47,429 bases of DNA from NCBI GenBank assembly GCA_017960585.1, contig JAGCYX010000012.1, positions 1-47,429 on the forward strand. Direction: 5' to 3'. Numbering within the stretch: position 1 is the stretch's first letter; the number at the start of each line of letters is the position of its first letter. This document shows positions 1 through 47,429 of this stretch, piece by piece. The notes beneath the pieces are model-generated. The model saw only the letters and a program-made list of their open reading frames with translations. It did not search any database and was not told the origin of the DNA. Origin of the DNA: Bacteroidales bacterium (GTDB taxonomy: Bacteria; Bacteroidota; Bacteroidia; Bacteroidales; UBA932). Position numbers and translations under genes: made by a program.

Positions 1-1
1 C

Positions 2-1198
2 AAGATCGACATGGACTTCATGAACCTGAACCAGAGCGCCCACGGCGACATCGAGTACGGCCACATCTGCACCCGCATGCGCGTGCAGCGCAAGGTCGTG
101 GTCGGGTACTGGAAGGACGAAGCCGCGCAGAAGCAGATCGCCGTCTGGGCCCGCGTGGCCGCCGGCGTGGCGGATGCGAAGAACGTCCGCTGCCTGATGT
201 TCGGCATGAATATGAACAACGTGGCCGTGACCGACGGTGACCGCGTGGAGTTCGAGCAGCGTCTCGGCTACCACGTGGACTACTACCCGGTGTCCAGCCT
301 GATGGAGTATTATAAGAAGGTCACCGACGCCGAGACGGATGCGCTCGTGGAGGAGTACAAGAAGCTCTACACCGTCAAGATCGACGAGACGGGCGAGCAG
401 GTGTACTGGGAGAAGGTGCGCAACAGCGCCAAGGCGGAGATCGCCCTGCGCCGCGTCCTGAAGGACGAGGGCGCCACGGCCTTCACCACCAACTTCGACG
501 ACCTCGGCGACGCCGACGTGGACGCTCCGGACTTCTGCGGTTTCGACCAGATCCCGGGCCTCGCTTCGCAGCGCCTGATGGAGGAAGGCTACGGCTTCGG
601 CGCCGAGGGCGACTGGAAGACCGCCTGCCTGTACCGCACCCTCTGGGTTATGTCACAGGGCCTGCCGACGGGCTGCTCCTTCCTCGAGGACTACACCCTC
701 AATTTCGCAGGCGACAAGAGCTCCTGCCTGCAGAGCCATATGCTCGAAATCTGCCCGATGATCGCGAGCGACAAGCCGAAGCTGGAGGTCCACTTCCTCG
801 GCATCGGCATCCGCAAGCAGCCCACCGCCCGCCTGGTCTTCACTTCCAAGACCGGCCCCGGCATCAAGGCCACCGTGGTGGACCTCGGCAACCGTTTCCG
901 CCTGATCGCGCAGGACGTGGAGTGCATCGAGCCCAAGCCGATGCCCAAGCTCCCCGTCGCCTCGGCCCTCTGGGTCCCGCAGCCGACCTTCGAGGTGGGC
1001 GCCGGCGCCTGGATCCTGGCCGGCGGCACGCACCACTCCGCCTTCAGCTACGACATCACGGCCGACTACTGGGATGACTTCGCCGAGATGACCGGCATCG
1101 AGTTCGTCCACATCAACAAGAACACCACCATCCCCGAGTTCAAGAAGGAGCTCCGGATGAACGAGGTGTACTACATGCTCAACAAGGCCCTCAAGTAG
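2..1198 (+). CDS. araA: L-arabinose isomerase, 5' end outside the window
   Basis: Converts L-arabinose to L-ribulose in the cytoplasm, the first step of arabinose catabolism. The frame is open to the first base and the ATG at 11 lies inside a conserved block (IDMDFMNLNQSAHG), so the true start is upstream; 398 codons of a family usually near 500 residues are visible. Family hallmarks in order are the MDFMNLNQ block, the FLEDYTLNF and HMLEICPMI segments carrying the two metal-binding glutamates, LEVHFLGIG and GGTHHSAFS carrying the metal-binding histidines. All expected ligands are present. The gene ends 3 nt before the FGGY kinase, so the two are almost certainly cotranscribed. L-fucose isomerase was considered, but these blocks match AraA. 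Confidence 0.93.
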   Translation, partial: KIDMDFMNLNQSAHGDIEYGHICTRMRVQRKVVVGYWKDEAAQKQIAVWARVAAGVADAKNVRCLMFGMNMNNVAVTDGDRVEFEQRLGYHVDYYPVSSLMEYYKKVTDAETDALVEEYKKLYTVKIDETGEQVYWEKVRNSAKAEIALRRVLKDEGATAFTTNFDDLGDADVDAPDFCGFDQIPGLASQRLMEEGYGFGAEGDWKTACLYRTLWVMSQGLPTGCSFLEDYTLNFAGDKSSCLQSHMLEICPMIASDKPKLEVHFLGIGIRKQPTARLVFTSKTGPGIKATVVDLGNRFRLIAQDVECIEPKPMPKLPVASALWVPQPTFEVGAGAWILAGGTHHSAFSYDITADYWDDFAEMTGIEFVHINKNTTIPEFKKELRMNEVYYMLNKALK

Positions 1199-1201
1199 GT
1201 T

Positions 1202-2791
1202 ATGGACGCCAAACAAACCATCCAGTCCGGCAAGGCCGTCCTGGGTATCGAATTCGGCTCCACCCGCGTCAAGGCGGTGCTGGTGAACGAACTTAACGTC
1301 CCCATCGCCCAGGGCAGCTACGAGTGGGAGAACCAGCTCGTGGACGGCCTGTGGACCTACAGCAAGGAGGTCATCTGGTTCGGCCTGCAGCAGTGCTATT
1401 CCGACATGCGCACCGACGTGCGCAAGCGCTACGGCGTGGAGATCGAACACCTCGCCGCCATCGGCATCAGCGCGATGATGCACGGCTATATGCCTTTCAA
1501 CAAGGAAGGCCACCTGCTGACCCCGTTCCGCACCTGGCGCAACACCAACACCGGTCCCGCCGCGGCGGAGCTCTCCAAGCTCTTCGTCTATAACATCCCG
1601 CTCCGCTGGAGCATCTCGCACCTCTACCAGGCCATCCTCAACAATGAGCCGCACGTGCAGGATATCGGTTACCTGACCACCCTGGCCGGCTACATCCACT
1701 GGAAACTGACCGGCGAGAAGGTGCTGGGCGTGGGTGACGCCTCGGGCATGCTGCCCGTGGATCCCACGACCGGGAACTACCGCATGGACATGATCGAGAA
1801 GTTCGAGAAGCTCGTGGCTCCGAAGGGCTATCCCTGGAAGCTTCGTGACATCCTGCCGAAGGTGCTGAGCGCCGGCGAGTCCGCCGGCCGTCTGACCGAG
1901 ACGGGCGCCAAGCGTCTGGACGTCTCGGGCCACCTGCAGGCCGGCGTCCCGCTGTGTCCGCCGGAAGGCGACGCCGGGACCGGTATGGTCGCGACCAACG
2001 CCGTCCGTCCCCGCACGGGCAACGTTTCCGCGGGCACTTCCTCCTTCTCGATGATCGTCCTGGAGAAGGAACTGTCCAAGCCGAACGAGATGATCGACAT
2101 CGTCACCACGCCGGACGGCAACCTCGTGGCGATGGTCCACTGCAACAACTGCACGTCGGAACTGAACGCCTGGGTGAATATGATCCGCGAGTATCAGGAG
2201 TTGCTGGGCCCGATGGAAGACAATCACGACATCTATGTCAAGTTGTACACCCATGCCCTCCAGGGGGATCCGGACTGCGGCGGCCTCGTGGCCTTCAACT
2301 ACGTTTCCGGAGAGCCGGTCACCGGCTTCACCGAGGGACGTCCGTTGTTCGTCCGCAGCGCCAACGACAACTTCTCCCTGGCCAACTTCTTCCGCGCGCA
2401 GCTGTACGGCTCCATCGCGGTGCTGAAGATCGGCAACGACGTGCTCTTCCGCGAGGAGCAGGTGAAGGTGGACCGCATCACGGGCCACGGCGGCCTGTTC
2501 AAGACCCCGGTGGTGGGACAGCGTTTCCTGGCCGCCGCCCTGAACACGCCGATTTCCGTGATGGAGACGGCCGGCGAAGGCGGCGCCTGGGGCATCGCCC
2601 TGCTGGCTTCCTACCTCGTGAGCCGGAACGGCATGAAACTGCCCGATTACCTGGATATGTGCGTGTTCGCCGGCAATACCGGCACGGAGATCGCGCCCGA
2701 TCCGGATGACGTCGCAGGATTCGAGGCCTACCTGGCCAACTACAAGGCAGCTTTCCCCATCGAGGAAGCCGCCGTGCGCTGCAAGAAATAA
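1202..2791 (+). CDS. araB: FGGY-family pentulose kinase, probable ribulokinase
   Basis: Expected to phosphorylate L-ribulose to L-ribulose 5-phosphate with ATP. The 529-residue protein has the FGGY N-terminal phosphate-binding turn ([16 protein letters not shown], about residues 13-28), the SAMMHGYM substrate region, the second ATPase domain with [14 protein letters not shown] and [12 protein letters not shown], and a C-terminal [27 protein letters not shown] adenosine-binding region. It resembles the xylulokinase-like branch of FGGY kinases that serves as the arabinose-operon kinase in Bacteroides more than enterobacterial AraB. The role is inferred mainly from its position 3 nt after araA. 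It could act on another pentulose. Confidence 0.8.
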
Positions 2792-2797
2792 TTTGCA

Positions 2798-3199
2798 ATG
2801 GAGCAGATCTGGGACCCGCTCCGCAAACGAGAAGTCACTGCCACACCCGAGGAACGGGTGCGGCAGTGGTTTATCGGGCAACTCCGGGACACGTTCGGCG
2901 TGCCGGAGCATCTGATGATGAGCGAGGTGGGTTTCAAGTTCGGCGCCAAGCCCTGGCGGGCGGACATCGTGATCTACGACCGCAACGCCGTCCCGCTGGG
3001 GGTGGTGGAGTGCAAGCGCCCCGACGTGGCGCTGGATGCGCGGGTCGTGGAGCAGGCGATGCGCTACAATTCCGTGCTCGGCGTGCGCTGGCTGTTCCTG
3101 ACTAACGGAAATTTGACGTATCTTTACCGGCTGGAAGGGGAGCGCTTCGTTCCGACGGACCGCATCCCCGGCTATGAAGAAATGCTATGTCCACGATAA
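2798..3199 (+). CDS. HsdR N-terminal-like (PD-(D/E)XK nuclease-fold) protein
   Basis: A 133-residue protein matching the isolated N-terminal domain of type I restriction enzyme R subunits. The nuclease-like core is visible: a glutamate-bearing helix (PEERVRQWFIGQL), then RADIVIYD with the acidic residue, then GVVECKRPDV, the E-x-K half of the motif, followed by QAMRYNSVLGVRWLFLTNG. No helicase or methylase neighbour exists, so this is not a restriction system; stand-alone copies of this domain are common in Bacteroidota and their role is not established. It starts 6 nt after the kinase gene and its last 13 nt overlap the CCA-adding enzyme gene, which implies coupled translation with the tRNA-maturation gene. 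Confidence 0.8.
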   Translation: MEQIWDPLRKREVTATPEERVRQWFIGQLRDTFGVPEHLMMSEVGFKFGAKPWRADIVIYDRNAVPLGVVECKRPDVALDARVVEQAMRYNSVLGVRWLFLTNGNLTYLYRLEGERFVPTDRIPGYEEMLCPR

Positions 3200-4611
3200 C
3201 CGCCCAGTTCCTGGATCGACCTATCTTCCGCATCGTCAGTGAGATCGCTGCCGAGCGGGGGGTGCGTGCCTTCGTGATCGGCGGCTTCGTGCGCGACTGC
3301 TTCCTGGGCCGGCCGCGCTCCGACATCGACATCGTGGTGGAGGGGAGCGGCATCGATTTCGCGCGGGCCGTTGGGGAGCAGACGCATCAGCGCGTGAATT
3401 ATTTCAAGAATTTCGGGACGGCGATGCTACATTTCCGCGGTGACGAGGTGGAGTTCGTGGGGGCGCGTAAGGAGTCGTACCGCCGCGAGTCGCGCAAGCC
3501 CATCGTGGAGAACGGCACGCTCGAGGATGACCAGCAGCGGCGTGATTTCACCATCAACGCGATGGCGTTCTCGCTGCAGCCGGAGGATTTCGGGGCGCTG
3601 GTGGATCCCTTCGGGGGCATCCGCGACCTGGACGCCGGCATCATCCGCACGCCGCTCGACCCAGACACGACCTATTCCGACGATCCGCTGCGGATGCTGC
3701 GGGCGGTGCGTTTCGCGACCAAGCTCTCCACGCCGGAGCATCCTTTCACCATCGTTCCCGAGTCGATGGCGTCGATGCGCCGGATGGCGGACCGCCTGAA
3801 GATTCTTTCGTGCGAACGCATCGCGGAGGAACTGAACAAGATGCTGGCGGCGGACGATCCGGCCATGGCTTTCCGGCTGATGGACGAGGCGGGGCTGCTG
3901 GGCTACGTGCTGCCGGAGCTGCTCGCCCTGAAGGGGGTGGAGACGGTGGACGGCCGCGGGCACAAAGATAACTTTGCGCATTCGCTCGCTGTTCTTACTA
4001 ACGTTGCGCAAGTATCTGATAATCTTTGGCTTCGTTGGGCGGCGCTGCTGCACGATATCGGCAAGCCGGCCAGCAAGCGCTACGATCCGGCGGTGGGCTG
4101 GACCTTCCACGGCCACGAGGTGGTGGGGGCCCGCATGGTGCCGAAGATCTTCGACCGGTTGCGGCTGTCGATGGACGAGATGAAGTATGTACAGAAGCTG
4201 GTGCGGCTGCATCTGCGGCCGATTGCGCTGGTGGACGACGAGGTCACGGACAGTGCCGTGCGCCGCCTGCTGTTCGATGCGGGCGACGATGTCGACGATC
4301 TGATGATCCTTTGCAACGCTGACATCACCTCCAAGAACGAGGCGAAGGTGGCGCGCATCCGGGCGAATTTCGAGCTGGTGAAGCGGAAGCTGGTGGAGGT
4401 GGAGGCGAAGGACGCGATCCGCAATTTCAAGAATCCGATCGACGGGGAGTATGTGATGCAGGTGTACGGGATTCCGCCGTGCCGGGAGATCGGTGTCCTG
4501 AAGGAAATGGTCAAGGAGGCGATTCTGGACGGGGTGATCGGGAATAATTTCGAGGAGGCGGATGCCTTCATGCGGCAGCACGCTTCCGAGCTTGGGCTGC
4601 GTGAAGTATGA
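3187..4611 (+). CDS. cca: CCA-adding tRNA nucleotidyltransferase with HD domain
   Basis: Adds or repairs the 3'-CCA end of tRNA. The class II nucleotidyltransferase core is at the N-terminus: GGFVRDCFLGRPRSDIDIVV (about residues 32-51), with the DID carboxylates binding metal, then RRDFTINAMAF and DPFGGIRDLDAG, then a poly(A)-polymerase-type RNA-binding region with RMLRAVRFATKL. A C-terminal HD phosphohydrolase domain follows (LRWAALLHDIGKP, about residues 280-292, with HGHEVVGARM). Length 474 residues is usual for the HD-containing Bacteroidota form. The start overlaps the preceding gene by 13 nt and the stop overlaps the recombinase start as ATGA. A patch at 3961-4030 is clearly more AT-rich than the rest of the gene although it encodes the conserved HD region. 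Confidence 0.92.
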   Translation: MSTITAQFLDRPIFRIVSEIAAERGVRAFVIGGFVRDCFLGRPRSDIDIVVEGSGIDFARAVGEQTHQRVNYFKNFGTAMLHFRGDEVEFVGARKESYRRESRKPIVENGTLEDDQQRRDFTINAMAFSLQPEDFGALVDPFGGIRDLDAGIIRTPLDPDTTYSDDPLRMLRAVRFATKLSTPEHPFTIVPESMASMRRMADRLKILSCERIAEELNKMLAADDPAMAFRLMDEAGLLGYVLPELLALKGVETVDGRGHKDNFAHSLAVLTNVAQVSDNLWLRWAALLHDIGKPASKRYDPAVGWTFHGHEVVGARMVPKIFDRLRLSMDEMKYVQKLVRLHLRPIALVDDEVTDSAVRRLLFDAGDDVDDLMILCNADITSKNEAKVARIRANFELVKRKLVEVEAKDAIRNFKNPIDGEYVMQVYGIPPCREIGVLKEMVKEAILDGVIGNNFEEADAFMRQHASELGLREV

Positions 4612-5636
4612 TCGAGCGTTACCTGACTTATCTCGCCTCCGTCCGCCGCTATTCGCCCCGGACCATTGAAATCTATCGTGACGTCCTGGAATCCTTCTGT
4701 ATATACACGCGTCGCAGCGACCTGCCTCCGGAAACGTCCTGCTGCGCAGGACCCCTCCCAACGCCTTCGTCGTTGGACCCCTCCCTCTTACGGAGCCGAG
4801 GGTGGCTACGGTTTCCGGAGGCAGTCGCTGACGTCGCGGAATTAATTAATGTTCAGACGGTTCGGGCGTATGAGGTGTACTTGATGGACGAGAAGAAGGA
4901 GAGTGCGAAGACGGTGAATCTTCATCTGAGCGTGCTGAGCGGGTTCTGCAAGTATCTGATGAAGCAGGGGGTGCTGGAGAGCAATCCGGTGCGGTTGGTG
5001 AGCCGTCCGAAGCAGGAGAAGCGCCTGCCGGTGTTCTACCGGGAGGATTCGATGCAGGAGTATTTCGAGCGGACGAAGGGGGTGCTGGAGTACGGGAAGT
5101 ACGAGGACCAGCTGGAGCGGATGATCCTGGGGCTGCTGTACGGGACGGGGATACGCCGGAGCGAGCTGATCTCGCTGAATCGGGATTCGGTCGACTATGC
5201 CCGCCGGGTGCTGCGCGTGCGCGGAAAAGGGGATAAAATGCGCGAAATTCCGCTGACGCCTTCGCTTTGTGATGAAATTTTGCTATATTTACAATCGGTT
5301 GACTCTTTGAAATGCGCGGACAGATCTGACGGAGCCCCACTCCTGCAGACTCCTGGGGGCGTCCGTCTGTATCCGGTCTACGTGGACCGGGCGGTCAAGG
5401 CGGCGCTGGGATCCGTGGACGGCATCACCGGCAGGAAGTCCCCGCACGTGCTCCGGCACACGCTGGCGACGGAGCTGCTGGACGGGGGCACGGACCTCAA
5501 TTCCATCAAGGAATTGCTGGGCCACAGCTCCCTGGCGGCGACGCAGGTCTACACGCACAATTCCATCGAGCGGCTGCAAACTGTTTATAAATCCGCCCAT
5601 CCACGGGCAAAAACTGATGGTAACCATGGAGATTAA
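4608..5636 (+). CDS. XerC/XerD-type tyrosine recombinase carrying an in-frame palindromic insert
   Basis: Site-specific tyrosine recombinase of the Xer type, expected to resolve chromosome dimers at dif. The SAM-like core-binding domain occupies about residues 1-130 and the catalytic domain about 140-325. Catalytic residues are all present: R183 in GTGIRRSEL, K207 in VRGKGDK, H280 and R283 in HVLRH, H306 in LGHSS and the nucleophile Y315 in QVYTH. The protein is 342 residues, about 40 longer than usual; the excess is residues 35-76, proline- and serine-rich, exactly covering the palindromic element at 4710-4833. The insert falls between helices of the DNA-clamping domain, so the enzyme may still work. 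The start overlaps the CCA gene (ATGA) and the end overlaps the hibernation-factor gene. A low-GC patch lies at 5222-5320. Confidence 0.9.
   Translation: MIERYLTYLASVRRYSPRTIEIYRDVLESFCIYTRRSDLPPETSCCAGPLPTPSSLDPSLLRSRGWLRFPEAVADVAELINVQTVRAYEVYLMDEKKESAKTVNLHLSVLSGFCKYLMKQGVLESNPVRLVSRPKQEKRLPVFYREDSMQEYFERTKGVLEYGKYEDQLERMILGLLYGTGIRRSELISLNRDSVDYARRVLRVRGKGDKMREIPLTPSLCDEILLYLQSVDSLKCADRSDGAPLLQTPGGVRLYPVYVDRAVKAALGSVDGITGRKSPHVLRHTLATELLDGGTDLNSIKELLGHSSLAATQVYTHNSIERLQTVYKSAHPRAKTDGNHGD
4710..4833 (+). repeat. Palindromic structured element, copy 1, inside the recombinase gene
   Basis: The arms 4710-4735 and 4811-4833 are complementary over about 23 pairs (right arm GTTTCCGGAGGCAGTCGCTG), interrupted only by small bulges in the left arm. 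Between them lie a perfect 7-bp hairpin (GTCCTGC at 4736-4742, GCAGGAC at 4746-4752), a second hairpin (CCAACG at 4758-4763, CGTTGG at 4771-4776), and a 33-nt block at 4778-4810 that matches copy 2 at 43260-43291 except for one extra G. The element has no stop codon in the gene's frame. Unlike the outer stem, the core is shared with copy 2. No transposase or coding capacity of its own is visible, so it is a non-autonomous repeat. Confidence 0.85.
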
Positions 5637-5919
5637 GTTCAAAGCCCTCAAGTTCGAAGCCGGTGAGCAGCTCACCGCCTTCGTGGAGAAGAAAGTCTCG
5701 CGCCTGTCCCGTTTCTGCGAGGACCTGGCCGAAGAGATCGAGGTAGCGCTCGAAGACCATCTCAAACAGGGCAAACTCGCCAAGATCCAGATCCATGTTC
5801 CTGGCGAGGAGCTCATCATCGAGCGGGAGGCAGACACCTTCGAAAACGCGATTACGGAAGCCGTAGACGCCATGAAGGAGAAACTCACCCGCGTCAAGGA
5901 AAAGAAATTCGAGAACTAA
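5626..5919 (+). CDS. hpf: Ribosome hibernation-promoting factor, HPF/RaiA family
   Basis: Binds the 30S decoding region in stationary phase and promotes inactive ribosome dimers or monomers. The 97-residue protein has the short HPF fold: an opening beta strand (MEIKFKALKFEAGEQL), helix (LTAFVEKKVSRLSRFCEDL), central strands (EVALEDHLKQGKLAKIQIHVPG) and the terminal helix (ADTFENAITEAVDAMKEKL) with a basic tail. It lacks the long-HPF C-terminal dimerisation domain. An ATG at 5617 would add three residues; 5626 is preferred because MEIKF is where family members begin. It overlaps the last 11 nt of the recombinase gene and is followed by a strong terminator, making it the last gene of the run from 2798. 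Confidence 0.92.
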   Translation: MEIKFKALKFEAGEQLTAFVEKKVSRLSRFCEDLAEEIEVALEDHLKQGKLAKIQIHVPGEELIIEREADTFENAITEAVDAMKEKLTRVKEKKFEN

Positions 5920-5937
5920 CGTTCTCCATCCCATCCA

Positions 5938-5963
5938 GGGCCGCCCGCGGGCGGCCCTTTTTT
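5938..5963 (+). terminator. Rho-independent terminator after hpf
   Basis: GGGCCGCCC (5938-5946) pairs perfectly with GGGCGGCCC (5949-5957), giving a 9-bp GC-only stem with a 2-nt loop as drawn, followed by six T (5958-5963). It closes the HsdR-N, cca, recombinase, hpf transcript. Confidence 0.92.
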
Positions 5964-5974
5964 GGCCCGGATTA

Positions 5975-6005
5975 TTGATAATCGCGGAATTATGTAGTAT
6001 ATTTG
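5975..6005 (+). promoter_or_regulatory. Bacteroidota-type promoter for the tandem lipoproteins
   Basis: TTG at 5975-5977, 20 nt, then TATATTTG at 5998-6005, a full match to the TAnnTTTG -7 box. It sits just past the hpf terminator. Transcription should begin near 6010-6013, so the upstream in-frame TTG at 6010 cannot be the start codon and the ATG at 6034 is chosen. Confidence 0.8.
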
Positions 6006-6033
6006 CAAGTTGGATAGTAGAATTATTACTGCG

Positions 6034-6855
6034 ATGAAAGGACTGAAAATGTTTTCTCTGGCCGTTGCCGCAAGCCTGGCGACGGTGTCCCTGACCGGAT
6101 GTGATTTTGTTGCCAAGTTTCTGGCAGGCGAAGACGGTGCGGATGTAGTCGAGAGCCTGGGCGATATGCTCGGCGGCGGTACGCTCAGCGCGGTCGAGAC
6201 CGCCCAGAATGCGGTTGTGAACGGCAACACCCTGACCTACGGCAGCCACACGTACACCATCGTGTCTGACATCGACGTCAACACGCGCGAGTACAAGACC
6301 CCGACGGCTTCCGTGACCTTCACCAACGTCCCTGCGAATTATGCGGAGTTCGAGGCGGTCTACAAGGGCCTGCTCGGCAAGAGCATCGCCGGCACCGCCG
6401 CGATGATCCCGATGGCCATCGAGCTGTACGCCCGCGACGCAGCGGTGGGTGAGCGCTGCCTGAACCTGCTGTGCAACAGCGACGCCACCGTGAGCGGCAT
6501 CGTCCGCATCCTCAAGACCAAGCTGGTGCCCTCGCAGTACGCTCCGGAGAATGATTCCTACATCCAGCGTTATATGGCCGCTGCCCTGCTCAAGGGCGCC
6601 GTCAATACCAACGCCTACACCCCGGACCGCCCGTACACCGTGGAGATGACCATGTCGCCGAACGGCGTCAAGGACGCTCCGCTGACCGGCGGCGAAGTGA
6701 CCTACATCTACATCCTGGCCCAGGGCTGGGACACCTTCCAGCGCGGCGTGGATATCTTCCAGGCCTACGACGACACATACTACAAGGTCTTCAACTGCCC
6801 GTCCTGCTACGTGCAGTGCAAGAACATCCGCGGCACCTGGCCCGGACTCGAATGA
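6034..6855 (+). CDS. Lipoprotein of unknown function, tandem paralogue A
   Basis: A 273-residue secreted lipoprotein: MKGLKMFSLAVAASLATVSL then the lipobox LTGC, so it is probably anchored in the outer membrane or periplasm. I do not recognise the family. The mature part has NGNTLTYGSHTYTI followed by a conserved block EFEAVYKGLLGKSIAGTAA, the motif GERCLNLLC, and a C-terminal cysteine cluster PSCYVQCKNIRGTW. Those cysteines and the GTW ending are shared with the next gene, so the two are duplicates. It is the first gene after a strong promoter and is followed 27 nt later by its paralogue. The start at 6034 is set by the promoter position. Confidence 0.8.
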   Translation: MKGLKMFSLAVAASLATVSLTGCDFVAKFLAGEDGADVVESLGDMLGGGTLSAVETAQNAVVNGNTLTYGSHTYTIVSDIDVNTREYKTPTASVTFTNVPANYAEFEAVYKGLLGKSIAGTAAMIPMAIELYARDAAVGERCLNLLCNSDATVSGIVRILKTKLVPSQYAPENDSYIQRYMAAALLKGAVNTNAYTPDRPYTVEMTMSPNGVKDAPLTGGEVTYIYILAQGWDTFQRGVDIFQAYDDTYYKVFNCPSCYVQCKNIRGTWPGLE

Positions 6856-6882
6856 TTTGTAACTTCTTAATCTGATAATAGC

Positions 6883-7692
6883 ATGAAACGTTTCTTCCTG
6901 GGTGTGACCGCCGTCGCTGCGATGCTTTCGCTGAGCGGCTGCGAGTATCTGGACCAGATACTTCAGCTGGCGGATGACGCCTCCAAGATTATCGGCGGGA
7001 CCTATACGGACAAGTGGGCCAACCTGGTCAACGAGACGCAGCGCGACGTCAAGGTGAATGGCAATACCTTGACCTACGGCGACGACCATACCTATACGAT
7101 CGTCGAGGATATTGATGTGAATTCAAAAGAGTTCAACCGACCCACGGCTACCGTCACCTTCTCCAACATCCCGTCCGGGTACACGGAGTTCGAGGCGGTC
7201 TACAACAACCTGCTCGGCAAGAGCATCGCCGGCACGGCCGCGATGATCCCGATGGCGATGGAAATCTATGCCCGCAACACCACCACCGGAGAGAAGTGCA
7301 TCAAGCTGCTCTGCACCAGCGGGGCGGCCTCTGATATGATCACCGGCGTGAAGGGCAAGGTCATTCCTTCCACCACGACGGGCAATGACGGTTATATCGA
7401 GCGTTTTATCTCCGCGGCGCTGCTGAAGGGTGCCAAGCCTTCCAACGCGTATGCTCCGGATTATCCTTATACCGTGGAGATGACGATGACGTCCAACGGC
7501 GTCAAAGAGTCCGCCCAGGAAGGCGGCAAGGTCACGTACATGAGCATCGTGACTTCCGGCGGCTGGAGCACGGCCAATCGCGGCGTGGACATCTTCCAAG
7601 CCAATGGTTCGAGCCAGTATAAGGTTTACGGCTGTGCGGGTTGCTATTCCCAGTGCGCGTCAATTACCGGGACCTGGGCCGGCATGAAATAG
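6883..7692 (+). CDS. Lipoprotein of unknown function, tandem paralogue B
   Basis: A 269-residue lipoprotein (signal MKRFFLGVTAVAAMLSLSGC, lipobox LSGC) paralogous to the preceding gene. Shared features are NGNTLTYGDDHTYTI, EFEAVYNNLLGKSIAGTAA, GEKCIKLLC, the RGVDIFQA segment and the C-terminal AGCYSQCASITGTW cluster. DNA identity is highest at 7186-7256, which matches 6346-6416 with about four differences in 71 positions, well above the rest of the gene, while the N-terminal third and the region after GEKC diverge. The two were probably made by tandem duplication. No enzyme motif is visible; the conserved cysteines suggest disulphides in an exported protein. It converges on holA with a 4-nt gap. 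Confidence 0.8.
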   Translation: MKRFFLGVTAVAAMLSLSGCEYLDQILQLADDASKIIGGTYTDKWANLVNETQRDVKVNGNTLTYGDDHTYTIVEDIDVNSKEFNRPTATVTFSNIPSGYTEFEAVYNNLLGKSIAGTAAMIPMAMEIYARNTTTGEKCIKLLCTSGAASDMITGVKGKVIPSTTTGNDGYIERFISAALLKGAKPSNAYAPDYPYTVEMTMTSNGVKESAQEGGKVTYMSIVTSGGWSTANRGVDIFQANGSSQYKVYGCAGCYSQCASITGTWAGMK

Positions 7693-7696
7693 GCTT

Positions 7697-8743
7697 TTAG
7701 AGATTCAGCAATTTGGCGGTGAGTTCCGAAAGGAGTTCACCGTCACTCGTTAAAGTGGTGCCGTCGCCGCCCTTGCCGAGGTAGTCGTAGTCGCAGAGCA
7801 GGGAGATGGCGGCCATGGCCTTGCGGACGGGGTAGTTTCGCACGGCGGTGTCGTATTCCTTGTAGAAATAGGGATTCACGCCCGCCAGGGCGCGCGCCTT
7901 GTCTTCGGGCGAGGGGTAGCCGCCCCGTTCCAGCAGCGCGCCGTATCGGAGGATGCGGCTGAAATGCGTGTAGAGGGCGCTGACGGCCATCGGCAGGGCG
8001 AACTTGGCGCTGTTGCCGAGGTGTGCGGCGATCTTGAGCGCCTTGGTGCCGTGCTTGTAGGAGAGCTCCTTGGTGAGCTCGAAGATGCTGAACTGCCGGG
8101 AGATGCCGACGTTGCGCTCGATGTCCTCCACGCTCACGCGCTTCGCCCCTTCGGGCAGGGCCTTGGTGAGCTTGTCCGTCTCCACGACGATGGTGGACAG
8201 GTCCGTGCCCACGGACTCGGCGAGCAGGGCGGCCGCCTGCGGGTCGATCTGCAGGCCGCGCGAGGCGTAGTAGGAGAGAATCCAGTTGGGAATCTCATAG
8301 TCCCGGAGGGCGGGGGAATCGACCACCACGCCCACCTTCTGGGCGGCTTTGTAGAAGGCCTTGCGCTTGTCCACGGACGCGCCGTGCAGCAGGACCACCA
8401 GGACGGTGCTGTCCAGCGGCTCGGCGCAGTAGAAGGCCAGTTCCTCGATGCCCTTCATCTGCTGGGCTTCCTTGACGACCACGAGCTGGCGCTCGGCCAT
8501 CATCGGGAAGCGCCGGGCGGCCGTGACCACCTGCGCGGCCGTGACTTCGCCGCCGTAGCAGATGGTCTCGTTGAAGTCCTTCTCCTCCTCCGGGATGCAG
8601 TGCTGCACGATGGCGTCGCAGACGAGTTCCGGGTAATAGGGCTCGTCTCCCATCAGCAGGTAGAGGGGGCTGAAGCGACCTTCGCGCACGTCCGAGAGGA
8701 TTTTCGCGCACTGCGCGTCGATATTGACGGAATTCTTGGCCAT
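7697..8743 (-). CDS. holA: DNA polymerase III subunit delta
   Basis: The delta subunit of the clamp loader, which opens the beta sliding clamp. The 348-residue protein has the HolA layout: a degenerate AAA+ domain with [20 protein letters not shown] (about residues 26-45) in place of a functional P-loop, [21 protein letters not shown] with the beta-clamp-contacting segment, the [16 protein letters not shown] strand, and a helical C-terminal collar domain ([21 protein letters not shown], then [18 protein letters not shown]). The start at 8743 lies only 8 nt from a TAAATTTG -7-like box on the minus strand (8758-8751), so the mRNA would have almost no leader. Divergent from the GH51 gene. Confidence 0.9.
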
Positions 8744-8750
8744 ATCTCCA

Positions 8751-8779
8751 CAAATTTACGCATTTTCTTCGTACATTTG
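8751..8779. promoter_or_regulatory. Divergent -7 boxes for holA and the GH51 gene
   Basis: The 64-nt gap between holA and the GH51 gene holds TAAATTTG on the minus strand (8758-8751), which would serve holA, and TACATTTG on the plus strand (8772-8779), which would serve the arabinofuranosidase. Both match TAnnTTTG exactly. Neither has an obvious TTG at the usual 19-21 nt distance, so strength is uncertain. Confidence 0.55.
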
Positions 8780-8807
8780 TCCTAATGCAACCACAATTCT
8801 TGATTAT

Positions 8808-10355
8808 ATGAAGAAAATGATCACCCTGCTTGCAGGTCTCTGCCTGCTCGCTTCGGCATCCCTCCTTGCGCAGGATGCCTTCGTCCGCGTACACGACGCC
8901 GGCACCGGCCAGACCATTCCGGCCGAACTCTATGGCCAATTCTCCGAGCACCTCGGCCGCTGCATCTACGGCGGTCTCTGGGTGGGCAAGGATTCCTCCG
9001 TGCCCAACGTGGAGGGCTACCGCAAGGATGTCTTCGACGCGCTCAAGACGCTGAAGGTCCCCGTGATGCGCTGGCCGGGCGGCTGCTTCGCCGACGACTA
9101 CCACTGGATGGACGGCATCGGCCCGCAGGAGAAGCGCGGCTACCTGACGAACAACAACTGGGGCGGCACCCTCGAGGACAACAGCTTCGGCACGCACGAG
9201 TTCCTGAACCTCTGCGAGATGCTGGGCATCGAGCCGTACATCAGCGGCAACGTGGGCAGCGGCAGCGTCGAGGAGATGGCGAAATGGGTGGAATACATGA
9301 CCTCCGACGCCAAGACCCCGATGGCCGACCTGCGTCGCGCCAACGGCCGTGAGAAGCCCTGGAAGGTCAAATATTTCGGCATCGGCAACGAGGCCTGGGG
9401 CTGCGGCGGCAACATGACGCCGGAGTACTACAGCGACCTCTTCCGCCGCTACGGCACCTACCTGCGCGACCAGGGCGACAACCGCCTGTACAAGATCGCC
9501 AGCGGCGCTTCCGACTACGACTACAACTGGACCCGCGTGTTGATGAAGAATCTCGAGGGCAAGGGCATGGCCGGCATCTCCCTGCACTACTATACCTGCA
9601 AGGGCTGGACCGGCAGCAAGGGCTCCGCGACCCAGTTCTCCGACAAGGACTACTGGTGGACCCTCTCCAAGACCATCGAGGTCGAGCCCGTGCTGAAGAA
9701 GCATATCGAGATCATGGACGAGCTGGATCCGTCCGGCCGCGTGGAGCTGCTGCTCGACGAGTGGGGCACCTGGTTCGACGTGGAGCCGGGCACCAACCCG
9801 GGCCACCTCTATCAGCAGAGCACGATGCGTGACGCCATCGTGGCCGCCCTCAACTTCGACATCTTCCACAAGTACACCCGCCGCCTGAAGATGGCCAACA
9901 TCGCCCAGGTTGTCAACGTGCTGCAGTCGATGATCCTGACCAACGAGACCGAGATGGTCCTCACCCCGACCTACCACGTCTTCGAGATGTACAACGTCCA
10001 CCAGGACGCCGAGTTCATCGATTCCGACGTGCTCACGGACCACGTGAAGACCGAGCGCGAGTGCGCTGTTCCCGTGGTGGACGCCACCGTGTCCCGCAAG
10101 GACGGCGAGATGCACATCTCGCTGGTCAATACGGACCTGAAGAAGGCGAAGAAGGTGCTCGTGACCTTCGACGAGGCCGGTGTGAAGAACATCCGCTCCG
10201 CCCGCGTGCTGACTTCCAAGGACGTGCACGACTACAACGACTTCGGCAGCGCTGACGTCGTGAAGCCCGTCGCCTTCAAGGACTACAAGCTCACCAAGGC
10301 CGGCCTGGAGGTGACCCTGCCGCCGTGCTCCGTGGTCGTGATGGCCGCAAAATAA
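8808..10355 (+). CDS. GH51 alpha-L-arabinofuranosidase, secreted
   Basis: Releases L-arabinofuranose side chains from arabinan or arabinoxylan. The 515-residue protein starts with a cleavable signal ([22 protein letters not shown]), so it is exported, probably periplasmic. GH51 landmarks are [35 protein letters not shown], the acid/base E195 in GNEAWG, and the nucleophile E318 in DEWGTW; the C-terminal beta-sandwich ends with [16 protein letters not shown]. Both catalytic residues are intact. Opening at the ATG at 8808 is chosen over in-frame upstream starts because it begins the signal peptide and follows the -7 box at 8772. The product would feed the araA/kinase pathway 6 kb upstream. An NatAB-like ABC system follows 19 nt later. 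Confidence 0.92.
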
Positions 10356-10374
10356 GGTTATTTCATAGTGTATT

Positions 10375-11235
10375 ATGGCAATTATAGAATGTAAGAACGT
10401 CTGCAAGAATTTCGGGGAGAAGGTGGCTCTCGACCACGTCAGCCTCGAGATTCCCGAGGGTCAGATCTTCGGCTTGCTCGGCCCGAACGGCGCCGGCAAG
10501 ACGACCCTGATCCGCATCATCAACCGCATCACGATTCCCAACGAAGGAGAGATTCTCTTCAACGGCCGCCCCATCACCCAGGCGGATGTGGCGCGCATCG
10601 GCTATATGCCTGAAGAGCGCGGCCTGTACCGCAAGATGAAGGTCGGCGACCAGGCCATGTACCTGGCGCAGCTGAAGGGAATGTCCGCCGCCGAAGCCCG
10701 TCAGGCCCTGAAGGAGTGGTTCGTCCGCTTCGGCATCCAGAGCTGGTGGGACAAGAAGGTGGAGGAACTCTCCAAGGGTATGGCCCAGAAGCTCCAGTTC
10801 ATCACCACGGTGGTCCACAAACCCTCGCTGATGATCCTGGACGAGCCTTTCTCCGGCTTCGATCCGGTGAACGCCGAGGTCATCCGCCAGGAGATCCTGC
10901 GCCTCAAGGAAGAAGGCGCGACCATCATCCTGTCCACGCACAATATGGAGTCCGTGGAGGAGCTCTGCGACAGCATCGCCCTTATCAACAAGTCCCGCCT
11001 GGTGATCACCGGCGGCGTGGAGGAGATCCGCCGCAAGTACGGCAACAACAACGTCGAGCTGGTCTGGACCGACGCCGACGGCCGCCATACGGAGGTGCTC
11101 CCGCGCGAGACGGACGGCGCCTCGACGCTCCGTTCCTACCTGGAGAAGGACGGCGTGCAGATCAACTCCTACAAGGAGCTGATGCCGCGTATGAACGACA
11201 TTTTCATCAAACTTGTAACGGAAGGGGAGGAATAG
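10375..11235 (+). CDS. ABC exporter ATP-binding protein, NatA-like
   Basis: ATPase of an ABC-2-type exporter. The 286-residue protein has Walker A GPNGAGKTT (residues 36-44), the Q-loop region around YMPEERGLYRKM, the signature LSKGMAQK, Walker B SLMILDEP followed by FSGFDPVN, and the switch histidine in ILSTHNMESVEELC. A C-terminal extension of about 80 residues (ITGGVEEIRRKYGNNNVELVW onward) is the DUF4162-like tail seen in the NatA/YhaQ group. The permease gene starts 3 nt downstream, so the two form one transporter. The substrate is unknown; the closest characterised relatives export Na+ or toxic compounds, and neither can be shown here. Confidence 0.9.
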   Translation: MAIIECKNVCKNFGEKVALDHVSLEIPEGQIFGLLGPNGAGKTTLIRIINRITIPNEGEILFNGRPITQADVARIGYMPEERGLYRKMKVGDQAMYLAQLKGMSAAEARQALKEWFVRFGIQSWWDKKVEELSKGMAQKLQFITTVVHKPSLMILDEPFSGFDPVNAEVIRQEILRLKEEGATIILSTHNMESVEELCDSIALINKSRLVITGGVEEIRRKYGNNNVELVWTDADGRHTEVLPRETDGASTLRSYLEKDGVQINSYKELMPRMNDIFIKLVTEGEE

Positions 11236-11238
11236 GCT

Positions 11239-12591
11239 ATGAATCTGAGAACGATAGGCATTGTCATCAGCCGCGAGTACCTCAACAAGGTCAAGAAAAA
11301 GAGCTTTATCTGGACGACGCTCCTCGTCCCCATCCTGGTGGCCGGCCTGACCATCGGCGTGATGGTGGCGCTGATGAACACCAAGGAAAAGACCAAGACC
11401 ATAGCCGTGGCGGACGCCTCCGGCATCGTCCTGCCGTATATGGAGGACACGGAGACCATTCACTATGTGGACGTCTCCGGGATGCCTCTGGACAGCGTGA
11501 AGGCCAACCTGGGCGCGCTCGGCTATGACGGCGTGCTCTCCGTGGGTGCGCTGAACACCGAGGAGAAGACGGTCGCCGCCGACCTGTATTCCTCGAAGCC
11601 CTTCGGCATGGAGCTGACCGACAACATCAACTCGCGCATCAACCGCGCCGTGGAGGACTACCGCATCGCCTCCTATAATATCGAGGGCCTGGAGCAGATC
11701 CTCAAGGATGTCAAGGCCAACGTACATCTGCATTCCTATACCCTCGGCGAAGACGGCGAGGAGAAGATCTCCGAAGCGGGCGTGTACAGCATCGTGTCGA
11801 TGGTGCTCGGTATCTTCCTGTTCATCTTCGTGACGCTTTTCGGCAGCATGGTGATGAGCTCCGTGATCGAAGAGAAGTCCAGCCGCGTGGTGGAGGTGCT
11901 CGTCAGCTCCGTCAAGTCCACCGAACTGATGTTCGGCAAGATCATCGGCGTGGCCCTCGTGGCCCTGACGCAGTTCCTGCTTTGGATCGTGCTGTCCCTG
12001 ACCATCATCAGCATCGGCAGCGCCGTGTTCGGGCTGGACAAGCTGGCCGGCTCCAATCCGACGGAACTCGTGGGTACGATGGGCGTGGATGCCGGACAGA
12101 TGGAGGAGATGACCGCCCAGCTCACGGACGAAAGCGAGCTCGGTACGGTGGTCGGCACCCTGCGCAACCTCCCGGTCGGCCAGATCATCGGCCTGTTCTT
12201 CGTATATTTCATCTTCGGCTACCTGCTCTATGCGTCGCTCTTTGCGGCCATCGGCTCGGCCGTCGAGAACGAGGGCGACACGCAGCAGCTGCAGCTGCCG
12301 CTGACCATCCCGCTGATGCTGGCCTATATGATTGCGCTCTATGCCTTCCGGGCTCCGGACAGCTCGATCGCCTTCTGGGGCTCCATCATCCCGTTCACAT
12401 CGCCGATCGTGATGATCTCGCGCCTGCCGTTCGGCGTTCCGGGCTGGGAGATTGCACTCTCCATCGGCCTGCTGGTCGCCACCTTCGTGCTCTGCGCCTG
12501 GGCGTCGGCCAAGATCTACCGGGTCGGCATCCTGATGTTTGGAAAGAAATCAACTTGGAAAGACTTATGGAAATGGCTAAAACAAAAGTAA
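11239..12591 (+). CDS. ABC-2-type permease, NatB-like
   Basis: The 450-residue membrane partner of the preceding ATPase. One transmembrane segment near the N-terminus (about residues 23-41, FIWTTLLVPILVAGLTIGVM) is followed by an extracytoplasmic domain of about 145 residues, then five C-terminal segments beginning with YSIVSMVLGIFLFIFVTLFG. The conserved VIEEKSSRVVEVLVSSVKS loop after the second segment, typical of ABC-2 permeases of this group, contacts the ATPase. The stop overlaps the start region of the nucleotidase C-domain gene by 25 nt, so the transporter and nucleotidase genes are one translation-coupled operon. Confidence 0.88.
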   Translation: MNLRTIGIVISREYLNKVKKKSFIWTTLLVPILVAGLTIGVMVALMNTKEKTKTIAVADASGIVLPYMEDTETIHYVDVSGMPLDSVKANLGALGYDGVLSVGALNTEEKTVAADLYSSKPFGMELTDNINSRINRAVEDYRIASYNIEGLEQILKDVKANVHLHSYTLGEDGEEKISEAGVYSIVSMVLGIFLFIFVTLFGSMVMSSVIEEKSSRVVEVLVSSVKSTELMFGKIIGVALVALTQFLLWIVLSLTIISIGSAVFGLDKLAGSNPTELVGTMGVDAGQMEEMTAQLTDESELGTVVGTLRNLPVGQIIGLFFVYFIFGYLLYASLFAAIGSAVENEGDTQQLQLPLTIPLMLAYMIALYAFRAPDSSIAFWGSIIPFTSPIVMISRLPFGVPGWEIALSIGLLVATFVLCAWASAKIYRVGILMFGKKSTWKDLWKWLKQK

Positions 12592-13415
12592 TGGCGCTGG
12601 CAGCCGTGGTGCTGCTGGCCTGCTCCTGCGAGTATACCTATACGTGGGAGAAGTACCGGATGGACGGCCACCGTACCGGCGTGACCGCCCCCAGTGCAGA
12701 TAATGTGGACGCCGCGCTCGGCGTCGTGGACAGTCTCAACTATACCGCCCCCAACGGCACTTGCTATCCTGCGGGAAGCATGGTCTATGCCACGGCGGCC
12801 GATATGATCGCCGTGCAGCCGCAGATGCGCCACCTCAAGGAAGTTGTTGGCTACGCGACCCGCGATATGGCCGCCGCCGCCCCGGAGAGCGAGCTCTCCA
12901 ACTGGTGGGTGGACCGGATGATGGTGGACGTGGCCAAGCTGACCAAACGCAAGGTGGACGTGGGTATCCTCAACTTCGGCGGCATCCGCGTGGCCCTGCC
13001 GCAGGGCGACCTGCTGCTGGATGACTTCATCTCCATGTTCCCGTTCAAGAACCGTCTTACCTATGTGGCTCTGCAGGGCTCCGACCTGCAGGCGGTCTTC
13101 GAGACCATCGCCGCGTCCCGCCCGTTCGTGCTGGGCGGCACAAAGATGGTCGTGACCCAGCATCACATCGACACCCTGCTCGTGGGCGGCAAGCCCATCG
13201 ATCCCAAGAAGGTCTATGGCGTGGCCACGGTGGACTTCCTGATTGACGGCGGCGACGGCCTGACCGTCGGCAAGAACGCCAAGGAAATGATCATGTCGGA
13301 CTGCACCGTCATCGACGCCGTGCTGCCGTATGTCCGCAGCCTGCAGGCCGCCGGCAAGCCGGTCGAGTACTTCACCGACGGACGTCTGAAATTTGATGAA
13401 TGGGAGGAGGATTAA
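12567..13415 (+). CDS. 5'-nucleotidase C-terminal (substrate-binding) domain lipoprotein
   Basis: A stand-alone copy of the C-terminal domain of 5'-nucleotidase/UshA-type enzymes, 282 residues. The signal MAKTKVMALAAVVLLACSC ends in a lipobox-like LACSC. The domain shows DVGILNFGGIRVALPQGD (the usual N-x-G-x-x-R motif region), DDFISMFPFKNRLTYVALQG, and DFLIDGGDGL (the family's FLAxGGDG block). The catalytic metallophosphatase domain is encoded separately by the next gene, 2 nt downstream, giving a reversed and split arrangement. Together they should hydrolyse nucleotides or related phosphate esters in the periplasm. The start at 12567 lies inside the end of the permease gene; 12573 is an alternative. 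Confidence 0.88.
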   Translation: MEMAKTKVMALAAVVLLACSCEYTYTWEKYRMDGHRTGVTAPSADNVDAALGVVDSLNYTAPNGTCYPAGSMVYATAADMIAVQPQMRHLKEVVGYATRDMAAAAPESELSNWWVDRMMVDVAKLTKRKVDVGILNFGGIRVALPQGDLLLDDFISMFPFKNRLTYVALQGSDLQAVFETIAASRPFVLGGTKMVVTQHHIDTLLVGGKPIDPKKVYGVATVDFLIDGGDGLTVGKNAKEMIMSDCTVIDAVLPYVRSLQAAGKPVEYFTDGRLKFDEWEED

Positions 13416-13417
13416 GT

Positions 13418-14254
13418 ATGAAAAAGTCTCTTGTAATTCTCGCAGCGGCCCTGGCGGCCCTCTGCGCCTGCAGCCAGCAGCCGAAGCTGGTCATCCTGCA
13501 TACCAACGACACCCACAGCCACTTCGAGCCCCTGCGCGGCGGTCCTGACGACGGCGTGGGCGGTGTCATCGAGCGCGCCGCGTTCGTGGACTCCATCCGC
13601 ACCGTTTACGGCGCCGACAAGGTGCTGCTCCTGCACGCCGGCGACTTCAGCCAGGGTTCCCCGTATTTCACCGAACTGCAGGGCAGCCTGGAGCCGAAGA
13701 TCATCAATGACTTCGCCTACGACTGCGTCACCCTGGGCAACCACGAGTTCGACAACGACATCGAGGCCCTGACCGAGCGCCTCAAGACGCTCAACCCGGT
13801 CACGAAGGTCGTCTGCGCCAACCTGGACCTGTCCCCGTTCGAGCTGGGCGAGTACGTCAAGCCCTACGCCATCCTTGAGCGCGCCGGCATGAAGATCGGC
13901 GTCATCGGCCTGGAGTCCGACATCTCCACGGCCGTGACCAAGACCGTCGCGTCCCGCATGCAGCAGCTCGACAACGTCGAGGTGACCAACCGCTGGGCGG
14001 ACTACCTGCACGACACGGAGAAGTGCGACATGATCATCCTCCTGTCGCACGCCGGCTACGACGTGGACCAGCTCATCATCCCCGAGACCCGTTGGGTGGA
14101 CCTGGTGATCGGCGGCCACACGCACACCTTCGTGGACGATTTCCTCTATGTGAAGAACGCCCGCGGCAAGGAGGTTCCCATCATCACCGACGGCAAGTGG
14201 GGCCTCGAAATGGGCCAGATCAACGTGGGACGGAAACTATCCTTCGCACGTTAA
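13418..14254 (+). CDS. Metallophosphatase, catalytic domain of split 5'-nucleotidase, lipoprotein
   Basis: Calcineurin-like phosphoesterase of the 5'-nucleotidase family, 278 residues, with lipoprotein signal MKKSLVILAAALAALCAC. All metal-binding motifs are present: HTNDTHSHFEP, LHAGDFSQGSP, TLGNHEFDND, ILLSHAGYDVD and VIGGHTHTF. The substrate-binding C-terminal domain of a full 5'-nucleotidase (about 500-550 residues) is missing here and is supplied by the upstream gene. The start at 13418, 2 nt after the preceding stop, gives a proper signal peptide; an in-frame start 18 nt upstream would precede it. The last 35 nt overlap the convergent zinc-ribbon gene. Confidence 0.92.
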   Translation: MKKSLVILAAALAALCACSQQPKLVILHTNDTHSHFEPLRGGPDDGVGGVIERAAFVDSIRTVYGADKVLLLHAGDFSQGSPYFTELQGSLEPKIINDFAYDCVTLGNHEFDNDIEALTERLKTLNPVTKVVCANLDLSPFELGEYVKPYAILERAGMKIGVIGLESDISTAVTKTVASRMQQLDNVEVTNRWADYLHDTEKCDMIILLSHAGYDVDQLIIPETRWVDLVIGGHTHTFVDDFLYVKNARGKEVPIITDGKWGLEMGQINVGRKLSFAR

Positions 14255-14603
14255 AGATCCGCGTATCGGTGCGGAAATACCAGATGTCGAAGCACGCGTA
14301 TTCGTCATGCCGGAACTTCCCGCGCCGATGCTCCGTGACATAGGCGGGGTCGAACCCCAGCTCGAACAGCTCGTCGAGTCCGGCCCCCGTCTTACCTTCT
14401 TTCAGCAACGCTTCCAGGATATGATAATTGCCTGTGAGCGTTGCTACTATTTTAGCCCGTTGCTGGCGCTTGGTCATCAGGACACCGTTGTGGAAGGCGT
14501 TTTTGCAGCTCAGGCTGCAGAATTGTTTGTCCCTGCGGCCGCGGATGGTCGTGCCGCATTGCAGGCAGGTTCCCTCTTCTTCGTTGTAAATCTTGTAGGG
14601 CAT
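14220..14603 (-). CDS. Small zinc-ribbon protein of unknown function
   Basis: A 127-residue protein whose N-terminus carries C-x2-C (TCLQCGTTI) and C-x3-C (FCSLSCKNAFHN) pairs, a probable zinc-binding ribbon; the rest is a mixed helical region (LLKEGKTGAGLDELFELGFD) ending in a basic stretch. The FCSxxCKNxFHN motif recurs in short Bacteroidota proteins that I cannot assign a function. The ATG at 14603 is chosen over one at 14681 because MPYKIYNEEEGTCLQCG begins the conserved part, because a promoter ends at 14619, and because the longer form would run through a 12-bp inverted repeat. It overlaps the metallophosphatase gene tail to tail by 35 nt. Confidence 0.75.
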   Translation of the reverse strand: MPYKIYNEEEGTCLQCGTTIRGRRDKQFCSLSCKNAFHNGVLMTKRQQRAKIVATLTGNYHILEALLKEGKTGAGLDELFELGFDPAYVTEHRRGKFRHDEYACFDIWYFRTDTRIFNVRRIVSVPR

Positions 14604-14618
14604 GGTTATCGTTTTTTT

Positions 14619-14649
14619 CAAAGATGGGGCGCCGAAGTGACATCTCCAA
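14619..14649 (-). promoter_or_regulatory. Promoter of the zinc-ribbon gene
   Basis: Read on the minus strand: TTG (14649-14647), 20 nt, CATCTTTG (14626-14619), one base from the TAnnTTTG consensus. The same CATCTTTG box with the same 20-nt spacing occurs at 44361-44391 ahead of the YtxH gene. The start codon at 14603 lies about 16 nt downstream. Confidence 0.6.
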
Positions 14650-14655
14650 GGGTTT

Positions 14656-14736
14656 GTAAAATTCGTGCCGGGGGTATTCACGAATTTTACAGATACTGAT
14701 AAATTTTACGGGCGTAAAATAAAACTTACAGTGTAA
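14656..14736. promoter_or_regulatory. Three successive palindromes with TTTAC/GTAAA half-sites
   Basis: The gap 14604-14918 holds no gene I can support. Within it are a perfect 12-bp inverted repeat (GTAAAATTCGTG 14656-14667, CACGAATTTTAC 14679-14690, 11-nt spacer), a perfect 8-bp one (ATTTTACG 14703-14710, CGTAAAAT 14713-14720) and a 5-bp one (TTACA 14726-14730, TGTAA 14732-14736). Five of the six arms contain TTTAC/GTAAA or, with the last, at least TTAC/GTAA, so they look like repeated operator half-sites. They sit between the divergent zinc-ribbon gene and the ssb-fimbrial operon and could control either. Confidence 0.55.
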
Positions 14737-14808
14737 AAAACCGCATACATTCTCCCTAGCCGGCTGCTTAAAAAACAGGCGAAACGGGAAAGATTCGTAT
14801 ATATCTGC

Positions 14809-14835
14809 CCCTCCCGGCTCCGGGAGGGATTTTTC
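14809..14835 (+). terminator. Terminator or attenuator hairpin upstream of ssb
   Basis: CCCTCCCGG (14809-14817) and CCGGGAGGG (14820-14828) form a perfect GC-rich stem followed by ATTTTTC. It is oriented to stop plus-strand transcription about 85 nt before ssb, although no plus-strand gene lies between 14254 and this point; either it ends read-through from the nucleotidase operon or it acts as an attenuator in the leader of the ssb-fimbrial transcript. Confidence 0.65.
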
Positions 14836-14918
14836 TGTCCGGAAAGCATTGTTCCTTTGCAAATGGGAAACGGACCGCGCGGCCGCACTCCCGCAAAACC
14901 CTTTAATGAAAAACTGAA

Positions 14919-15266
14919 ATGGAACAATTGAACAAAGTAGAGCTCAAAGGCATCGTGGGCAATGTCCGGATGCAGACCTTTGACGAGAGCCGGATGGCCC
15001 GGATCGGCCTGGCCACCAATTATGCTTACAAAGACCGTGAAGGCGTGGCGGTGATCGACACGAGCTGGCACAACGTCATCGCCTGGGAGGGACGGAACAT
15101 CCAGTCCCTGGATAAAATCGGGAAGGGGACGAAACTGCATGTCCTGGGCCGCATCCGCTACCAGAACTACACCGGGGTGGACGGCGTCGACCGCACCAGC
15201 ACGGACATCGTGGCCAGCCAGATCAAGATCATCGAGGATCCTTCACTGATGTCCTATGAGATGTAG
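14919..15266 (+). CDS. ssb: Single-stranded DNA-binding protein
   Basis: A 115-residue OB-fold SSB. Landmarks are the opening strand LNKVELKGIVGNVRMQTF, ARIGLATNYAYKDREG, DTSWHNVIAWEG with the conserved aromatic tryptophans, and KIGKGTKLHVLGRIRYQNYTG. It lacks the long flexible linker and the acidic DDIPF-type tail of the housekeeping SSB, so it probably does not recruit the usual replication partners and resembles accessory SSBs. It is the first gene of a plus-strand run into a fimbrial operon; its stop overlaps the next gene's start by 11 nt. A housekeeping ssb should exist elsewhere. Confidence 0.85.
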   Translation: MEQLNKVELKGIVGNVRMQTFDESRMARIGLATNYAYKDREGVAVIDTSWHNVIAWEGRNIQSLDKIGKGTKLHVLGRIRYQNYTGVDGVDRTSTDIVASQIKIIEDPSLMSYEM

Positions 15267-15936
15267 GAACAGAATCCGGGGAGAACGGGACCGGGTCGGC
15301 GAAAGCCTCACTCCTGTGGTCCGGTCCCTTCCTCCTTTGCTGGCTACGCTGGCCGCCCTTTGCTGGCTGGGCACCGCGTCCCTGCGGGCGCAGACGCTGC
15401 CGGATGCTGAGATCTATTATCCGGCGGAGCTGGAACACCGGGCCCGCCTCGCGGTGACGCAGAACCTGGCCGACTACATCTTCCTGGGCACGCTCAACGC
15501 GGAAGCGCAGTATTCCGTGCACCGGAACTGGACGCTTTCCGCGGGGATGCGGTACAACAACTGGACGTGGCGGCACCGCCAGGATACGCAGTTCCAGGCG
15601 CGGCAGAAGACCTTCTATGTAGGTGGACGCTGGTGGCCCTGGTACACCTATTCCGGCTGGTGGGCCGGCGGGAAACTCCAGTATCAGGAGTACAACCGCG
15701 GCGGTCTGCTCGGTCCGGAAACGGAAGAAGGGGACGCCGTGGGGCTCTCGCTGGGCGGCGGCTATGCCGTGCACGTAAATCATTGGTTGAATGTGGACTT
15801 CGGCCTGTTCGGCTGGGGCGGAATGACCCGCTATGTCACGTACGCCTGTCCGTATTGCGGACAGCGGACGGGCGAGGGGACCAAGGCCTTCATCCTGCCG
15901 GACGAGGTCCGCGTGGCGCTACAATTCATTTTCTGA
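15256..15936 (+). CDS. Fimbria-associated outer-membrane protein, DUF3575-like
   Basis: A 226-residue secreted protein whose pattern of aromatic amphipathic strands (NWTLSAGMRYNNWTW, TFYVGGRWWPWYTYSGWWAG, LGLSLGGGYAV-like repeats and a terminal VALQFIF) indicates a small outer-membrane beta-barrel. It matches the DUF3575 proteins that open many Bacteroides fimbrillin operons. The signal peptide is unusually long with a basic lead (residues 1-46 up to LRAQ). A CPYCGQ motif near residue 197 adds two cysteines. The start overlaps ssb by 11 nt and the stop overlaps the next start as TGATG, so translation is coupled. A role in fimbrial secretion or anchoring is inferred from operon position. Confidence 0.75.
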   Translation: MRCRNRIRGERDRVGESLTPVVRSLPPLLATLAALCWLGTASLRAQTLPDAEIYYPAELEHRARLAVTQNLADYIFLGTLNAEAQYSVHRNWTLSAGMRYNNWTWRHRQDTQFQARQKTFYVGGRWWPWYTYSGWWAGGKLQYQEYNRGGLLGPETEEGDAVGLSLGGGYAVHVNHWLNVDFGLFGWGGMTRYVTYACPYCGQRTGEGTKAFILPDEVRVALQFIF

Positions 15937-17948
15937 TGGGACGCAAAACGTATCAAGGCTGGCTGCTGCTCCTGCTGGCGGTCACGCTGCTGTCCGCCTG
16001 CGGCACCCGCCGCAAGGCGAACGACGTGTACCGGCGGCAGCTGACGGCTTCGTTACAACTGCCCCGGCAGGCGGATTACCTGCCAGAGTTCACCGACGTG
16101 AAGGCGCCCCGGCGGGACACGCTCCGCGTGACGGACCTGGACGGCCGGGAAATGATCATCATGAAGGCCGTCCGGGACGAGCAGAGCGGGGAGATGGTGG
16201 CGGCCGAGATGCTGGACGCCGCCATGGTGACCGCCCGTTTCCGGAACATCGCCGAACGGCACGGCAAGATCGACCTGGAGTTCCAGGTCCTGGTGCCGCC
16301 GGATATGCAGGATTCCCGCTGGCAGCTGCGTCTCCACCCGGATATGTTCGTGCTGGAAGACAGCCTGCGGCTGGATGACGTGGTGGTTACCGGCGCCGGC
16401 TACCGGCGGGCGCAACTGCGCGGCTATCAGCAGTATGAGAAGTTCCTCTCGCGCATTGTCAACGACACGCTCGCGTTCGTAGACATGCGCAATCTGGAGA
16501 TCTTCATCGAGCGCAACATCCCGCAGGTGTACGCCCTCAAGACCGACACGACCTTCGTCTCGGACGATGTGTTCGAGAGCTATTTCGGCGTCACGGAACG
16601 CGAGGCCATCGACCACTATACCAACAAGTTCCTGGTCCGGCGCAACGAGTGGCGCAAGGCGAACCGGCAGAAGATGTTCAACAAGTACGTCAAGACGCCC
16701 ATCGTCACGGACGGCATCCGGCTGGACACGGTCATCCGCTACGACAACGGCACCTTTCTGTACAACTATGTCCAGACCATCAACACCCGTCCCAAGCTCC
16801 GCAAGGTGGACGTGGTGCTGTCGGGGGAGATCTTCGAACAGGACAAGCAGATTTATACGGTGCCGCGCTGCGAACCGCTGACCTTCTATATTTCGTCGGT
16901 TTCGGCCTTCGTGGACGGCACGGAACGCTACAAGACCGTCATCGTGTCCCGGAACGTGGAGGCGAACACTGCCTGCAACATCGATTTCCGGACCGGGCGG
17001 GCCGATATCGACGAGAAGTTGGGCGAGAATGCGCGCGAGATCGCCTTCATCAAGGAGAACCTGCGCAACCTGCTGCTCAACGAGACCTTCGAACTGGACA
17101 GCGTGACCATCGCCGCGTCCGCATCGCCGGAGGGCTCCGTCGCGGCCAACAACGCCCTGACGCTGCGCCGTTCCAAGGCGGCCTCGGACTACTTCGAGAA
17201 GTACATCCGCTACGTGCGTGATTCGGTGCGGCGGGAGGATGGCCTGTTCATCACCGTGGGCGACGACCTCAGCGAGGGGACGCTGCGCGGCACGGGACGG
17301 GCCCGCAAGGAGATTCCTTTCCTGTCCCGCCCGGGCGGGGAGGACTGGGCGAAACTGGACGTGCTGGTCGCGGCCGATTCCGTCCTGACGGACGTACAGA
17401 AGGCGCGTTACGTGGAACTGTCCGCCATCGCCGATCCCGACGAACGGGAGAAGCGGATGAAGGGAGAGTCCTGGTACCGGCATGTGCTGGACACGCATTA
17501 TCCGCGCCTGCGCACGGTGCGCTTTACCTTCGCGCTGCACCGCAAGGGCATGGTGAAGGACACGGTCCACACGACGGAACTCGACACCGTGTACATGAAG
17601 GGCGTGCAGGCCATCCGGGATCACGACTACCAGGCGGCGCTGGCTTTCCTGGCCCCATACCACGACTACAATACGGCCGTCGCGTACGTGGCCCTGGACC
17701 GCAACCTGTCCGCCCTGGAAATCCTGGAGCCGATGCCGCGCACGGCGCAGGTGAACTACATGTTGGCGCTGCTGTACGCCCGACAGGGCGACGATCAGTC
17801 GGCTGTCCAGTACTATCTCAACGCTTGCGGACAGGACCGGAGCTTCATCAGCCGGGGCAACCTGGATCCGGAGATATCCGCCCTCATCAAGCGTTACGAT
17901 CTCCACAAAGAACCGGATGACGATGATTGGGGAGACCTTATCCCATAA
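15936..17948 (+). CDS. Large fimbria-operon lipoprotein with OmpA-like and TPR-like parts
   Basis: A 670-residue lipoprotein (lipobox LLSAC, Cys22). The first half is unassigned beta-rich sequence (KIDLEFQVLVPPDM, DDVVVTGAGYRRAQLRGY). The central part resembles an OmpA peptidoglycan-binding fold: DFRTGRADIDEKLGENAREI, then SVTIAASASPEGSVAANNAL and LRRSKAASDYFEKYI, where PEGS and the LRRSKA helix parallel the family's DxxG and R-x-x-A motifs. The last 100 residues (AIRDHDYQAALAFLAPYHDY, VNYMLALLYARQGDDQSAV) look like TPR repeats. Such proteins accompany fimbrillins in Bacteroides operons and probably anchor the fimbria to the cell wall. A tail of acidic residues (PDDDDWGD) precedes the stop. 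Confidence 0.72.
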   Translation: MGRKTYQGWLLLLLAVTLLSACGTRRKANDVYRRQLTASLQLPRQADYLPEFTDVKAPRRDTLRVTDLDGREMIIMKAVRDEQSGEMVAAEMLDAAMVTARFRNIAERHGKIDLEFQVLVPPDMQDSRWQLRLHPDMFVLEDSLRLDDVVVTGAGYRRAQLRGYQQYEKFLSRIVNDTLAFVDMRNLEIFIERNIPQVYALKTDTTFVSDDVFESYFGVTEREAIDHYTNKFLVRRNEWRKANRQKMFNKYVKTPIVTDGIRLDTVIRYDNGTFLYNYVQTINTRPKLRKVDVVLSGEIFEQDKQIYTVPRCEPLTFYISSVSAFVDGTERYKTVIVSRNVEANTACNIDFRTGRADIDEKLGENAREIAFIKENLRNLLLNETFELDSVTIAASASPEGSVAANNALTLRRSKAASDYFEKYIRYVRDSVRREDGLFITVGDDLSEGTLRGTGRARKEIPFLSRPGGEDWAKLDVLVAADSVLTDVQKARYVELSAIADPDEREKRMKGESWYRHVLDTHYPRLRTVRFTFALHRKGMVKDTVHTTELDTVYMKGVQAIRDHDYQAALAFLAPYHDYNTAVAYVALDRNLSALEILEPMPRTAQVNYMLALLYARQGDDQSAVQYYLNACGQDRSFISRGNLDPEISALIKRYDLHKEPDDDDWGDLIP

Positions 17949-17971
17949 TGTTGATAAACGAACGTAAGAAT

Positions 17972-19015
17972 ATGAAAAACAAAAGTTTATTATTATTGAT
18001 CCTACTCGCTTCCGTCGCCTGCACGCAGGAGCCGCTTCCCGAAGGGACTGGACGCCTGACCGTCGATCTGGACGGGATCGCGGCGACCAAGGCCATCATC
18101 GGCGCCACCGCCGCCGAGATGCAGGTGAAAACCCTCAACCTGTATGTTTTCGATGCCAACGGGATGCTGGACCTGTCGCATGCCTGTACGGAGGCGGAAA
18201 TTGGCGCCAAGAAGGCGGTGATGAACGTGAAGACGGGCAGCAAGACCGTCTATGCCCTGGCCAATTTCCGGGGAAACCTGCTTTCTGCCGCGAACGGCAA
18301 GGCCACACGCACGGAACTCGAACAGGTTCCCATCGGGCTGGGGGACAACAGTACCACGGAGGGCTTGCTGATGACCGCTTCCGGCAACGTGATGGTTTCC
18401 TCCGGATCCGGGGGGCAGGCGGCGCTGACGCTGTCCCGCCCGGTCGCCCGCGTGGCGCTGTGCTCCGTGACGAACAAACTGCCCGCGCCGTACGGGACCG
18501 TGAAGGTGTTGCGCGCCTTCCTGTGCAACGTGGCGGGCAACCAGAACGTGGCGGGAGACGCCGCCACGACCGTCTGGTACAACCAGAACGCCACGAACGA
18601 CAACGTGGCGGCCCATGTCATCGGGACCTCCGGCCACGCTGCACAGCTGCCGGCCCTGACCTATGCCGACCTCAATGAGGATGTGACGCAAAAGGAACAG
18701 CATCCTTTCTCGAACCGCTTCTTCTATGCCTTCCCGAACGCCCGGACCAATCCGAACAACGGCCACACTTCGCCCTTCTCGCCCACGGCGACGGTGTTGA
18801 TGGTGGTCGTGCAGATCAGGAACGTCCCGTATTACTATCCCGTGGTCCTGGAGAAAAAGCTGGAAAGCAACAAGGACTACAAGGTGGACCTGACGCTCAT
18901 CGGCCTGGGCAACACGGAAGATGATCCTTTCAAAAAGATAGAAAAGGCGGACCTCACCGCGACGGTCAGCGTCAGCGACTGGACCACCGGAGCAACTTAT
19001 ACTGAATCCATTTAA
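17972..19015 (+). CDS. Fimbrillin family lipoprotein 1
   Basis: A 347-residue FimA/Mfa1-type fimbrillin with lipoprotein signal MKNKSLLLLILLASVAC. The N-terminal domain begins GTGRLTVDLDGI and MQVKTLNLYVFDANGML, the typical strand pair of this fold, followed by KTVYALANFRGN; the C-terminal domain ends in TATVSVSDWTTGATYTESI, the VSDW motif common to fimbrillins. Such subunits are exported as lipoproteins and polymerise by strand exchange. An ATG at 17948 overlaps the preceding stop and would add eight residues; 17972 gives the cleaner signal peptide. The next fimbrillin follows 17 nt later, so one is likely the stalk and the other a tip or accessory subunit. Confidence 0.82.
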   Translation: MKNKSLLLLILLASVACTQEPLPEGTGRLTVDLDGIAATKAIIGATAAEMQVKTLNLYVFDANGMLDLSHACTEAEIGAKKAVMNVKTGSKTVYALANFRGNLLSAANGKATRTELEQVPIGLGDNSTTEGLLMTASGNVMVSSGSGGQAALTLSRPVARVALCSVTNKLPAPYGTVKVLRAFLCNVAGNQNVAGDAATTVWYNQNATNDNVAAHVIGTSGHAAQLPALTYADLNEDVTQKEQHPFSNRFFYAFPNARTNPNNGHTSPFSPTATVLMVVVQIRNVPYYYPVVLEKKLESNKDYKVDLTLIGLGNTEDDPFKKIEKADLTATVSVSDWTTGATYTESI

Positions 19016-19032
19016 CCAGACAAGCCAAAATT

Positions 19033-20136
19033 ATGACAAACAAACATTTATTCCTTTTCGGCCTGGCCCTGTGCGGCCTGCTGGCCGTTTCCTGCGGGAA
19101 GATCGATTCCGATGGCCCGGATACCACTTCGGGAGAAGTCCTGCTTTCAGTGAACCTGGATGCGCCGGGGACGAAAGTGGGCGCGCAGAGTGTGACCAAC
19201 GAGAAAGCCATCCAGAACGTTCAGATATTCGTTTTCCGGGCCGGAAGCGGCGGCGACGCCGGCAACCTGGAGATTGCCGCGTCCGCCGGATTCGACGCCC
19301 CGCTGGGCGTCACGGAAGGGACCTACAGCGGTATGACGGTCAAGTGTTCGACCGGCCAGCGCGAGGTATGGGCCGTGATCAACGACTCCGAAGACCGGAC
19401 GGCCGGTCCGGAGGCCGTGGCGACAAAGTCCGAGTTCCTGGCACTGACGCACGAACTGCAGCGTTCCTCTGCCACGAAACTGCTGATGATCGGGCATTCC
19501 GGGACCAGCCAGGAACCGTCCATCATCCTGCACGAGGGCAGGGAGGAGGTGAGCGTCGGCGTCCACAGACTGGCTGCGTCGGTCATCCTGGAGAGTGTGA
19601 AGAACGATTTCAGCTCGCCGGCCTACCAGAAGGCGGACATGTTCCGCCTGGAGAACTGCTACCTGATCAACGTTCCGGGCCGGATCAATTTCGGCGAGAC
19701 CTCGGAGCCGTCCGCGCTCCCGACCGAGGACTGGTACGCCAAGCTCGCCGCCGAGACGGCCCCGCCCAAGGCGGACCTGCTCTATGACGATCTTTCTGGG
19801 CAGATCCTGAACTATGGCGCGACCTATTCCGTACCGCACACCTTCTACACCTATCCGAACAACTGTGCGGTCAGTGAAGACGCGGCCTGGTGCGCCCGGG
19901 CGACGCTGCTCGTGCTGGAAGCTTCGATCAAGTACCCTTCCGGCTGGATGAAGTACTACTATCCCGTCCAGTTGGGCACGGGGCCGCTGCAGTCCAACAA
20001 ACAGTATCGCGTGAACCTGATCATCCACCGCCCGGGCTCGCTGGATCCCAACCATCCGGTGACCTTCGACGACGTGACACCGGTCATCAGCGTGTCCGAC
20101 TGGGAGAGCGGGGACCGCTACGACCGGGAAATCTAG
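19033..20136 (+). CDS. Fimbrillin family lipoprotein 2
   Basis: A 367-residue paralogue of the preceding fimbrillin, with signal MTNKHLFLFGLALCGLLAVSC. Shared fold marks are EVLLSVNLDAPGTKVG, KAIQNVQIFVFRAG, REVWAVINDSEDR and the terminal VTPVISVSDWESGDRYDREI. Sequence similarity to fimbrillin 1 is low outside these, so the two are not recent duplicates and probably have different roles in one fibre. It lies between fimbrillin 1 and the FimB/Mfa2-like gene. Confidence 0.82.
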   Translation: MTNKHLFLFGLALCGLLAVSCGKIDSDGPDTTSGEVLLSVNLDAPGTKVGAQSVTNEKAIQNVQIFVFRAGSGGDAGNLEIAASAGFDAPLGVTEGTYSGMTVKCSTGQREVWAVINDSEDRTAGPEAVATKSEFLALTHELQRSSATKLLMIGHSGTSQEPSIILHEGREEVSVGVHRLAASVILESVKNDFSSPAYQKADMFRLENCYLINVPGRINFGETSEPSALPTEDWYAKLAAETAPPKADLLYDDLSGQILNYGATYSVPHTFYTYPNNCAVSEDAAWCARATLLVLEASIKYPSGWMKYYYPVQLGTGPLQSNKQYRVNLIIHRPGSLDPNHPVTFDDVTPVISVSDWESGDRYDREI

Positions 20137-20146
20137 CTGCGCAGCC

Positions 20147-20977
20147 ATGGCTGGAATCAGAAATAAAGTGTCCCTGGCCATCTTGGGGATGGCCTTGGCA
20201 GCGCTTCTGCCGGGTTGCAGCGTCAAGGAGGACCGCGTCGAGTGTCCGGTCTACGTAACGGTCCTGACGGACGAATTCGTCCGGCTCGGAATGAGCGAGG
20301 GCAAGGTGTCTTTCTCCTCCTCGCACGTCATCGAACGGGAAGATGTCAGCTTCCTGTCCATCCTGCGAAGGGGCTACTTGCAGGCCTGCCCCCGGGAATT
20401 TGCCCGGGCCGCCGTCTTCAGCGGCGCGGAAAACTACCTGATGACGGACGATGAGATGCACGTCATCCCGGGGCAGGAGGCCGGGCTGCTGTGGGCCTAC
20501 GGCGAGACCTTTTCCGTGCAGGCCGACGAGTATGTCATTGATGCTGACCCGCATAAACAATATTGTTTGGTGCAGTTCCTTTTCGGGGAATCGCGGACGG
20601 CGCCGTCCGATTACCCCTGGCGCTTCCGCATCAAAGCAGGTTGCTCGGGGATGAACATCTACACGCTGGAACCGCTGGAAGGGGCCTATTCCGCCAGCGT
20701 GGGACCGAACGCCCTGGGCGAGTGGTACGGCGTCATCCCGCGGCAGAAGTCGAACGATCTCCTGCTGGAAATCTACCTGCCCGATTCGGACGACGAGACG
20801 CAGGGACGCACGGACTATGTCATCGACCTGGGCCGGAAGTTCGATGCGCTCGGCTACGACTGGACGGAGGAGGATCTGGGCGACGTGACGGTGTCGGTGG
20901 GATTCACCTCGGCCGGCATCACGATCAGCGTCGCGGACTGGGAAGGCGACGACAAATACAAGAACATTGAAATCTGA
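20147..20977 (+). CDS. FimB/Mfa2-family fimbrial anchor lipoprotein
   Basis: A 276-residue lipoprotein (signal ending LLPGC) matching the FimB/Mfa2 family: the mature protein opens SVKEDRVECPVYVTV, the typical CxxxDxxxCP start, and ends VTVSVGFTSAGITISVADW. In Porphyromonas the Mfa2/FimB proteins anchor the fimbria to the outer membrane and limit its length; that role is inferred here by family and position. It starts 10 nt after fimbrillin 2 and is followed 8 nt later by the giant lipoprotein. Confidence 0.85.
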   Translation: MAGIRNKVSLAILGMALAALLPGCSVKEDRVECPVYVTVLTDEFVRLGMSEGKVSFSSSHVIEREDVSFLSILRRGYLQACPREFARAAVFSGAENYLMTDDEMHVIPGQEAGLLWAYGETFSVQADEYVIDADPHKQYCLVQFLFGESRTAPSDYPWRFRIKAGCSGMNIYTLEPLEGAYSASVGPNALGEWYGVIPRQKSNDLLLEIYLPDSDDETQGRTDYVIDLGRKFDALGYDWTEEDLGDVTVSVGFTSAGITISVADWEGDDKYKNIEI

Positions 20978-20985
20978 CGACACGA

Positions 20986-23900
20986 ATGAAAAGAAGATAT
21001 CATTTATTATCCTGCCTGGCGGCCGCCGCGGCGTGCCTGCTGTCGCTCACGGGTTGTGAACCGGAGGGTATGCAGAGCGTTACCACGGCGGGACAGCAGA
21101 TCGGGCAGACGGTCTGGGCGGACATGCCGCTGACCATCGCCGCGTCCCTGGGGGAGGGGTCGGACACCAAGGCCTCCCTGCTCAAGGACGTGGAAGCGAA
21201 GGGGACCGGGGCGCTGGTTCTGGTGTTCCGCAGCGCCACCCGGCAGCTGGAGTCCTACCGTTTCTTCAGCCAGTCCGAGCTGGCCGCGCAGGCGCAGGTC
21301 CCGCTGAGCCTGCGCGTGCCGCTGGCGGACTGCGATTTCTACATCCTGGGCAACCTGAACGGCATCCGTAAGTCGGACGGCGCCGTATTGAACTTGATGG
21401 AGGCGCTGGGCGCCGCATTCCCGGCGGATGAGACCGGGTTGGAGTCCCTGGTCTATCGCCTGGACGGCGGCGACCTGAACGGCATCTGCCGGCGCGAGAC
21501 CTTCGCTGAGGTGGCCGACCAGGGCATTCCGTATGCGCTGATCCGGAAGAATGTGAACACGCTGGCCCGGATCAACGAGCACAAGGGCATTCCCGACTCG
21601 GACCACTGCCGCCGCCTGTTCAGCAAGGTGACGGTGCGCATCGACCACGCCGCCTTCGACGGCGGCGGGGCGCATCCGGAGTTCTTCGTGAACTCCCGCC
21701 TCTACCTCCGACAGGCGAACGCTCGCCTGCAACCCTTCTCGGACAGCTCCCAGAAGGCGCAGGAAGCTGCCGACGTGCTGGCACAGAGCGATTTCGATCC
21801 GGATATGAGTTCCACGAACGCGTCCGTCACCACCTTCAGTTTCTATGTCCCCGAGAACATGCAGGGGACGCTGCTGCCCGGCAATACCGACAGCCGCCTG
21901 AAGACCCGGGACGAGCTGCTTGCGCGCAACCTGTCGGCGGTCGAGCCCTACCTGACCTACGTGGAGTTCTGCGGGCAGCTGGACCCCGCGGCCGGCGGCT
22001 ATGGCGGGGACGTAACCTACCGTTTCTATGTCGGGAACGACAACTGTTCGAACTTCGACCTGGAGCGCGGACGGGAATACGCCATCTCCCTGACCTTCCG
22101 GGTGGGCAGCCTCTTCGATCCGGACTGGAAAGTCGAGCCGGACCACTGGTCGGATGGACGTCTGTTCTGCCTGACGGCCGATCCGGGCTTCACGACGGAC
22201 ATCGGCAGCGTGAACGCGAACCGGCTGCTGGCGGTGCGCAAGAGCCGTCCCGGCGTCATGTATTTGTACATGAACCCCCAGCAAACCATGGGTTCGACCA
22301 ATCTGCTGCTGGGCAAGGACGTCAGCGCTTCGCCGAACTTCATCCCGGCGGACCTGTCGGACTGCTCGTGGTACGGGGACCTGATGAAGAGCGGCACGGA
22401 AGACGCCGCCTGGCTGGCCGCACGCGGCATCACGGCCTCGTGGGACAAGACGAGCGGTCGGTTGAAGCTGGAGGTCACGGACGAGGCCCTGTTCAACGCC
22501 CACAAGGGGGAGGCCGCGCGGGAGTTCACGCTGGCGCTCCTGCCCGGCGGGACGGTCTCGACGCGCTTCAAGATCGGATTGTACGACGACCTGACCCTGA
22601 GCGTGGCCGACGGGAAATCCCTGACGGAAGACTTTTATCTGGGACAGAAACGCACCGTGAGCGTGTCCGGATTCGCCGGAAGCGCCATCAAGTATGCCGC
22701 CGTGCAGGAGAAGTGCGGCGCGAGTCCGTCGTCGGTGCAGAATGCCAACGTGCAGTGGAAGGCCGGCCTGAGCGGGAATTTCCCCGGCTGCGCCGTGGAC
22801 GGTGCGGGCCGTGTACTGCTGGACGTGTCTAATGCTGCCTATGCTGCGCAAACCTATACAGGTTCGCTGGACGTATATGCCTTCTATCCAAATTATTTCC
22901 AACCGGGCCATTCCGGATGGGCTTCCAAGGACGGCAGGATTGTCTTCTTCTCGGAGGACTTCCTGAACGATTCGATGGAGGTGCCTTTGCGTATCTCGGA
23001 GCCGAAGCTCATGGTCCCGTCGGGCAATGTGTACCTGCCGATCGACGGCAATCTGATCCCGACCGGATGCGGGTATGGGACCTACGACGGAAGCGCTGCG
23101 CTGACCGGCCTCGACGGCACCCTGGCGGGCTCCCTGCTGCAGATGCAGTTCGTGTGGAGCGCTTCCAATACGGAAGATTCATCCTGGCAGCAGTGCATCA
23201 GCCTGGATGCCGCGAACGCCTGTATGTACGTTTCCAAGACGGAAGTGAGCGCCGGAAAACTGGAAGAGCGGTCGTACTCGTATTCGAGTTCCGAAAAGAG
23301 CTATAGGACCAGGCTGGGGACTTTTTCTATATACAATCCTGCCCTTCCGGACCTGTATCCGGCCACAGCGGGCGTCCGCGAATTCCTCGTCTATGTCACG
23401 AAACTGTATATTCGGAAGATATCTTACTACGACCCGACTGGCCGCTGGCCGAACCTGAACCAGGCCCAGTATAACAATGAAGTGTATCCCATCGATGTCT
23501 GTTATCTGGAAGAGACGCCGTCCTTGATGAGTTCCGATCCGGCTTACAGTCTCCTGGGCGGGTTCGGAGTCCGGCTGGAATACTACTTCCGGGACGCCTC
23601 CATCCGGAGTGTGACCTGGGAGCGCGAGGGCGCATCCACGGACTACACCTGCCAGAACAGCAACGACGTCATCAAGCCCATTATCAACTATGATGTCGAG
23701 GTTCGCGACACCGGAGAAGGCGGGAGCATCCTCTGGCTGTATCTGGAGGGTAACCAGCGGGCGAGATCTTCGACGGGCGAACGCGTTCCGGGCGGCCTGA
23801 TTTTCCCGTATGGCCTGCAGACGATCACGGGCACCTACCGCAACCGCTGGGACCAGCGGGAATTCACGGTGACGCAGCAGTTCACCATCCATCATCGTGT

Positions 23901-24363
23901 GGGGCTGTGCGCGTTCGTGGCGGCGGATTCCTCTTCCGAGTATGCGAAAGTCTATCTGACGACCTTCAAAAGCGCCAAGTACCTGAAAAACATAGGGGAC
24001 AAGGTGAATTCCAATGCGAGGCACTGGATGGTGAAGATGTTCGGGCAGCAGGAAATCACGGGCCCGTATTCCGGTAATATGTACCAGAAGACGTCCGGAA
24101 CCAGCGACTGCTGGCTCAATAATCAGAACGTGAACGTTCCCGTCAAGAACTTCAAGGCCGGTTACGTGGCCGGCCATAATTCGGCGACGTCGTGGAATGC
24201 TTCCCTCATATCGGATTTCGAATCGAGCCGGTGCAACATCTTTTCCGTGCAGCGGGTCGATCCGCTGTCCGGTTTTCCGCAGTACGCGGCCATTTTCGGC
24301 ACGAACAACTTTACCAGTACCTATTACAATCAGTTTGGCCTGTATGTGTCCGGGACCTGGTAG
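20986..24363 (+). CDS. Giant fimbria-operon lipoprotein, DUF4906-like, possible tip adhesin
   Basis: A 1125-residue lipoprotein (signal MKRRYHLLSCLAAAAACLLS, lipobox LTGC). The N-terminal part has a fimbrillin-like opening (TIAASLGEGSDTKASLLKDV, ALVLVFRSATRQLESYRFF), then long beta-rich sequence with no enzyme motif; the last 500 residues are rich in Tyr, Ser and Asn. Size and position at the end of the operon match proteins annotated DUF4906 in Bacteroides fimbrial loci. I infer an adhesive tip or stalk-length component, but no binding motif proves it. GC content falls in the final kilobase, consistent with faster change in the exposed end. No gene lies between its stop and tcdA, 44 nt later. 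Confidence 0.72.
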   Translation: MKRRYHLLSCLAAAAACLLSLTGCEPEGMQSVTTAGQQIGQTVWADMPLTIAASLGEGSDTKASLLKDVEAKGTGALVLVFRSATRQLESYRFFSQSELAAQAQVPLSLRVPLADCDFYILGNLNGIRKSDGAVLNLMEALGAAFPADETGLESLVYRLDGGDLNGICRRETFAEVADQGIPYALIRKNVNTLARINEHKGIPDSDHCRRLFSKVTVRIDHAAFDGGGAHPEFFVNSRLYLRQANARLQPFSDSSQKAQEAADVLAQSDFDPDMSSTNASVTTFSFYVPENMQGTLLPGNTDSRLKTRDELLARNLSAVEPYLTYVEFCGQLDPAAGGYGGDVTYRFYVGNDNCSNFDLERGREYAISLTFRVGSLFDPDWKVEPDHWSDGRLFCLTADPGFTTDIGSVNANRLLAVRKSRPGVMYLYMNPQQTMGSTNLLLGKDVSASPNFIPADLSDCSWYGDLMKSGTEDAAWLAARGITASWDKTSGRLKLEVTDEALFNAHKGEAAREFTLALLPGGTVSTRFKIGLYDDLTLSVADGKSLTEDFYLGQKRTVSVSGFAGSAIKYAAVQEKCGASPSSVQNANVQWKAGLSGNFPGCAVDGAGRVLLDVSNAAYAAQTYTGSLDVYAFYPNYFQPGHSGWASKDGRIVFFSEDFLNDSMEVPLRISEPKLMVPSGNVYLPIDGNLIPTGCGYGTYDGSAALTGLDGTLAGSLLQMQFVWSASNTEDSSWQQCISLDAANACMYVSKTEVSAGKLEERSYSYSSSEKSYRTRLGTFSIYNPALPDLYPATAGVREFLVYVTKLYIRKISYYDPTGRWPNLNQAQYNNEVYPIDVCYLEETPSLMSSDPAYSLLGGFGVRLEYYFRDASIRSVTWEREGASTDYTCQNSNDVIKPIINYDVEVRDTGEGGSILWLYLEGNQRARSSTGERVPGGLIFPYGLQTITGTYRNRWDQREFTVTQQFTIHHRVGLCAFVAADSSSEYAKVYLTTFKSAKYLKNIGDKVNSNARHWMVKMFGQQEITGPYSGNMYQKTSGTSDCWLNNQNVNVPVKNFKAGYVAGHNSATSWNASLISDFESSRCNIFSVQRVDPLSGFPQYAAIFGTNNFTSTYYNQFGLYVSGTW

Positions 24364-24391
24364 AACGGGCGGATTATTCCGCGGAATTCCG

Positions 24392-24399
24392 TATCTTTG
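24392..24399 (+). promoter_or_regulatory. -7 box ahead of tcdA
   Basis: TATCTTTG, an exact TAnnTTTG match, 8 nt before the tcdA ATG, giving a very short leader. No clear TTG lies 19-21 nt upstream. Confidence 0.5.
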
Positions 24400-24407
24400 T
24401 CCTTGCC

Positions 24408-25154
24408 ATGGACCGGAGTCACGCATACCTGGACCGCGTGTCGCTGCTGGTGGGCGAGGATGTGCTCGCACGCCTGGGCGAGGTGCGCGTACTGCTCTTC
24501 GGCGTGGGTGGCGTGGGGAGCTGGTGCGCCGAAGGGCTGGTCCGTTCGGGCGTGCGTCACCTCACGCTCGTGGATGCGGACGTGATCAGCGAGAGCAACG
24601 TGGGGCGCCAGCTGATGGCCCTGCCGCGCACGGTGGGGCAGGTGAAGGTGGAGGCGCTGCGCGAGCGCCTGCTGGAGATCGCCCCGGACGCGGAGGTCAC
24701 GGCCCTGCAGAAGGTCTTTTCGGCCGAGACGGCCGGGGAGTTCGCCATGGAGGAATACGACTACATCATCGACGCCATCGATTCGCTCAAGGACAAGGGA
24801 GAGCTGATCCTGCGCGCCACGCGCACTCCGGCGGTGTTCTTCTGCGCGATGGGCGCCGCCCTGAAGGTCGATCCCACGCAGATCCGCGTGGGTGAGTTCT
24901 GGAACGTGCGCGGCTGCCCGCTGGGCGCCGCCCTGCGCAAGAAGTTCAAGCAGAACCATACCTGGCCGGGCCATAAGTTCCGCTGCGTCTATGACGAGGA
25001 GGTGCTGCCCAACCGGGGCGGCGTGGGGACGGCTGAGACGGAACTCTTCAACAAGGCGCAGATCAACGGTTCGCTGGCGCACATCACCGCCATCTTCGGG
25101 ATGACGCTCGCGGGGCTGGTCATCGACGACGTCTATCACAAAATCGCCGGCTGA
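24408..25154 (+). CDS. tcdA: tRNA threonylcarbamoyladenosine dehydratase
   Basis: E1-like ATP-dependent enzyme that cyclises t6A37 of tRNA to ct6A. The 248-residue protein has the adenylation-fold glycine motif LLFGVGGVGSWCAEGLVRSG (about residues 28-47), the TLVDADVISESNVGRQL block binding ATP and metal, YIIDAIDSLKDKGELI, and RGGVGTAETELFNK near the C-terminus. It matches TcdA rather than ThiF/MoeB because those zinc-binding CxxC pairs are absent. The start at 24408 follows a -7 box; the frame is open further upstream but only within the preceding gene. The stop overlaps the next gene's ATG. Confidence 0.92.
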   Translation: MDRSHAYLDRVSLLVGEDVLARLGEVRVLLFGVGGVGSWCAEGLVRSGVRHLTLVDADVISESNVGRQLMALPRTVGQVKVEALRERLLEIAPDAEVTALQKVFSAETAGEFAMEEYDYIIDAIDSLKDKGELILRATRTPAVFFCAMGAALKVDPTQIRVGEFWNVRGCPLGAALRKKFKQNHTWPGHKFRCVYDEEVLPNRGGVGTAETELFNKAQINGSLAHITAIFGMTLAGLVIDDVYHKIAG

Positions 25155-26407
25155 TGGGTACGCTGGAAATCCGCAAAGGGGAGCAGGTGGCCCTGGTGGG
25201 CCCCAACGCCGCCGGCAAAAGCCGGCTGGCGGCCACCCTGGCGGGCCGCAGCGGCGCGAAATACATCACCTTCCGCGACTCTTACGGGAGCTACGGCGAC
25301 CGCAACTTCTTCATGCAGCAGCGCTGGAACCTCTTCACGCTCGAGGGCGATCCGCCCACGGCGGGGGAGCAGCTGCGCAAGGAAGCTGCCAGTGCCGGTC
25401 CGGAAGCGTCTGCGCGTCTGGACGCGCTGATCGCCCTGTTCGGGCTGGAACCGGTGCTGGACAAGCCGCTGGTCACGCTCTCTTCGGGCGAGTTGCGCAA
25501 GTTCCAGCTCATCCGGGCGCTGCTGGGCGGCCCGGAGATGCTGGTCATCGACAATCCTTACATCGGCCTCGATCCGTATGCCCGCAAGGCGCTCACACGT
25601 CTGTTTGCGGACCTGGCCGGGACGACGACGCTGGTGCTCGTCCTGTCCCGCGTGGCGGAGATTCCGTCTTTCATCACGCACGTGATTCCCGTCGAGGACG
25701 GGGAGGCGGGGGACAAAGTGCCGCTGGAAACCTATCTGGACGCCGTCCTGCCGCCGGCTGTGATCCGCATGCGCGGCGTGACCATCCGCTACGGCGAGCG
25801 CGTGATCCTGGATTCGCTGGACTGGACGGTGCGGGAAGGGGAGCACTGGGCGCTGACCGGGGCCAACGGCAGCGGCAAAAGCACGCTGCTGAGCCTGATC
25901 TGCGCCGACAATCCGCAGGCCTATGCCTGCGACATCGAACTGTTCGGTCGTCCGCGCGGCACCGGGGAGACCATCTGGGACATCAAGCGGGGGATCGGCT
26001 TCGTCAGCCCCGAGCTGCACCGGGCCTTCCAGGTGGACGCGCCGGCGCTGGACATCGTCACGAGCGGCCTGTTCGATACGGAAGGACTATACCGTCATCC
26101 GACGGCGGAACAGTATGAATGCGCGCGGCGCTGGATGGGGGAGTTCGGGATCGTCGAGCTGGCGGAAAGGCCGTTCCTGCGGCTGTCCAGCGGGCAGCAG
26201 CGGCTCTGCCTGGTGGCCCGCGCCTTCGTCAAGGATCCGCCGCTCTACGTGCTCGACGAGCCGCTGCACGGTCTGGACGAGCCGCAGCGCCGGCACGTCA
26301 AGGCCCTGCTGGACCGCTTCTGCGGCGCTCCCGGCAAGACCCTCCTCATGGTCACGCATTACCCCGAGGAATACCCCGCCTGCATCGACCACAGCCTTAC
26401 CTTGTAA
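25154..26407 (+). CDS. Tandem ABC ATPase, ModF/PhrA-like
   Basis: A 417-residue soluble protein with two ABC ATPase domains and no membrane segment. Domain 1 has Walker A VGPNAAGKS (about residue 17), signature TLSSGELRK and Walker B MLVIDNPYIGLD, in which the catalytic Glu after the Asp is Asn, so it probably hydrolyses ATP poorly. Domain 2 (from about residue 205) has GANGSGKST, RLSSGQQRL and VLDEPLHGLD, all canonical. ModF-like proteins are linked to molybdate systems by name, but their function is unclear, and no molybdate transporter is near. The ATG overlaps the tcdA stop (TGATG), so the two are co-translated. It converges on the SDR gene with an 11-nt overlap. Confidence 0.8.
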   Translation: MGTLEIRKGEQVALVGPNAAGKSRLAATLAGRSGAKYITFRDSYGSYGDRNFFMQQRWNLFTLEGDPPTAGEQLRKEAASAGPEASARLDALIALFGLEPVLDKPLVTLSSGELRKFQLIRALLGGPEMLVIDNPYIGLDPYARKALTRLFADLAGTTTLVLVLSRVAEIPSFITHVIPVEDGEAGDKVPLETYLDAVLPPAVIRMRGVTIRYGERVILDSLDWTVREGEHWALTGANGSGKSTLLSLICADNPQAYACDIELFGRPRGTGETIWDIKRGIGFVSPELHRAFQVDAPALDIVTSGLFDTEGLYRHPTAEQYECARRWMGEFGIVELAERPFLRLSSGQQRLCLVARAFVKDPPLYVLDEPLHGLDEPQRRHVKALLDRFCGAPGKTLLMVTHYPEEYPACIDHSLTL

Positions 26408-27365
26408 TCCGCCAGGCGAAGAAGTCCCGGATGGCGTCGGCCACCGGGGTGTGCGGAAGGCCGAGTTCGCTTTCCGCGCGGGAGCAGTCATACCATTCCT
26501 CGACGAGCAGCTGATCGGTGTTGCGCGTGCAGAGTATCGTCCGGACGCCCAGGGCCTGGAGGAGGTCGCCGAGCCGGCCGGCGAGGCGGACGAGCGGCGC
26601 GGGCAGCGTGACGAAGCGCTGCCGGTAGCCGCAGACCCGGGCCTGCAGCTGATAGAATTCGCGCAGCGTAAGAGACTCTCCCGTAAGCAGGTAGCGTCCG
26701 CTTTCGCCCCGCTCCAACGCATTGCAGATGGCAGTGGCGGCGTCCTGTACGTGCAGGAAGCTTTTTCCTCCGCGCGGCGCCGCCATCAGCGGCTTGTGCC
26801 AGCCGGCGAGCAGCAGGGTGCCGGAAGAAGGCTTGGGGTCGAAGGGGCCCAGCATGAAGCCGGGGTTGACGATGACCACGCGCCGCTCCGGATGCGCTGC
26901 CGCATAGTCGAGCAGCAACTGTTCGCCTTCCCGCTTGCTGATCGCATAGAGCGAACGGTCGAAGGGCGCGGCGAAGGGCGCAGATTCGTCGGTGGGATGC
27001 TCCCGGGTGCCGGGGGCGATGGTATTGGCGGTGCTGGTGTGCACGAGGGTGCGGATGCCCGTTGCCTCCAGAACCTTGCAGAGCCGGGCGGGCAGGTCCC
27101 GGTTGACGGGAAGATACTCTTCCAGGCGCCTCAGGGACATATCCGTGGTGCCGGCGCAGTTGATGATGATGTCGCAGCCTTCGGCGGCTTGCAGCAAGGT
27201 GTTCTCTTCCAGCAAGCTGCCATACATCAGCTCCGGGCACGCCCCGATGCCGGGCAGCAGCCGGGAACCGGGACGCAGCAGCACGCGGACGCGTTCGCCG
27301 CGCTCCGACAGGAGCCGGAGAACGTTGTGGCCGAGCAGGCCGCTGGCGCCGAGCAGGAGAACCAT
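26397..27365 (-). CDS. NAD(P)-dependent epimerase/dehydratase, extended SDR
   Basis: A 322-residue extended short-chain dehydrogenase. The Rossmann motif LLLGASGLLGHNVLRLL opens the protein, DIIINCAGTTD follows, and the active-site YxxxK is YAISK in DRSLYAISKREGEQ, with the catalytic Ser/Thr around HTSTANTIAPG. It resembles the dihydroflavonol-reductase/HpnA group that acts on sugar nucleotides or lipid-linked sugars, but the substrate cannot be told. It lies 18 nt after the NptA gene on the same strand, so they are likely cotranscribed. Confidence 0.85.
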   Translation of the reverse strand: MVLLLGASGLLGHNVLRLLSERGERVRVLLRPGSRLLPGIGACPELMYGSLLEENTLLQAAEGCDIIINCAGTTDMSLRRLEEYLPVNRDLPARLCKVLEATGIRTLVHTSTANTIAPGTREHPTDESAPFAAPFDRSLYAISKREGEQLLLDYAAAHPERRVVIVNPGFMLGPFDPKPSSGTLLLAGWHKPLMAAPRGGKSFLHVQDAATAICNALERGESGRYLLTGESLTLREFYQLQARVCGYRQRFVTLPAPLVRLAGRLGDLLQALGVRTILCTRNTDQLLVEEWYDCSRAESELGLPHTPVADAIRDFFAWRITR

Positions 27366-27383
27366 CGCGAATAATGTAATCCG

Positions 27384-29111
27384 CTAGACTGCCTTGGCCC
27401 CGATCACACTCTGGGAGATGTTGATGATGAAGTCGCCCATCTTCTCGAGGCAGTTCACCAGGTCCATATAGAACGAACCGGTCTCGTACGGGTAGGTGGA
27501 TTTCTCGATGTTGGAAAGATGCTCGTCGCGAAGGCGGTCGCGGTATTCGTTGATGGCCTTCTCGGCGCCTTCCGCATTGTTGATGTCGCGAAGTTCGACC
27601 AGCGGGGTGGAAAGGTTGTAGTCCATGGCTGCATAGGCGTCATCCAGCAACTCCAGCATGTGGTTGAGGCGATGAAGCATACTTTCGGTGAAATGGCAGC
27701 CGTGGGCCCAAAGGCGGGCCAGGATCTTACCGATCGTCTCTCCGCTGTCGCCCAGCGACTCCATTTCGCCGATGATGCGGTATAACTCCCGGACGCGGGC
27801 CATACCGTTGACGCTGAGCTCGTTGTCGCTGACTTCGCGCAGGTAGGTCGCAATCTCCCGTTCGATATTGTCGGTCACTTCTTCGTAATGAACCAGTTTC
27901 TTGTCCGCAGCCTCGAAATCGTCCAGAGCGTCTGCATTGATGGCTTTCCGGATATAGTTCAGATCCCTGTGGCACAGGCGACCATATTCGACAACCTCCA
28001 GTTTGGCACTGTTGAGAGCGATGTCGCCGGTAGCGATCTTGCCCACGCCGATATACTTGAGGCGGTAGGTCTCCTTCTCTTCGCCCTTGGACGGGACCAT
28101 CCAGGTCACCATCTTGACAAGTTGCGGGATGAACCAGACGAGGATGATGGTCGTGATGACGTTGAATACCGTGTGGAGTATGGCCACGCTATAAGGAAGC
28201 GATGCGACCAGATGCTCTCTCGTGGCTTCATCGGCATCCGCAAAGCTGACCGTGATGGGGTTCGGGAACCCCAGCGCTTCCACCGAAATGCCGACCAGGT
28301 TGATGAAAGGTTTGAAGAACACCAGCGCCAGGATGACGCCGAACAGGTTGAACAGGAAGTGGGCGCGCGCCGTTCGTTTTGCACTCAGGTTCGCCACGGA
28401 AGCGGCGATGTTCGAGGTGACCGTGGTGCCGAGGTTGCTGCCGAGCACCATCGCAGTCGCCATCGTGAAGGGAATGTATCCCTGTGCCACGAGCAGCATC
28501 GTGATGGCTGTTGCTGTGGCGGAACTCTGGAGCATCAGGGTGATGACGGCGCCGGCCAGCATGAACAGGAAGATGCTCAGGATGCCGTGGCCCGACAAGG
28601 TGGCCAGGAAGAGGCGGACTCCTTCGTTGTCGAGCAGGACCGTGGAGGTCTCCTTGAGAATCGAAAGACCCAGGAAAAGGAGGGCGAAGCCCATCAGGAA
28701 CTCTCCCAGGTTTGTGTATTTCTTGATGCTTCGAGCCACAAAGGCGAAGAACATCAGCGGAAGGGCAATGGTGGCGATGCTCCAACTGCCTTCTCCGAGA
28801 CTCAGGGCAAAGATCCAGGCCGTGACCGTGGTGCCGATATTGGCACCCATGATGACGGCGATGGCACTGCTGAGGGCAAACAGGCCGGCATTGACGAAGC
28901 TGACGATCATCAGGGTCGTGGCGGTCGAACTCTGCACCATGGCAGTGACCACGATACCGGTCAGGATGCATTTGAAATTGTTGGAGGTCATCTTGGCCAT
29001 GAACATCCGCATGCGGTTCCCGGCCATCTTCTGCAATCCGCCGCTCATCAAAGACATTCCATAAAGGAACATCGCCAGCGAACCCAGGAGTTTCAGGATA
29101 AGGAGTATCAT
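27384..29111 (-). CDS. Na+/Pi cotransporter family protein with PhoU-like C-terminus
   Basis: A 575-residue carrier. The membrane part (about residues 1-320) contains the two signature repeats, TAMVQSSTATTLMIVSF near residue 57 and TLMLQSSATATAITMLL near residue 197, which bind Na+ and phosphate in the NptA/PF02690 family. The C-terminal 230 residues are helical and PhoU-like (DIALNSAKLEVVEYGRL, LYRIIGEMESLGDSGETIG), typical of the bacterial form where it may sense or regulate. It probably imports or balances phosphate at the inner membrane. Divergent from the flavodiiron gene across 69 nt; the SDR gene follows. Confidence 0.9.
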   Translation of the reverse strand: MILLILKLLGSLAMFLYGMSLMSGGLQKMAGNRMRMFMAKMTSNNFKCILTGIVVTAMVQSSTATTLMIVSFVNAGLFALSSAIAVIMGANIGTTVTAWIFALSLGEGSWSIATIALPLMFFAFVARSIKKYTNLGEFLMGFALLFLGLSILKETSTVLLDNEGVRLFLATLSGHGILSIFLFMLAGAVITLMLQSSATATAITMLLVAQGYIPFTMATAMVLGSNLGTTVTSNIAASVANLSAKRTARAHFLFNLFGVILALVFFKPFINLVGISVEALGFPNPITVSFADADEATREHLVASLPYSVAILHTVFNVITTIILVWFIPQLVKMVTWMVPSKGEEKETYRLKYIGVGKIATGDIALNSAKLEVVEYGRLCHRDLNYIRKAINADALDDFEAADKKLVHYEEVTDNIEREIATYLREVSDNELSVNGMARVRELYRIIGEMESLGDSGETIGKILARLWAHGCHFTESMLHRLNHMLELLDDAYAAMDYNLSTPLVELRDINNAEGAEKAINEYRDRLRDEHLSNIEKSTYPYETGSFYMDLVNCLEKMGDFIINISQSVIGAKAV

Positions 29112-29145
29112 AGTGTAAAAATAGTGATTTTCGGAATTAATTCAT

Positions 29146-29153
29146 TATTTTTG
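29146..29153 (+). promoter_or_regulatory. -7 box ahead of the flavodiiron protein gene
   Basis: TATTTTTG matches TAnnTTTG exactly and lies 27 nt before the ATG at 29181, in the divergent gap shared with the Na/Pi carrier gene. No convincing -33 TTG is present. Confidence 0.5.
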
Positions 29154-29180
29154 TTGGGATAACCCATAATTCATTACTCA

Positions 29181-30371
29181 ATGACACTGACCATCAGCTC
29201 GGCCATCCGCTACATCGGCGTAGATGACAACGACCTCGATCTGTTTGAAAGCCAGTACCTCGTGCCCGAGGGAATGTCCTATAATTCCTATGTCATCCTG
29301 GACGACAGGATCGCTGTCCTGGACACCTCCGACGCCCGTACGGCGGACGCCTGGATGCGGAACCTGGAAGAGGCCCTGCAGGGCCGCCAGCCGGACTACC
29401 TGGTCGTCCATCACATGGAGCCGGACCATTCCGCCTGCGCCGCTGCGCTGCTGGAGAAGTATCCGAAACTGACGCTCGTCGCCAGCTCCATCGCGCTCAA
29501 GATGCTCCCGCAGTTCTTCCCGGGCGTGCAGCTCGAAGGCCGCACCCGTACCGTGAACGAAGGCGACACGCTGCCGCTGGGTGCGCATACGTTGCGCTTT
29601 TTCGCAGCGGCGATGGTGCACTGGCCGGAGGTGATGATGAGTTTCGAGGAGACGGAGAAGGTCCTGTTCAGCGCCGACGCCTTCGGCAAGTTCGGCGCCC
29701 TGGAGCAGACCGGCGGCTTCTGGTGCACGCCGGACTATGACTGGGCCTGCGAGGCGCGCCGCTATTACTTCAACATCGTGGGCAAATACGGTGCACAGGT
29801 GCAGCGCGTGCTGGCCAAGCTGGCCCCGCTGGGCGTGCAGACCATCTGCCCGCTGCACGGTCCGATGCTGCGCGACACGCTCGCGGAAGTGTTCCAGCTG
29901 TATCAGACCTGGAGCAGCTACGGCGTGGAGACGCCGGGCGTGTTCGTGGCCTACGCATCCATCCACGGCGGCACCGCAGAGGCTGCGGAGAAGTTCGCGG
30001 AGATGCTCCGGGAGAAGGGCTGCCCGAAGGTGGCGACTTCCGACCTGACCCGCGACGACCTCGCTGAAGCCATCGAAGACGCCTTCCGCTACGGCACGCT
30101 GGTCGTGGCCGCATCCTCCTACGACGCCGGCCTGTTCCCGCCGATGTATGATTTCCTCTGGCACCTGCAGATCAAGGGCTGGCAGAAGCGTCGCGCCGCC
30201 GTCATCGAGAACGGCAGCTGGGCGCCCACGGCCGGGCGGGTGATGACGGAGATGCTCTCCGCGATGAAGGACGTGCAGATCGTGGGCGAAAAGGTCACCA
30301 TCCGCAGCCGGATGCAGCCTTCCGACCTCCCGGCCCTGGAAGCCCTCGCCGACGCCGTCCTGGCACAATAG
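29181..30371 (+). CDS. A-type flavodiiron protein (FprA family)
   Basis: Reduces O2 to water, or NO to N2O, in the cytoplasm of an anaerobe. The metallo-beta-lactamase domain keeps every di-iron ligand: H78, E80, D82 and H83 in HHMEPDH, H147 in MVHWPEV, D166 in FSADAFG and H226 in CPLHGP. The flavodoxin domain follows (VAYASIHGGTAEAAE at about residue 254, then VVAASSYDAGLFPPM). Length 396 is standard for class A, with no rubredoxin or flavin-reductase extension, so a separate electron donor is needed. The next gene begins 22 nt downstream and may be in the same transcript. Confidence 0.93.
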   Translation: MTLTISSAIRYIGVDDNDLDLFESQYLVPEGMSYNSYVILDDRIAVLDTSDARTADAWMRNLEEALQGRQPDYLVVHHMEPDHSACAAALLEKYPKLTLVASSIALKMLPQFFPGVQLEGRTRTVNEGDTLPLGAHTLRFFAAAMVHWPEVMMSFEETEKVLFSADAFGKFGALEQTGGFWCTPDYDWACEARRYYFNIVGKYGAQVQRVLAKLAPLGVQTICPLHGPMLRDTLAEVFQLYQTWSSYGVETPGVFVAYASIHGGTAEAAEKFAEMLREKGCPKVATSDLTRDDLAEAIEDAFRYGTLVVAASSYDAGLFPPMYDFLWHLQIKGWQKRRAAVIENGSWAPTAGRVMTEMLSAMKDVQIVGEKVTIRSRMQPSDLPALEALADAVLAQ

Positions 30372-30393
30372 ATTACTATAAACATACCTGATA

Positions 30394-31533
30394 ATGCGCA
30401 ACTATGTATTTCTGGTATCGCTCCTTGTCCTGATCCCGTTCTGCGGGTGCGAACGGATGGAGTATGATACCTTAGGTTTGAACAAGGAGGTCACCCTCTT
30501 CCAGGAGGGCGTCTCCTTGCCCCTCGGCAATGTCGGACCTGTTACCGTGGGGGCCATTCTACAAGGGTCTTCCATGGGGAGCCTCGTGAGCCAGTTCGTG
30601 AAGGAGGATTCGGACGGTCTGTTCTATGTCGAATCCGAGGATGAACTGCTCAATCTCAACGCCTACGAGATTGCTCTCAAAGTTCCCGACCTGACGCAGC
30701 CCTGCCACTGGGAGGTCGGAACCAAATCCGCCAGCGTAGGCTCGGTGACTTCGGTCTTGGGCATGTTCGGCTTCGTTTTTCCGCACCAGATGCTGATCGT
30801 CCAGGCCAGGAATCCGCTTATGGCTTCGGTCGGACTGAATACGACGGCAAGGATTGAATGCATGGCGTCTGATTATTCGACGAGCTATTCGCAGGAGGAG
30901 AGTCTGGCGGATTATTCCATGCCCAGTTATTATAGTTCCAGGACCATCGCCCAGTTCGAGCTGCCCGAGGACAAGACGGACCGGATTGCTTCCGTAGAAC
31001 TGGTGGACATGGCCCTGGACCTGCCGGAAAACATGGCGGAGAAGATCCGGTCCGGCACCAATTCTTCGTTTGTCTTCTCTTACAAGTATAAGGCGCTGTT
31101 GGCTGCAAAGTCCGATTTCTCCATGTCGCAGTTGTCCATCCCGATCAACGGGTTGAAAGTGGAGATCGGGAAATTCAAATTGCGTCAGTGCCAGGCGACC
31201 TTCGACCTGGAGAGTTCTGTGCCCTTCGACGTGACGCTCGACAAAGTCAAGATTCTGGGCCAAGACGGGCAGGAGAACCCCGACATCGTCGTTTCCCCGG
31301 GTGTGAAGATTGCCGGCGGGACGATGGATGCTCCGGCCGTCACGCCGGTGACGCTGGAAATCAAGGCGCAGGAGGGTTACATTCCCGACATCACCGGTGT
31401 CGAGATCGTCCTTACGATCAAGGCGTCTGACGGGATGGGCAATGTCCCGCTTTCTTCCAAGATGGCTTTATCTGTCAAATCCGCTTCCGTGACGCTCCGC
31501 GGCGGCATAACGCTCTTCGGCAATGAGAAATAG
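30394..31533 (+). CDS. Beta-rich lipoprotein of unknown function, paired with a DUF5723-like barrel
   Basis: A 379-residue lipoprotein with signal MRNYVFLVSLLVLIPFCGC. I do not recognise a catalytic motif. The sequence is beta-rich with repeated strand-turn segments (VSLPLGNVGPVTVGAIL, QLSIPINGLKVEIGKFKL, SVPFDVTLDKVKILG, KMALSVKSASVTLRGGI), suggesting a periplasmic or surface beta-sandwich. Its stop overlaps the start of the DUF5723-like gene by 11 nt, so the two are made together and probably form an outer-membrane complex. The pairing of such a lipoprotein with a DUF5723 barrel recurs in Bacteroidota. Confidence 0.72.
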   Translation: MRNYVFLVSLLVLIPFCGCERMEYDTLGLNKEVTLFQEGVSLPLGNVGPVTVGAILQGSSMGSLVSQFVKEDSDGLFYVESEDELLNLNAYEIALKVPDLTQPCHWEVGTKSASVGSVTSVLGMFGFVFPHQMLIVQARNPLMASVGLNTTARIECMASDYSTSYSQEESLADYSMPSYYSSRTIAQFELPEDKTDRIASVELVDMALDLPENMAEKIRSGTNSSFVFSYKYKALLAAKSDFSMSQLSIPINGLKVEIGKFKLRQCQATFDLESSVPFDVTLDKVKILGQDGQENPDIVVSPGVKIAGGTMDAPAVTPVTLEIKAQEGYIPDITGVEIVLTIKASDGMGNVPLSSKMALSVKSASVTLRGGITLFGNEK

Positions 31534-32881
31534 TAGATATTTGCTTGCGGCGGCGATGATGTTCTGCTGCTCCGGATTATTCCTGCGCGCACAGTCGATG
31601 CAGGAAGGCTTCTTCCTGCGGGATTATCGCCAGATCTACCGCTTCAATCCCGCCCTCATACCGGAAAGCGATTTCATCAGCGGTTTCGAACTGACCAAGC
31701 ACGTGCTCTACAATGTCGGCGCCTCCGCCTTCCTGTATCCGACGGAAGAGGGCCTGGTGACGGGTCTGCATTCTTCCATACCGGCCAGCCAGTTCCTGGG
31801 CAATCTTCCGGACATCAGCAAGTCGATGACGCACTACGACTTCAATATTGTCTCTTATGGATTCGCCCGGGGAGATGCGTATCACTCGTTCGAGATCAAT
31901 GTGCGCATTCCTTTCAGCGTCACCGCGCCCAAAGATGCGTTCGATCTGTTGAAACGGGGTACCACGCGGGAGAACTATGACCTGAGCGGATTTGGCGGCA
32001 AGGGGCAGATCTATGCCGAACTTGCCTACGGATATGCCCGCCGGCTCAGCGACGTCGTTTCCATCGGCGGAAGGGTCAAATTGCTGGCCGCGATGTATGG
32101 CATGTCGTACAAGGTGAATACGTTCGACGTGCAGGCGGACGACACGGGCTATCAACTCTTTTACGGTGCGAGTCTGGATGTCCCGGCACGCCTGATGAAA
32201 CTCCGGACCTACCCGGATCAGGATGTGAAGCTCGGAGATCTGATGACCCGCGACTTGATTCCGCTTCCCACGGGCGGCGGTGCGGCCTTGGATCTGGGCG
32301 TCGCCGTCCGGCCTAACAAGTATCTGACCCTGTCGGCATCCATCCTGGACCTGGGCGGTGCCATCTGGCATTATGGCAACGCCACGACGTCCACGATGTA
32401 TATGACCTTCAACGGCCTGGGAACCCTCTCATACGATCAGCTGAACGCGCAGGCGCTGAAGGATAAGGCCGGCGAGCTGGCGGATAAACTGAAGAACGTG
32501 GTCACGCTCCGTCCGAATCGCGACCAGACCCGCCTGGAGGTTCTTCCATTCCATGCCAACCTGGGTGTGAAGTACATCCTTCCGTGCTACGAACAGGTCA
32601 GCTTCGGCGCCGTGGCCAGCTATTCCCATTACGAGTATATGCCTTATTGGGAGGCGCGCCTGGGGGTTGAGTACAAGCCTTTCAATTGGCTGGACCTGTA
32701 CGGCAGCTTCGGACGGGGAGCATACGGCAACCTGTACGGATTCGGACTGTCGGCGGCGTTCTCGAAGTTCCAACTGTATTTCTGCTACCAGAACGGTATG
32801 AATGGAACCCTTCCGCGTTCGACCACACCGCTCACGGCCAACCACCGGACCTGGTCCGTCGGTCTTACTTACGATCTGTAG
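31523..32881 (+). CDS. Outer-membrane beta-barrel, DUF5723-like
   Basis: A 452-residue protein with a cleavable signal ending LFLRAQ and then SMQEGFFLRDYRQIYRFNPA, a block typical of the DUF5723 family. The body is a long run of amphipathic strands (SFEINVRIPFSVTAP, ALDLGVAVRPNKYLTLSASI, FGAVASYSHYEYMPYWEARL) ending HRTWSVGLTYDL with a near-terminal aromatic as in barrels. Substrate and function are unknown; FadL-like small-molecule transport is one option, but no hatch motif is clear. Its last 17 nt overlap the convergent transporter gene. Confidence 0.78.
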   Translation: MRNSRYLLAAAMMFCCSGLFLRAQSMQEGFFLRDYRQIYRFNPALIPESDFISGFELTKHVLYNVGASAFLYPTEEGLVTGLHSSIPASQFLGNLPDISKSMTHYDFNIVSYGFARGDAYHSFEINVRIPFSVTAPKDAFDLLKRGTTRENYDLSGFGGKGQIYAELAYGYARRLSDVVSIGGRVKLLAAMYGMSYKVNTFDVQADDTGYQLFYGASLDVPARLMKLRTYPDQDVKLGDLMTRDLIPLPTGGGAALDLGVAVRPNKYLTLSASILDLGGAIWHYGNATTSTMYMTFNGLGTLSYDQLNAQALKDKAGELADKLKNVVTLRPNRDQTRLEVLPFHANLGVKYILPCYEQVSFGAVASYSHYEYMPYWEARLGVEYKPFNWLDLYGSFGRGAYGNLYGFGLSAAFSKFQLYFCYQNGMNGTLPRSTTPLTANHRTWSVGLTYDL

Positions 32882-35696
32882 GCTTCTTCTTCCGCATCGT
32901 GGCGGCGAGTACGCCCGGAAGGACGAAGAGATTGAGCAGCAGGACGGCGCCGGCACCGATGCCGAGGCTGCGCAGGATCATGACCATCATCGCATCCTTC
33001 AGGACGGCGGACATGACCCAGGGCACGAGCGTGAGGATGAGTCCGGAGGTCATGATGGAATGGGACGCTCCGCGGTACGCCGCTTCCAGCGCCCCGAGCG
33101 TGTCCTGCGTCTGCCGGGCCGCGCGGAAGTAGCTGGCGAACAGGATGGCGTAGTCGATGGTCGCGCCCATCAGGATGCCCTGGACGACCAGATAGGCCAG
33201 GTAGAACATGGAATTGCCGCTGAATCCGGCTGCGATGACGTCGATGTACACACCGGTCAGGATGCACAGGATCAGCGGGATGGGGACGAGCAGGGAGCGG
33301 AAGTTCAGGGCCACGATGAGGAAGATGGCCAGCACGGTCAGTACGGTCAGGAGGGTGAGCTCCCGCGGGAAGCCGTCCTTGAGTTCCTTGTACATGACCG
33401 ATTCTCCGATCCAATAATGCTTCTGCGTGAGCGTTTCATCCGCCAGCTCGAGGGCCTGCTGGACGAAGTCGAAGCTGTCCGGCGCCTCGTAGGCGTAGTT
33501 GGTGATGACGGCCGCTGCAGAGATCTCCGGGCCGCGCAGCAAGGCGCCCCGGGTGCGCATCTCGTTGCGGGCGCTGTCCACCTGGGCGCGCATCGGGGCT
33601 TCGATGAAGCGGGACAGCGCGGGATCGACCAGCAGCGTGTCCGCCACATAGTCCAGCAGCTGCACAGGGGTCATCGTCCAGCTCTCATCGTAATCCCGGC
33701 GGCTGAGGGCGTAGAGGAACAGCAAGTCCATCTCGTCGCGCGTGACGGGCACGCCGGCGGCCGAAAGGGCGCTCTGGATGCGTTCTGAACTATATTTCCG
33801 GGAGGAGAAGGCCATCTCGGCCAGCCGCTCCAGCGGGGTGGGCGGCTCCTCGGGCAATTCTTCTTCGATGACGGGTTCCGGCTCCGGCCGGGAAAGGGTG
33901 TCGGCAGGGGAGACCGGGAGTACGGCAGCCAGCGTCTCGTGCGGCGCCGCGGCCAGGCTGTCCGCCGGGGCGGGCAGTTCGACCGGCGCCGGAGGTCCGG
34001 CAGCCACGGCCGCTTCCAGCAGCTTGATTTCTTCTCCGAAGCGCTCCTTCATGTCCTGCGGCACCATGGCGGCGTAGGTCCGGTTGGTCAGGATCCGGTC
34101 GCGCACGAAGCAGGCCATCTCGTAAGGTGACATCTTGCTCCGGGCTTTGCCGGCCAGGCGGTAGAGCATCGTCATTTGGCTGCGTTCCGCGCCAAAACGC
34201 TCCGCCATAGTGGCGGCGTCCAGCGGCGTGGTGGCTTCTTCGTAACTGTAGCCCGGTGTTGCTTCCGGCTGCTGCGGCATCTCGGCAGCCAGGCTGTCGG
34301 GTGCAGCGGCTGCGAGGGAGTCCACGGGCGCTAACGCGGCGGCCAGCGTGTCCGGAATGGTCTGCGTGCTGTCCGGAGCGGCCGGAACCACGGGCGGTGT
34401 TTTAGGGGCTGCCGGAGCCTGGGGAGCGGGCGGCATCAGGCGTTTCATCAGCGCGTTGCGGTCGAATCCGTCCGGCACGAGTCCCTTTCCGGCCAGTTCG
34501 TTCGCAGCCGCTTCCACTTCGGAGAACGACAACTTGCCGTCTCGCTCGGGATGCATCCGGGCATAGTAAACCACGCGGAGCAGGTCCTCCGGGAAGGCCT
34601 CGGTCCCGCCGCCCAGTTCCGACAGCATCGAGAGCAGTTCGTCTGCGGTGCAGGAACGGCCGAGGGTGGTGGGCCAGCTCGCCGTCATCGTGACTTTGGG
34701 GTCGGCGGCAAGGCGCTCCAGCATGGGTGGCACGGCGTCTTCTTCCGCCGTGGCGAAGATGAGCATAATGGGGTTACCGTCGTGGACTACCTCCGAAGCC
34801 TCGCTGTCAAACTGCGGCGAGAAGGCGAGCGGCGTGCGCCGCTGCAGGATGGCGGAAGCGCCGAACGCGAGGATGAAGAAGACGGCCAGCGGCACCCGGA
34901 ACTTGTGTTGGAAGCGCGCGAAGGCCGCAGCCGGGAGGGCCGGAATCTTCTTGCGCGCCGCCATCAGCGCTTTGTCCGCCCAGATGATGAGCGCGGGCAT
35001 GACCGTGAAATTGCAGATCAGCGAAAACATCACGCCCTTGGCGAGTACGACGCCGAGGTCGGCGCCGATCTTGAGCTTGATGAAGACGAGCATCAGCAGA
35101 CTGGCCACCGTCGTGGAGGCGCTGCTGAGGATGGAGCCAGCGGCGTGGGAAATGGATGCCTCAAGCGCTTCCCGGGCGGCCAGGCCGCCGGCGCGTTCCT
35201 GCCGGTAGCGGTTGATCAGGATGATGCAGTAGTCCAGCGACAGGACCATCTGCAACACCGCGGAAAGGGAATTCGTGATCATCGCCACGCTGGGCAGCAG
35301 GGCGTTCGTGCCCATATTCAGAACCACGGCGTAGCCGATGGAAGCCAGGATCAGCAGGACGTCCAGGACTGATGCGCACATCACCAGCAGCACCACGACG
35401 ACCAGGATGACGCCGAGGGTGAGGGCTTTGGGGAGTTCCTTCGGCATCAGGTTCGATGCGTCTCCGAACGAAGCTCCCAGCTGGTGCACCTGCGCGTCCA
35501 GTTCCGGAGAATACGTCGCCACGACGTCCATGCCCTGCTTCATCGGAGAATCGTCCGGCAGGTAATGCGTCATGTCCGTATTGATGTTGATGTGCGGCAC
35601 CAGCATGCCGCTGCCGACGGCGAGGATCGTCATCAGCAGGAACAGGTGGATACGGTAACGGACCAGCAGGTGCGGCAGGCGGGCGAACAGCTTCAT
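32865..35696 (-). CDS. MMPL/RND-type transporter with Pro/Ala-rich periplasmic loop
   Basis: A 943-residue inner-membrane protein of the MMPL/RND superfamily. TM1 (about residues 16-33) is followed by a short first periplasmic loop containing the NTDMTHYLPDDSPM start block, then TM2-6, including VLQMVLSLDYCIILINRYRQE, the family's core segment carrying the Asp. A long loop from about residue 290 to 690 precedes the second membrane half (SLDYC paralogue MGATIDYAILFASYFRAARQ). The loop carries a low-complexity stretch, residues about 420-490 and 590-640, of P/A-rich repeats around (P)xDSLAAA. Substrate is unknown; lipids or hydrophobic compounds are usual. Encoded 9 nt after the antiporter, with a 17-nt tail overlap on the barrel gene. 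Confidence 0.85.
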   Translation of the reverse strand: MKLFARLPHLLVRYRIHLFLLMTILAVGSGMLVPHININTDMTHYLPDDSPMKQGMDVVATYSPELDAQVHQLGASFGDASNLMPKELPKALTLGVILVVVVLLVMCASVLDVLLILASIGYAVVLNMGTNALLPSVAMITNSLSAVLQMVLSLDYCIILINRYRQERAGGLAAREALEASISHAAGSILSSASTTVASLLMLVFIKLKIGADLGVVLAKGVMFSLICNFTVMPALIIWADKALMAARKKIPALPAAAFARFQHKFRVPLAVFFILAFGASAILQRRTPLAFSPQFDSEASEVVHDGNPIMLIFATAEEDAVPPMLERLAADPKVTMTASWPTTLGRSCTADELLSMLSELGGGTEAFPEDLLRVVYYARMHPERDGKLSFSEVEAAANELAGKGLVPDGFDRNALMKRLMPPAPQAPAAPKTPPVVPAAPDSTQTIPDTLAAALAPVDSLAAAAPDSLAAEMPQQPEATPGYSYEEATTPLDAATMAERFGAERSQMTMLYRLAGKARSKMSPYEMACFVRDRILTNRTYAAMVPQDMKERFGEEIKLLEAAVAAGPPAPVELPAPADSLAAAPHETLAAVLPVSPADTLSRPEPEPVIEEELPEEPPTPLERLAEMAFSSRKYSSERIQSALSAAGVPVTRDEMDLLFLYALSRRDYDESWTMTPVQLLDYVADTLLVDPALSRFIEAPMRAQVDSARNEMRTRGALLRGPEISAAAVITNYAYEAPDSFDFVQQALELADETLTQKHYWIGESVMYKELKDGFPRELTLLTVLTVLAIFLIVALNFRSLLVPIPLILCILTGVYIDVIAAGFSGNSMFYLAYLVVQGILMGATIDYAILFASYFRAARQTQDTLGALEAAYRGASHSIMTSGLILTLVPWVMSAVLKDAMMVMILRSLGIGAGAVLLLNLFVLPGVLAATMRKKKPTDRK

Positions 35697-35705
35697 AGAG
35701 GATCG

Positions 35706-37967
35706 TTAGCCTTTGCTCCCGTCCAGCCAGTCGAGCGCGCTGGTCTCGCCGGCGATCCAGACGACGTCGCCGGCAGCGAAACAGTAATCCGGTTTCGGGT
35801 TGGTGATGAATTCCCCGTCGTGCAGGACACTGATGACCATGCAGCGATGCGGGCGCATATGGGTGTCGCTCAACGCCATGCCGGTCAGGAAGGAACTTTC
35901 CGTGAGGGTGACGGGAACCACTTCGAATTCCTGCTCGGCGCCCGGGGTGGGGGTGACGTCCGACTGTGAGAGCATGGCGCGGAGCGCGTCGATCTGGGCG
36001 GACGTGCCCACGGCAAGGAGCTTGTCATACGGGAAGATGCGTTCCTCGCCGGAAGGGATGGTGATGCTCTGCCTGCCGCGCCGGATCTTGATCAGGTTGA
36101 CGCCGGTCGTGGAGCGGAGCGGAATGTCTTTCAGCTGTTTGCCTGCGAAGATGCTGTCCGGGGAGACTTCGAGCGGCTCGATGTGGAGGTCGTAGCCGGA
36201 CATCTTGTCGCGAAGATAGGTCGATACCGGATGGCTGCGGCGCTCCGCTTCCTCCTTTTCGTTGAGGTTGCTCAGGAATCGCTGCTCCAGCATGGAATAG
36301 CGGTGCATCGTGCGCCGGGCGGCCAGGATGAAGATCACGCCGCCGACGATGATCAGGATGATGGCCCAGCCGGCCAGGTGGAAGTGGCTGGCGATAACGC
36401 TGATAATCATGGAGATGGCGAGGAAGGTCCGGGTGAGGACCAGACCCGCGATCGGCCATTTGTTGGCGTTCTTCTCGGCCAGGAGCTTGTTGGCGGAGGC
36501 GTTGATGGAGCCGGAACTGATGGCCATTCCGTACAGGAAGGGGGCCATGACCAGCAACGTTACGGCGACGACCACCAGGTTGTGCAGGAAGGGGCTCCAG
36601 GTGGGGAACAGGCGTGTGGCCAGCGGCTCCAGGAACTGCTTGGAGCCGATTATGATCGCCACGAGGATGACGCCGTACAGCACGACGCGCAGGAAATAGG
36701 CGCGCAGCAGTATCTTCCATTCGCTCTGCTCGGCGGCCGTGGTGCGTGACTTCTTCTCCGGCGCGTCCAGCCGGGCGATCCATTGCTCGGGCAGCACCTT
36801 GTGCAGGCCGCTGTAGGCCGGGCCTGCAAGTTTGATCATATAAGGTGTCGTGAAGGTGGTGATCACGGATACGGCGATGATGACCGGATAGATGAATTCC
36901 CGCATCACGCCGAGGGTGACGCCCACGCCTGCGATGATGAAGCCGAATTCGCCGAGCTGGGCGAGGCTGAATCCGGTGTTGACGGCATTGCGCAGGCCGC
37001 CGCCGGTCATCAGGATGCCCGCTCCCGCAAAGAGGATGTGGGTGAGCATCACGATCAGGGTGATGATGAGGATGGTCAGCCAGTGCTCCGCGATGACGGC
37101 CGGGGCGACCATCATACCCACGGACACGAAGAAGATGGCGCCGAAGAGGTCCTTGATCGGGGCCACCAGTTTCTCGATGTGCTCGCTCTCGATGGTCTCG
37201 GCGAGGATGGAGCCCATCACGAAAGCGCCGAGGGCGGAGGAGAAGCCGACGCCTTCGGCCAGCGCGACCATGCCGAAGCACAGGCCGATGCTCACGATGA
37301 GCAGGATCTCGTCGTTGAGGAACTTGCGGGCCCGCTTGAGGACGCTCGGAATCACGTAGATGCCCACGAGGAACCACAGGATGAGGAAGAAAGCCAGTTT
37401 GCCCAGGTTGAAGAGCATTTCGCCGCCGGCGAACTGGTTGGAAACCGCCATCGTGGACAGGAGCACCATGAGGAGGATGGCGATCAGGTCTTCGACCACG
37501 AGCGTGCCGAATACCATACCGGCCCAGGGCCTGCCTTTGAGGCCCATGTCGTCGTAGGATTTCAGGACCACCATCGTGGAGGACATCGACAGCAGGCCGC
37601 CGAGGAATACGCTTTCCATGGCCGTCCAGCCCATGGCCTGTCCGGCCACGAAGCCGATCACGAACACGCCGAGGAACTTGCTTCCGGCTGTCACGAGGGC
37701 GCTGCTGCCCACCTTGAGCAGCTTCTTGAAACTGAACTCCAGACCGAGACCGAACATCAGGAAGATGATGCCGATTTCCGACCACTGGTGGACCGTCTCC
37801 TCGGAGCTGATGCCCGGGAACCAGGAGATATGCGGGCCGACCAGGAATCCGGCCAGGATGTAACCCAGGATGAGCGGCTGTTTGAGGGCCTTGGATATGA
37901 TGGTGAAGGCGCCGGCGGATACAAGGATGACCGCCAGGTCGCGCACGAGATTCAGTTCTTCCGACAT
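35706..37967 (-). CDS. Cation:proton antiporter, CPA2 family, with TrkA-C domains
   Basis: A 753-residue protein. The first 390 residues are a Na/H exchanger-type domain with about 12 membrane segments (QPLILGYILAGFLVGPHISW, FSSALGAFVMGSILAETIE, EFGFIIAGVGVTLGVMREF). A second membrane block of four segments around residues 430-545 and then two soluble domains at the C-terminus follow, including the TrkA-C-like HIEPLEVSPDSIFAGKQLKD and SFLTGMALSDTHMRPHRCMV. It resembles KefB/YbaL-like CPA2 carriers but lacks an obvious GxGxxG RCK-N nucleotide domain. It would exchange K+ or Na+ for H+. It begins the minus-strand pair with the MMPL gene. Confidence 0.85.
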   Translation of the reverse strand: MSEELNLVRDLAVILVSAGAFTIISKALKQPLILGYILAGFLVGPHISWFPGISSEETVHQWSEIGIIFLMFGLGLEFSFKKLLKVGSSALVTAGSKFLGVFVIGFVAGQAMGWTAMESVFLGGLLSMSSTMVVLKSYDDMGLKGRPWAGMVFGTLVVEDLIAILLMVLLSTMAVSNQFAGGEMLFNLGKLAFFLILWFLVGIYVIPSVLKRARKFLNDEILLIVSIGLCFGMVALAEGVGFSSALGAFVMGSILAETIESEHIEKLVAPIKDLFGAIFFVSVGMMVAPAVIAEHWLTILIITLIVMLTHILFAGAGILMTGGGLRNAVNTGFSLAQLGEFGFIIAGVGVTLGVMREFIYPVIIAVSVITTFTTPYMIKLAGPAYSGLHKVLPEQWIARLDAPEKKSRTTAAEQSEWKILLRAYFLRVVLYGVILVAIIIGSKQFLEPLATRLFPTWSPFLHNLVVVAVTLLVMAPFLYGMAISSGSINASANKLLAEKNANKWPIAGLVLTRTFLAISMIISVIASHFHLAGWAIILIIVGGVIFILAARRTMHRYSMLEQRFLSNLNEKEEAERRSHPVSTYLRDKMSGYDLHIEPLEVSPDSIFAGKQLKDIPLRSTTGVNLIKIRRGRQSITIPSGEERIFPYDKLLAVGTSAQIDALRAMLSQSDVTPTPGAEQEFEVVPVTLTESSFLTGMALSDTHMRPHRCMVISVLHDGEFITNPKPDYCFAAGDVVWIAGETSALDWLDGSKG

Positions 37968-37973
37968 AGATTA

Positions 37974-38000
37974 CAAAAATAGCAAGAATTTTTTTCTTGC
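37974..38000. promoter_or_regulatory. Antiporter -7 box and inverted repeat between divergent genes
   Basis: TATTTTTG on the minus strand (37981-37974) lies 7 nt before the antiporter ATG at 37967 and matches the -7 consensus, giving a near leaderless mRNA. Next to it is a perfect inverted repeat GCAAGAA (37982-37988), five T, TTCTTGC (37994-38000), placed where a regulator would block this promoter. No clean promoter for the GH31 gene was found in this 74-nt gap. Confidence 0.5.
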
Positions 38001-38041
38001 CGGAAAATAATTAAATTTATAGGTCAAAATGATTATTGCGC

Positions 38042-40861
38042 ATGAGAAATATCCGTTTGTTTTTCTGCATCTTCTGCGCCATTGTGCTGGTTGGGTGCGT
38101 CGATAAGGATTATGTGCTTCGTGGGGATTCCGTGACGGTTCGGATTTCGGATCCCGTGCCGGGCGGGCCGTCGGTGCTACGCCTGCAAGTGGCGGGGCCG
38201 GAGCTGGTCCGCGTCAGTGCGAGCCCGGACGGAGCGATGCACGACCGGGCGAGCCTGGTCGTGGTCCCGCAGGCGAAGTTCCGTGATTTCCGCGTGTCGG
38301 AGCAGGAGGGCGAGTTGCGTGTGCAGACGGCCGCCCTGACGGCTGCCGTCAATGTGCGGAACGGCGCGGTCCGTTTCCTGGATGCGGACGGAAATGTCCT
38401 GCTGGACGGCTCCCGGATGGGCTTTTCGCCCGTTTCCGTGGAAGGGAAGGACGCCTTTTCCACCCGTGTGAGCTTCGATTCTCCGGCCGACGAGGCCTTC
38501 TACGGCCTGGGCCAGCACCAGAGCGGTGAGCTGAATCACAAGGGTCGCAGCGAGGAACTGTTCCAGTACAACACCAAGGTCAGCCTGCCGGTGGTGGTGT
38601 CCACCCGCGGCTATGGCCTCCTCTTCGACGCTTATTCCTATAGCCGCTGGGGCAATCCCGAGCCGTACCGGCAGTTGGGCGAGACCTTCCGGCTTTACGG
38701 CAAGGACGGCAAGACGCCAGGCCTGACGGGCACCTATACGCCGGCTCGCGGCAAGGCGCTCGTCCGGCAGGAGGACAGTCTCTATTTCGAGAATGAATGG
38801 GCCATCCGGAACCTGCCGGAAGTCCCGCTTCAGGGCGCCAGGGTGGTTTACGAAGGCTACCTCGAAGCGCCGCAGACGGCTGACTATCAGTTTATTCAAT
38901 ATTATGCCGGCTTCCAGCGCACGCTGGTCGGCGGACAGGAAATGATGGCCCGTCGCTGGCGTCCGGCCTGGAATCCCAACAGCTACAAGTTCACTGCACA
39001 CCTCGAGGCGGGGGAGAAGGTCCCCGTCCGCGTCGAGTGGGAGCCGGATGGCGGCGTGTCGTACCTGGGGCTGCGCGTGGCGCCGTTGCAGGAGGCGGGG
39101 GAGGCGGAGCGCCTGGCGTTCGCTTCCGAGTTCGAGCCGCAGCTGGACTTCTGGTTCATCGGCGGCGGGAGCCACGACGCCGTGATCCGCGGCTACCGCC
39201 AGCTCACCGGCAAGGCGCCGGTGATGCCCAAGTGGGTGCTCGGTTTCTGGCAGAGCCGGGAGCGCTACTCCACGCAGGACGAGCTGGTGGGCACGCTGCG
39301 GCAGTTCCGCGAGCGCGGCATCCCCGTGGACAATATCGTTCAGGACTGGCAGTACTGGCTGGACGACCAGTGGGGGAGCCACGAGTTCGATCCCGCCCGC
39401 TATCCGGATCCGGAGAAGATGCTGGACGACGTGCATGCGATGCACGGCCGCTTCATGATCAGCGTCTGGCCGAAGTTCTACACCAATACGGAGCACTACA
39501 AGGAGCTGAAGGCCGCCGGCTACGCCTACACGCACGCTGAAGAGGACGGCCTCGTGGACTGGCTCGGCCACGAGCAGAGCTTCTACGACGCCTACGCCGA
39601 GGGCGGGCGCAAGATGTTCTGGCGGCAGATGGACGAGACGCTCTACAGCCGCTACGGCCGCAAGATCGACGCCTGGTGGATGGACGCCAGCGAGCCGAAC
39701 TTGCGCGACTGCCTGCCGATGGATTATTTCAAGTGGCTGATCAGCCCGACGGCGCTCGGCCCCTCGACTGAATACCTCAACGCCTATTCGCTGGTCAACG
39801 CCGACGCCATCTTCAACGGCCAGCGCGGCGTAGATCCCGACAAGCGGGTCTTTCTGCTGACGCGCAGCGGCTTCCCGGGCCTGCAGCGCTATTCCACGGC
39901 CACGTGGAGCGGCGATATCGGCACCTCCTGGACTGATATGCGCACGCAGATGGCCGCAGGCCTGAATTTCTGCATGAGCGGCATCCCGTTCTGGGGGATG
40001 GACATCGGCGGCTTCTCGGTCATGAGCAAGTTCTACGATCCGGCGAACCTGCCGGAGTGGCAGGAGCTGCAGACACGCTGGCATCAGTTCGGCACCTTCG
40101 TGCCGCTCTTCCGCACGCACGGGCAGTGGCCGCAGCGAGAACTCTGGAATATTGCTCCCGAGGGCTCTCCCGCCTACGAGAGCATCCTCTGGTACATGCG
40201 TCTGCGCTACCGCCTGATGCCGTACCTGTATTCGCTCGCCGCCGCCGTCCACTTCGACGATTACACCCTGATGCGGGCCCTGCCGATGGACTGGCCCGCC
40301 GACCCGCTCGTGCGCGACCTCGACGACCAGTGGATGTTCGGTCCGGCCCTGATGCCGTGTCCGGTCAGCGAATACGGCGCCCGCCTGCGCGAGGTGTATT
40401 TCCCGGAGGGCGGATGGTACGATTTCTATACCGGCGAGTTCCTGCCCGGCGCCCGTTCCCGCATCGTGGATGCGCCGTATGAGCGCATTCCGCTCTACGT
40501 CCGCGCCGGTTCCATCCTGCCTTTCGGGCCCGAGATGCAGTGGTCGGACGAGAAACCCGCGGAGGACATCCGCCTGTACGTCTATGCCGGCGCCGACGCG
40601 GACTTCAACCTCTACGAGGACGACGGCCTGACCTTCGCTTATGAGAAAGGCGCCTGCACGACCATTCCGATTCACTGGGACGATGCCGCCCGTACGCTGA
40701 CTTTCGGCGCGCGCAGCGGCTCCTTCCCGGGTATGCTGCAGGAGCGGCGTTTCACGGTCGTCGTCGTGGATCCGGCGCATCCGCACGCCTACGACCCGGA
40801 TGCGGACGGAAAGGTCGTGAATTACAACGGAGAATTAATCAAACTCGATTTAACGATATGA
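38042..40861 (+). CDS. GH31 alpha-glycosidase with PA14 insert, probable alpha-xylosidase
   Basis: A 939-residue lipoprotein (MRNIRLFFCIFCAIVLVGC) expected to remove alpha-xylosyl or alpha-glucosyl residues. The N-terminal GH31 beta-sandwich is interrupted at about residues 260-350 by a PA14-like domain (VVYEGYLEAPQTADYQFIQY, ending GVSYLGLRVAPL). The (beta/alpha)8 barrel carries the nucleophile D548 in WWMDASEPN and the acid/base D625 in WSGDIGTSW. This architecture is that of Bacteroides xyloglucan alpha-xylosidases, so I favour that substrate. The ATG at 38042 gives the lipobox; an in-frame TTG at 38036 adds two residues. Its stop overlaps the GH3 start (ATGA), so the two enzymes are co-translated. 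Confidence 0.88.
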   Translation: MRNIRLFFCIFCAIVLVGCVDKDYVLRGDSVTVRISDPVPGGPSVLRLQVAGPELVRVSASPDGAMHDRASLVVVPQAKFRDFRVSEQEGELRVQTAALTAAVNVRNGAVRFLDADGNVLLDGSRMGFSPVSVEGKDAFSTRVSFDSPADEAFYGLGQHQSGELNHKGRSEELFQYNTKVSLPVVVSTRGYGLLFDAYSYSRWGNPEPYRQLGETFRLYGKDGKTPGLTGTYTPARGKALVRQEDSLYFENEWAIRNLPEVPLQGARVVYEGYLEAPQTADYQFIQYYAGFQRTLVGGQEMMARRWRPAWNPNSYKFTAHLEAGEKVPVRVEWEPDGGVSYLGLRVAPLQEAGEAERLAFASEFEPQLDFWFIGGGSHDAVIRGYRQLTGKAPVMPKWVLGFWQSRERYSTQDELVGTLRQFRERGIPVDNIVQDWQYWLDDQWGSHEFDPARYPDPEKMLDDVHAMHGRFMISVWPKFYTNTEHYKELKAAGYAYTHAEEDGLVDWLGHEQSFYDAYAEGGRKMFWRQMDETLYSRYGRKIDAWWMDASEPNLRDCLPMDYFKWLISPTALGPSTEYLNAYSLVNADAIFNGQRGVDPDKRVFLLTRSGFPGLQRYSTATWSGDIGTSWTDMRTQMAAGLNFCMSGIPFWGMDIGGFSVMSKFYDPANLPEWQELQTRWHQFGTFVPLFRTHGQWPQRELWNIAPEGSPAYESILWYMRLRYRLMPYLYSLAAAVHFDDYTLMRALPMDWPADPLVRDLDDQWMFGPALMPCPVSEYGARLREVYFPEGGWYDFYTGEFLPGARSRIVDAPYERIPLYVRAGSILPFGPEMQWSDEKPAEDIRLYVYAGADADFNLYEDDGLTFAYEKGACTTIPIHWDDAARTLTFGARSGSFPGMLQERRFTVVVVDPAHPHAYDPDADGKVVNYNGELIKLDLTI

Positions 40862-43188
40862 TACACAATGCAATTGCGAAGGCGTTCGCCTTCCTGGGCG
40901 CCCTGGCCGCCCTCGCTGCCTGCGGCAGCCCCGCCGGCAAGGTCTTACCCGCCATCCAACCCGATCCTGCCGTGGAGGCGCAGGTCGAGAAAGTCCTCAA
41001 GGGCATGACCCTCGAGGAGAAAGCCGGCCAGATGGTGCAGCTCTCCATCCTGCTGGTCCAGGATGAAACGGGCGAGAACCTGGATCCCGCCAAGCTGGAG
41101 AAGATCTTCGGGCAGTACAAGGTCGGCTCCATTCTGAACGTGCTGAACGACAAGGCGCAGAGCCGCGAACATACGGCCGAACTCGTGCGCCAGATGCAGG
41201 AAGCGTCCATGCGGATACTCGGTACCCCGTGCATCTACGGCTTGGATATGATCCACGGCGCCAGCTACCTCACCGACGGCTCGCTCTTCCCGCAGGAGAT
41301 CAACCTCGGTGCCACGTTCAATCGGGATTACGCCGCGGCGATGGGCCGCGTGATGGCGTATGAGACGCGTGCCGCGCAGGTGCCGTGGGTGTTCTCCCCG
41401 GTCATGGACCTGGGCCGCGACGCCCGCTGGTCCCGCCAGTGGGAGAGCTGGGGCGAGGATCCCTATCTGCAGGCCGAGATGGCCCGCACCGAAACCCTGG
41501 CCCTGCAGGGAAATGATCCCAATCACGTGGACCTCGAGCACGTGGCCGTGAGCATCAAGCATTTCATGGGCTACGGCGTGCCGCATACCGGCAAGGACCG
41601 CACGCCCGCGTATATCGCAGAAAACGACCTGCGCGAGAAATTCTTCCGCCCGTTCAAGGAATGCTTCGAGGCCGGCGCGCTGACCGCGATGGTCAATTCC
41701 GCTTCCATCAACGGCGTCCCCACGCATGCCAACTATGAATTGCTGACCGTCTGGGTGAAGCAGCAGCTGGGCTGGGACGGCATGCTGGTCACGGACTGGG
41801 CCGACATCGACAACCTCTATACCCGCGACCACGTGGCTGCCGACAAGCGGGAGGCCGTGAAGATCGGCATCAACGCGGGCATCGATATGATCATGGACCC
41901 GTATGATCCCGAATGCTGCAACGTGATCGTGGACCTGGCGAAGAGCGGCGAGATTCCGATGTCCCGCATCGACGACGCCGTGCGCCGCGTTTTGCGTCTC
42001 AAGGTCCGTCTGGGCCTGTTCGACAACCCGACCTGGGAAGGGGAGTATCCGGAGTTCGCCTCCAAGGAATTCGCACAGCAGTCCTACGCCGCGACCGTGG
42101 AGTCCGAGGTGCTGCTCAAGAACGAAGGCCTCCTGCCGCTCAAGGGCACCGAGCGCATCCTCGTCACGGGCCCGAATGCCAACAGCCTGCGCGCCATGAA
42201 CGGCGGCTGGTCCTACACCTGGCAGGGTTCCGCGGACGATTTCGTGCCGCAGTACAATACGATTCTGGAGGCGCTGCAGCAGCGTTTCGGCAAGGTGAGC
42301 TATGAACCCGGTGTGCAGTATGTCAACATCCCGATGGCCTGGCAGGCCGAGGATGCTTCCGGCATCCACAAGGCCGTGGCCGCCGCCCGCGGGGTGGACG
42401 TGATCGTGGCCTGCGTGGGCGAGAACAGCTACTGCGAGACGCCCGGCAATATGGACGACCTGAACCTTTCGGAGAACCAGAAGGAGCTCGTGCGGCAGCT
42501 CGCCGCCACCGGCAAACCGGTCATCCTGGTGCTGAACGAAGGCCGTCCTCGCATCATCGGCGACATCGAGCCGCTGGTAAAGGCGGTCGTGGACGTGATG
42601 CTGCCGTCCAACTACGGCGGTGACGCCCTGGCGGCGCTGCTCGCCGGCGACGAGAACTTCTCCGGCAAGCTGCCGTTCACCTACAGCAAGCACATCAACG
42701 CCCTGCATACCTACGACTACAAGGTCTCCGAGCATCGCGAAGTGATGGAGGGTTCCTACAACTACGACGCCGTGATGGATGTCCAGTGGCCCTTCGGCTA
42801 CGGCCTGAGCTACACCACCTTCTCCTATGGAAATATGCAGCTGCAGAGCCCGGCGGAGTTCGGCCCGAACGACGTGCTGAAGTTGTCCGTGGACGTGACC
42901 AATACCGGTTCCCGCGCCGGCAAGGAGGCCGTGCTGCTCTACAGCTCCGACCTCGTGGCGTCCATCATTCCGGACGTGAAGCGCCTGCGCGGCTTCGAGA
43001 AGATCGAGCTGCAGCCGGGCGAGACGAAAACCGTTTCCTTCGAGGTTCCCGCCTCGGAGCTGGCGTTCGTCGGCGCGGACGGCAAGTGGCGCCTGGAGGA
43101 AGGCGATTTCCGTCTCAGTTGCGGCGGCCAGGCCGTGATGGTACATTGCATCCAGACCAAGGTCTGGTTCACCCCGAATATCAATTAA
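40858..43188 (+). CDS. GH3 beta-glycosidase, lipoprotein
   Basis: A 776-residue GH3 enzyme with lipoprotein signal MIHNAIAKAFAFLGALAALA followed by the lipobox LAAC. The barrel domain contains GTPCIYGLDMIHGASYLTDG, KHFMGYG and the nucleophile D313 in VTDWADIDNL; the alpha/beta sandwich has LLKNEGLLPLK and VGENSYCETPGN, where the acid/base region is expected; the C-terminal fibronectin-III-like domain includes WPFGYGLSYTTF. Probably a beta-glucosidase acting on oligosaccharides released with the overlapping GH31, as in xyloglucan breakdown; beta-xylosidase is the main alternative. A palindromic element follows 5 nt after the stop. Confidence 0.9.
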   Translation: MIHNAIAKAFAFLGALAALAACGSPAGKVLPAIQPDPAVEAQVEKVLKGMTLEEKAGQMVQLSILLVQDETGENLDPAKLEKIFGQYKVGSILNVLNDKAQSREHTAELVRQMQEASMRILGTPCIYGLDMIHGASYLTDGSLFPQEINLGATFNRDYAAAMGRVMAYETRAAQVPWVFSPVMDLGRDARWSRQWESWGEDPYLQAEMARTETLALQGNDPNHVDLEHVAVSIKHFMGYGVPHTGKDRTPAYIAENDLREKFFRPFKECFEAGALTAMVNSASINGVPTHANYELLTVWVKQQLGWDGMLVTDWADIDNLYTRDHVAADKREAVKIGINAGIDMIMDPYDPECCNVIVDLAKSGEIPMSRIDDAVRRVLRLKVRLGLFDNPTWEGEYPEFASKEFAQQSYAATVESEVLLKNEGLLPLKGTERILVTGPNANSLRAMNGGWSYTWQGSADDFVPQYNTILEALQQRFGKVSYEPGVQYVNIPMAWQAEDASGIHKAVAAARGVDVIVACVGENSYCETPGNMDDLNLSENQKELVRQLAATGKPVILVLNEGRPRIIGDIEPLVKAVVDVMLPSNYGGDALAALLAGDENFSGKLPFTYSKHINALHTYDYKVSEHREVMEGSYNYDAVMDVQWPFGYGLSYTTFSYGNMQLQSPAEFGPNDVLKLSVDVTNTGSRAGKEAVLLYSSDLVASIIPDVKRLRGFEKIELQPGETKTVSFEVPASELAFVGADGKWRLEEGDFRLSCGGQAVMVHCIQTKVWFTPNIN

Positions 43189-43193
43189 CTTAT

Positions 43194-43319
43194 GCGCTCG
43201 CCGTCCTGCTCCCTCCGGATGCCGTCGCTTCGCGACCCCTCCCACCGCTACGCGGCGGGCCCCTCCCTCTTACGAGCCGAGGGTGGCTACGTGCCCCGGA
43301 GGGAGAGGACGGCGAGCGC
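43194..43319 (+). repeat. Palindromic structured element, copy 2, between GH3 and the dehydrogenase
   Basis: The arms pair over about 24 bp with a single bulged G: CGCTCGCCGTCCT then CTCCCTCCGG on the left (43195-43218), CCGGAGGGAGAGGACGGCG and AGCG on the right (43296-43318). Inside are hairpins GTCGC/GCGAC (43224-43236) and CCCACCGC/GCGGCGGG (43241-43259, one mismatch), then a 32-nt block (43260-43291) that equals 4778-4810 of copy 1 apart from one missing G. A 10-nt GACCCCTCCC is also identical (43234-43243 and 4750-4759). Stem sequences differ between copies but stay paired. The gap 43189-43331 is otherwise empty. Confidence 0.85.
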
Positions 43320-43331
43320 GAAAGGAAAGTA

Positions 43332-44267
43332 ATGATGAAGATAGTCTTTCTGGATGCCGCCACGCTGGGGGAGACCCCGCTGGACGAGATCGCTGCGCAG
43401 GGCGAGCTGGTCTGCTATCCCTTCTCGAATCGCGAAGAATCGCTGGAGCGGGTGGGGGACTGCGAGGTGCTGATCGTGAACAAGGTGCGCGTGGACGAGG
43501 TACTGCTGTCGTGCGCCCCGCGCCTCCGGTTGATCTGCGTGGCCGCCACCGGCATGAACAACATCGACCTGGAAGCGGCCGCGGCCCGGAATATCCCGGT
43601 TCGCAACGCCGTCGGCTATTCCACGGAATCCGTCGTGCAGTCCACCTTCGCACATTTGCTTTCGCTGGCGGGCTATTCGCCCTATTTCGACGACTGCGTC
43701 AAGAGCGGCCGCTATTCCGCCGGCACGCTCTTCTGCGACATTTCCCATCCTTATCCGGAGCTGGCCGGCAAGACGCTGGGCATCATCGGCCTGGGAACCA
43801 TCGGTGCGCGTGTGGCGGCCGTGGCGTGCGCTTTCGGAATGCAGGTCATCTATTACTCGACCTCAGGCACGTCCCACAATCAGGACTACCCGAGCGTGCC
43901 GCTGGACGAGTTGCTCGCCAGTGCGGATGTGGTCAGCGTCCACGCACCGCTGAACGAGCGCACGAAGGGCCTGATCGGCGCGCAGGAACTGCGCCGGATG
44001 AAGCCGACGGCCTTCCTGCTGAACCTGGGCCGCGGCGGCATCGTGGACGAGTCGGCGCTGGCGGAGGCCGTAGATGCCGGCGTGATCGCCGGCGCAGCGC
44101 TGGACGTGTACGTGAAGGAGCCGCTGCCGGCGGACAGCCCGCTGCTGCACGTGCGGCACCCGGAACGCTTCCGCTTCACGCCGCACACGGCCTGGGCGAG
44201 CCGCGAAGCGCTGCTTCGCCTTGTGCATCAGATCGCTGAGAACATTCGTGGCACGGTTTTGGATTAG
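43332..44267 (+). CDS. D-2-hydroxyacid dehydrogenase
   Basis: A 311-residue NAD(P)-dependent oxidoreductase of the D-isomer 2-hydroxyacid dehydrogenase family (glycerate/hydroxypyruvate-type). The nucleotide-binding motif is TLGIIGLGTIGARVAAVA; the catalytic Arg is in LNLGRGGIVDES, the Glu in DVYVKEPLPADSP, and the His in FTPHTAWAS. Substrate cannot be told; hydroxypyruvate/glycerate or phosphoglycerate are typical, though the PGDH regulatory tail is absent. The frame is open upstream through the whole palindromic element, but the conserved start is MKIVFLD; ATG at 43332 or 43335. It is separated from GH3 only by the element and ends in a terminator at 44325. Confidence 0.88.
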   Translation: MMKIVFLDAATLGETPLDEIAAQGELVCYPFSNREESLERVGDCEVLIVNKVRVDEVLLSCAPRLRLICVAATGMNNIDLEAAAARNIPVRNAVGYSTESVVQSTFAHLLSLAGYSPYFDDCVKSGRYSAGTLFCDISHPYPELAGKTLGIIGLGTIGARVAAVACAFGMQVIYYSTSGTSHNQDYPSVPLDELLASADVVSVHAPLNERTKGLIGAQELRRMKPTAFLLNLGRGGIVDESALAEAVDAGVIAGAALDVYVKEPLPADSPLLHVRHPERFRFTPHTAWASREALLRLVHQIAENIRGTVLD

Positions 44268-44324
44268 CTTGTATTCCGAAAAGAACAATAGAATATTAAG
44301 CAATAAACATGTACTAAACCTAAA

Positions 44325-44357
44325 GAAAAGCGGACCCCGTGACGGGCTCCGCTTTTT
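44325..44357 (+). terminator. Rho-independent terminator after the dehydrogenase
   Basis: AAGCGGA then CCC pair with GGG and TCCGCTT across a CGTGA loop with one bulged C, followed by a T run (GCTTTTTTA). It ends the GH31-GH3-dehydrogenase transcript 58 nt after the stop. Confidence 0.85.
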
Positions 44358-44360
44358 TAT

Positions 44361-44391
44361 TTGCATAAAACCAAAAAAACAACCATCTTTG
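44361..44391 (+). promoter_or_regulatory. Promoter of the small envelope operon
   Basis: TTG at 44361-44363, 20 nt, CATCTTTG at 44384-44391, one base from TAnnTTTG. It lies directly after the preceding terminator and 25 nt before the YtxH start. Confidence 0.65.
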
Positions 44392-44415
44392 ATGTAGATT
44401 ATAACACGAACTATT

Positions 44416-44655
44416 ATGGCCAACGGTAACTCATTTTTCGCATTCCTGGCCGGCGCCGTGACCGGTGCCGCCCTCTTGCTCCTCGCCAACACCGAAAAGG
44501 GGGAGGAGGTCGTCAAAGACATCAAAGAAAAAGGCTCCGAAGCGTTCAACAACGGCCGTGCCGCCGTCCTTAAGGGTCTCGACAAGGTCGAGGATGCCCT
44601 GAAGGAAAAGAAGGCCCGGGCCGGCGCCGAATTTGAGAAAGAGGAGGACGAATAA
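44416..44655 (+). CDS. YtxH-domain small membrane protein
   Basis: A 79-residue protein with one N-terminal transmembrane helix (SFFAFLAGAVTGAALLLLA) containing the YtxH-type glycine pattern, followed by a charged amphipathic helix (EEVVKDIKEKGSEAFNNG, ending EKEEDE). Members of this family are induced by stress or general stress regulators in other phyla; here that is inference. First gene of a three-gene operon under its own promoter; the next gene starts 1 nt after its stop. Confidence 0.82.
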   Translation: MANGNSFFAFLAGAVTGAALLLLANTEKGEEVVKDIKEKGSEAFNNGRAAVLKGLDKVEDALKEKKARAGAEFEKEEDE

Positions 44656-44656
44656 G

Positions 44657-45004
44657 ATGGATAAGGATTCTTCATTAGGCGTCTTGGGCAAAGATGCCCG
44701 GGACATCGTGAACCTTGCGGTCGACGAGGTCAAACTGAAGACCACCCGCGGCCTTTCGACAGCCCTCTCCCAGATTCTTGCCTATCTGGTCATCATCTGC
44801 ACCGTATTCCTGGTGCTTGGACTGCTCTCCCTGGCGCTGCTCCAATGGCTCAATGGCCTGCTCGGAGCTCCGTGGGGCACGCTCATCATCGCCGGCGTTT
44901 TTTTGCTGGTTCTGGTTTTCCTGTTGATGAACCGGCAGAAAATGTTCCGTGACCTGTTCGTCAAGCTGTTTATTGATGTATTTTACGACACCGACGATGA
45001 GTAG
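44657..45004 (+). CDS. Holin-superfamily-III-like small membrane protein
   Basis: A 115-residue protein with two transmembrane segments (LAYLVIICTVFLVLGLLSLA and TLIIAGVFLLVLVFLLM) preceded by a soluble amphipathic helix (DIVNLAVDEVKLKTTRGL). The layout matches the phage-holin superfamily III / YqjE-like family (PF07332-like) found as chromosomal genes beside YtxH proteins, so no phage is implied. The start at 44657 is chosen because it follows the preceding stop by 1 nt; an upstream in-frame ATG lies inside the YtxH gene. Its stop overlaps the next start. Confidence 0.75.
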   Translation: MDKDSSLGVLGKDARDIVNLAVDEVKLKTTRGLSTALSQILAYLVIICTVFLVLGLLSLALLQWLNGLLGAPWGTLIIAGVFLLVLVFLLMNRQKMFRDLFVKLFIDVFYDTDDE

Positions 45005-45242
45005 CAAATACGGAAATATCAAGACCGCTGATGAGTTGGAGAAGGCTCTCCTGCGACTTCAAGCGGAACAGAAGGCGACCGCCAGAAGATTCAGGAAAGA
45101 GGCCAACCACGTGGCGGGTTATCTGAAACCTGTCAATCTGGTCGGTAATCTGGTCTCGACAGTCTCCCTGACGAATGTCGGGCTGGGAATGGTCCGGGGG
45201 CTCCGGAAACTCCTGACTGGCTCGGCGGCCCGGAAACACTAG
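44997..45242 (+). CDS. Hypothetical 81-residue protein of the YtxH operon
   Basis: A small basic protein with a predicted coiled helix (ADELEKALLRLQAEQKATAR) and a moderately hydrophobic C-terminal half (PVNLVGNLVSTVSLTNVGLG). No family is recognised; comparable third genes follow YtxH and holin-like genes in Bacteroidota. The ATG at 44997 overlaps the preceding stop by 8 nt. Its end overlaps the stop region of the convergent acyltransferase gene by 4 nt. Confidence 0.7.
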   Translation: MSSKYGNIKTADELEKALLRLQAEQKATARRFRKEANHVAGYLKPVNLVGNLVSTVSLTNVGLGMVRGLRKLLTGSAARKH

Positions 45243-46156
45243 AACAAGTCCCTGTAGAAGTTCAGCAGCCGTTCGTACCCGATGTGGAAGGGGACGAAGA
45301 GCGGCAGGATCATGTGTAGGGCGAAGCGCACGGTGTGCGCCCAGGCCTTGTCCTTCATGCCGTGCATGATGATCAGGTAGGGGAGCCAGATGGGCAGGGC
45401 GCCCACGGCGCAGACGACGAACAGCGGCAGCGACAGCAGCGCCGCCGGAATGCGGAGCCAGAGGCTGCCCTGGCGCCGTTCGAGCGGTTCTCCGATCAGG
45501 GAGATGACGCGTTCGCGTAGATCTTCACATAACTCCCGATATACTTCCGCTTCCGGAAGGTCCGCGCGCCTGGCGAATTCCGCCCCGATTTCCAGAGGCT
45601 CGCCGACGCGCATCCGCACGCGGGTCTGGCCGCGGAAGAAATCCTCGTAATTGGTTCCGATTGGAACGATGTAAATCGGCATTCCGAGCTGCTCGGAGGC
45701 CATTTTTGCAATACGGAAGATACCTTTCTTGACGGGCAGCATGCCGCGCTCGGGATGGTGCGTGCCCTCGGCATACATGCAGAAGGGGACGTCGTGGTCC
45801 AGGCAGTCGATAATCTCGTCGAAGACTTCGAAATTCTTGGCTACTTCGGCCAGTCCGTTGCGCTCGCGGGCGAGGGGGACGATGCGCAGCCAGCGCAGGA
45901 TCTTCGCCACCCGGGGTTTCTTGAAGATGTCCGAGCGGGCGCCGAAGGCGATCGGATCCTTGTTCGGCCGCAGGAGCAGCTGCAGCATCGGGTCCATCAG
46001 CGTGGCGCAGTGGTTGGGCGCCAGCATGACCGCTCCTTCCGTGGGAATATGTTCCATCCCTTCGATGCGGATGGACCGGAAACAGCTCCGCGTGATGAGG
46101 TCGGTATAGTGGCGGGCCCGGACGTAGCCGCGGTAATACTCCCAGATCTTAGCCAT
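45239..46156 (-). CDS. PlsC-like 1-acylglycerol-3-phosphate acyltransferase
   Basis: A 305-residue acyltransferase of phospholipid synthesis. Motif I is APNHCATLMDPML with His49 and Asp55; the spacing is H-x5-D rather than the H-x4-D of E. coli PlsC, as in GPAT-like members of the LPLAT superfamily. Motif III is CMYAEGTHHPE, with His in place of the usual Arg of EGTR. A hydrophobic C-terminal pair (LLSLPLFVVCAVGALPIWLP and later FALHMILPLFVPF) anchors it to the inner membrane. Glycerol-3-phosphate acyltransferase is an alternative. Its start overlaps the symporter gene end by 8 nt, so they are co-translated. Confidence 0.82.
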   Translation of the reverse strand: MAKIWEYYRGYVRARHYTDLITRSCFRSIRIEGMEHIPTEGAVMLAPNHCATLMDPMLQLLLRPNKDPIAFGARSDIFKKPRVAKILRWLRIVPLARERNGLAEVAKNFEVFDEIIDCLDHDVPFCMYAEGTHHPERGMLPVKKGIFRIAKMASEQLGMPIYIVPIGTNYEDFFRGQTRVRMRVGEPLEIGAEFARRADLPEAEVYRELCEDLRERVISLIGEPLERRQGSLWLRIPAALLSLPLFVVCAVGALPIWLPYLIIMHGMKDKAWAHTVRFALHMILPLFVPFHIGYERLLNFYRDLF

Positions 46157-47111
46157 TCCTGAGGGCCTTGCGGAATTCGTAACGGTTGAAAATGGTGCTG
46201 ACGGTCAGGCCGCTGATGATGTGCCAGATGCCCCACCAGGCCGTGATCACGAGGGTGCCGCCGTGCGGCGGGAAACCGGCGAAGAGGTTGGTGCCCAGCA
46301 GCAGGACGAGACCCAGGCCGCTGTTCTGGATGCCGGTCTCGATGGTCAGTGTGCGGCGGTCTTTCCTAGGGACCTTGAAGGCGCTGCCCATGCCGAAACC
46401 GATGCTGAGGGCCAGCAGGTTGTGGATCAGCACCACCAGGAAGATGTATTTCACGCACTTGAGGAAGGCCTCGATGTTGCCCATGAAGGACAGGACCACC
46501 ATCGCGATGAAGAAGAGGATGCTGAACCATTGCATGGGCTTCTTCATCTTTTCGGCCGCCTTCGGCAGGAAGCGGGCGGTCAGCACGCCGAGCGTGAGCG
46601 GAATGCCCAGCAGGATGAAAATGGTCTTGAAGACGTCCCAGAGGGGAATGGAGAGCTGCGGGACGTCGCCGGCGATGTCGGCGACGTGCAGGTAGAGGTT
46701 GCCGTAGAGCCAGAAATTGAACGGCGTCATCAGGATGGCCAGCGCCGTGCTGATGGCCGTGAGGCTCACGGAGAGTTCGATGTTCGCCTTGGAGAGCGAA
46801 CTCATGAAGTTCGAAATATTGCCGCCGGGGCAGGAGGCCACCAGGATCATTCCTAGCGCCATGGTCCAGCTGATCCAATGGCCGAAGAGGAGGGCGAGCA
46901 GGAAGGTCAGCAGCGGCAGCAGGACCAGCTGGCAGACCATGCCGATGATAAGCGATTTGGGCTGTCTGAAGACCTCGGCAAACATTTTGGGCTTGATGCC
47001 GAGCGCGACGCCATACATGACGAATGCCAGGACGATGTTGATGGTGTTCATGCCACCCGCGTTCATCGTTACGTCGATGCTGTCTATAATCGAAGTGATT
47101 TCAGGTCTCAT
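46149..47111 (-). CDS. Bile acid:sodium symporter family (BASS/SBF) protein
   Basis: A 320-residue membrane protein with about ten helices. Family marks are the unwound helix region SCPGGNISNFMSSLSKANIELS (residues about 84-105, quoted here only in part as CPGGNISNFMSSLS) and the crossover ETGIQNSGLGLVLL near residue 250, which bind Na+ in BASS proteins. It would import an organic anion with Na+. Bile acids are possible for a gut bacterium, but the family also carries pantothenate, pyruvate and sulphate-linked substrates. First of a two-gene minus-strand operon with the acyltransferase; a promoter lies at 47129-47158. Confidence 0.88.
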   Translation of the reverse strand: MRPEITSIIDSIDVTMNAGGMNTINIVLAFVMYGVALGIKPKMFAEVFRQPKSLIIGMVCQLVLLPLLTFLLALLFGHWISWTMALGMILVASCPGGNISNFMSSLSKANIELSVSLTAISTALAILMTPFNFWLYGNLYLHVADIAGDVPQLSIPLWDVFKTIFILLGIPLTLGVLTARFLPKAAEKMKKPMQWFSILFFIAMVVLSFMGNIEAFLKCVKYIFLVVLIHNLLALSIGFGMGSAFKVPRKDRRTLTIETGIQNSGLGLVLLLGTNLFAGFPPHGGTLVITAWWGIWHIISGLTVSTIFNRYEFRKALRNG

Positions 47112-47128
47112 TGTGCACGATTTGGAGG

Positions 47129-47158
47129 TAAAGGTAGGAAAAAAGTGTCAAACTTCAA
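47129..47158 (-). promoter_or_regulatory. Promoter of the symporter gene
   Basis: Read on the minus strand: TTG (47158-47156), 19 nt, TACCTTTA (47136-47129), one base from TAnnTTTG. The start codon at 47111 is 18 nt downstream. Confidence 0.6.
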
Positions 47159-47270
47159 CCAAACAGCCGAATGAAAGCATTCCTGGGCCGGATTGCCAAA
47201 AAATTAATATACCTATAAAGTGCTGAAAATCAGCCCGACAAAAAATTATTAAAAAATTTTCAAAAAAAAT

Positions 47271-47300
47271 TTGCAGATTCAATTTTTTGTTGTACCTTTG
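47271..47300 (+). promoter_or_regulatory. Strong Bacteroidota-type promoter at the window end
   Basis: TTG (47271-47273), 19 nt, TACCTTTG (47293-47300), both consensus, preceded by an AT-only tract (about 47240-47270) that may act as an UP-like element. The best promoter in the window. Confidence 0.8.
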
Positions 47301-47305
47301 CATTC

Positions 47306-47420
47306 GGGTTGAGCAAGTGACCGTTCTGGCCCATCAACCTATTGGTTATTAGTTTTAGTGTTATTAATTATGTGGTTAGTATGAGTTGTTGCCGAGATGG
47401 TACCAACTCATTTCTTTTTA
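47306..47420 (+). ncRNA. Candidate leader or small RNA ending in a hairpin
   Basis: From the promoter at 47271-47300 a transcript would start near 47306 and meet a hairpin: ATGAGTTG (47381-47388) pairs with CAACTCAT (47404-47411), extended inward by TGCC/GGTA around the loop GAGAT, followed by TTTCTTTTTA. That gives an RNA of about 115 nt. It is either a small RNA with its own terminator or an attenuated leader of a gene beyond the window edge. A short frame ATG TGG TTA GTA TGA (47370-47384) ends on the hairpin's 5' arm, and the ATG at 47381 stays open to the edge. No known RNA family is recognised. Confidence 0.45.
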
Positions 47421-47429
47421 TATCCCCCC

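Follow-up and report, generated by a model that had tools for sequence, protein, structure and literature searches.

Gene Content of the Locus

The window (the whole 47,429-nucleotide stretch of contig JAGCYX010000012.1 analyzed here, from a Bacteroidales MAG) encodes a Xer-type recombinase whose gene, xerC, contains a palindromic element within its reading frame. The best NCBIfam family for the product was TIGR02224 (XerC; E 6e-71, 239 bits, below the 335-bit cut-off), and the protein aligned with 27 XerC orthologues of the genus. The following features were distinguished:

4608..5636, plus strand: xerC host gene, 342 aa including the insert (NCBIfam profile and orthologue alignment)
4708..4838, minus strand (folding strand, antisense to xerC): whole palindrome with arms (fold z −7.2; covariance model R1)
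4708..4735, plus strand: left arm of helix P1, bulged, its sequence nearly free between copies (fold and arm comparison)
4736..4752, minus strand: hairpin P2, with the tip GCGCAGC on the minus strand (alignment and R1)
4758..4776, minus strand: hairpin P3, hypervariable between copies (alignment and R1)
4783..4787, minus strand: GAGGG (minus), 3′ strand of the pseudoknot (covariation, columns 92–97)
4791..4810, minus strand: hairpin P4 (covariation)
4798..4802 in plus coordinates, minus strand: P4 loop CCCTC (minus), 5′ strand of the pseudoknot (covariation)
4811..4838, plus strand: right arm of P1 (fold and arm comparison)
5617..5919, plus strand: gene 3′ of xerC that overlaps it, judged RaiA/HPF-like by inspection and from the name of a PDB chain matched by XerC
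about 43180..43333, minus strand: second, intergenic copy (inverted repeat I8; fold z −6.9; R1 43209–43305)

The first-pass annotation placed an in-frame palindrome at 4710–4833 of a Xer-type gene; this interval falls within the 131-bp palindrome at 4708–4838, which corresponds to residues ~34–77 of XerC and leaves the frame open. These are also the residues by which the protein exceeds its relatives in the orthologue alignment (A4), as had been claimed. Pfam matches to the N-terminal SAM-like domain either ended at residue 34 or started at residues 80–83. The catalytic residues were intact, again in line with the earlier reading: the arginine, lysine, HxxRH, histidine, and tyrosine, which we take to be the catalytic set of XerC, were all invariant columns of A4.

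An AlphaFold model based on the 28-sequence alignment was of moderate quality (overall pLDDT 76, pTM 0.47). It placed the insert between helices 17–37 and 82–95, which were mostly near 90 pLDDT; the block means were 42, 45, 45, and 67 for residues 41–80. We infer from this model that the insert is a disordered loop in the N-terminal domain. Judging by the open frame, the cell probably makes XerC with ~40 extra residues of former mobile DNA.

Two further observations concern the neighborhood. The end of xerC overlaps the RaiA/HPF-like gene at 5617–5636, and PDB chain 9i5v_14 (401 aa), named RaiA, matched XerC residues 84–337, which hints that XerC–RaiA fusions may exist. Segments 6246–6481 and 7086–7321, 840 bases apart, were 73% alike and are probably neighboring paralogous genes.

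Structure of the Element

None of 200 shuffled sequences was as stable as the palindrome at 4708–4838 (z −7.2). The covariance model R1, for which 40 copies were selected from 92 candidates, detected exactly two minus-strand copies in the window when hits with E up to 1 were accepted: 4722–4824 (E 4e-16) and 43209–43305 (E 2e-14). The latter is the intergenic second copy noticed earlier. No match to Rfam 15 was found in the window at the gathering score; at E up to 10, only mir-3199 appeared, with 26 and 25 of 100 bits for the two strands, in a match that follows the palindrome.

The minus-strand consensus reads P1 arm, P4 (loop ACCCTC), TAA, GAGGG, AGGGG, P3 (CCC...GGG), AGGGG, P2, and P1 arm. 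In an alignment of 108 matches (A5; 100 chosen loci, 101 of the matches distinct), 95.5% of 3297 cells paired, and 751 cells were changed on both sides, versus 209 after shuffling and at most 104 after sliding. Compensatory changes were found in all five helices; the P1 counts taken from the A3 set lean upward because its copies were chosen for good arms. The pseudoknot joins the P4 loop with GAGGG. Its two variable pairs (UA 73, GC 21, AU 3, CG 2 and CG 80, UA 17) contained no mispaired cells, and the other three pairs contained eight; the model behind A5 did not include the pseudoknot. Conservation of the core is partly built into the 177-copy sample described below, which was found by core patterns.

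The bias toward one strand was also evident from mismatches. Among 158 distinct arm pairs, 79 mismatches were wobbles on the minus strand, 25 were wobbles on the plus strand, and 96 were of other kinds; one P3 pair read on the minus strand was GU 50, AU 45, GC 3, and CG 1. Loops of P2 and P3 on the minus strand were often GNA or GNRA-like, e.g., GCGAAGC (by reading, uncounted). In DNA, short loops of the GNA type have very high stability. Structural conservation applies to one strand, here the one antisense to xerC, and covers P1, P4 with the pseudoknot, P3, and P2; both RNA and single-stranded DNA are compatible with this fold.

Distribution of the Family

The element belongs to a dispersed family. 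With R1, 24 copies were found in the MAG from which the window comes. Within the genus, 81 of 101 genomes had matches, with a maximum of 34 in one genome, and the remaining 20 had none (41 candidates scored per genome). Of 197 other genomes drawn from the order, only G186, G238, and G088 matched (21 candidates scored per genome), and one of the 194 misses, G085, belongs to the same genus. No match at E up to 1e-4 was found in 394 other genomes drawn from the phylum; with 10 candidates scored in each, some weak copies may have escaped this search. At least 120 named records with the exact core pattern were from Bacteroidales or Bacteroidia bacteria by title, many of them from ruminants. Viral contigs, plasmids, and phages gave no match in three scans, one of which used the exact pattern only.

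Copies within Genes

Frame keeping was analyzed in 177 distinct copies found by pattern. A 3-periodic Markov model, for which the loci themselves served as training data, was applied to up to 210 bases on each side. Both flanks were confidently coding for 78 copies. In 63 of these (one of them, L018, chimeric), the flanks lay on the same strand in the same phase with no stop; two had the same phase with a stop, five the same strand but another phase, and eight opposite strands. Phase was thus kept in 65 of the 70 confident same-strand copies, versus a third expected for random insertion (binomial 2e-25, a value to be read with the non-independence of copies at orthologous sites and with L018, which ought to leave the 63). 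Among 90 copies that were not confident, 22 were in the same phase and open, 6 in the same phase with a stop, 28 on the same strand in another phase, and 34 on opposite strands. Five copies at edges and four without computed arms fell outside both groups. An earlier test by codon usage (37 through, 9 in the same frame with a stop, 12 with both sides coding in different frames, and 110 with one side or none) was rejected in favor of the Markov model, as it failed to separate sense from antisense in GC-rich sequence.

The hosts read the element in both orientations and in five of the six frames. The plus strand of the element was read in 36 of the 63 in-frame hosts (13, 14, and 9 by phase) and the minus strand in 27 (21, 6, and 0 by phase). 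The unused sixth frame would run in register with the core's conserved TAA. With five frames in use, there is no selection for a shared peptide.

In the window's genome, 12 of the 24 copies lay in frame in genes. XerC was counted by hand, and the copies on C92 and C4 were left out because the automatic calls showed a stop or a short frame nearby. Ten of the eleven hosts other than XerC were scanned, and all ten matched profiles: DsbD, RNase R, an RlmB/SpoU methylase, an FAD-dependent protein, a PG_1098/THUMP-like protein, a MocR-type aminotransferase, TldD, PmbA, YgiQ, and PcrA/UvrD. A single domain match spanned the insert in RNase R, YgiQ, and MocR. The first-pass annotation had attached meaning to the host being a recombinase; this host is incidental, because eleven other copies of the same genome sit in frame in other genes.

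Adjacent tldD and pmbA genes (L307, G000:C57) each contained an in-frame copy, the pmbA copy being partly decayed. A second repeat, encoding the peptide CHSERSEES, was also in frame in some of these host proteins, at L015, L167 (RibF-like by eye), and L115, with a variant in L073.

The xerC Site in Relatives

Of 61 genomes of the genus, 55 yielded a XerC. Thirty xerC loci and L018 were inspected; alignment A4 comprised 28 XerC proteins of the 29 found (L193 was omitted, and L207 yielded none). An insert of this size was present in three rows only (G000, G082, and G008). The comparison with orthologues proposed in the first-pass annotation thus left 25 of 28 proteins without the insert, and none of these carries the residues as ordinary XerC sequence.

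The three filled sites differ. In G000 and G082, xerC runs antisense to the folding strand; in G008, where the copy has diverged, the folding strand is the sense strand. In G082, CCCGT/ACGGG replaces CCCTC/GAGGG; in G008, P4 is altered yet still paired. Orientations and frames differ, so the peptides at this site are unrelated among the relatives. Repeated filling of one site (G000, G082, G008, and G015 on a chimeric contig) might be taken to mean that the insert is a useful peptide altering XerC, e.g., its choice of site, about which the first-pass annotation had asked. This explanation is very unlikely in view of the unrelated peptides, the low confidence with which the stretch is predicted, the 25 orthologues without an insert, and the many unrelated hosts; altered site choice found no support.

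The fourth filled case, in G015, lies on contig L018 (G015:C84), an apparent chimera in which a QueH-like gene (named by eye) seems to be joined to xerC inside the element core. The chimera was exposed by its poorly matching arms, and mismatched arms of a copy could act as a misassembly alarm. The second xerC of the G015 bin (L207) lacks the element core. The element does therefore cause chimeras, and a repeat misjoined into xerC could in principle have produced the locus in the window as well. We regard such an artefact as extremely improbable: both flanks in the window form one xerC frame, the arms pair, and G082 and G008 are filled at the same site in separate assemblies.

Arms, Core Orientation, and Empty Sites

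The arm sequence is nearly free between copies, with less than 0.5 bit at 19 of 24 positions, and the arms drift while staying paired. Within the G016 and G238 subfamilies, the arms were constant, as expected after a recent burst; the arms thus travel with the unit and drift later. The same constancy ruled out another candidate explanation, namely that the arms are copied from the target at insertion. A tendency for the core to follow the genome and the arms to follow the locus was partly seen. Without G016, the identity of P2 and P3 was 0.70 for copies of the same genome, 0.64 for the same locus, and 0.54 for neither, and arm identity at one site ranged from 0.34 (RibF) to 0.81 (YggS).

At the YgiQ site, the arms of G062, G061, and G005 were nearly alike, and the core of G062 ran the opposite way to those of G061 and G005. 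Both orientations also occurred at a single site in YggS and a MiaB-like gene (both by eye), in an unnamed gene (L011 versus L152), and in xerC. These cases would fit a self-inverting in-frame cassette, whose core turns between its own arms in working genes with five of the six frames remaining open, and whose pseudoknotted single strand (single-stranded DNA or antisense RNA) is recognised. We consider this reading unlikely; if it were true, one enzyme could carry either of two unrelated loops, and inversion within populations would amount to a recombinase-independent or structure-guided loop switch in housekeeping enzymes.

Both filled and empty sites were found among relatives. For YgiQ, 12 of 29 loci were readable, 8 of them filled and 4 empty; for YggS, 24 of 26 were readable, with 6 filled and 12 empty. 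The YggS site also showed an apparent one-arm remnant in G019, G062, and G028, a partial element in G034, and other insertions in G020 and G066. The same YggS loop holds a Gly/Ala-rich repeat or an ALSSLKSA.. stretch in L224 (G020), L221 (G062), and L140.

These sites bear on another explanation, according to which the copies are genes or sites of a functional structured RNA or single-stranded DNA signal, selected locus by locus, with mobility secondary and the frame merely tolerating them. The strand-specific folding would agree with it, as would the compensatory changes in all five helices, the arms that drift yet pair, the CCCGT/ACGGG swap of G082, and the changed but paired P4 of G008. However, 20 of 101 genomes of the genus are without a match, many relatives have individual sites empty, and decayed copies and apparent one-arm remnants occur; moreover, in 36 of 63 cases the host mRNA runs antisense to the folding strand, so that an RNA would need its own promoter. 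We therefore judge a selected signal to be rather unlikely.

We failed to find a target-site duplication by eye in 15 rows (14 from G016 and one from another MAG) or in 14 rows of G238. No autonomous relative sharing the ends was found in G238, the sole genome searched, where a search with the ends gave 14 matches, 12 at known copies and 2 at contig ends. Many of the G238 copies (L278–L320) had common outer flanks, ATAAGTG and CGGAAC or similar, and further modules upstream were also common, as in mosaic repeats.

A Candidate Transposase

Y1 HUH transposase genes (PF01797) were found in 14 of 14 element-bearing genomes versus 2 of 12 element-free genomes (Fisher 1e-5); above the family cut-off, the counts were 12 of 14 versus 2 of 12. 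The genomes were chosen by hand (12 of the 20 element-free ones), and the Fisher value ignores phylogeny. Around Y1 hits, only 3 of 40 regions, which covered 240,646 bases and represented 38 of 50 hits from the chosen genomes plus both of G000, contained copies (5 in total), which is near chance. GGGAGGGG was absent from the 250-base flanks of all 19 Y1 genes inspected; GCGNAGC was present in such flanks of 4 of the 19, and seven of the 19 were flanked by other direct repeats of at least 16 bases. The scarcity of copies near Y1 genes and the absence of GGGAGGGG from their flanks argue against a simple RAYT story.

Comparison with Known Repeat Families

The nearest parallel is the Rickettsia palindromic element (RPE). 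According to excerpts of PMC2229807 and PMC10969869, RPE are palindromes of 105–146 bp that lie between genes and in frame in unrelated conserved genes. The first report, as given in an excerpt of PMC2229807, had them in frame in 19 genes, and one product (Gmk) was translated and active; nearly half of the R. conorii copies are within ORFs (PMC10969869, in excerpt). The likeness to RPE proposed at the outset holds insofar as a dispersed palindrome is read in frame: the 131-bp palindrome (z −7.2) is within the RPE size range, and copies are found in frame in unrelated conserved genes as well as between genes. Unlike RPE, the copies share no peptide and use five frames and both orientations, the core is found in either orientation at one site, and the family belongs to another phylum and has a pseudoknotted three-hairpin core with a nearly free stem sequence. 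This comparison is one of described traits.

In-frame palindromes also occur beyond Rickettsia (PMC3733652 and PMC2229807, in excerpt). REPs are found within genes in many species, and CGTC REPs are reported from Bacteroidetes (excerpt of PMC3733652). As in REP/BIME sequences, for which some ORF-borne cases are described in the excerpt, the hairpins are imperfect, and Y1 genes co-occur with the element. In A3, most rows have the tag CGTC ahead of P2, and a minority have GTAG ahead of P4. However, in contrast to REPs of 20–40 bp, the unit is a pseudoknotted three-hairpin structure with long arms that spans 96–130 bp in one set of copies and up to 177 bp in the sample used for the frame analysis; unlike RAYT-associated REPs, it is near Y1 genes no more often than by chance.

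Bacterial MITEs (Correia/NEMIS, ERIC, RUP), as described in excerpts of PMC2229807, are about 100–200 bp long, have no transposase gene, mostly carry terminal inverted repeats, and in some cases form ORF fusions. The short unit, the terminal inverted repeats (constant arms in G238 and G016), and the lack of a transposase gene are shared with MITEs. No target duplication was seen by eye and no parent transposon was found in G238, and the internal pseudoknot supported by covariation sets the family apart. The best reading, on this comparison of traits, is that the family consists of RPE-like coding palindromes with MITE-like traits. As for the novelty in Bacteroidota that had been presumed, a literature search of incomplete coverage returned no such element for Bacteroidales, although CGTC REPs had already been reported from Bacteroidetes (excerpt of PMC3733652).

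Origin and Implications of the Insert

The insert of XerC is most probably one copy of a mobile element that is MITE-like, non-autonomous, and about 100–180 bp long, and its translation would be passive. Such a copy would have inserted into xerC and persisted there because it was free of stops, left the frame intact, and fell between two helices of the N-terminal domain, in a loop that tolerates insertion; it would now be translated passively as the disordered loop predicted by the model. Copies that broke needed genes would have been lost. Movement may proceed via a folded single strand and perhaps, very tentatively, with a Y1 HUH (RAYT-like) transposase acting in trans. The core may be inverted by strand switching or by recombination of its inverted arms with each other.

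The best-known RPE-like coding palindromes are those of Rickettsia; the present ones occur in gut Bacteroidales, where dozens of genes contain them, including many housekeeping genes. Annotators and assemblers should be aware that the element adds about 40–60 residues to enzymes and may create chimeric contigs. The defined, strand-specific pseudoknotted fold offers a handle on how coding palindromes move, and the family forms a natural library of tolerated protein insertions.
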